A stretch of DNA of 38,186 nt from Chthoniobacterales bacterium (GTDB lineage Bacteria; Verrucomicrobiota; Verrucomicrobiia; Chthoniobacterales; JACTMZ01), in assembly GCA_018883245.1 (NCBI GenBank), contig VEQL01000024.1, forward strand, positions 1 to 38,186. The letters are read 5' to 3'. The notes under the pieces are model-generated. The model ran no database searches, was not told the DNA's origin, and was given only the letters and a program-made list of their open reading frames with translations. Made by a program: the position numbers and the translations under genes. Position 1 is the first letter of the stretch. Each line of letters starts with the position of its first letter. Positions 1-38,186 of this stretch are shown here, piece after piece.

Positions 1-2
1 CC

Positions 3-239
3 ATCCCGAATCTCACGGCGGTCAAACCGCTCGGCGCGTTCTACATGCTCGTCAACATTTCGAAGTTCGGTCTCAGCTCGACCAACTTCGCCGACCGCTT
101 GCTCAGCAAAGCGGAGGTCGCCGTCGTCCCGGGCGTCGCCTTTGGCGACGACCAGACCGTGCGCCTCAGCTACGCGACCGACCTCGAGACCATCAAGACG
201 GGGTTGGATCGCATCGAGCAGTTCTGCCGGACGATCTGA
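3..239 (+). CDS. C-terminal end of a class I PLP-dependent aminotransferase (partial)
   Basis: Only the last 78 codons are present; the frame is open from base 3 to a TGA at 237-239 and the gene begins before the window. The visible part reads PNLTAVKPLGAFYMLVNIS early on, then a segment ending VAVVPGVAFG and VRLSYATDLETIKTGLDRI. In fold-type I aspartate/aromatic aminotransferases this is the small C-terminal domain: the PxGAFY strand, the VxVxPGxxFG turn and the xRLSYA strand whose Arg binds the substrate alpha-carboxylate. The catalytic Lys lies upstream and is not visible. Substrate cannot be judged from this fragment; aspartate aminotransferase is the commonest match to this wording. A strong terminator follows at 262-287. 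Confidence 0.85.
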   Translation: MPNLTAVKPLGAFYMLVNISKFGLSSTNFADRLLSKAEVAVVPGVAFGDDQTVRLSYATDLETIKTGLDRIEQFCRTI

Positions 240-261
240 GTCCCTCGCAAAGTTTACCCAC

Positions 262-289
262 AACGGGCGGCCTCCTGGTCGCCCGTTTT
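262..289 (+). terminator. Rho-independent terminator of the aminotransferase gene
   Basis: AACGGGCGGCC at 262-272 pairs with GGTCGCCCGTT at 277-287 (11 bp with one G-T pair), closing a TCCT loop, and is followed by a short T-run (286-289). It sits 22 bases after the aminotransferase stop codon and separates it from the convergent lipoprotein gene at 340-672. Confidence 0.75.
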
Positions 290-339
290 GCTTCGGATCG
301 GATCCGCCGTCTGCGAATCGGCGTCCAAGGCCAACCACG

Positions 340-672
340 TCAGGATGATTTTTTGGCTGCCGCCGGCTTGATCTCCACAATGCACGTGCGCATGGGTTCG
401 CCGCATTTGCTGCACACGCCTTCCATTTTGCTCGTGGTCAGGTATTGCGTGGCCGTCTTCGCACACATCGGACACGGATTGTTCCAGTGCTTGTGCGGCA
501 TCTGATAGACTCCCGGCTTGCCGCCGGGACTTGCTGAAGCCACCCACATCCAGCCGCAGCTGTGGCACATAGCGGCCGAGCGCTTCTGGCCGCTCACCAT
601 GGGTTGTTGCGATGTGACGCAGCCGGCCACCAGCGTCGCGGTAAGCGACAGGATAAGTAATGTCTGTTTCAT
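340..672 (-). CDS. Small Cys-rich lipoprotein with three CxxC motifs
   Basis: A 110-residue protein of unknown function. The N-terminus is a typical lipoprotein signal: one Lys, a hydrophobic stretch, then the lipobox VAGC with the acylated Cys at residue 18. The mature part contains CHSC, CPMC and CSKC pairs and one further Cys (MRTCIVEI), spaced like two small zinc ribbons, and ends in a Lys/Ala-rich tail. The ATG at 670-672 was chosen because it starts exactly at the signal peptide; the longer open frame upstream runs antisense into ychF and looks like a shadow. Metal binding is inferred from the Cys spacing. I do not recognise a named family. It is convergent with the aminotransferase gene and follows ychF on the same strand after 94 bases. 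Confidence 0.8.
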   Translation of the reverse strand: MKQTLLILSLTATLVAGCVTSQQPMVSGQKRSAAMCHSCGWMWVASASPGGKPGVYQMPHKHWNNPCPMCAKTATQYLTTSKMEGVCSKCGEPMRTCIVEIKPAAAKKSS

Positions 673-766
673 ACGAAATGTGACTTTACCCCTCTCGCTT
701 ACGCGCGCCATGGGGGCTCTGCCCCACCCGTGCTCACACGCGTGCGGAGCGCACCGACAACGACTG

Positions 767-1882
767 TTAAACGTTGAAACGGAACTCGATGACGTCGCCG
801 TCCTGCACGACGTATTCTTTTCCTTCGATGCGGAGTTTGCCGGCTTCGCGGGCTTTGGCGTGGGAACCGAGTTTGACGAGGTCGTCGAAAGCGATGGTTT
901 CCGCCGCGATAAAGCCGCGCTCGAAATCGCTGTGGATGACTCCGGCGGCCGCGGGGGCTTTGTCGCCGGCGCGAATGGTCCATGCGCGGGTTTCCTTCGG
1001 TCCGGTGGTGAGATAGGTGCGCAGCCCGAGAAGCGAATAGACTTTGCGGATGAGTTCACCGACGCCGCTTTCCTCGAGTCCGAGGCTTTGCAGATAGTCT
1101 TTCGCCTCTTCCGCCGAGAGATCGACGAGTTCGCTCTCGATCTGCGCGCTGATGACGCATGCCTCGGTGCCCATGTGCTCGGCGGCGTATTTGCGCACCG
1201 CGGCGACGTGCTTTCCGGCGGGGGAATCGGGCGAAAGATTGGCCAAGTCGCCTTCCTGCACGTTGCAGGCGAAGATGACGGGTTTGGAGCTGAGGAGAAA
1301 AAATCCCTTGAGCAGGGCGCGTTCCTCAGGAGCGAGTTCGAGGGTGATGGCCGGTTTTCCCGCGTTGAGGTGGGGAAGAACTTTTTCCATCAGCGCCAGC
1401 TCGGCTTTGGCCTGTGCGTCGCCTCCGCGCGCGTTTTTTGCCGTTTTGTCTTTGCGTTTCTCGAGCGAAGCGATGTCGGCGAGGATCAGTTCCGTGTTGA
1501 TCACCTCGATGTCGCGCACGGGATCCATCGCGCCGGCAACATGGTGGATATCCTCGTTTTCGAAACAGCGCACGACTTGCACGATGGCATCGACCTCGCG
1601 GATGTGGCTTAGGAATTGGTTGCCGAGGCCTTCGCCTTGGCTGGCGCCTTTGACCAAGCCCGCGATATCGACGAACTCGATGGCCGTCGGAAGGATTTTT
1701 TCCGACTTGGAGAGCGCGGCGAGCGCGTCGAGACGTTTGTCCGGCACGGTGACGATGCCGACATTGGGCTCGATGGTGCAGAACGGGAAATTGGCCGCCT
1801 GCGCCTTGCGTGTGCGCGTGATGGCGTTGAAGAGGGTGGACTTGCCGACATTGGGCAACCCGACGATTCCGGCTTTGAGCAT
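767..1882 (-). CDS. ychF: Ribosome-binding ATPase YchF
   Basis: A 371-residue Obg-family P-loop protein close to the usual 363 residues. The G1 loop GLPNVGKS is at residues 8-15, and the switch region contains FVDIAGLVKGAS. The specificity motif is NVQE (207-210) in place of NKxD, the hallmark of YchF, which prefers ATP to GTP. A coiled-coil insertion (about 135-175) and a C-terminal TGS domain beginning near YLTTGPKETRAW complete the family architecture. YchF binds the ribosome and has been linked to stress responses and to translation start-site choice. The start ATG at 1880-1882 gives the canonical N-terminus. It is divergent from the Nif3-like gene. Confidence 0.97.
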   Translation of the reverse strand: MLKAGIVGLPNVGKSTLFNAITRTRKAQAANFPFCTIEPNVGIVTVPDKRLDALAALSKSEKILPTAIEFVDIAGLVKGASQGEGLGNQFLSHIREVDAIVQVVRCFENEDIHHVAGAMDPVRDIEVINTELILADIASLEKRKDKTAKNARGGDAQAKAELALMEKVLPHLNAGKPAITLELAPEERALLKGFFLLSSKPVIFACNVQEGDLANLSPDSPAGKHVAAVRKYAAEHMGTEACVISAQIESELVDLSAEEAKDYLQSLGLEESGVGELIRKVYSLLGLRTYLTTGPKETRAWTIRAGDKAPAAAGVIHSDFERGFIAAETIAFDDLVKLGSHAKAREAGKLRIEGKEYVVQDGDVIEFRFNV

Positions 1883-1960
1883 GGTCGCGCGAAGCTAGCG
1901 GCGCGCCGTCCTCGATGAAAGAAGATTGAAGAATCCCGCGCCGGGGCGGAACAATGCCGC

Positions 1961-2704
1961 ATGGCCGATCTCGCCAAAGTCGTCGCGTATGCCAACCGCT
2001 ATCTTCGCGTGGCCGAGGTCGAGGATTATCCCGGTGCGCACAACGGTCTGCAGGTGGAAAACAGCGGGAACGTGAAGCGTGTGCTGGCCGCGGTGGATTC
2101 CGGTTTGCCGGCGCTCGAAAAGGCCGCCTCATCCGGAACGGGGTCGCTACTCGTCGTGCATCACGGGTTGTTTTGGTCCGGCGTCCAGCCAGTGACCGGC
2201 GTTTTCCGCCGCAAGCTCGAGGTGATGCGCGAAGCGGATATGGCCCTCTATTCGGTCCACCTGCCGCTCGATGCTCACAATGCCGTCGGCAACAATGTGC
2301 TTCTTGCGAAGGCGCTCGGTTTGCGCGGATTGAAAATATTCCTCGGTTTCGGACGGGCGGGAGCGTTTTCCGGTTCGCTCGATTTGCTGGTGCGGAACGT
2401 GCACAAAGCGACGGGCCGCGAGCCCATGGTTTGCGCCGCAGGCCCTGCCAAACCGCGCAAAGTCGGGGTGATCACCGGGGGCGCGGGCGATATGGTGGAC
2501 AAGGCCGCTGCGGCGGGGATCGACACATTCATCACGGGCGAGGGGCCGCAATGGAGCTGGGTGCGCGCGGAGGAGCTCGGGATCAACGTGATCTATGCCG
2601 GGCACTACGCGACGGAGACGTTCGGCGTGAAATCGTTGGCGGGACATCTGGCGGAAAAGTTCCGCGTGCCGTGCAAGTTTGTCGATCATCCGGTGCCCCT
2701 GTGA
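1961..2704 (+). CDS. Nif3-like dinuclear metal-centre protein (YbgI/DUF34 family)
   Basis: A 247-residue protein matching the short form of the Nif3 family. Signatures in order are HNGLQVE near residue 27, LLVVHHGLFW with the metal-binding His pair, the HLPLDAH motif, and near the C-terminus TGEG and GHYATETFG, whose His and Glu complete the two-metal site. Family members form toroidal hexamers; the biochemical role is unsettled, and the older name GTP cyclohydrolase I type 2 is not well supported. The start ATG at 1961 places MADLAKVV first. A possible TTGAAG-18-AACAAT promoter (1926-1955) ends just before the ATG. Its stop codon overlaps the GTG start of the next gene (GTGA). Confidence 0.92.
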   Translation: MADLAKVVAYANRYLRVAEVEDYPGAHNGLQVENSGNVKRVLAAVDSGLPALEKAASSGTGSLLVVHHGLFWSGVQPVTGVFRRKLEVMREADMALYSVHLPLDAHNAVGNNVLLAKALGLRGLKIFLGFGRAGAFSGSLDLLVRNVHKATGREPMVCAAGPAKPRKVGVITGGAGDMVDKAAAAGIDTFITGEGPQWSWVRAEELGINVIYAGHYATETFGVKSLAGHLAEKFRVPCKFVDHPVPL

Positions 2705-3282
2705 TCCCGCGGAAATTTTTCACGCAGTCGCCGGTCGAGTGCGCACGGGCTCTGGTGGGTTGCGAGCTGGTTTGGGGGGCGTGCAGCGGGATTGTCGTCG
2801 AATGCGAAGCCTATGCCGCCACGGGCGATCCGGCGTGCCATACATTCACGCGTCCTTCGGCCCGTGAATTTGTTGCACGCCATCGCGCGGGGACGGCTTA
2901 CGTGTATTTCAACTACGGCATGCATTGGATGTTCAACGTCCTGACCAAGGGCGAGGAGGAGGGATTTGTCCTCATTCGTGCGATCGAGCCGCGACGCGGT
3001 CTGCGCACCATGCAAAAGCGGCGCGGCGGAAAAACCGGGCGCGAGTTGACCGGCGGGCCGGCGCGTCTTGCGTCCGCGTTGGGCGTGACGGGCAGGCATC
3101 ACGGGACGGACCTTTGCGCGATTTCGTCGCGGTGTTTCCGTCGCGGCGGGGAATTGGAGATCGTGGCCGATGGGCGTATCGGGATCTCGCGGGCCGCGGA
3201 GTTGCCTTGGCGGTTTTCGGCTCGGGACAATCCCTATGTAAGTGTCCCTCCCGGCAGAAAAAAACCAAGCCGCGGAGGTTAA
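2701..3282 (+). CDS. DNA-3-methyladenine glycosylase (AAG/MPG family)
   Basis: A 193-residue protein of the alkyladenine DNA glycosylase fold, which excises 3-methyladenine and other alkylated or deaminated purines for base-excision repair. Residues corresponding to the human active site are visible: Glu36 and Tyr38 in VVECEAY, His47 in DPACHTF, and a Tyr in FNYGMHWMFNV (Y72). The GTG start at 2701 overlaps the stop of the Nif3-like gene by four bases, so translational coupling is likely. An alternative longer frame starting at 1954 is out of frame with the Nif3 protein and has no homology upstream of 2701. The 3' end overlaps the terminator of the convergent small lipoprotein gene. Confidence 0.95.
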   Translation: MIPRKFFTQSPVECARALVGCELVWGACSGIVVECEAYAATGDPACHTFTRPSAREFVARHRAGTAYVYFNYGMHWMFNVLTKGEEEGFVLIRAIEPRRGLRTMQKRRGGKTGRELTGGPARLASALGVTGRHHGTDLCAISSRCFRRGGELEIVADGRIGISRAAELPWRFSARDNPYVSVPPGRKKPSRGG

Positions 3283-3295
3283 TCCACGGCTTGGT
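3264..3295 (-). terminator. Terminator of the small lipoprotein gene, overlapping the glycosylase 3' end
   Basis: ACCAAGCCGCGG (3264-3275) pairs with CCACGGCTTGGT (3284-3295) with one mismatch across an 8-base loop. Read on the minus strand the hairpin is followed by a run of seven to eight T, so it should end transcription of the 3330-3443 gene. The stem lies over the last codons and the stop codon (3280-3282) of the glycosylase gene. Confidence 0.8.
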
Positions 3296-3329
3296 CGGAA
3301 AAAGGGTTATTCCCCCCTTGTAAGGCCGC

Positions 3330-3443
3330 TTACTTGCTGTAGCTGGCGGGAGCCGGAGCCGGCTTCGGTTTGCTGGCGCAGGCGCCGAGGCTGAGCGAAG
3401 CGGTCGCAACGGCGACGATGGCGATCACTTTGACGATGTTCAT
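3330..3443 (-). CDS. Small (37-residue) lipoprotein
   Basis: A 37-residue protein starting MNIVKVIAIVAVATASLSL with the lipobox LGAC (Cys at residue 22), so it should be processed by signal peptidase II. The predicted mature peptide is only about 16 residues, Lys/Pro/Ala-rich (SKPKPAPAP) and ending SYSK. A purine-rich stretch AAGGGGGTG lies about nine bases before the ATG (3441-3443) as a Shine-Dalgarno site, and a clean terminator follows at 3264-3295. These signals make it a real transcription unit despite its size. It resembles the entericidin-like class of tiny bacterial lipoproteins only in layout; no function is assigned. Confidence 0.75.
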   Translation of the reverse strand: MNIVKVIAIVAVATASLSLGACASKPKPAPAPASYSK

Positions 3444-3543
3444 TCTTGGATTCACCCCCTTCTTTGCGGGTTTGCAGACTATGACTGTGCCATAGCGGGT
3501 GCGCGGGACAACGAAAATCATCCCCGCGGGGCGGGGTTTTTGC

Positions 3544-4068
3544 TTACCGGGGTCGGGAAACCGGAGGAACAATGCGAACCAATGACCCCTTGCGCACGAG
3601 GCGGTAAAGCTTGGCCATGTCCAGGTTGCGAAGGCGGACACAGCCGTGGCTGGCAGGACGCCCGATGAGGTGTTCCTGGTTTGTTCCGTGGATGTAGATG
3701 TAGCGCGCGAGGCTGTTGGCGTTGCTTTTTTCCAGTCCGTCGAGGGTCAGGATGCGTGTGAGCACGAGGTCGTCCTTGCCGCCGGGCTTGGCGCGCCGAC
3801 CCGTGTTTTTGCGTGCGCGGAAAATTGTCCAGAGCGGTGCGGTGCCCCCGATTTTGCGAGCAATGCGGAATCGCCCCGTGGGTGTTTTCAGGCTTCCTTC
3901 CTTGTTCCCGAGGCCGAATTTCGACGTGGAAACGGAGAACGTCGCCACGGTTTTTCGTCCTTCGATCACCCGCAAGGTTTGCGTGCCCACATTGACGACG
4001 AGCGCGCGCGGTGACGGTGGCTGAGCTTTCTTGTTCGCCTCGCGGCGCCGGGGTGATAATTTCTCCAT
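3544..4068 (-). CDS. L,D-transpeptidase (YkuD domain)
   Basis: A 174-residue YkuD-fold protein. The domain starts near residue 22 (RALVVNVGTQTLRV) and carries the catalytic signature: His127 in YIHGTNQE and His141/Cys143 in SHGCVRLRN. Enzymes of this family make 3-3 cross-links in peptidoglycan or attach proteins to it, using the Cys as nucleophile on meso-diaminopimelate-containing stem peptides. The start ATG at 4066-4068 was chosen because AGGAAA lies just upstream; the open frame continues far upstream but runs antisense to asd. With this start the N-terminus is basic (EKLSPRRREANKK) and shows no signal peptide, which is unusual for a periplasmic enzyme. It is divergent from asd with a 6-base gap. 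Confidence 0.92.
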   Translation of the reverse strand: MEKLSPRRREANKKAQPPSPRALVVNVGTQTLRVIEGRKTVATFSVSTSKFGLGNKEGSLKTPTGRFRIARKIGGTAPLWTIFRARKNTGRRAKPGGKDDLVLTRILTLDGLEKSNANSLARYIYIHGTNQEHLIGRPASHGCVRLRNLDMAKLYRLVRKGSLVRIVPPVSRPR

Positions 4069-4074
4069 TTTCCT

Positions 4075-5076
4075 ATGGGCAGGAACTATCATGTGGCTAT
4101 CGCCGGTGCAACCGGCGCGGTGGGTGTCGAAATGATGCGGGTGTTGGAGCGCCGCAATTTTCCCGTCGGCAAGCTCACGCTGCTCGCCTCGGCGCGTTCG
4201 GCCGGCAAAAAACTCGATTTCAAGGGCGGCCCTGTCGAGGTTCGCGAACTCAATGCGGGCGCTTTCGACGGCGTGGACTTCGCCCTCTTCAGCGCCGGCG
4301 GGTCGATCTCTAAAGAATTCGCCCCGCATGCGGTCAAAGCCGGTGCCGTGGTGATCGACAATTCCTCGGCCTTCCGCATGGATCCCGACGTGCCTCTCGT
4401 GGTCCCGGAGATCAACGCCGATGCGGCGCGCAGGCACAAGGGCATCATCGCCAACCCGAATTGCACCACCGCGATCACGCTCATGGGGCTTTGGCCGCTG
4501 CATCAGGCGTTTGGCGTCAAGAGGCTCTGGGCCTCGAGTTACCAGGCCGTCTCCGGTTCCGGAGCCAAAGCCATCGAGGAATTGAAAATTCAGGTCGAGG
4601 CGCTGGCCCGCGGAGAGGAAGCTCCGCGCGCGGTGTATCCTTGGCAGATCGCGTTCAATGTCATCCCGCAAGTCGATGCGTTCTTGGATTCCGGTTACAC
4701 GAAGGAAGAGATGAAGATGGAAAACGAGGGGCGCAAGATCATGGGCTTGCCGGATTTTCGTGCGTCGGTCACCTGCGTCCGCGTGCCGGTCTATCGCGCT
4801 CACAGCGTGGCGGTGAGCGCGGACTTCGAGCGTCCGGTATCGGTCGCTGCCGCGCGTGCCGCATTGAAAAAAGCGCCCGGCCTCCGCGTGGTGGACGAAC
4901 CTTCGCGCCACGGCTATCCCGTGCCGCTGAATGTCGCGGGCAAGGATGACTGCGAAATCGGACGCTTGCGCATCGACTGTGCGATGGAGAACGGGTTGGC
5001 TTTCTGGATCTGCGGCGACCAACTCCTCAAGGGCGCTGCACTCAACGCGGTGCAAATCGCCGAAGTCTTGATTTGA
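4075..5076 (+). CDS. asd: Aspartate-semialdehyde dehydrogenase
   Basis: A 333-residue enzyme of the usual length. It reduces aspartyl phosphate to aspartate semialdehyde, feeding lysine/diaminopimelate, threonine and methionine synthesis in the cytoplasm. The NADPH-binding start reads VAIAGATGAVG (residues 7-17); the catalytic Cys130 lies in IANPNCTT, followed by the SGSGAKA loop, and a substrate-binding CVRVPVYRAHS segment follows later. The ATG at 4075 fits the family N-terminus. It is head-to-head with the L,D-transpeptidase gene, which uses diaminopimelate-containing peptidoglycan, although divergence alone does not prove co-regulation. Confidence 0.97.
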   Translation: MGRNYHVAIAGATGAVGVEMMRVLERRNFPVGKLTLLASARSAGKKLDFKGGPVEVRELNAGAFDGVDFALFSAGGSISKEFAPHAVKAGAVVIDNSSAFRMDPDVPLVVPEINADAARRHKGIIANPNCTTAITLMGLWPLHQAFGVKRLWASSYQAVSGSGAKAIEELKIQVEALARGEEAPRAVYPWQIAFNVIPQVDAFLDSGYTKEEMKMENEGRKIMGLPDFRASVTCVRVPVYRAHSVAVSADFERPVSVAAARAALKKAPGLRVVDEPSRHGYPVPLNVAGKDDCEIGRLRIDCAMENGLAFWICGDQLLKGAALNAVQIAEVLI

Positions 5077-5090
5077 GCCGGAGCGATGCG

Positions 5091-5108
5091 GAAACCCGGC
5101 GGGGTTTC
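5091..5108. terminator. Possible bidirectional hairpin between asd and lexA
   Basis: GAAACCC (5091-5097) pairs with GGGTTTC (5102-5108) around a GGCG loop, between the convergent ends of asd and lexA. There is no convincing T-run on either strand, so its strength as a terminator is uncertain. Confidence 0.4.
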
Positions 5109-5743
5109 TAAGGCCGGATTGCACGCCCGCTGTCTTTCGGCTTGCGGAAAAGCGCGATCATCACGCCTTGGATGACCAGTTCGTGCGCGGGTATGAGGTC
5201 CGGATATCCGGGATTTTCCGCGCGGAGGAACGGCCGTCGGTTGCGCACGAGGTAGCGTTTCAGCGTCGTCTCGCCGTCGATCAGCGCGGCGACGATGTTC
5301 CCGTGGTTCGGTTCGCGCAGTTCGAGCACGACGATGTCGCCGTCGAGGATGTGCGCGCCCGTCATGGAATCCCCGCGCACGCGCACGGCGAAAGTGCGCG
5401 CGGTGTGGGGGATGTCGAGCGAACCGAGGTCGGCGTAAACGCAGGCCTCCGCGCGCTGCTCGCGTGCGTCCGGGAATCCCGCCGGGATTTCGCCGAGAAC
5501 GGGAATGCCCTCGACTTCGCGGCGTTCGTCGCCGGCCACGCGCAATGACCGCGCCGCACCGCGTTCACGCAGCAGCAGCTTTTTGCGCTCCAGCGCCCGG
5601 AGGTGCGAGGCGGCTGCGTTCGGGCTGGCGAATCCGAAATGCTTCTGGATTTCGCGAACCGTGGGAGGCATGCCGTGGCGCGTGCGGTGCCGCCGGACGT
5701 ATTCGAGGACTTGGCGCTGGCGTGCTGTCAATAAACTGGACAT
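5108..5743 (-). CDS. lexA: LexA repressor (SOS regulator, autoproteolytic)
   Basis: A 211-residue protein with the complete LexA layout. The N-terminal winged HTH (about 1-70) has recognition helix S40-P-N-A-A-A-S-H47; E. coli has SPNAAEEH there. The linker holds the self-cleavage site Ala88-Gly89 (EIPAGFPD), and the C-terminal S24-type domain has the catalytic Ser126 (RGDSMTG) and Lys162 (TTLKRYLV). On RecA-ssDNA activation, LexA cleaves itself and derepresses DNA-repair genes. The ATG at 5741-5743 starts MSSLLTARQ, the canonical N-terminus. A perfect palindrome covers this start codon and the -10 region, so autoregulation is expected. recA is also in this window (32216-33265). Confidence 0.97.
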   Translation of the reverse strand: MSSLLTARQRQVLEYVRRHRTRHGMPPTVREIQKHFGFASPNAAASHLRALERKKLLLRERGAARSLRVAGDERREVEGIPVLGEIPAGFPDAREQRAEACVYADLGSLDIPHTARTFAVRVRGDSMTGAHILDGDIVVLELREPNHGNIVAALIDGETTLKRYLVRNRRPFLRAENPGYPDLIPAHELVIQGVMIALFRKPKDSGRAIRP

Positions 5744-5752
5744 GTGTCCAGT
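5735..5752. promoter_or_regulatory. Putative LexA operator over the lexA start codon
   Basis: ACTGGACATGTGTCCAGT is an 18-bp sequence with two perfect 8-base arms around a central TG. It overlaps the lexA ATG (5741-5743) and the last bases of the predicted -10 box. Written as CTGG-N8-CCAG it has the geometry of the E. coli SOS box (CTGT-N8-ACAG) but different outer arms. Autorepression is the expected role; LexA binding is inferred from position and symmetry. Confidence 0.75.
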
Positions 5753-5778
5753 ATCAAGGCGCAGCCATCCGCGGTCAA
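5750..5778 (-). promoter_or_regulatory. Predicted lexA promoter
   Basis: On the minus strand TTGACC (5778-5773), a 17-base spacer and GATACT (5755-5750) form a good sigma-70-type promoter. The -10 box ends seven bases before the ATG, so transcription should start at or next to the first base of the start codon, giving a leaderless mRNA. Confidence 0.65.
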
Positions 5779-5835
5779 GGGCGCCGCGGGCACGAGCGGA
5801 TTGCAAAGCGGAAGCGAAGAGGTTTTTCTTGCGTC

Positions 5836-6414
5836 ATGACCAAAGCCCTCGCCGTGCGCCCCAAGGGGAAGCATCCGCTGCATGTCCTGCGGGAGTTGGA
5901 GGTCTGGCCGGCGGGGCCCGCCGTGCCGGGTGGGGGCGTCTTGCGCGAGCGGGTGCTGGCCGGCTTGCCGCGCATGCAAAGGGCGCAGGAGGCATGGAGC
6001 GTCGCCGGGTTGCGTTCGGACAAGGTTCTTCAGGAAATTTTCCACACCGAGGAAAAGATCGCACCCTCCGACGTTCCGCGCCTGTGTTGCGGTTTGCCCG
6101 GCATCGAGGGTTGCGTGCTGGCCCGCCGCCGCGAGGTTCTTTCGGTCTGGAATATGCCGCTGGATCTCGAGCAAGCGGCGCTTCTCGAGGCCGCATCCGG
6201 CGCCATGGACCGCGCGATGGATGCCCGCAGCGCGGGTTGGGGCGAGCCCCGCGGGATCACCCTGCACCTCGAGGTCGGCAATGCCAGCCTCCTCCGATGC
6301 GATGCGATGCAGCTTCTCGTGCTTCACGAAAAACGCGGGTTTGCTCCCGGTGTGCGGGAAAAACTGACCATGGCGCTCGGGGCCGTGGCCCGGTCGCTCA
6401 AGGCCGCGCCTTGA
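5836..6414 (+). CDS. Roadblock/LC7-like domain protein (tentative)
   Basis: A 192-residue protein not confidently assigned. The C-terminal half (about 90-190) has the pattern of a Roadblock/LC7 domain: GIEGCVLARRREVLSVW as the first strands, a helix rich in Ala/Met, a segment TLHLEVGNASLLRC, then LLVLHEKRGFAPGVREKL. Such domains are small dimeric modules that often partner Ras-like GTPases in bacterial polarity and signalling. The N-terminal 85 residues (basic and Pro-rich at first, then helical) are unfamiliar. No GTPase partner gene is adjacent. The gene is divergent from lexA, with 92 bases between the starts and the LexA palindrome inside that interval, and is convergent with the thioesterase gene. 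The ATG at 5836 is preceded by GAAGAGG at a long spacing. Confidence 0.55.
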   Translation: MTKALAVRPKGKHPLHVLRELEVWPAGPAVPGGGVLRERVLAGLPRMQRAQEAWSVAGLRSDKVLQEIFHTEEKIAPSDVPRLCCGLPGIEGCVLARRREVLSVWNMPLDLEQAALLEAASGAMDRAMDARSAGWGEPRGITLHLEVGNASLLRCDAMQLLVLHEKRGFAPGVREKLTMALGAVARSLKAAP

Positions 6415-6428
6415 TGCTCCTGCCCCGT

Positions 6429-6830
6429 TTACCGGAACCACTCTTCCGGCAGGCGCTCGGCCTTGGCACCGGGCATGCGGATGAGCGCGAGCGACTGGCG
6501 GCACGTCACGAGCACCTCGCTGTCCCCGGGGCGGACGATCTCGAAATTCACCCAGAAGCGCACGCGGCCCAACTCGCTCACGCCGCCGCGGACGGCCAGG
6601 CGGTCGCCGAGCTTTCCCGGCGAGCGGTAGTCGATCTCCGTGCGCAGGACGACGGGGTAAAGTCCCGTCTCCACCATGCTGCGCAGGGGCATGCCCATTT
6701 TTTCGGCCATGATCGTGCGCGCCTCCTCGATAAAGCGCAGGTAGGCGATGTTGTGCACGACGCCGGCGCAATCGGTGTCGTAGAACATCACCGTGACCTC
6801 GTGCTCGATGCGGGGCAGCCCGTTTTTCAT
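6429..6830 (-). CDS. YbgC-type acyl-CoA thioesterase (hotdog fold)
   Basis: A 133-residue single hotdog domain of the YbgC/4-hydroxybenzoyl-CoA thioesterase group. The signature VMFYDTDCAGVVHNIAYLRF carries the catalytic Asp18 at the position known from E. coli YbgC; the helix FIEEARTIMAEKMG and the strands TEIDYRSPGKLGDRL and VRFWVNFEI complete the fold. These enzymes hydrolyse short- or medium-chain acyl-CoA thioesters, and in proteobacteria YbgC sits with tol-pal; there is no tol-pal here. The ATG at 6828-6830 gives the family-typical start; a longer frame to 6869 has no support. Confidence 0.9.
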   Translation of the reverse strand: MKNGLPRIEHEVTVMFYDTDCAGVVHNIAYLRFIEEARTIMAEKMGMPLRSMVETGLYPVVLRTEIDYRSPGKLGDRLAVRGGVSELGRVRFWVNFEIVRPGDSEVLVTCRQSLALIRMPGAKAERLPEEWFR

Positions 6831-6892
6831 GGTCCGGCGGCAGTCTGCACGGGGAAAATTTCCGGCCAAAGCAAATTCACGAGGATTTCCGG

Positions 6893-6921
6893 TTGCACCG
6901 CGGGGCAGATGGCCGTATTAG
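6893..6921 (+). promoter_or_regulatory. Predicted speA promoter
   Basis: TTGCAC (6893-6898), a 17-base spacer and TATTAG (6916-6921) stand immediately before speA. The expected transcription start near 6928 leaves a leader of only about seven bases before the ATG at 6935. The box also shows that an apparent upstream in-frame TTG start at 6893 lies inside the -35 element and is not the real start. Confidence 0.6.
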
Positions 6922-6934
6922 CGCGCTCGCGAAA

Positions 6935-8881
6935 ATGAAAGATTGGGACGTTTCCTCGGCGCTGGCGCTCTACAATGTGGAGAGGTGGGGCGCGCCTTAT
7001 TTCTCCGTCAATGCCCAAGGCCACGTGGTGGTGCGGCCGGACGGCGAGGCCGGCCACGAGATCGACATGATGGAATTGCTGGAAGAAGCGCGGTCGCGCG
7101 GGCTGGCGTTTCCCCTGACCCTGCGTTTCCAGGATCTGCTGCGCCATCGCGTCCGCACGGTCAACCAGGCTTTCGCCGAAGCCATCGCCGGCGCGGGCTA
7201 CGGCAATGTTTACCGCGGTGTTTTCCCGATCAAAGTCAACCAGCTGCGCGAAGTGGTGGAGGAAATCGTCGAGGCGGGAGCCGAATTCCATTTCGGGCTG
7301 GAGGCGGGCAGCAAGCCCGAACTTCTCGCCGCGCTATCCATCCACACCGACCCCGAAAGCCTGATCATTTGCAACGGTTACAAGGATGCCGACTACGTCC
7401 GCACGGCGATGCTTGGCCGCAAGCTCGGCAAGCGCCTGGTCATGGTCGTGGAAAAAATCGAGGAACTCGGGCAGGTGCTGTCGATCGCCCGCGAGATGGG
7501 TGTCGAGCCGTGGATCGGGGCGCGCGTGCGCCTCGCGACAAAGGGTGCGGGCAAATGGGCGACCAGCGGCGGCGAGGATGCCAAATTCGGGTTGTCCACC
7601 GCGGAACTGGTCGGCGCGAGCGAGTTGCTCCACCGCGAAGGCATGGCGCATTGTCTCAAACTCGTCCATTTTCACGTCGGGTCGCAGATCCCCGATATCG
7701 GCACGATCAAGCGCGCGGTGCGCGAGGCGGCGAGGTTTTACGCCAAGCTGCAGAAGCTCGGGCACGAACTCGGCTACCTCGACGTCGGTGGCGGACTGGG
7801 TATCGACTACGACGGCTCGCGCACCACCTTCGACAGCTCGGTGAACTACACGCTCCACGAATACGCCCGCGACGTCGTGGCGGCAGTGCAGGAAGTCTGC
7901 GGTGAGGAAAAGGTCGCGCATCCGGTGCTCGTGAGCGAAAGCGGCCGCGCCATCGCGGCGCACCATTCCGTGCTCGTCGTCGAGGCCTTCGGGGCCATCG
8001 AGAAAGTTTCGCGCGGACCCGAGGTGGCCGCGCAACCGGGCGATCCGCCCGTGGTGCAGGACATCCTCGACATTTATTCCTCGCTCGGAAGCAAGCACCG
8101 CCTGGAAAGTCTCCATGACGCGCAGGAGATACGCGAGAAAGCCGACTCCATGTTTTCGCTCGGCCTGCTCGAGCTTCCCGCCAAGGCCAAGGTCGAGACC
8201 GTCTATTGGCGCATCGCCGCGAAGATCGTCGAACTCTTCCGCGGCATGCGCTACGTGCCCGAGGAAGTCAAAGACCTCGAAACGTCGCTCGGCGACCAGT
8301 TTCTCTGCAACTTCTCCGTCTTCCAGTCGCTGCTCGACCACTGGGCGCTGGGGCAGCTCTTTCCCGTCATGCCGCTCCACCGGCTCAAGGAGGCGCCGGA
8401 CCGCCAGGCCACGCTGGTGGACATCACGTGCGACTCCGACGGCAAGGTCTCGCGCTTCATCGACCTGCAGGACGTCAAACCGACCCTGCCGCTGCATCAT
8501 CCCGAGGAAGGCAAGCCGTATTACCTCGGGTTTTTTCTCGCCGGCGCCTACCAGGATATCATGGGCGACATGCACAATCTTTTCGGGCGGGTCAACGAGA
8601 TGCACATCTTCCTCGATGAGGACGAGGACAGCGGCTACTACATCGAGGAAATCATCGGCGGCAACACCATCGGCAACGTCCTCGCGCTCACGCAGTGGGA
8701 AAAAAGCGAACTCACACGCCGTATGAAGGTGCAGGTCGATGCGGCGATCAAAGAAGACCGCCTCAAGCCCAACGAGGCCATGAGGCTCTTCAACGACTAC
8801 GAAAAGGCGCTCGACGGCTACACTTATCTCAACTGCTTCCCCGCGCCGGCTGCGACCAACGGGTCGAACGGCGCAAGCTGA
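6935..8881 (+). CDS. speA: Biosynthetic arginine decarboxylase
   Basis: A 648-residue enzyme, close to E. coli SpeA (658), that converts arginine to agmatine and CO2, the first step of polyamine synthesis by the agmatine route. It begins with the family N-terminal segment ALYNVERWGAPYFSVN. The PLP-binding Lys100 is in VFPIKVNQ, the alanine-racemase-like barrel includes FHFGLEAGSKPE and KLVHFHVGSQIPD, the glycine loop reads LDVGGGLGIDYDG, and the C-terminal part has the acidic MHIFLDEDEDSGYYIEEIIGG segment. It is followed after 81 bases by the ATP-grasp/Alpha-E/transglutaminase genes on the same strand. No agmatinase or agmatine deiminase gene is visible in the window. Confidence 0.96.
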   Translation: MKDWDVSSALALYNVERWGAPYFSVNAQGHVVVRPDGEAGHEIDMMELLEEARSRGLAFPLTLRFQDLLRHRVRTVNQAFAEAIAGAGYGNVYRGVFPIKVNQLREVVEEIVEAGAEFHFGLEAGSKPELLAALSIHTDPESLIICNGYKDADYVRTAMLGRKLGKRLVMVVEKIEELGQVLSIAREMGVEPWIGARVRLATKGAGKWATSGGEDAKFGLSTAELVGASELLHREGMAHCLKLVHFHVGSQIPDIGTIKRAVREAARFYAKLQKLGHELGYLDVGGGLGIDYDGSRTTFDSSVNYTLHEYARDVVAAVQEVCGEEKVAHPVLVSESGRAIAAHHSVLVVEAFGAIEKVSRGPEVAAQPGDPPVVQDILDIYSSLGSKHRLESLHDAQEIREKADSMFSLGLLELPAKAKVETVYWRIAAKIVELFRGMRYVPEEVKDLETSLGDQFLCNFSVFQSLLDHWALGQLFPVMPLHRLKEAPDRQATLVDITCDSDGKVSRFIDLQDVKPTLPLHHPEEGKPYYLGFFLAGAYQDIMGDMHNLFGRVNEMHIFLDEDEDSGYYIEEIIGGNTIGNVLALTQWEKSELTRRMKVQVDAAIKEDRLKPNEAMRLFNDYEKALDGYTYLNCFPAPAATNGSNGAS

Positions 8882-8962
8882 CATTCTTTTATCGCGCGAT
8901 TTCCCCGGCCTGTCTGCCGCTTGGGCAAACTTTCTGGCACGGCATTTGCTCCAGTGACGGGA

Positions 8963-10432
8963 ATGCCGGGATTGTTCAACCGTTACCAGACCTCCGGTTT
9001 TTTCGACGAGGTATTCACCCCGACGTCGAGTCCCCGCCCGCATTACCGCGCTCTGCTTTCGCGTGTCGGCAGCTTGCAGCCATCCGAATACTCCGCGCTG
9101 CAAAATGCCGTGGATGCCGCCTTTCTCCGCATGGGAGTGACTTTCACCGTTTACGGTGACGAGCAGGGCACCGAGCGGATTTTCCCGTTCGACTTGATGC
9201 CGCGGATCATCCCGCACAGCGAATGGCAGCACATCGAGACGGGACTGATCCAGCGCATCACGGCTCTCAACCTTTTTCTCAACGATATCTACCACGGGCA
9301 GAAAATTCTCGCCGACAAGGTGGTGCCGGCCGAGTTGGTCGTGTCGGCGGCCCACTATCGTCCGGAATTCCGCGGGGTTCGCGTCCCCCGAGGTGTCTAT
9401 ATCCACATCTGCGGCACCGATCTCGTGCGCGATGACCGGGGCCGTTATTTCGTCCTCGAGGACAACGGGCGCTGCCCGTCCGGCGCGTCCTACATGCTCG
9501 AGAACCGGAATGCGATGAAGCGGGCGTTCCCGGCTCTCTTCCAGTCTTTGCCGGTCCGCCCGGTTGATTCCTACGGGACCATGTTGCGCGAAACCCTTGC
9601 GCACCTCGCGCCGCGGGGCGTGGCGGACCCGGTGATCGTTGTGCTCACACCCGGGGTGCACAATAGCGCCTACTTCGAACATTGTTATCTCGCGCGCCAG
9701 ATGGGCGTGCCGATCGTCGAGGGGCGCGACCTCATCGTGCGAGGGGAACGCGTTTTCATGCGGACCACGAAAGGTCTGTGCCAGGTGCATGTCATTTATC
9801 GGCGTATCGACGATGATTTTCTGGATCCCTTGGTGTTTCGCCCCGACTCGATGCTGGGTGTTCCCGGTATCGCAAGCGCTTACCGGCGCGGCCACGTGGC
9901 ATTGGCCAACGCCATCGGCACCGGAGTCGCCGACGACAAGGCTGTTTATGCCCTCGTCCCCAAAATCATCAAATATTACCTCGATCAGGATCCGATCCTG
10001 CCGAACGTGAAGACCTACTTGGGCGTCAACAAGCGCGACTGTTCGCACATGCTTGCGAATCTCGACAAACTCGTGGTCAAGGCGGTGAACGAGTCCGGTG
10101 GTTACGGGATGCTCATGGGTCCGAAAGCCTCGAAGAAGCAGCGCGAGGAATTTGCCGTTCGCATAAGGAAAAACCCGCGCAACTATATCGCACAGCCCGT
10201 CTTGAATCTCTCTCGTCACCCGGTTTTCGTGGGGCAAGGATTCGAAGGCCGGCATGTCGATCTGCGCCCGTATGTGCTCTACGGAGACCGCGTTCGCGTG
10301 GTTCCGGGAGGGCTCACACGCGTCGCGCTCAGAAAGGGTTCCCTTGTAGTGAACTCCTCGCAGGGAGGCGGCAGCAAGGACACTTGGGTGCTTTGGGATG
10401 ACCAAAAAAACCAAGCTCTGGAGGATCGTTGA
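8963..10432 (+). CDS. Circularly permuted ATP-grasp ligase (type 2)
   Basis: A 489-residue protein of the circularly permuted ATP-grasp group (former DUF404/DUF407). Recognisable segments are [60 protein letters not shown], the ISRLD-equivalent [17 protein letters not shown], and the nucleotide-binding [17 protein letters not shown]. Comparative genomics predicts that these enzymes are amide-bond or peptide ligases acting with Alpha-E and transglutaminase-like partners, which is exactly the gene order here; the substrate is unknown. The ATG at 8963 ([10 protein letters not shown]) was preferred to a TTG at 8921 because it matches the family start. The stop overlaps the region just before the next gene, indicating an operon. 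Confidence 0.92.
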
Positions 10433-10434
10433 CC

Positions 10435-11475
10435 ATGCTCAGCCGTGTTGCCGACAGCATTTACTGGATGGCGCGTTATATGGAGCGCGCGGAAAACACA
10501 GCCAGGCTTCTTGTTTCAACCCGGGACCTGCTCTTGGACGCAGGATCCGAAGGCACCAGCCAAGAGCGGCTCTGGGGCGCGATCCTGTCCGCGACCGGCG
10601 ATGAAGAGGGATACTTCGCGCTTTATCGCAGGATCAAGGGCCGCGACGTGGCATCGTATCTCACTCTCAGCCGGGAGAACCCGAACTCCATCGTCGGCAA
10701 CGTCCAAGCCGCGCGCGAAAATGCGCGGACGGTGCGCGATCAGATTTCCGACGAGCTCTGGGAGTGCATCAACGGTTTGAAAATCTGGTTCGAGTCCGTC
10801 GCAGGCCGGGCAGAGAGTCGCAACCAGACAGTGGCTTTCCACGAACGCGTCCTGCTTGGCTGCTACCATTTCCAGGGCGTGGCCGCCTCCACCACACCGC
10901 GGGGTGAGTCGTGGCACTTCCTGCGTTTGGGGACCTGCCTTGAGCGGGCGGATCAAACGTCCAGATTGCTCGATACTTGCTCGGGTCTCTCCCGTGAGAT
11001 GCCGCCGCATCCCGATGCGCAGCCGCTGCGCTGGGCCGCGCTCCTTCGCTCTTGCTCGGCTTGGCACGCCTTCCAGACGCGCAGCAGCAAGCTCGACCCT
11101 TGCAAGATTGCGGAATACTTGCTGCTCGACGAAACATTCCCCCGCTCCGTCGCATACTGCGTGCGGGAAGTGAAATCGGCTCTTCGATCTCTCTACGGCC
11201 ACGAGATCCGCGGTGCTGCCATGCCCGATCCGGTGCGCCGCGCGGGACGCCTGCATGCGGACCTCGCTTACGCGGAGATCGGCGAAATCCTCGAGCGGGG
11301 ATTGCATGATTACATCGACGACCTCCAGACACGCATGATCCGGATCGGCGACTCGATTTTCCGCGCCTTCGTCCTCTATGCCGATCTTACACCCGTCGGG
11401 GTTCCGGAGATGATTGCCGGACCGCTCAGCAATGTCTCCGGCGGAGACTTTGCGGAGCACCAGTCGCAACAGTAG
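10435..11475 (+). CDS. Alpha-E domain protein
   Basis: A 346-residue, largely helical protein of the Alpha-E family (former DUF403). It begins MLSRVADSIYWMARYMERAENTARLL, the family hallmark with its conserved Trp, Arg and Glu, and later contains FLRLGTCLERADQTSRLLD, a second ERA(D/E)-type helix. Alpha-E proteins occur with circularly permuted ATP-grasp ligases and transglutaminase-like proteins and are proposed to assist peptide ligation; no biochemistry is settled. The ATG at 10435 lies ten bases after a strong GGAGG (10420-10424), better spaced than the TTG at 10429. It follows the ATP-grasp stop by two bases, so the genes should be co-transcribed. Confidence 0.93.
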   Translation: MLSRVADSIYWMARYMERAENTARLLVSTRDLLLDAGSEGTSQERLWGAILSATGDEEGYFALYRRIKGRDVASYLTLSRENPNSIVGNVQAARENARTVRDQISDELWECINGLKIWFESVAGRAESRNQTVAFHERVLLGCYHFQGVAASTTPRGESWHFLRLGTCLERADQTSRLLDTCSGLSREMPPHPDAQPLRWAALLRSCSAWHAFQTRSSKLDPCKIAEYLLLDETFPRSVAYCVREVKSALRSLYGHEIRGAAMPDPVRRAGRLHADLAYAEIGEILERGLHDYIDDLQTRMIRIGDSIFRAFVLYADLTPVGVPEMIAGPLSNVSGGDFAEHQSQQ

Positions 11476-11494
11476 GATCCCGCTTCACGCTGCC

Positions 11495-12340
11495 ATGAGA
11501 CTCAAGGTCTTTCACCGCACCAGCTACAGCTACCGCACTCCGGTGACCGACAGTTTCAACGAACTGCGCCTGCGGCCGGCCACGGAGGACAGGCATCGCC
11601 TCGAGTTCTTTTTGCTGCAGGTCAATCCTCCCGCGCAGTTGAGGCATTTCCGCGACAATTGGCTCAACTACGTGCACTATTTTGAGCTGCCGGAAGCGCA
11701 TTCCTCGCTTGTCATAGAAGCGCAGTCGACTGTCAACACGACCAATCCGTATGCCGACGGATTGCCGACCGGCGCGAGCCTCGGCTCCCTCAAGCAGGGA
11801 CTCGACGACATAATGGCGCCGTTCATCGGCGACAGCCGCTTTGTGGAGGTGTCCCCGGAAGCTTGGCGTCTGGGGATTGATATCCGCGACGGCCGCGATG
11901 ATGTCTTCGAGATTGCAGAAAATGTCATGCACTACATTTTCCGAGAGTGGAGGTATGCGCCGAGCACTACCACCGCGGCCACACACATGAACGAAGTTCT
12001 GCAGAAGCGATGCGGCGTTTGCCAGGACTTCACGCACGTCATGATCGGTATCTGCCGTTCGCTCGGAATCCCTGCGCGCTATGTAAGCGGCTATCTCTAC
12101 AACGGTCCGCAAGCCAATCTCCGGGGCGCCGAGGCGTCCCACGCATGGTGCGAGGTTTATATTCCCGGCCGCGGCTGGTATGGACTCGATCCGACCAATG
12201 ACACCAGGGCGGACGAGCGGCATGTCAAAATCGCCACGGGCAGGGACTACCTCGATGCCGCGCCGGTAAGCGGCAACTTCAGCGGCCCACCCGGCGCGAC
12301 GGCTGCTCTCGATGTCGAAGTCGAGGTGAGAATGGCGTGA
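11495..12340 (+). CDS. Transglutaminase-like protein of the ATP-grasp/Alpha-E module
   Basis: A 281-residue cytoplasmic protein (no signal peptide) with an N-terminal beta domain (MRLKVFHRTSYSYRTPV) and a transglutaminase core. The catalytic triad is visible: Cys176 in CGVCQDFTHVMI, His216 in ASHAWCEVY, and Asp232 in YGLDPTND. Such proteins are papain-fold enzymes that may act as peptidases or acyl-transfer enzymes. Its place as third gene, 19 bases after the Alpha-E stop, supports a shared pathway in which the ligase forms an amide bond and this enzyme hydrolyses or transfers it; that division of labour is inference. A longer start at 11414 would overlap the Alpha-E gene and is not supported by homology. 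Confidence 0.93.
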   Translation: MRLKVFHRTSYSYRTPVTDSFNELRLRPATEDRHRLEFFLLQVNPPAQLRHFRDNWLNYVHYFELPEAHSSLVIEAQSTVNTTNPYADGLPTGASLGSLKQGLDDIMAPFIGDSRFVEVSPEAWRLGIDIRDGRDDVFEIAENVMHYIFREWRYAPSTTTAATHMNEVLQKRCGVCQDFTHVMIGICRSLGIPARYVSGYLYNGPQANLRGAEASHAWCEVYIPGRGWYGLDPTNDTRADERHVKIATGRDYLDAAPVSGNFSGPPGATAALDVEVEVRMA

Positions 12341-12449
12341 GGGCCGGCCGACACGTTTCTTGCCGCTGCGAGGTCTTTGCTTTAAGACTCGTCGGTATCT
12401 TTGCCGGCTTTCCGCGGCATGATCCGGTCTCGATAACACACATCCTCGC

Positions 12450-12947
12450 ATGAAAACCAAAGTTCCGCTGGTGGGAGTCGTGATGGGAAGCAAGTCCGAC
12501 TGGGAAACGCTCAAGCATGCGTCGGACATTCTCGATCAGTTGGGGATCGGCCACGAAAACCGCGTGGTTTCCGCGCACCGCACGCCCGACGTGATGGCGG
12601 ATTACGCCAAGGAGGCTGCCGGTCGCGGATTGCGCGTCATCATCGCGGGCGCGGGCGGTGCCGCCCATTTGCCGGGCATGATTGCCGCGCACACGGAATT
12701 GCCCGTGCTCGGCGTGCCGGTGCAAAGCCGTGCCTTGAGCGGTCTGGACTCGCTGCTTTCCATCGTGCAGATGCCGTCGGGGATTCCCGTCGGCACCCTG
12801 GCGATCGGCAATGCGGGGGCCGCGAACGCCGCGCTCCTCGCGGCGGCGATTCTCTCGCTCTCGGACGAAAAAATCCGGGCGTCTCTCCGCGAATACCGCG
12901 CCGCGCAGACCGCCGCGACGCGGGAGTCCGACACACTGCCGCAATGA
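12450..12947 (+). CDS. purE: N5-carboxyaminoimidazole ribonucleotide mutase
   Basis: A 165-residue class I PurE that moves the carboxyl group from N5-CAIR to CAIR in de novo purine synthesis. The start [17 protein letters not shown] contains the Ser-Asp substrate loop, SAHRTPD holds the catalytic His, and [13 protein letters not shown] and [12 protein letters not shown] are the other conserved loops. Class I PurE works with PurK, which follows with an ATGA overlap. The 109 bases upstream show no promoter I would defend. Confidence 0.97.
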
Positions 12948-14080
12948 GCCGCGTTTACGGCCCCGGAAGCAGGATCGGGGTGATGGGCGGCGGCCAGCTC
13001 GGCCGCATGTTTGCGATCGCCGCCCGCCGGATGGGTTATCGCATCCACATCTTCGTCCCCGAGACGGATTCCCCGGCCGGCCAAGTCGCGGATGTCGAGG
13101 TCTCGTGCGACTACGGCGACGAGCGGGCGGTGCGCGAATTCGCCCGCGGGGTGGATGTTGTCACCTTCGAGTTTGAAAATATCCCCTTGCAGACAATCCG
13201 CTGGGTGGAAGCCGAGTGCGAAGTGAGGCCCCGCGGCGAGGTCCTGCACATCACGCAGAACCGCATGCGCGAAAAAGAGTTTCTCGCGCAAAACGGTTTT
13301 CCTTTGCCGGTCTGGAGCGCGGTGACGACTGAATCGGACTTGAAATGCGCGCTCGAACGAACCGGGTATCCGGCCGTGCTCAAGACCGCATCTTTCGGTT
13401 ACGACGGCAAAGGCCAAAGAAAGCTTCTGTCTCCGGAGGATCTCCACGGCCTGGATTTGTCCGGCGGACCGTTCGTTCTCGAGGCGTTCGTTCCTTTTGT
13501 CGCGGAAATCTCGGTTGTCGTGGCCCGCGGTGTCGATGGCCGGGCCGTGGCCTATCCGGTGTGCGAGAACGTCCACAGCCGCCACATTCTCGACGTGACG
13601 ATCGTTCCGGCGAGAATCCCCGGCGATGTCGCGCGACGCGCGGCGGAACTTGCCGTGAATATCGCGCACCGTCTCGAATTGACCGGAGTGATGGCAGTCG
13701 AAATGTTCCTGATGGCGGACGGATCGATCCTCGTCAACGAGCTGGCGCCGCGTCCGCACAACTCGGGACATTTTTCATTCGACGCGTGCGTGACCGGACA
13801 GTTCGAGCAGCAACTCCGCGCGGTCTGCGGATTGCCCCTCGGTTCCACGGACCTCCTGCGGCCGTGCGCCATGGCCAACCTGCTGGGCGATTTGTGGGAG
13901 CGCGGGGAACCCGACTGGGCGGCTGCACTCGCCTCCGGCGACGTGAAGCTCCATCTTTACGGCAAAGCGGAGCCCAAGCCCGGGAGAAAAATGGGCCATC
14001 TCGTTGCTTTCGGAGCGACGCCCGATGACGCCGCTGATCGCGTCCGCGCGGCACGCGAGGCGCTTTGCGCCGCACGCTGA
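12944..14080 (+). CDS. purK: N5-carboxyaminoimidazole ribonucleotide synthase
   Basis: A 378-residue ATP-grasp enzyme that carboxylates aminoimidazole ribonucleotide using ATP and bicarbonate. It starts with the family's [21 protein letters not shown] dinucleotide-like loop, followed by FEFENIP, the ATP-grasp segment [16 protein letters not shown], the acidic [14 protein letters not shown], and the active-site [15 protein letters not shown]. The ATG at 12944 overlaps the purE stop (ATGA), a standard coupled purEK operon. Confidence 0.97.
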
Positions 14081-14093
14081 GGAGTAAGCGCCG

Positions 14094-14786
14094 CTAGAGC
14101 TTCGGGGCGATCATCGCCGCCAGGAGGCTTGCGGTCTGTTCGAAACCGAGCAGACCCGTGTTGAGCACAGCGTGGTAGAGGAGCGGATCGTCGATGTCGC
14201 GATCGAAATTCGACTTCACGTAGCGGCGGCGCCCCTCGTCATGTTCGCGCAGGTATTTGGCCGCGGCTTTGTCATCGAGGCCGAAATGCGACTTGAGGTG
14301 GGCGAGGCGAGTGCTTTCGGGGGCCACAAGACGGACGTGGATGCCGCCCTTGAGCTTGGCCGTGATGATGTTGCCTCCGCGTCCCACGATGATGCAGCGC
14401 CCGATGCGCGCGAGCTTCAGAACCGTGTCGCTCGTATGGTGGAAGATGGTCCACATCGAGGGGTGCAGTCCGAGTAGTTCGCCGACCAGCGCCTTGACGG
14501 TCGTGTCCTTGTCCTCGCTGACATGTGCGGCGATGGCTTGGGGAAGATCCTGATCCTCGAGAACTTTGGCGATGAGGTTCTTGTCGAAAACCGTCCATGG
14601 CTGCGCGTCTTTGGCGCCCCGGGCATCGAGTTTTTCCGCCAGCAGCTGCGCGATGGTTTCCGCCCCCGCCCCCGCTTGGCGCGATATCGTGACGAAGGGC
14701 GGATGGCTGCCGCCGGAAACGGAAGGGCGGTCCTTCTGGCTCAGAAAATAGGCGCGATATTTGGCGAATTGGTCGGTTGCTGGCAT
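14094..14786 (-). CDS. Cytidylate-kinase-like P-loop protein
   Basis: A 230-residue protein of the cytidylate-kinase-like family. The P-loop region reads VTISRQAGAGAETIAQLL (residues 32-49); the FDKNLIAKVLED segment, the GRGGNIITAK loop and VRLVAPESTRLAHL follow the order known for this family, and an Arg-rich lid is present near EHDEGRRRYVKSNFDRDIDDPLLYH. Members are often annotated only by similarity to Cmk; whether they phosphorylate CMP is doubtful, and a separate cmk gene usually exists. The gene stands alone, convergent with purK (13 bases between the ends). Confidence 0.8.
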   Translation of the reverse strand: MPATDQFAKYRAYFLSQKDRPSVSGGSHPPFVTISRQAGAGAETIAQLLAEKLDARGAKDAQPWTVFDKNLIAKVLEDQDLPQAIAAHVSEDKDTTVKALVGELLGLHPSMWTIFHHTSDTVLKLARIGRCIIVGRGGNIITAKLKGGIHVRLVAPESTRLAHLKSHFGLDDKAAAKYLREHDEGRRRYVKSNFDRDIDDPLLYHAVLNTGLLGFEQTASLLAAMIAPKL

Positions 14787-14894
14787 GACTTCAGACTAAC
14801 AGGTTGCCTGCCGAATCCGGAAGAAGGGAATTGCCTCCCTTGACGCGGCATCGTTCCGATTTCGCCGGCAAGCGGGCACCGGCAAGACAAACAC

Positions 14895-16241
14895 CTATTC
14901 TTCGCCGCCACCCTCGTCCCCGCCACCGTCATCCGCACCGCCATCATCTCCCCCTCCGTCTTCGGCGCCCGTGTCCTCGCCCGCATCGCCACCGTCAGCC
15001 CCGGCATCATCCATCCCGTCACCACCGGACTCTTCCGCAGATTCGTCGCCCGCGTCGTCGGATGGCTCATCGGCAGCTTCGCTATCGGCCTGTTCTCCAC
15101 TGTCATCGGCAGACTCCATTGCTTCATCGCCGGCATCCTCGCCGCCGTCGGAGTCTGCGGTCTCCACAGCCTCCTCCTCGCCGCCGGTCTCACCTTCATC
15201 CGCCGTCATGGCCTCCTCTTCCTCGCCCTCGGCCACCTCCTCCTGCTGAGACTCCATTTCGTCGGAGGCTACCTCATCGGCCGGAATCTCGTTGCTCTCC
15301 TCAGCCACGGCATCTTCTTCGGCGTCGGTCATTTCGAACTCATTTTCGTCGAGGTAAGTTTCTTCCTCCGCGACCTCCTCGGCGGAAACCTCGACTGATT
15401 CCTCGTCGTAAACGGCCACATATTCCTCCACCGAACTCCATTCGTAAGTCGTCTCCTCGTAGTATGTCTCGTAGTTCCACGTCGAAGGAGCCGACTCGAT
15501 CATCACCCACTCGTTGCGGCCGGCCGGCGGCATATAGTAAGAATAGCCCGCGATGAGTCCGCCGATCGTGGCGAGCAGATCCAGCGCGTCGGTGAATGCC
15601 GACACGGTGTTGCCCGACCTCGCGATGCGGGCCGATTGACCGCGAATTTTCTGCAGCCCGGCGCTCAGGGCGGGGTCCGATTTGTATTTCGCAGCCAAAG
15701 CCGCGATTTTCTTGTCGAGGGCGGATTGCTGGGCCTTGATCTTGGCGAACCTTGCTTTTTCGGCCGCGGTCAGCTCGCCGCCTTTGGAGCGGCGCGCAGC
15801 CAACGGCGAATAATTCGTCTGCAGTGCAATCACCGCGCCGCCGAGTTGCTTGGCGCCGGCGACGACGTCTTTGTTGTTGGATCCCGTCAAATCCCACGTG
15901 ACCTGCATCTCCGAGACCGCCGCGCGGGCCTGATCGAGGGCTTTGAAAAACTTCGGGTCTTTCGCGGCCAAGCCCGCTTCCGCGTGGTCCAAGGCGTCGT
16001 TGATTTTCTTGAGGGAGAGGAGGAATGGTTTCGCGGAAGGATTCTTCGGCGACAACTTTTCGCCCGCATTGCGCGTTGCCTTCGTGGTGTAGGCCAGTGC
16101 TTTCTGTGCGCTGGTAAGCAAGGCGGCGGCATCCTGCTTGGCCACCGGTTTCGGCTTTGCATCGGCTGCCGTTGCAAGGTTCGGCCAAACCGGAAGACAC
16201 AGGACGATGAAGGAAAAGCGCAGTGCGAGCGGGAGTTTCAC
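14895..16241 (-). CDS. Secreted protein with a 206-residue purely acidic tail
   Basis: A 448-residue protein of unknown function. It has a Sec signal peptide (about 1-26, ending in LATAADA), a Lys/Ala-rich helical region (about 30-225) with coiled-coil character (KARFAKIKAQQSALDKKIAALAAKYK), and a short hydrophobic stretch (ALDLLATIGGLIAGYSYYMPP, about 219-239). A Tyr/Trp/Glu-rich linker (252-300) follows. From residue 243 to the end there is not one Lys, Arg or His; composition shifts from Glu-rich to Asp/Gly-rich towards the C-terminus (GGGDDGGADDGG). The start is GTG at 16239-16241, chosen because it opens the signal peptide. Possible roles are cation binding at the cell surface or matrix, by composition only. 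The antisense Pro/Arg-rich and Ser/Pro-rich open frames across the tail are shadows. Confidence 0.8.
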   Translation of the reverse strand: MKLPLALRFSFIVLCLPVWPNLATAADAKPKPVAKQDAAALLTSAQKALAYTTKATRNAGEKLSPKNPSAKPFLLSLKKINDALDHAEAGLAAKDPKFFKALDQARAAVSEMQVTWDLTGSNNKDVVAGAKQLGGAVIALQTNYSPLAARRSKGGELTAAEKARFAKIKAQQSALDKKIAALAAKYKSDPALSAGLQKIRGQSARIARSGNTVSAFTDALDLLATIGGLIAGYSYYMPPAGRNEWVMIESAPSTWNYETYYEETTYEWSSVEEYVAVYDEESVEVSAEEVAEEETYLDENEFEMTDAEEDAVAEESNEIPADEVASDEMESQQEEVAEGEEEEAMTADEGETGGEEEAVETADSDGGEDAGDEAMESADDSGEQADSEAADEPSDDAGDESAEESGGDGMDDAGADGGDAGEDTGAEDGGGDDGGADDGGGDEGGGEE

Positions 16242-16338
16242 TGCTGGAGAGCTACAGGTTTTGCAGATGTTAGCAACGACAAACCTCCCGCGTGGCTGCG
16301 AGCGTCAGACAGCGCGCAGATATGGCAGGACGTCCGCC

Positions 16339-17790
16339 TCAGCGCAGCAGAGCCAGCAGCGGGGCCGGATAGACGCCAAGCCAGATGATCAGCGCGCAGA
16401 GGAGGGCGATGACGAAACGCGCCGCCGGACCCGCTTCGATCGGGGCCGCATCGGGATCCGCGGGTTGCTGCCAATACATCGCCCGGACGACTTTCAAATA
16501 GTAGTAGAAGCCCGCGGCAACCGTAATGATGCCGAGGACCACGAGGATCCATTGCTGCTGCTCGACGGCGCACTCGAAGATGAAAAGTTTGCCGAGGAAC
16601 CCGGCGGTGAGCGGGACGCCGGCGAGCGACATCATCGCGAGCAACATGGCGAATGCGAGGTGCGGTGCGCGCTGGTTGAGGCCGTTGAAGTCGGCGATGT
16701 CGTCGCCGCCCGTGGCGCGTGAAACGACCGTGAGAACCAAGAACGCCAGCATGGTCATGAGCAGGTAGGCTCCGAGGTAAAAAAGTATGGCGGTGCCGGC
16801 CAAAGGCGCGCCGATCGAGGCAACGCCGAGCAGAAGGTAGCCGGCGTGCCCGATGCTGGAGTAGGCCAGAAGGCGTTTGAGGTTCGACTGCGGTATGGCC
16901 GCGAGGTTGCCGAAGACCATGGTTGCACCGGCGAGTATCGCGACAAGCGGCAGGATTTTTTCCTGCAACAACGGGACAACAAGGAAAGTTTCGAGCACGC
17001 GGAGCAGGACGACGAAACCGGCTGCTTTCGATGCCACGGAAAGGAACGCGGCTACCGGCGTGGGTGCGCCTTGGTAAACGTCCGGCACCCAGAACTGGAA
17101 TGGGGCGGCGGCGACCTTGAACCCGAGGGAAACCAGCACGAGGCCGAAGCCGAAAAGCAATGCGGGTGCGGCCGCCTGGTCGAGGGCGGGCAGCTTTTCC
17201 GCGATTGCGGCGAGGTTGGTCTCGCGCGTCACCCCGTAAATCCAGGTGATTCCATAGACGAGGAACCCCGTGGAGAGCGCCCCGAGGACGAGATACTTGG
17301 CTCCGGCCTCGAGGCTCGCGCTGTTCCGGCGCAAATAGGACACGAGCACGTAGAAGGTGATGGTGACCAATTCGAGCGAGACGAAAATGAGGACGAAGTC
17401 CGTGGCGGAAGCCATCCACATCAGGCCGGCGCACGCGAACACCGGCAGCGCGTAGAACTCGCCGAGTCCGGCTCCGCGCCGTTCCGCGGGAAGTCCCGCT
17501 TCCACCGCCGGCGCGAATTCCACCGCCATCACCAGCACGATGATCGTCGAAACGATGGCGAACTGCTTGAGGAAAACGGCGAGGGAGTCGGCCGTGTAGA
17601 ATCTGGCGTAAGGCGCGGCAGGATCCAGCGCGGAGGCATCGGCGAAAAAGGTCGCCGCGAGGATACCGAGCAAACCGGCGATGCCCGCGAAGGCGATTCC
17701 GCGTTTCGTCCCGGGTCCGGCGAACGCCTCGGCCATCAGCAGAAAAATGCCGAGGACAACGGCGGAAACTTCGAGGTAGAGCGGGTTCAC
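16339..17790 (-). CDS. nuoN: NADH-quinone oxidoreductase subunit N
   Basis: A 483-residue, polytopic membrane protein of the Mrp-antiporter-like group in complex I. Diagnostic segments are LMWMASATDFVLIFVSLELVTITFYVLVSYLRRNSASLEAGAKYL in several parts, FKVAAAPFQFWVPDVYQGAPTPVAAFLSV, and LLAYSSIGHAGYLLLG; the conserved membrane Glu and Lys residues of proton-pumping subunits fall in these. The GTG start at 17788-17790 overlaps the nuoM stop (GTGA). It is the last gene of the nuoHIJKLMN run. Confidence 0.95.
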   Translation of the reverse strand: MNPLYLEVSAVVLGIFLLMAEAFAGPGTKRGIAFAGIAGLLGILAATFFADASALDPAAPYARFYTADSLAVFLKQFAIVSTIIVLVMAVEFAPAVEAGLPAERRGAGLGEFYALPVFACAGLMWMASATDFVLIFVSLELVTITFYVLVSYLRRNSASLEAGAKYLVLGALSTGFLVYGITWIYGVTRETNLAAIAEKLPALDQAAAPALLFGFGLVLVSLGFKVAAAPFQFWVPDVYQGAPTPVAAFLSVASKAAGFVVLLRVLETFLVVPLLQEKILPLVAILAGATMVFGNLAAIPQSNLKRLLAYSSIGHAGYLLLGVASIGAPLAGTAILFYLGAYLLMTMLAFLVLTVVSRATGGDDIADFNGLNQRAPHLAFAMLLAMMSLAGVPLTAGFLGKLFIFECAVEQQQWILVVLGIITVAAGFYYYLKVVRAMYWQQPADPDAAPIEAGPAARFVIALLCALIIWLGVYPAPLLALLR

Positions 17791-19256
17791 GGCAGGAATG
17801 CGAAGACCGGGTTGAGGTAATCGAGCAGGAGTCCCGGACGGAATCCGGTGAGCAAGAGGACCGCGACAAGCAGCGTCACCGCCCAACGCACGTCCGACGA
17901 TGCGTCGGTGATGCCATCAACCACCGCCGGACCGCGCGCACCCCAGAAGATCCGGCGGTAAGCGCGCAGCATGTAGACCGCGGAGATCACCACGCCCCAC
18001 AGGGCGATGGCGGTGCAAGTTTGGAACCAATCGAAGCTGCCGACGGTGCCGCGGGCGAAGGCTCCGAAGAAAATGAGGATCTCGCCGGCGAAAGTGGCGA
18101 ATCCCGGCAGACCCACGGAAGCCATGGCGGCGAAGCCGAAAAGCAGGCCGAGTCGCGGCGCGGCACCGCCGAACCCGCCGAGCGCCGCGTATTCCAATGT
18201 CCCCGTCTTGCGCGAGATTTCGCCGCACAGGGCGAAGAGCGCGGCGATGGTGAGGCCGTGCGCGAACATCATGAGCGACATGCCGTCGAGCCCGAGTTGG
18301 TTGAGCGCGACAAAGCCGAGAAACGCGTAGCCCATGTGCATCACGCTCGAGTAGCCGAGTGTGAGGTCGAGACGCTTCTGGGCGATGGTCACGAAGCCGA
18401 CGTAAATGATGTTGCCGAGGAGCAGGACGAGCAGCAGGTGGGAGAATTGTTGGATTTCTTCGGGGAAGATCGGGACGGCGAGCCGAAGAAGGCCGTAGAG
18501 GCCGAATTTCTTCAGCACGCCCGCATGCAGCATCGCCGCGGGGGCGGGAGCCGACGCGTAGGCTTCGGGTGCCCACGTGTGGAACGGGAACAGCGCGATG
18601 AGAATGCCGAAACCGAATAGCAACAGCAGGTAAACCGCCGGCCCGGGAGACAGGAGTCCCATGTAGCCGAGTTGCTGCAGCAAGCGGATGTCGAATGTGC
18701 GCAGATTCTCCGGCACGGCCAGCCAGAGACCGATCAGCCCGAGCAGGAGGATAAAGCTGCCGAAAGCGAGGTAGATGGTGACTTTCCACGCGACCCGTTG
18801 TCGTTCGCCCGAACCCCAGATGCCGATGAGCAGGAATGTGGGGATGAGCGCCAGCTCGTGGAAGGCGTAGAAAAAGAAGAGGTCGATCGAGGCGAAGGCG
18901 CCGATCGCCCCCGCCGAGATGAAGAGCAGGCACGCGTAAAACATTCCCGCGTGCTTGTCGATCCGCGGCGTGACCCATACCGCGGCGAAAGTCACCAACG
19001 TCGCGAGCAGAAGCATTACCAAGCTGAGCCCGTCAGCACCGAGAGCCAGACGGATCCCGTGAGCGGGAAGCAGATCGTTTTCCCCGACCAATTGGAACCC
19101 GCCGATGCCGGGGTCGTAGCGCGTGAGCAGGTAAAGGCTCAAGACGAGATTGGCGCCCGCGCCGAACAGAGAAATGCGCCGCGGGGACGATCCGGCCATG
19201 CAAAACGCCGCCGTGACGACCGGAATCAGGATCAGCGACAGCAGGGGACTCATCAT
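17787..19256 (-). CDS. nuoM: NADH-quinone oxidoreductase subunit M
   Basis: A 489-residue membrane subunit with about 14 predicted helices. Landmarks are GADGLSLVMLLLATLVTFAAVW, FFFYAFHELALIPTFLLIGIWG with the conserved membrane Glu, FPFHTWAPEAYASAPAPAAMLHAGVLKKFG with the pathway Lys, and LGYSSVMHMGYAFLG. NuoM is one of the three antiporter-like proton channels of complex I. Two ATG codons stand in tandem (19256 and 19253); the first forms the usual ATGA overlap with the nuoL stop and was chosen. Confidence 0.97.
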   Translation of the reverse strand: MMSPLLSLILIPVVTAAFCMAGSSPRRISLFGAGANLVLSLYLLTRYDPGIGGFQLVGENDLLPAHGIRLALGADGLSLVMLLLATLVTFAAVWVTPRIDKHAGMFYACLLFISAGAIGAFASIDLFFFYAFHELALIPTFLLIGIWGSGERQRVAWKVTIYLAFGSFILLLGLIGLWLAVPENLRTFDIRLLQQLGYMGLLSPGPAVYLLLLFGFGILIALFPFHTWAPEAYASAPAPAAMLHAGVLKKFGLYGLLRLAVPIFPEEIQQFSHLLLVLLLGNIIYVGFVTIAQKRLDLTLGYSSVMHMGYAFLGFVALNQLGLDGMSLMMFAHGLTIAALFALCGEISRKTGTLEYAALGGFGGAAPRLGLLFGFAAMASVGLPGFATFAGEILIFFGAFARGTVGSFDWFQTCTAIALWGVVISAVYMLRAYRRIFWGARGPAVVDGITDASSDVRWAVTLLVAVLLLTGFRPGLLLDYLNPVFAFLP

Positions 19257-21061
19257 CGGAAAACAAGCAGGTAGAGAACCAGCAGGACGCCGGCACTCAA
19301 GAAAAACGCGTAGGCTTGCAGATTGCCCGGTTGAAGGAGCCGCATCACGTAGCCGGCAGCCCATACCGTGCGCGCCGCCCCGGTGACGATCAGGCCGTCA
19401 ACGATCCAGCGGTCGAACCACGAGCCGAGCACGGCGAGTCCGCCTTGCACTTTGGCCACGAGCCAATCGTAGAGATTGTCGATGTAAAGCCGGTTTGCGA
19501 AGAACGGGATGCGCACCGGATCTTTCGCCGGCCCGCGGGCGTAAAGCGCCGCGGCAAGCAGGAATCCGCCGCCCAGCGCGGCCAGCAGGGCGTAGTGGAC
19601 GATGTGGGGCACTTCGCCGTGGGGCAACTTGAAGAAATGCCCGGCCACCGACGGATATCCCGCGGCGATCGAGGGAATGGCGAGAAGCAGGAGCGGGACG
19701 GTCATCACCGCCGGCGATTGCTTGGCGTGCTCCGCGTGGTCCGATCGCACCTTGCCCATGAACACCACGAAGAAAAGGCGGAACATGTAGAACGAGGTCA
19801 GCAGCGCGGCGCCGACCGTGATCCAGAACACGGCGCTGTTCGCCCCGTGCGCATAGGCCACGATCAGGTCCTTGCTGTAGTAGCCGCTGAAGCCCGGTGC
19901 GCCCGCCAGCGCGAGTGTTCCGGCGACGAGGCACAGCGCCGTCAGCGGCATGCGTCCGAGCAAACCGCCCATTTTCCAGATGTCCTGCTCGTGGTGCAGG
20001 GCGATGATCACCGATCCCGCGCAAAGGAAGAGCATGCACTTGAAGAACGCATGGGTGAAGAGGTGGAACATGGCCACGTCGTTCACCGGGGACACGGCGA
20101 TGCCGACCACCATGTAGCCGAGTTGCGAGATGGTGGAGTAGGCGAGGATGCGTTTGATGTCATCCTGCTGCGTGGCCATCAGGCCCGCGGCGAAGCAGGT
20201 GATCGCGCCGACCCACATGATGACTTCGCGGACGATCTCCGGCGCGGCGAGCAGGATCGGGAAGATGCGCGCGAGCATGTAAACACCGGCGGCGACCATC
20301 GTCGCGGCATGGAGCAGGGACGACACGGGCGTCGGGCCTTCCATCGAGTTGGGCAGCCAGACATGCAGCGGCATTTGCGCCGATTTTCCGATGGTTCCGC
20401 AGAAAACAAGAAGGCACGCGGCCGCGAGATAGGCCGGATGCAATGTCACCGAGGGCAAGGCCTCCTCGATGCCGGAAAACACAACCGACCCGGTGGCCAG
20501 CCAGAGCATGAGGATGCCGAGCATGAAGCCGAAATCGCCCACGCGGTTGACCAGGAACGCCTGCTTGGCCGCATCCGCCGCGGAATCCTTGCGGAAATAA
20601 TGCCCGATGAGCAGATAGGAACTCACGCCGACCAGCTCCCAGAAAATGAACATCATGACGAAATTGCCGGCCAGCACGATGCCGAGCATGGAAAAGAGAA
20701 ACAGGCACAGCGACGCGTAGTAGCGCGGGATTCCCTCGTCGCCCCGCATGTAGCCCGCGGAGTAAATGAAGACGAGGGTGGCAATCGTGGTGACGACGAC
20801 GAGCATCACGCGGCTGAGATTGTCGGTGACAAGGGCGATCGGGACGGAAAAAACACCGGGAATTTCGAGCCACGGGATCTGCGCGGACACCTCGAGCGCG
20901 GGGCCGAGGAAAATCTTCCAGCTCAGGAAGCAGGCGAGGCCCGAGGCGAGGATGCCGACCGCTCCGGCCGCCACATTGGCGCGCGGAAGCAGGAAAAGAA
21001 TCAGCGCCGACGCGGCGAGCGGCGCGAAGAGGATGAGCCAGGGAAAAAGTTGCGGATCCAT
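19253..21061 (-). CDS. nuoL: NADH-quinone oxidoreductase subunit L
   Basis: A 602-residue subunit, near the usual 610. It has the NuoL landmarks FIYSAGYMRGDEGIPRYYA, FIFWELVGVSSYLLIGHYF, KAFLVNRVGDFGFMLG-like (QAFLVNRVGDFGFMLG), MPLHVWLPNSMEGPTPVSSLLHAATMVAAG in parts, and ILAYSTISQLGYMVVG. The distal C-terminal region ends in hydrophobic helices, consistent with the lateral helix and anchor of NuoL. It is the most distal proton-pumping subunit of complex I. The ATG at 21059-21061 follows the nuoK stop by seven bases. Confidence 0.97.
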   Translation of the reverse strand: MDPQLFPWLILFAPLAASALILFLLPRANVAAGAVGILASGLACFLSWKIFLGPALEVSAQIPWLEIPGVFSVPIALVTDNLSRVMLVVVTTIATLVFIYSAGYMRGDEGIPRYYASLCLFLFSMLGIVLAGNFVMMFIFWELVGVSSYLLIGHYFRKDSAADAAKQAFLVNRVGDFGFMLGILMLWLATGSVVFSGIEEALPSVTLHPAYLAAACLLVFCGTIGKSAQMPLHVWLPNSMEGPTPVSSLLHAATMVAAGVYMLARIFPILLAAPEIVREVIMWVGAITCFAAGLMATQQDDIKRILAYSTISQLGYMVVGIAVSPVNDVAMFHLFTHAFFKCMLFLCAGSVIIALHHEQDIWKMGGLLGRMPLTALCLVAGTLALAGAPGFSGYYSKDLIVAYAHGANSAVFWITVGAALLTSFYMFRLFFVVFMGKVRSDHAEHAKQSPAVMTVPLLLLAIPSIAAGYPSVAGHFFKLPHGEVPHIVHYALLAALGGGFLLAAALYARGPAKDPVRIPFFANRLYIDNLYDWLVAKVQGGLAVLGSWFDRWIVDGLIVTGAARTVWAAGYVMRLLQPGNLQAYAFFLSAGVLLVLYLLVFR

Positions 21062-21068
21062 CGCGGCG

Positions 21069-21389
21069 TCAGAATTTCATCGTGTCGAGGTCTTCGACGT
21101 GCGTGGTTTGGCGGAGGCGGTAGAGCGCGACGATGATGGCGAGTCCGACGGCGACCTCGGCCGCGGCGACCGTGATGATGAAAAACACGAGGACCTGCGC
21201 GTTGTAGTCGGGCAGCCCGAACGCCGTGGTGCCGTGGCGCGCGAAGGCGACGAGCGAGAGGTTGGCCGCGTTGAGCATGAGTTCGAGGCCCATGAAAATG
21301 ACCAGCAGATTGCGGCGCAGCAGCACGCCGGCCACCCCCACGGCGAAGAGGAGTCCGCTGATGATGAGATAATCGCCGAGGGTGGGCAT
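21069..21389 (-). CDS. nuoK: NADH-quinone oxidoreductase subunit K
   Basis: A 106-residue, three-helix subunit of normal length. [32 protein letters not shown] (in parts) carries the conserved membrane Glu in MGLELMLNA, and [20 protein letters not shown] carries the second conserved Glu. The start ATG at 21387-21389 lies two bases after the nuoJ stop. Confidence 0.97.
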
Positions 21390-21391
21390 GG

Positions 21392-21895
21392 TCAGCGCAG
21401 GGTGCGGCGGCTCAGGACGACGACGCCGACGGTGGCGACGAGCAGGAGCACGCCGACGATCTGGAACGGCAGGTTGAATCCGGTGAAAAGAGACATGCCG
21501 ACATCCGAGACGTCGGAGAAGCCCGTGCGGGCGAGCCTGGGAAATTGCTGCGCCGCGGCGGGCAGCGATTTCACGACCTGCACGACGAGGACGACGAAGC
21601 CCCCGAGCACGGCGATGCCTCCGGAAAGCGCGGCGATGTTGAGCCGCCGGCGCGCCTCGGCTTTGAGGTCCAGAAGCATGATGATGAAAAGGAAAAGCAC
21701 CATCACCGCGCCGGCATAGACAAGGATCTGGATGATCCCGATGAAGAAGGCGTCGAGGGTGATGTAAAGCGCCGCCAGGGCGAGGAAGGAAACCACGAGG
21801 CTCATCGCGCTGTTCACCGGGTTGCGGAAGAGGATCACCGCCACGGCCGAGGTGAGCATGAGGATCGAAAAGACCCAGAACAGAATGGTGAGCAT
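21392..21895 (-). CDS. nuoJ: NADH-quinone oxidoreductase subunit J
   Basis: A 167-residue membrane subunit with five predicted helices. The family motif [20 protein letters not shown] and [23 protein letters not shown] (in parts) contain the flexible helix 3 region that forms a pi-bulge in known structures. It follows nuoI after 84 bases, the largest gap inside the cluster, with nothing obvious in it. Confidence 0.97.
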
Positions 21896-21979
21896 GCGGT
21901 GGTTTGCGCCGGGGGCGCCGTGCCGCGCCGCTTTTTCGCCGGAAGCCGCGAGGTTAAAAGGGCCGGCCGGCGGTTTCGA

Positions 21980-22510
21980 TCACTTTTTTTCGTTCCACTT
22001 GTGGACAAGGCCCGTCATCACCCCGCCCAGTTCGTAGAGCTTGGCCTTGTCGTGGACCATCTCGTCGCGGGAGAGTCCGGTCACCGAATAATCCTTGCGC
22101 AGGAAGATGGCCTGCTCGGGGCAGACCTCCTCGCAGAGCCCGCAATAGATGCAGCGGATCATGTCGATGTCGAATTTCTCGGGATACTTCTCGACCTTGG
22201 CCCATTTGCTGCCGGCGGGGAGTTCGCCCGGTTTGATGGTGATGGCTCGGGGCGGGCAGATGAATTCGCAGAGCTGGCAGGCCACGCAGCGTTCGCGCCC
22301 GTGCTCGTCCCTCACCAGGGTCGGAGCGCCGCGATACCACTCGGGCATCGAGCCGTCCCAGCGCTGCTCGGGGTATTGCATGGTGACCTTCGTTTTTCCG
22401 AAGAACATGTTCTTGAAATGCTTGATGGTGACGAGCAGACCGCCGAGGAGCGCGGGAATGTAGGAGCGCTCGGCCAGGCTCAATTTCGGACGTTTGACGA
22501 CGACAGCCAT
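21980..22510 (-). CDS. nuoI: NADH-quinone oxidoreductase subunit I (two 4Fe-4S)
   Basis: A 176-residue peripheral-arm subunit bearing clusters N6a and N6b. The two ferredoxin motifs are complete: Cys75, 78, 81, 85 (CVACQLCEFICP) and Cys120, 123, 126, 130 (CIYCGLCEEVCP). The N-terminal amphipathic segment (IPALLGGLLVTIKHFKNMFF) anchors it to the membrane arm. It starts one base after the nuoH stop. It is the only hydrophilic complex I subunit encoded here. Confidence 0.97.
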   Translation of the reverse strand: MAVVVKRPKLSLAERSYIPALLGGLLVTIKHFKNMFFGKTKVTMQYPEQRWDGSMPEWYRGAPTLVRDEHGRERCVACQLCEFICPPRAITIKPGELPAGSKWAKVEKYPEKFDIDMIRCIYCGLCEEVCPEQAIFLRKDYSVTGLSRDEMVHDKAKLYELGGVMTGLVHKWNEKK

Positions 22511-22511
22511 G

Positions 22512-23600
22512 TCAGGATTTCAAGTAAGCGAGGATACCCGCGGTGACAAAAATATTCACCAGGGCGACCTCGAAGAAAACATACCAGCCCAGTTTCATCA
22601 GCTGGTCGAACCGGAACCGCGGCAATGTCCACCGCACCCAGAGGAAAAAGAAAATCACCGCGGCGATCTTGGCGAAAAAGGTGCCGATGTTGACCAGGCC
22701 CCAGACCCAACCCTGCGACCCGTCCGGCACGAACGGCAGGCTCCATCCGCCGAGGAAAAGCGTCACGATGACGCCGGAGCCGGCGATCATCGCCGCGTAT
22801 TCGCCGAGGAAAAAGAGCGCGAAGCGCATCGAGGAATATTCCGTGTGGTAGCCGCCGACGAGTTCCTGCTCGGCCTCGGGGAGGTCGAAGGGCAGGCGGT
22901 TTGTCTCGGCGAACATGGCCACCATGAAGATCGCGAAGGAGATCAGCATCGGGATCCAGAGGAGCAACTTTTCCAAGCTCGCGCCGCCGGTCCATGCGGG
23001 CAGCACCATCCACCCGTTTTCCACCTGGTATTGCACGATCTCGCCGAGGTTGAGCGTGCCGGTGACCATGAACACGGGAATGACGGACAGCCCGAGCGAC
23101 AACTCGTAGGAGATCATCTGCGAACTGGAGCGGATGCCGCCGAGGAACGGATATTTCGAGTTCGACGACCATCCGGCGAGGACGATGCCGTAAACACCGA
23201 GCGAGGAAACCGCGAAGACCCACAGGATGCCGATGTCGAGGTTGGCGATGACCATCGGCACGCCGAACAGTGTGCTGCCGAAGGGAAGCACCGCCAGCAC
23301 AAGAAGTGCGGGGATCATGGCCAGACTCGGCGCGATGCTGAAATAGAACTTGTTCACGCCGGCCGGGACGAAATTTTCCTTGAGCAGGAGTTTCACGCCG
23401 TCGGCGATCGGTTGGATGAGTCCCGCCCAGCCGACGCGGTTGGGCCCGACGCGGTCCTGGATGAAGGCGCTGACTTTGCGCTCCGCCCACACCGAGTAGG
23501 CGACCATGGTCAGCACGATGCCCAAGATGACGGAGGTCTTGAGGACCGAAGTCCAGACGAGGAAAACCTCGGGTTGCAGGAAAAAGTCGAAGGCCGGCAT
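22512..23600 (-). CDS. nuoH: NADH-quinone oxidoreductase subunit H
   Basis: A 362-residue membrane subunit at the junction of the arms, where the quinone channel enters. Landmarks are VWAERKVSAFIQDRVGPNRVG (in parts), IADGVKLLLKENFVPAG, YELSLGLSVIPVFM, ETNRLPFDLPEAEQELVGGYHTEYSS (in parts) with the acidic quinone-site loop, and LPRFRFDQLMKLGWYVF. It is the first complex I gene of this run. The 93 bases upstream, towards the zinc-ribbon bactofilin gene, hold only GC-rich imperfect hairpins. Confidence 0.97.
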   Translation of the reverse strand: MPAFDFFLQPEVFLVWTSVLKTSVILGIVLTMVAYSVWAERKVSAFIQDRVGPNRVGWAGLIQPIADGVKLLLKENFVPAGVNKFYFSIAPSLAMIPALLVLAVLPFGSTLFGVPMVIANLDIGILWVFAVSSLGVYGIVLAGWSSNSKYPFLGGIRSSSQMISYELSLGLSVIPVFMVTGTLNLGEIVQYQVENGWMVLPAWTGGASLEKLLLWIPMLISFAIFMVAMFAETNRLPFDLPEAEQELVGGYHTEYSSMRFALFFLGEYAAMIAGSGVIVTLFLGGWSLPFVPDGSQGWVWGLVNIGTFFAKIAAVIFFFLWVRWTLPRFRFDQLMKLGWYVFFEVALVNIFVTAGILAYLKS

Positions 23601-23693
23601 GGGTCGGTCGCGGCGGCACGGCCGCGGAAGAGAGGAGTTAAAGGCGCGGAGTGCGCGGCTTCAATCCCAAACCGGCGCCCGGCTCCCGCCGCA

Positions 23694-24614
23694 TCAGATT
23701 TGGAGCGAGGCCTGCTGCGGGGCGGGAGCGGCTTCTTCCAGCGCCATGTAGCAGGCGCGTTCTTGCAGGGTGCCGAGGATTTCCGGGTCCTGCTCGTCGA
23801 ACCGGCCGATATTGAGTTCTGCCTGGAGCAGCCCGCCTTTGTCCACCGTGATCGAGCGGGCGTGCACCTCGCCGCGGAGGAAGCCGCGTTTGAGGATGCG
23901 CAGGGTGCCGTTGCAATAGATGCGCGCGGTGAGCTTGCCGCGCACCACCATGTCGTGCACGCGGATCGGGTGGGCGATTATGACATCGGCCCCTTTTTCG
24001 ACCCGCACGCGCCGCGAGCCGATCTCGCAGTTGAGGCGTCCCGTGGTGCTGATCTTTGTCTCGCCGTCGCAGAAAATTTTCCCGGCGGCGCCGCCGCCGA
24101 TGTCCGCATTGCCGCAGATGGTGAGCTGGTTGTTGAGGTAGCCGAATTTTTTGATCACGAGGTTGCCGCGGGTGCGGACGACGCGGCTCATGCGCTTTTC
24201 GACGATGACATCGTAGAGGTCGATGTGCGCGTTGCAGTTCGGGCAGGAGGTGGAGGAGGCGAGCCGCGGCACCTCGTGGATGCGCCCGCATTCGTGGCAC
24301 CGCACGCGCTTGAATTCCGGCGGCCGCCAGCGCTCGTAGTATTCGCGCAGCTTGCCGATTTGCGGTTCGTAGCGAAGCAGCCACGGTTCGGCCGCCTTGA
24401 GCGCGCGCTTTTTCAGCGGTTCAAGCCGCGCCGCCAAGGGCGCGAGGCGCGCGGCCCAAGTCCTGGCCGCGACCGCCGGCGCTGGCGGTTTGCCCGCCAG
24501 CTCGAAATGCTGCCCGCAGGAGCGGCAGAAAGTGCTTATGACACCCGGCGATTCCTGCTGGGTGGCCCCGCACTCCGGGCAGGTGACCGCCTGTTTGGCG
24601 ATGCGCGGCGGCAT
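23694..24614 (-). CDS. Bactofilin-like polymer-forming protein with two zinc ribbons
   Basis: A 306-residue protein built from two Cys4 zinc ribbons and a bactofilin-type beta-helix. Ribbon 1 uses Cys12/15 and Cys30/33 (TCPECG, FCRSCG); ribbon 2 uses Cys106/109 and Cys124/127 (RCHECG, SCPNCN). A basic, helical Ala/Arg/Leu-rich spacer (about 48-100) joins them. From about 145 onwards short repeats such as GNLVIKKFG, GKIFCDGETKIST, GADVIIAHPIRVHDMVVRGKLTARI (in parts) and GTLRILKRGFLRGEVHARSI match the right-handed beta-helix of bactofilins. It probably co-polymerises or interacts with the adjacent plain bactofilin; that is inferred from context. The ATG at 24614 is preferred to GTG at 24623 on Shine-Dalgarno spacing (GAGG). 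Confidence 0.8.
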   Translation of the reverse strand: MPPRIAKQAVTCPECGATQQESPGVISTFCRSCGQHFELAGKPPAPAVAARTWAARLAPLAARLEPLKKRALKAAEPWLLRYEPQIGKLREYYERWRPPEFKRVRCHECGRIHEVPRLASSTSCPNCNAHIDLYDVIVEKRMSRVVRTRGNLVIKKFGYLNNQLTICGNADIGGGAAGKIFCDGETKISTTGRLNCEIGSRRVRVEKGADVIIAHPIRVHDMVVRGKLTARIYCNGTLRILKRGFLRGEVHARSITVDKGGLLQAELNIGRFDEQDPEILGTLQERACYMALEEAAPAPQQASLQI

Positions 24615-24627
24615 GGCGCGCACGCCC

Positions 24628-25062
24628 TCAGATCAGGCCTTTTTTCTGCTCGGGGGCGCCGGACGGACGCGAGCTGTCGGTGCGCGGCAGCGCGGACTTG
24701 TTCGGGCTGACTTCCGATTTGCCCACGAACGTGGCGCCGTCCTCGATGATGATGCGGCCGGCGCGAAGGTCGCCGAGGAGCTGGGCCGTGGCCTTGAGTT
24801 CCACGCGCTCGGCAGCCTCGATGTTGCCTTGAACGGAGCCGTGGATGATCACCGCTTTCGATTTCACTTCGCCCTGCACATGGGCGCTTTTGCCCACGGT
24901 GAGGGTGGCGTTGGATTGGATTTCTCCCTCGATTTTGCCGTCGAAAACGAGGTCGTTCTGGAATTTCAGGGTGCCTTTGACTTCGACGTCGCTGGAAAGG
25001 TGGTTGCGGTTGCCGCCGGTAGATGTGTCGCTCATGGGATTCACTAAGTTGCTAAGGTTCAT
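24628..25062 (-). CDS. Bactofilin (polymer-forming cytoskeletal protein)
   Basis: A 144-residue bactofilin of the standard size. The beta-helix core (about 25-115) shows the repeating pattern SDVEVKGTLKFQNDLVFDGK, EGEIQSNATLTVGKSAHVQGEV in parts, KAVIIHGSVQGNIEAAERVEL in parts, and AGRIIIEDGATFVG; disordered tails flank it (residues 1-22 and 118-144, the latter ending GAPEQKKGLI). Bactofilins assemble without nucleotide into membrane-associated filaments that position wall enzymes and other proteins. The ATG at 25060-25062 was chosen because GGAGG stands 11 bases before it; an internal ATG at 25035 has no such site. The insertion sequence lies 60 bases upstream and probably separates the gene from its former operon partners. 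Confidence 0.92.
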   Translation of the reverse strand: MNLSNLVNPMSDTSTGGNRNHLSSDVEVKGTLKFQNDLVFDGKIEGEIQSNATLTVGKSAHVQGEVKSKAVIIHGSVQGNIEAAERVELKATAQLLGDLRAGRIIIEDGATFVGKSEVSPNKSALPRTDSSRPSGAPEQKKGLI

Positions 25063-25106
25063 GTTGGATTGAACCTCCAAGTTAAAGTTTCGGCGCGGGG
25101 TGTCAA

Positions 25107-25122
25107 AACGAAAGCAGCCGCG
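25107..25122. repeat. Direct repeat (target duplication), bactofilin side
   Basis: AACGAAAGCAGCCGCG; an identical copy is at 26529-26544. It marks the insertion-sequence border. Confidence 0.85.
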
Positions 25123-25128
25123 TGTGGT

Positions 25129-25172
25129 GTTGCATTCAAACCAGGACAAAAGTGTGCGGTCAAAGCAGGACA
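25129..25172 (-). repeat. Subterminal repeat units, left end of the insertion sequence
   Basis: Two units of about 21 bases (25152-25172 and 25129-25148) read outwards on the minus strand as TGTCCTG(C/G)TTTGA followed by a variable GC-rich end. They mirror the units at 26461-26523 and are the likely transposase-binding sites. Confidence 0.75.
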
Positions 25173-25187
25173 GGGTTGTTGGAGGTA

Positions 25188-26377
25188 TCAGGCTGGGTTT
25201 TCGAGGCGCAGGAGGAGGACTGGGCGGGTGTTTTTGCGTGGAGGATGGAGCAAGACCGAGCAGGAGCCGTCGGGATGCAGGCATCGGGTGACCAGGGTGG
25301 CCGGAGGTTGTTCCAGGCGCAGGCGCTGGGAGCCGATGGCGATGCGGCCATCGGAGCCGACACGGGTCTGGGAGCGTTGGCTGAAGACGTAGGGCCACCA
25401 AGGGCACTTGGGGGCGGGAAGCAAGGCGCAGCGGCCTTGCTTTTTGGCGAGGTTCCAAGCGGCTTGGGGCGTGGAGCGGATCTCGCGATGGATCTCGCGC
25501 CGGTTGCGATGATCACGCAAGGAGTCGATCCAAGTGTTGGCCTCCGGCAGGGTGGAGACGTGTTCGGCGGCGAAGAGTGCCGGCAGGCGTTTTTGCCAGT
25601 AGCCGTGAGCGCGTTCGATTTTGCCTTTGGCTTGGGGCGTGGGGGCAAAGCGCAGGCTGACTTCGTAGAAGTGCAGGGCGGCGCCGAGTTGGGTGAAGGC
25701 CTCTGGAGTGTGGGCGAAGAAAAAGGAGTGGTAATCGACGTAAAGGGCCAGCGGCAGGCCGAAGCAACGGAACGCGCCGCAGAGCAGGTCAAAGTGAGCC
25801 AGCAAGGTCTCGCGCGGGTAGAGCCGCGCGGCGGGAATGAGGCCGGCTGTGGTCGTCGATGAGTTCCAAGAGAACCGGCTGGTGGTCTCGGTGGGCAAAC
25901 CAGCGATGGGGTGAAGCATCGTATTGCCAGAGCTGGCCGATCTGGGCGACTTGCCAGCGGCGCACGGGCTTGGGGTGGGTTTTGTAGCGGGTGTCTGGAG
26001 CGAGGTTCTCTCGTAAAGCAAACCTGCGGACGGAGGCCCGATCCAAGCGCCGGTTGTGGCGGCGCAGGACCTCGGAGGCGGCGAAGCTGTAGGAGACCGG
26101 TGGGCGGGCCCCGAGCAGTTTGTGCAAGAGCTCGATGACGTTGGCTGGCCAGTCTTGCCGATGATCTCCGCCGGAGCGGCCGGGGACCCAGCGCGCTTGG
26201 CGCCGCTCGGCGCAGGCCCGCAGGTAGGCGCTGTAGAGGACGTAAAACCTGCTGCGGCTCACACCCAACTCGCCAGCCGCCTGACGTGCATCGATCAGAT
26301 CGCGGCGAAAACGGGCGAAGACATCACGGATAAAAGGCCCGGCGTGGCGAGCCGACAACTGCTGGTATTTTTTTCAT
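25188..26377 (-). pseudogene. DDE transposase with two frameshifts
   Basis: The reading starts at ATG (26375-26377), followed by seven A. One A too many shifts the frame; without it the protein opens MKKYQQLSARHAGPFIRDVFARF. It continues through an HTH region (GELGVSRSRFYVLYSAYL), RRWQVAQIGQLWQYDASPHRW with the first Asp, and LLELIDDHSR. There, an extra base at 25842 shifts the frame again; the second part resumes LIPAARLYPRETLLAHFDLL, then LYVDYHSFFF (second Asp) and GKIERAHGYWQKRLP (Glu), ending at 25188. Removing two bases gives exactly 396 codons including stop. The order of motifs is that of rve-type transposases of the IS481/IS1202-like group. Without slippage the gene is dead. Confidence 0.85.
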
Positions 26378-26408
26378 CAGCCCGAACCTACCCCACCACG
26401 GACTCGCA

Positions 26409-26461
26409 AGCGCGCAATTTGCTCCGCCTGCGCTACGCTCCGGCTCCGCAAATTGCGCGCT
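26409..26461. repeat. 14-bp perfect inverted repeat upstream of the transposase
   Basis: AGCGCGCAATTTGC (26409-26422) and its exact complement GCAAATTGCGCGCT (26448-26461) enclose 25 bases. On RNA entering from the right end it would form a strong hairpin about 30 bases before the transposase start at 26377. Such structures can insulate a transposase gene from outside transcription. Confidence 0.7.
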
Positions 26462-26523
26462 GTCCTGGTTTGATCGCACACTGTCCTGGTTTGACCGCAC
26501 ACTGTCTCGGTTTGATCGCACCG
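26461..26523 (+). repeat. Three tandem 21-bp units, right end of the insertion sequence
   Basis: Units at 26461-26481, 26482-26502 and 26503-26523 share TGTCCTGGTTTGA(T/C)CGCAC, the outermost being slightly degenerate (TGTCTCGG). The same motif appears inverted at the left end. They encode a heptad-like artefact in one frame and are best read as transposase-binding sites, not as coding sequence. Confidence 0.8.
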
Positions 26524-26528
26524 CGACA

Positions 26529-26544
26529 AACGAAAGCAGCCGCG
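26529..26544. repeat. Direct repeat (target duplication), flavoprotein side
   Basis: AACGAAAGCAGCCGCG, identical to 25107-25122. It ends four bases before the end of the flavoprotein gene. One further A before each copy also matches, so the exact border is uncertain by one base. Confidence 0.85.
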
Positions 26545-26548
26545 GCCG

Positions 26549-27941
26549 TCAGCCGGCGAGTTCCTCCGCGGGGTAGGTCCAAATTTCGCTCAGTGTCGGA
26601 TGGTAATGGGGCGTGCGTGCGAATTCGGCCGCCGTGGCCCGGTAGCGCATGGCGACCACCACCTCGTGGATCAGCTCCGAGGCATGCGGACCGACCACCG
26701 CCCCGCCGACCAGTTCCCCCGTTTTCCGGTCGGCGATCAACTTCACCGCGCCGTCGATTTTGCCCTGCACCAGCGATTTCCCGTGATCGTCGAACGGATA
26801 CGAGGCCGCGGCGACGTCCATGCCGAGTTCCCGCGCCTCGCGCTCTGTCAGCCCGACCATGGCGGCTTCCGGTTGGGTGAACACGGCGAACAGGCGAAGC
26901 CGGTAGTCCGTCGTCTCGAGCGCTTCGCCCGATCCGCGCAACAAGCGCGCCGCATTGCGGGCGGCGATTTCACCCTGTTCGATGGCGATGTGGACAATCT
27001 CCAGTTTCCCGGTCACGTCGCCGGCGCCGAAAATGTGCGGCACGGCGGTCTGTTGCGTGTCGCTTGTTGCAAGTGGACGGCCGGCGGCGGCCTCGATCCC
27101 CGCCGCGGGCAAATCAAGTCCTCCCGTGGCGGCATCGCGGCCGAGGGCGAGCAGGATCTCCCGGGCTTCGAGCGTCTCTTCGCGGTCTTCGTGGCCGATG
27201 CGAACCCACTTGCCGCGCGGACCTCTTCCGGCGGAAATAATTTTGCATCCGGTGACAAACTTCGTCCCGTGGCGTTCCATGCCGCGCTGCACGGCATCGG
27301 CCACGTCCGCGTCCATCGAGCTGAGGATCTGCCTGCTGCGTTGCACCACCGTCACGCGCGATCCGAGTGCCGTGTGGTAATGCGCCATTTCCAGCGCCAC
27401 GGGTCCCGCGCCGAGAACGATGAGCGATGCGGGCGGCCGCGGGTTGTCGAGCACGTCATCGCTGGTCAGGGGCTGTGCGTCGGCCAGTCCCGGGATGTCC
27501 GGATGACGGATCACCGATCCGGTGGCGACAATGATCGTGCGAGCGGATAGGTTATGCTCCGTTCCCTCCGCCTCCCTGACGCGGAGCGTGTGCGGGTCCG
27601 CGAACCGCGCATGCCCCCGGATCAGCTGGAATTGCCCGTTCTCGAGCTGCTCCGCCCGGTAGCGGGCGAATTCCGCCACCAGGCGTTTTTTGCGGGCGAT
27701 GATTTTTTCGCCGTCGAAAGAAATGTCCTTTGCGTGCAGGCCGAATTCTTCCGCTTCTTTCATTTCCAGCATGCGGTTGGCCGACTCGATGAGCGTCTTG
27801 CTCGGCATGCAGCCGCGGAGGATGCAGAGGCCGCCCAGTTCCGCGGAGCCGTCGATGACGGCGGTGCGCAGGCCTTCGCGGCTTGCAGTGCGCGCGGCGG
27901 CATAACCTGCGCTCCCGCCACCGATCACCACCAGGTCGAAA

Positions 27942-27949
<8 letters not shown>
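26549..27949 (-). CDS. Dihydrolipoamide-dehydrogenase-like flavoprotein
   Basis: A 466-residue class I pyridine nucleotide-disulfide oxidoreductase. It has the FAD-binding VVIGGGSAGYAAAR, the redox disulfide Cys42/Cys47 (GGLCILRGCMPSK), the NAD(P)H loop LGAGPVALEMAHYH, the second FAD motif HIFGAGDV, and the C-terminal dimer motif HYHPTLSE with His450 and Glu455, as in lipoamide dehydrogenase. No 2-oxoacid dehydrogenase E1/E2 or glycine-cleavage gene is near, so a lipoamide substrate is not certain; related enzymes reduce other disulfides, quinones or mercury. The ATG at 27947-27949 overlaps the end of the upstream glycosyltransferase gene by eight bases, so they form an operon. Confidence 0.88.
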
Positions 27950-32202
<4,253 letters not shown>

Positions 32203-32215
32203 GAAATCCGATCCC

Positions 32216-33265
32216 ATGCCTCCCAAAGCCGCCGAATCCAAAGCCGAACCCGTCGCCGACAAAGCTGCCGCGCAACGCAACAAGAACCTCGACCTTGCCC
32301 TGCAGCAGATCGCCAAGGATTACGGCGACGGCGCGATCATGCGCCTCGGCGACCATTCGACGGCCGACATCGAAGTCATTCCCACGGGCAACATCATGAT
32401 CGACCGCGCCCTCGGCGTGGGCGGTTTCCCGCGCGGCCGCATCATCGAGGTTTACGGCCCCGAGTCCTCGGGCAAAACGACGCTCACGCTCACCGTCATC
32501 GCCCAGGCGCAGAAGCGCGGCGGCCTGGCCGCCTTCATCGATGTCGAGCACGCGCTCGACCCGAAATACGCGCAGCGTCTCGGCGTGAACCTCGACGATC
32601 TCCTCGTGTCGCAGCCGAGTTCGGGCGAGGAAGCGCTCCGCATCTGCGAAACGCTCGTCCGCTCCAACGCGCTCGACGTCATCGTGCTCGACTCCGTTGC
32701 CGCGCTCGTGACCAAGCAGGAACTCGAAGGCGAAATCGGCGATTCGACCGTCGGCACGCAGGCCCGGTTGATGAGCGCGGCCATGCGCAAACTCACCGCA
32801 TTGATTTCCAAAGCCCGCACCTGCTGCATCTTCACCAACCAGATCCGCGAAAAAATCGGTGTCATGTTCGGCAATCCCGAAACCACGCCCGGCGGCAAGG
32901 CGCTCAAATTCTATTCCTCGGTGCGCTGCGATATCCGCCGCATCGGCGCCATCAAGCAGGCCGACGGAGCCGTCACCGGCAACCGCACGCGCGTCAAGGT
33001 GGTGAAAAACAAAGTCGCCCCGCCGTTCACCGAAGCCGAGTTCGACATCATGTATAACGAGGGAATTTCCAATGTCGGTTCGCTCATCGACATCGCCCTG
33101 GAAAAAGGCGTGCTCGAAAAGCGCGGCAGCTGGCTCAGCTTCAAGGGCAACCAGCTTGCGCAGGGGCGCGACGCCGCCAAGGACGCGCTCAAATCCGACG
33201 AAAAGCTCTACAAGGAAATCGAAACCGCCACGCTCGCCGCCTTGAACGCGACGGAGGCGGCATAA
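32216..33265 (+). CDS. recA: RecA recombinase
   Basis: A 349-residue recombinase. Walker [12 protein letters not shown] is at residues 81-91, Walker [13 protein letters not shown], the L1/L2 loops lie around [15 protein letters not shown] and [23 protein letters not shown] (in parts), and the C-terminal region ends in acidic/alanine-rich residues. RecA filaments drive strand exchange and stimulate LexA self-cleavage. The ATG at 32216 ([12 protein letters not shown]) was preferred to an upstream in-frame ATG at 32171, which lies inside gyrB. Only 13 bases separate it from the gyrB stop, and I see no LexA-type palindrome in that gap, so readthrough from gyrB is the simplest expression model. 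Confidence 0.97.
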
Positions 33266-33333
33266 GCCGCGATCGGCGCCGCGACAACCTGTAGCGTCGG
33301 CATCCTGCCGGCGAATACTCCGCTTACCACGAC

Positions 33334-34521
33334 ATGAACATCCACGAATACCAAGCCAAGGAACTGCTGACCAAGTTCGGCGCCGACAATCCGCGCGGAT
33401 CGGTGGCGCGCACGCCCGCGGAGGCGGAAAAAGTCGCCCGCGAACTCGGCACCAACTCCATCGTGGTCAAAGCCCAGATCCACGCCGGCGGCCGCGGCAA
33501 GGGGACGTTCACCAACGGCTTCAAGGGCGGGGTCCAGCTCTGCAAGACCGCCGGCCAGGCCCGCGACATCGCCTCCAAGATGATCGGACAAACCTTGGTC
33601 ACGCACCAGACCGGCCCCGAGGGGCGCGTGGTGAACCAGGTGCTTGTCGCCGAGTCGGTCGAGATCGAGAAGGAATTTTATTTCGCCATCCTCATGGATC
33701 GCGCGACGGGCGCTCCGGTCATCGTGGCCAGCCGCGAGGGAGGGATGGATATCGAGGAAGTCGCGGCCAAGAGTCCGGAAAAGATCATCCGCGAGCCGGT
33801 CGATCCGGCGTGGGGCCTCCAGCCCTACCAGACGCGCAAGCTCGCCCGGGAACTCGGCTTCGCCCCGTCGAAAATGCGCCCCGCCTGCAAGTTGTTCGCC
33901 GCGCTTTACCGCTGCTTCATCGCCTGCGATTGCTCGATGGTCGAGATCAACCCCCTCGTGCTCACCAAGGGCGGCGATGTGCTCGCGCTCGACGCCAAAT
34001 TTTCCTTCGACGACAACGCCCTTTTCCGTCATCCGGAGATCGTCGCCCTGCGCGACGAGGCCGAGGAGGATCCGCGGGAGGTGGCCGCCGCCAAACATCA
34101 CCTCAGCTATATCGGGCTCGACGGCAACATCGGCTGCATGGTCAACGGTGCGGGTCTCGCCATGGCCACGATGGACATCATCAAGCACCACGGCGGCGCG
34201 CCGGCCAACTTCCTCGACGTGGGCGGCGGGGCCAGCGAAGAGCAGGTCACCGAGGCGTTCAAAATCCTGCTCTCCGACCCCAAGGTCAAAGCCATCCTCG
34301 TGAACATTTTCGGCGGCATCATGAAGTGCGATATCATTGCGCAGGGCGTGATGAACGCCGCCAAAGCACTGAAGCTCGAGATCCCGCTTGTCGTCCGCCT
34401 CGAGGGCACGAACGTGGAGCAGGGCCGCAAACTGCTGGCCTCTTCCGGACTCGCCGTCATCTCCGCCGCCGATCTCGACGACGCGGCGAAGCAAGTGGTC
34501 GCTCTCGCACGGGGGAAATAA
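33334..34521 (+). CDS. sucC: Succinyl-CoA synthetase (ADP/GDP-forming), beta subunit
   Basis: A 395-residue ATP-grasp subunit of the TCA-cycle enzyme that makes ATP or GTP from succinyl-CoA. It starts with the invariant [16 protein letters not shown], then [61 protein letters not shown] (in parts) with metal ligands, and the CoA/succinate region [17 protein letters not shown] and [16 protein letters not shown]. Its stop is followed after four bases by sucD. The 68-base gap after recA contains no clear terminator or promoter. Confidence 0.97.
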
Positions 34522-34525
34522 TCTC

Positions 34526-35398
34526 ATGTCCGTTCTCGTTGACAAAAACACCCGCCTGGTTGTCCAGGGCATCACCGGAAAGTCCGGCGCTTTCCACACC
34601 CGCAACTGCATGGAATACGGCACCAACGTCGTGGCCGGGGTCACTCCCGCGCGCGGAGGCGAGATGTTCGATGACAAAGTGCCCATCTTCGACACGGTGC
34701 ACGAAGCGCGCAAGCAGACCGGTTGCAATGCGACCATGATTTTTGTCCCGCCCGAGTTCGCCGCCGATGCCATCCTCGAAGCCGCCGATGCGGGCGTCGA
34801 ATTGATCGTCTGCATCACCGAGGGAATCCCGGTCATGGACATGATGCGCGTGAAGGAAGTGCTCAAGACCTTCAAGTCGCGCCTCATCGGCCCCAACTGC
34901 CCGGGCATCATCACCCCGGGCCAGTGCAAGATCGGCATCATGCCCGGCTACATCCACAAGCCCGGGCACATCGGCGTCGTTTCGCGTTCCGGCACCCTCA
35001 CCTACGAAGCCGTCTGGCAGTTGACCAGCCGCGGGGTCGGCCAATCGACCTGCATCGGCATTGGCGGTGATCCGATCATCGGCACGACCACGCTCGATGC
35101 GGTCAAACTTTTCGCCGCCGATCCGGAGACCCACGGCATCATCCTCATCGGCGAAATCGGCGGAAGCGCGGAGGAAGAAGCCGCCGCGTGGCTCAAGGAA
35201 AATTGCGACAAGCCCGTTGCCGGATTCATCGCCGGTGCCACCGCCCCTCCCGGACGCCGCATGGGTCATGCCGGCGCCATCATCTCCGGAGGCAAAGGCA
35301 CGGCATCCGCGAAGAAAGACGCCCTGCGCGCCGCCGGCATTGTCGTGGCCGAGACACCCAGCACCATTGCCGACACGCTGCTCGCGGTGATGAAGTAA
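34526..35398 (+). CDS. sucD: Succinyl-CoA synthetase (ADP/GDP-forming), alpha subunit
   Basis: A 290-residue subunit of the usual length. It binds CoA through the N-terminal Rossmann domain ([22 protein letters not shown]) and carries the phosphorylated His248 in [34 protein letters not shown] and [16 protein letters not shown] are further family motifs. The ATG at 34526 opens [10 protein letters not shown]; an in-frame ATG at 34388 lies inside sucC and is rejected. It forms the sucCD operon. Confidence 0.97.
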
Positions 35399-35458
35399 AG
35401 GTTGCGGATCCCGCGGTCTCGCCGCGGCACGCGAAAAAACTTTCACCCGTCCATCCGA

Positions 35459-35487
35459 TTGACCGCTGCACTCGGGAAAGGTATATA
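35459..35487 (+). promoter_or_regulatory. Predicted vapBC promoter with palindromic operator
   Basis: TTGACC (35459-35464), a 17-base spacer and TATATA (35482-35487) form a strong sigma-70-type promoter. The palindrome GGTATATACC (35480-35489) covers the -10 box and is the probable VapB/VapBC operator. The -10 ends six bases before the vapB ATG, so the transcript should begin at or next to the start codon. Confidence 0.7.
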
Positions 35488-35493
35488 CCATAT

Positions 35494-35727
35494 ATGACGA
35501 CGACACTTTTCATGAACGGACGCTCCCAAGCCGTGCGCTTGCCCAAGCAGTTGCGGTTGCCCGGAAAGCGCGCCAAAATTCGCCGCTTCGGCCGTGGTTT
35601 GCTTTTGGAGCCGATGGGCGATGAAAGCTGGCCGGAAGGCTACTTCGAGAAAGTGTTGATCAAAGACAACTCGTTCAAGCGGCCCGGTCAGGGCGAGGTG
35701 CCGCCACTTCCCGACCTTGAGCGGTGA
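35494..35727 (+). CDS. vapB: VapB-type antitoxin (AbrB-like)
   Basis: A 77-residue antitoxin. The N-terminal half is an AbrB/SpoVT swapped-hairpin DNA-binding domain with the typical wording LFMNGRSQAVRLPKQLRLPG and IRRFGRGLLLEP. The C-terminal half (about 45-77), containing SWPEGYFEKVL, is the likely toxin-wrapping segment. It should neutralise the next gene product and, with it, repress the operon through the palindrome over the promoter. The ATG at 35494 has no Shine-Dalgarno site between it and the predicted transcription start. Its stop overlaps the GTG of vapC (GTGA). Confidence 0.92.
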   Translation: MTTTLFMNGRSQAVRLPKQLRLPGKRAKIRRFGRGLLLEPMGDESWPEGYFEKVLIKDNSFKRPGQGEVPPLPDLER

Positions 35728-36122
35728 CCCATTTGCTCGACACCGATGTTTGCGTGGCGGTGCTGCGTGGGATGAAAGCCGTGCAGGAGCGCTTGCGAAT
35801 GCTTTCTCCCGATGATGTGGGTGTTTCGACGGTTTCGATCTACGAGCTGTTTGCCGGTGTGGAGCGTTGCCGTGACCCCCGTGCCGAAGGACGGAAAGTT
35901 GAGCGCTTTTTGGCCCCGCTGCACATTCTGACTCTCGACCGTGAATCGGCCCGGCGGGCGGCCAAGGTCAGGGCAAAGTTGCAAGAGTCCGGCACAGTTA
36001 TCGGCCCCTACGATTTGCTCCTGGCCGGGCAGGCGCTGGCTTTGGAAGTCAAGCTGGTCACACGCAACACGCGCGAATTTTCCCGCGTTGCCGGGTTGAA
36101 ACTGGAAGATTGGCTGAGCTGA
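35724..36122 (+). CDS. vapC: VapC-type PIN-domain toxin
   Basis: A 132-residue PIN-domain RNase. The acidic catalytic residues are present: Asp6 in HLLDTDVC, Glu41 in SIYELFAGV, Asp97 in GPYDLLLAG; the fourth position is the usual TRNTREF (Asn115). VapC toxins are Mg2+-dependent ribonucleases that cut tRNA or rRNA and stop translation when the antitoxin is lost. The GTG at 35724 overlaps the vapB stop by four bases, the typical coupling. All catalytic residues are intact, so the toxin should be functional. It is followed by a degraded nucleotidyltransferase-like gene. Confidence 0.94.
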   Translation: MTHLLDTDVCVAVLRGMKAVQERLRMLSPDDVGVSTVSIYELFAGVERCRDPRAEGRKVERFLAPLHILTLDRESARRAAKVRAKLQESGTVIGPYDLLLAGQALALEVKLVTRNTREFSRVAGLKLEDWLS

Positions 36123-36169
36123 TTTTTCCGATCCGGCGCCCGCGATTTTCCAGCGTGGACTCGATGTTC

Positions 36170-36466
36170 TCAAACGAGACCTTCGATGTCCGCCAGATCC
36201 TTGGCTCGGCCGGGAGCTTCTTTGTTTCGGCGGAATGATTGCCGGTCATGAACGGCAAGTTGGATCCCCTCCAAAACAACCTCGCCGCGCCTGCCGCATA
36301 CATCGTCGAAATTCAATGCGGTCAGTCCGGTCAAAATATCGATACGGTTGGGTGCAACACCAAGTTGAATCACTTGATCCGGTTGCTCGAAATTAGCGGC
36401 TCGGAATTTTCGAACCAAGCGTTCGATCATCTGCAAACTATGCAGCGCCCGGTGTCGTGGCACCAA
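36170..36466 (-). pseudogene. C-terminal remnant of a nucleotidyltransferase-like protein
   Basis: The 98-residue frame ends with a pattern I recognise from bacterial nucleotidyltransferase-fold proteins (MNT-like / DUF6036 type): VIQLGVAPNRIDILTGLTALNF, then a strand-rich stretch, and FRRNKEAPGRAKDLADIEGL. In whole proteins this is the second half; the first half, with the GS...D.D catalytic loop, is missing, and the frame runs straight into the end of the next gene at 36471. The first 25 residues (MVPRHRALHSLQMIERLVRK) do not match the family. It is therefore probably a truncated copy. Such proteins often travel with toxin-antitoxin genes, here vapBC, 48 bases away on the other strand. Whether a short protein is still made is unknown. 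Confidence 0.6.
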
Positions 36467-36470
36467 GCCG

Positions 36471-37016
36471 CTATTGGCCGCACGCGGCGCGGATCATCTG
36501 CACGAAAGCAGGCTCGGCTTTTTCCACCGTCGGCGCGGGTCCGGTCATCTTGACATAGACGTCGCCGGCCGGGCTTTCGAGGATCGCCCCCACCAAAGCC
36601 TGACCCTCCAGCGGAGTGGTCGGTCCGCCGGGCATGCCGCTCTGGAAGGTGCCGCGCGCGCGGGCGAATGTCACCGGCACTTTGCCGATGGTTTCCTTGG
36701 CGGTTGCCGCGCCTTTCGAGTCGTTGTCCCCGTCGAACTGTCCGAACCAGCGATCGATATTCTGCTGCACGCCGCCGCCTTGGCCGGGTCCGAAGTGGAA
36801 CACCGTGATGACGGCCTCGCCCGCTTCGCCCGTTCCTTCGGGGCCGGGCACACGCAACTCCGCCTTGCGCATGGGCGAAGACGGTTCGACGGATTTCCAT
36901 GCCGCAGGCACGGTGAACGTGAAATCCCCGGCGCGGAACACCGGTTCCCCCGCTTGCGCGGAAAGCGCCGTCGCGGCAACTGCCAACGCAAGCAATGTGC
37001 GGCGCCTCAAGCGCAT
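36471..37016 (-). CDS. Secreted protein of unknown function
   Basis: A 181-residue protein with a Sec signal peptide (MRLRRRTLLALAVAATALSAQA, cleavage after Ala22). The mature part begins FRAGDFTFTVPAAWKSVEPSSPMRKAELRV, a beta-rich pattern seen in small exported proteins with a PsbP/lipocalin-like look, contains a Gly/Gln-rich loop (GPGQGGGVQQNIDRWFGQF), and ends VEKAEPAFVQMIRAACGQ. I do not recognise a named family. The start at 37014-37016 gives the signal peptide directly. It lies three bases after the rpsI stop, so it is probably transcribed with rplM-rpsI. Confidence 0.75.
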   Translation of the reverse strand: MRLRRRTLLALAVAATALSAQAGEPVFRAGDFTFTVPAAWKSVEPSSPMRKAELRVPGPEGTGEAGEAVITVFHFGPGQGGGVQQNIDRWFGQFDGDNDSKGAATAKETIGKVPVTFARARGTFQSGMPGGPTTPLEGQALVGAILESPAGDVYVKMTGPAPTVEKAEPAFVQMIRAACGQ

Positions 37017-37019
37017 GGC

Positions 37020-37409
37020 TTAGCGCTTGGAGAACTGGAAGCGCTTGCGCGCCCCGGGACGTCCGGGCTTCTTGCGCTCTTTCATCCGCGGATCGCGGGT
37101 GAGAAGACCGTTTTTCTTCAGCTCCGGACGAAGATTGGCATCGAGCTTGAGCAGTGCGCGTGCGATGGCGAGGCTGGCCGCCCCGGCTTGTCCGCTCACT
37201 CCGCCGCCCGAGGTCTTGAGAAAAATATCCACCGACTGGGAGCGTCCGCTGAGTTCCAGCGGGCGCAGGACCGCGGTCTGCAGGGTGGTCGTGGGGAAGT
37301 AGTCGTTGAACTCGCGGCTGTTGACTTCGATTTTGCCCGAGCCGGGCTTGAGGCGGACGCGCGCTACGGAAGTGCGGCGGCGGCCGGTGGCGGTGTGGAC
37401 TTCGGACAT
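37020..37409 (-). CDS. rpsI: Small ribosomal subunit protein uS9
   Basis: A 129-residue S9 of the usual length. It has TATGRRRTSVARVRLKPGSG at the start, FPTTTLQTAVLRPLE, the glycine-rich TSGGGVSGQAGAASLAIARALL (in parts), and the basic C-terminus RMKERKKPGRPGARKRFQFSKR, whose last Arg reaches the P-site tRNA in known ribosomes. The ATG at 37407-37409 follows the rplM stop by two bases. Confidence 0.98.
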   Translation of the reverse strand: MSEVHTATGRRRTSVARVRLKPGSGKIEVNSREFNDYFPTTTLQTAVLRPLELSGRSQSVDIFLKTSGGGVSGQAGAASLAIARALLKLDANLRPELKKNGLLTRDPRMKERKKPGRPGARKRFQFSKR

Positions 37410-37411
37410 GG

Positions 37412-37843
37412 TCAGGAAACTTTGAGTTCTTTGGGCTGCTGCGCGGCGTGCGGATGCTCCGCGCCGGCATAGACTTTGAGTTTGGTGAACTGGGCGCGCC
37501 CGAGCCGGTTGTGCGGGATCATGCCGCGCACGGCGCGCTCGACGAGCAATTCGGGCCGGCGCGCACGGCGCTGCTCGAAGGTTTCGCTTTTGTGCCCGCC
37601 GACGTAGCCGGAGAAGCTCATGTAGGTCTTGGCGGTCGGCTTTTTGCCGGTCACGCGGACTTTGGACGCATTGATCACCACGACGAAGTCGCCCGTGTCG
37701 CAGTGCGGGGTGAAGACCGGCTTGTTCTTGCCGCGCAGAACGTCGGCAACTTTGGTCGCGAGGCGCCCGAGGATCTGGTTCTCGGCGTCCACGACCCACC
37801 AGTTGCGCTTCACTTCCTCGGCTTTGGCGGAAAAGGTTTTCAT
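37412..37843 (-). CDS. rplM: Large ribosomal subunit protein uL13
   Basis: A 143-residue L13. It starts [30 protein letters not shown] in the family pattern, and includes [34 protein letters not shown] and [12 protein letters not shown]. It forms the conserved rplM-rpsI operon. The bases before the ATG (37841-37843) read CCAATTTTGCC and contain no Shine-Dalgarno sequence. Confidence 0.98.
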
Positions 37844-37860
37844 GGCAAAATTGGCCGGTC

Positions 37861-37890
37861 AGAATAGGTGGGTCGGCGGGACGAAGTCAA
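37861..37890 (-). promoter_or_regulatory. Predicted rplM-rpsI promoter
   Basis: On the minus strand TTGACT (37890-37885), an 18-base spacer and TATTCT (37866-37861) form a good sigma-70-type promoter. The expected transcription start near 37854 leaves a leader of about 11 bases without a Shine-Dalgarno site. Confidence 0.6.
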
Positions 37891-38186
37891 AGCCAATCTG
37901 CCGGTCCGGAGGAAAAAGGCCGGATCCCGCGGCTCGGATGAGCTGATTTTGCGCTTTTTGCATAGAACCTATCCCAAAACCTGGCGCGGTGGCGTTGCGG
38001 ATAATTTTCGTTTGTGGCAAGGAGCAAGCGATGTGGCTGTATCCTCTGCGATACAGTCTCGAGCGCCGCGACGCAGCCACGGAAGAAAAGCGCCGCAACC
38101 CTCTCGGGCAGGGCCATGGCGGGGCGTCTGGCGGCGTTGCTTCGCCAGTCACGATGCGCAGAGGCATCGCTCCCTGCTCGCGCCTT
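37891..38186. other. Unassigned end of the window
   Basis: Beyond the rplM promoter there is no convincing gene. Several open frames exist on the minus strand (for example 37859-38167 and 37887-38117), but their sequences look like translated GC-rich noncoding DNA. A small hairpin, CTGTATC (38037-38043) with GATACAG (38050-38056), lies in the middle, and ATAGAACCTATCCCAAAACC starts near 37963. It could be part of a repeat or of a gene regulatory region continuing past the window; I cannot decide. Confidence 0.4.

Follow-up and report, generated by a model that had tools for sequence, protein, structure and literature searches.

The lexA gene of a Chthoniobacterales bacterium carries a palindrome across its start codon, which raises the question of whether this site is an operator for LexA and, if so, what type of operator it is and which other genes it serves. 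The gene lies in a stretch of 38,186 nucleotides (contig VEQL01000024.1, here called the window), where it occupies positions 5108 to 5743 of the minus strand and encodes 211 amino acids plus a stop codon. The product scores 159.5 bits against TIGR00498 (cut-off 110.95) and matches PF01726 and PF00717, indicating a helix-turn-helix (HTH) domain and an S24 peptidase domain, and it is the only LexA copy in the genome of the window. The sequence and its alignment to LexA structures place a predicted Ala-Gly cleavage bond in IPAGFP and the Ser and Lys of a predicted catalytic pair in GDSM and TTLKRY, respectively; the recognition helix reads SPNAAASHL. Positions 5735 to 5752 read ACTGGACATGTGTCCAGT, in which two perfectly complementary 8-base arms flank a 2-base spacer (ACTGGACA-TG-TGTCCAGT), and this putative operator overlaps the lexA ATG (5743 to 5741, minus strand), as a sequence-only reading of this DNA had described. 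The window contains one perfect 8-2-8 palindrome, while approximately 1.4 are expected by chance under a first-order Markov model. Consequently, the symmetry by itself is not significant, and the significance of the palindrome derives from its position and its conservation.

Conservation was assessed in 11 species genomes of the genus, all draft assemblies, of which nine possess lexA (the window genome and eight congeners) and two do not. The palindrome lies over the lexA start codon at an identical offset in all nine, so the absence from close relatives that the sequence-only reading had named as grounds for rejecting an operator was not encountered in any of the eight congeners with the gene. 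Across the nine species, the site reads ACTG[G/A/C]AC[A/G]-N2-TGT[C/T]CA[G/C][T/C]. Alignment also suggests a promoter, consisting of a predicted -10 element, GATACT (5750 to 5755, minus strand), which overlaps the outer arm of the operator, and a predicted -35 element, TTGACC (5773 to 5778, minus strand), located 17 bp from the -10. The -10 position reads NATACT in seven of the eight congeners and AAGACT in the remaining one. The predicted transcription start is the A of the lexA ATG (5743, minus strand). Since this predicted start is located 7 bases from the -10 element and no obvious Shine-Dalgarno sequence is present, the lexA mRNA is probably leaderless.

A second site, ACTGAACATTTGAACAGT, is located in non-coding DNA 28 bp 5' of the start codon of a gene for a Y-family polymerase fused to a DnaE2-type polymerase (L126:1699-5802, equivalent to G000:C2:60998-65101). 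This site is an imperfect palindrome with the halves ACTGAACA and ACTGTTCA. Seven genomes have exactly the same core, TGAACATTTGAACAGTA; their wider upstream regions differ, and the immediate flanks change symmetrically (ATACTG..CAGTAT, CTACTG..CAGTAG). In the window genome, a single open reading frame encodes this protein of 1367 aa, which contains the Pfam domains IMS, IMS_C, PHP, DNA_pol3_alpha and finger domains. The Y-family catalytic motifs DADAFF and SIDE are retained, as is PDIDIDF in the DnaE part. The linker is variable and in part repeat-like (VQCSVFSVQ), and in the six genomes where a single contig contains the complete gene, the frame stays open for 1370-1584 aa. The fusion polymerase is present in all nine genus genomes with lexA and in neither of the two without it. 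Contig ends interrupt the gene in three of the nine; in one of these, the operator stands at the end of a contig, followed by coding sequence for the polymerase N-terminal VVHLDA. The two congeners that lack both genes have assemblies that are 88 and 65% complete.

An error-prone polymerase with a LexA-type operator 5' of its gene, as found in seven genomes, is a feature of canonical SOS regulons, and control by LexA is predicted here. The ImuA-ImuB-DnaE2 mutasome and the DnaE2B-PolY-RecA type, as described in a survey (PMC12926913), likewise pair a Y-family with a DnaE2-type polymerase under a LexA-type operator. In contrast to the ImuA-ImuB-DnaE2 cassette, which has separate imuA and imuB genes and an inactive ImuB, the protein considered here is one polypeptide with intact Y-family catalytic residues. 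The main text of the survey, searched for mentions of a Y-family/DnaE2 fusion, describes none, and literature searches returned no report of one, which is weak evidence of absence. A candidate RecA-NT-like motif after the little finger domain (YGAGSLVR, aligned by eye with YGDGAIMR) is matched in score by 88 of 500 shuffles.

The lexA and fusion-polymerase sites together provide 32 half-sites, from which the genus motif ACTGNWCA-N2-TGWNCAGT was derived. Bases T3, G4 and C7 are invariant, C2 and A8 are nearly so, and base 6 is A in 25 of the 32; base 5 is G in 14, A in 9, T in 7 and C in 2. The CTGG-N8-CCAG arms proposed by the sequence-only reading are indeed the commonest version at lexA, but they are too specific for a genus motif, as base 5 varies while ACTG and CA are near-invariant. 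The SOS box of E. coli has the consensus TACTGTATATATATACAGTA, with outer (T)ACTG...CAGT(A) arms. The genus site resembles it in being an inverted repeat with the same outer arms the same distance apart, in a LexA helix that begins with SPNAA and in the predicted autoregulation. It differs in the inner bases, which are NWCA-N2-TGWN here and TATATATATA in E. coli; where an E. coli-type box would read CTGT-N8-ACAG around an AT-rich core, the genus site reads CTGN-N8-NCAG and its core deviates. The lexA palindrome thus appears to work like an E. coli SOS box without being a member of the consensus. The motif that Erill et al. in 2016 are said to have described for Verrucomicrobia LexA, TGTTC-N4-GAACA, shares its frame, length, T3, G4 and C7 with the genus motif. 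In contrast, bases 5-6 are TT in that motif and NW in the window genus; a TGTTC half occurs in 0 of 18 lexA half-sites and 7 of 14 polymerase half-sites, and the full motif, looked for on both arms, was not found. The Verrucomicrobia LexA work of Erill et al. 2016 is cited in PMC8565304.

Genome-wide scans indicate that the two promoters account for the recognizable sites. A search of the 11 genomes with ACTGNACA-N2-TGTNCAGT and up to one mismatch returned 13 sites, seven at lexA and six at the fusion polymerase, and none for the reversed control. Exact matches to ACTGNNCA-N2-TGNNCAGT, with bases 5-6 free, number nine, all at lexA or the fusion polymerase (control: 3). When two mismatches were allowed, 28 sites were recovered, 16 at these same two genes and 12 elsewhere, the latter at chance level (control: 18). 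Scans with these patterns would miss weak sites or half-sites. The two two-mismatch sites examined in the window genome lie inside LSU rRNA and hsdM. Additional matches to the exact palindrome with up to three mismatches in this genome were rejected as targets owing to their locations, in the LSU rRNA, inside an MFS gene, inside hsdM and at one further unconvincing place.

The sequence-only reading had suggested a search at recA and other repair genes, and this search yielded the fusion polymerase only. In the window, 13 bp separate the stop codon of gyrB from the downstream recA gene (32216 to 33265, plus strand), and the gap between the two genes is 10-20 bp in each of the 11 genomes. Sites too weak for the scans aside, the gyrB-recA junction contains no operator in any of the 11, and recA was therefore rejected as a LexA target. 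No operator was found in the genome-wide scans at repair genes other than the fusion polymerase. The conserved gyrB-recA arrangement (window positions 32200-32216) suggests co-expression with gyrase rather than control by LexA. The genus differs in this respect from E. coli and from canonical SOS regulons, in which recA is under LexA control, as it has only two targets found and recA is not one of them. It also differs from the TGTTC type, whose regulon reportedly includes recA.

If operator and LexA co-evolve, a change of the arms at lexA should be accompanied by the same change at the polymerase. The sister family f7 (genus g7) bears this out. Its lexA operator is mostly GGTG..CA-N2-TG..CACC, from which GGTG arms were expected at its fusion polymerase as well, and GGTGTTCATTTGAACACC abuts the polymerase ATG in 6/6 genomes. 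The ACTG and GGTG arms have thus changed in parallel at both promoters. The recognition helix of f7 LexA reads SPNAAAKHL, as opposed to the SPNAAASHL that accompanies ACTG in the window genus.

The association between helix and operator extends across the order. LexA upstream regions were taken from a sample of the order's genomes, in which 94 of 147 had a match, and the operators for the comparison of helix and base were chosen by eye from ranked palindromes. SQT helices accompany TGTTC-N4-GAACA (TGTTC type), SPNAAAS accompanies ACTGNWCA, SPNAAAK accompanies GGTG, and the helices SPATV, SPNTV, SVATV and SQSTV accompany ACCG or CCCG arms. Other families of the order, as well as Opitutaceae, have the TGTTC type, and part of family f9 has no clear palindrome upstream of lexA. 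Among 67 LexA/operator pairs, all 18 with Thr42 have C at base 3 and all 49 with another residue at position 42 have T, an association that reflects about two independent changes on a poorly resolved tree of LexA N-termini and is not significant by paired comparison. By this sequence evidence, the type of operator varies with the recognition helix of LexA throughout the order, and the contrast between Ser-Pro-Asn in the window genus and Ser-Gln-Thr in the rest of the phylum is a notable difference. Residues 39, 41, 42, 44 and 45 of E. coli LexA take part in DNA binding (PMC13416735; see also PMC5999292). The sequence-only reading had quoted the helix correctly (SPNAA followed by Ala45-Ser46, which align with Glu44-Glu45 of E. 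coli). However, its proposal that Ala-Ser in place of Glu-Glu is the change that matches the operator is not supported, as Glu-Glu in E. coli reads ACTG and Ala-Ser occurs with both ACTG (family f1) and ACCG (family f13). Speculatively, the tolerance for different bases at position 5 may be connected with the loss of Glu-Glu.

Altered operator specificity is also known from the mutant LexA408. It reportedly carries P40A, N41S and A42S and reads CCGT, showing that helix changes of this kind can suffice for an operator switch. Families f13 and f10, with xxxTV helices and ACCG arms, seem to be natural cases of the same shift from CTG to CCG through the same helix residues. LexA408 is a laboratory altered-specificity mutant (PMC9614035), whereas the f13 and f10 proteins are natural sequences with Thr-Val at 42-43 and are relatives of the LexA of the window rather than that protein itself. 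One genome of the order encodes two LexAs, with the helices SPNAVIS and SPATVSD and the matching operator types ACTGAACA and ACCGTATA, respectively; these two paralogues are among the 67 pairs above. Another genome, G123, encodes three LexA paralogues with differing helices and operators, two of which have the fusion polymerase directly behind them; an SPTAV helix occurs there with a TG operator and an SQSTV helix with a CCG operator. At two Opitutales loci, the palindrome upstream of lexA is TGTTC-N2-GAACA, with canonical arms and a spacing of 2 instead of 4. Four Opitutae LexAs have an HTH that is one residue shorter (CSQPTALKHL or CSQQGAAKHL); the palindromes beside their lexA start codons, for example GGTTGTCGTCCGACAACC, are possibly a further operator type.

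The conservation at lexA could have arisen from promoter and coding constraints alone, namely the -10 NATACT and the codons ATG-TCC-AGC (Met-Ser-Ser), with an accidental symmetry and LexA binding elsewhere. The -10 element does overlap the left arm, TTGAC is invariant at the 17-bp spacing in 9/9 species while the sequence between -35 and -10 varies, the right arm does encode Met-Ser-Ser, and bare palindromes of this size are expected in the window. Part of the conservation of the left arm and of the right arm may consequently not speak for LexA. Nevertheless, none of the nine species varies at G4, A6 or C7, which are located past the -10 and before the ATG and mirror the coding side, and one congener with an altered codon 2 (ATGTTCAGT) retains the TGTNCAGT pattern. 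The same arms also recur in the non-coding DNA before the fusion polymerase, and equivalent GGTG palindromes stand at both genes in f7, so we consider this explanation very improbable. Only slightly more credible is the proposal that LexA still reads TGTTC-N4-GAACA and that the lexA site is a drifted, weak autoregulatory site. It would account for the polymerase half ACTGTTCA, which is a canonical half-site, and for the TTC halves at the polymerase of f7 members. However, TTC is found in none of the 18 lexA half-sites of the genus, base 6 is A in all 18, and drift would not preserve identical non-TTC arms across nine species; moreover, the helix is SPN rather than the SQT that accompanies TGTTC operators.

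A third explanation, which is compatible with autoregulation, is that LexA and the fusion polymerase are inherited together as a module, which may also move horizontally, and that this module uses a private operator code and stands apart from the phylum's ordinary SOS response. Clear matches to the fusion polymerase among the 147 genomes of the order are found in f1, f7 and genus g6 of f6, where the LexA helices are SPN, SPF, SPT, SIN or SQS. The gene is directly behind lexA in G123 and G087 and adjacent to or near it in these two and in G060, G080 and G088, and the joint presence or absence of the two genes in the 11 genomes of the genus is as this proposal predicts. On the other hand, the genes occupy separate contigs in the window genome (C24 for lexA, C2 for the polymerase), and the LexA N-termini yield a tree of poor resolution. 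The module remains a tentative proposal, with the balance tilted against it.

The reading favored here is that LexA regulates its own gene through the palindrome, that lexA and the fusion polymerase are repressed through a lineage-specific operator code, and that recA is independent of LexA; we assign it a probability of roughly 0.85. Positions 5735 to 5752 very probably represent a true operator for LexA, of a type specific to this lineage, within a very small LexA network. In this, the sequence-only reading is upheld, as the site is kept in the genus, is unlike TGTTC-N4-GAACA and is of a type that tracks the helix across the order. In the mechanism proposed for the favored reading, a LexA dimer would bind ACTGNWCA-N2-TGWNCAGT, and each of its two SPNAAASHL helices would recognize one ACTG...CA half-site. 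A dimer on the lexA operator would occlude the -10 box together with the predicted transcription start and the ATG, thereby blocking RNA polymerase, as in ordinary autorepression. At the second site, LexA would repress the single fusion-polymerase gene. Following DNA damage, RecA, whose synthesis from the gyrB-recA gene pair would not depend on LexA, would become active and promote LexA self-cleavage, upon which the mutagenic polymerase and new LexA would be made. Between the window genus and f7, the outer four arm bases differ in concert at the two promoters, and the helix of LexA differs with them; base 5 would be read loosely.

A broader proposal, for which we judge the odds to be about even, is that this system is a two-promoter LexA switch with its own operator code, whose sole other target is the Y-family::DnaE2 polymerase, and that the module has been inherited across families while arms and helix switched repeatedly (ACTG, GGTG, ACCG, TGTTC) within one order. 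Because the regulon of the window genus is very small, an operator switch would need few simultaneous changes. At least four operator types, each with matching helices, occur in the order, as do paralogues with different operators in one genome. If the proposal is true, the module and its repeated switches would offer a series of natural variants from which the LexA-DNA code could be read and would address the open question of how a repressor and all of its operators change together. Should the fusion polymerase be active, it would constitute a damage-induced mutator of unusual simplicity, which would fit the view of mutagenic polymerases as the core of the SOS response.
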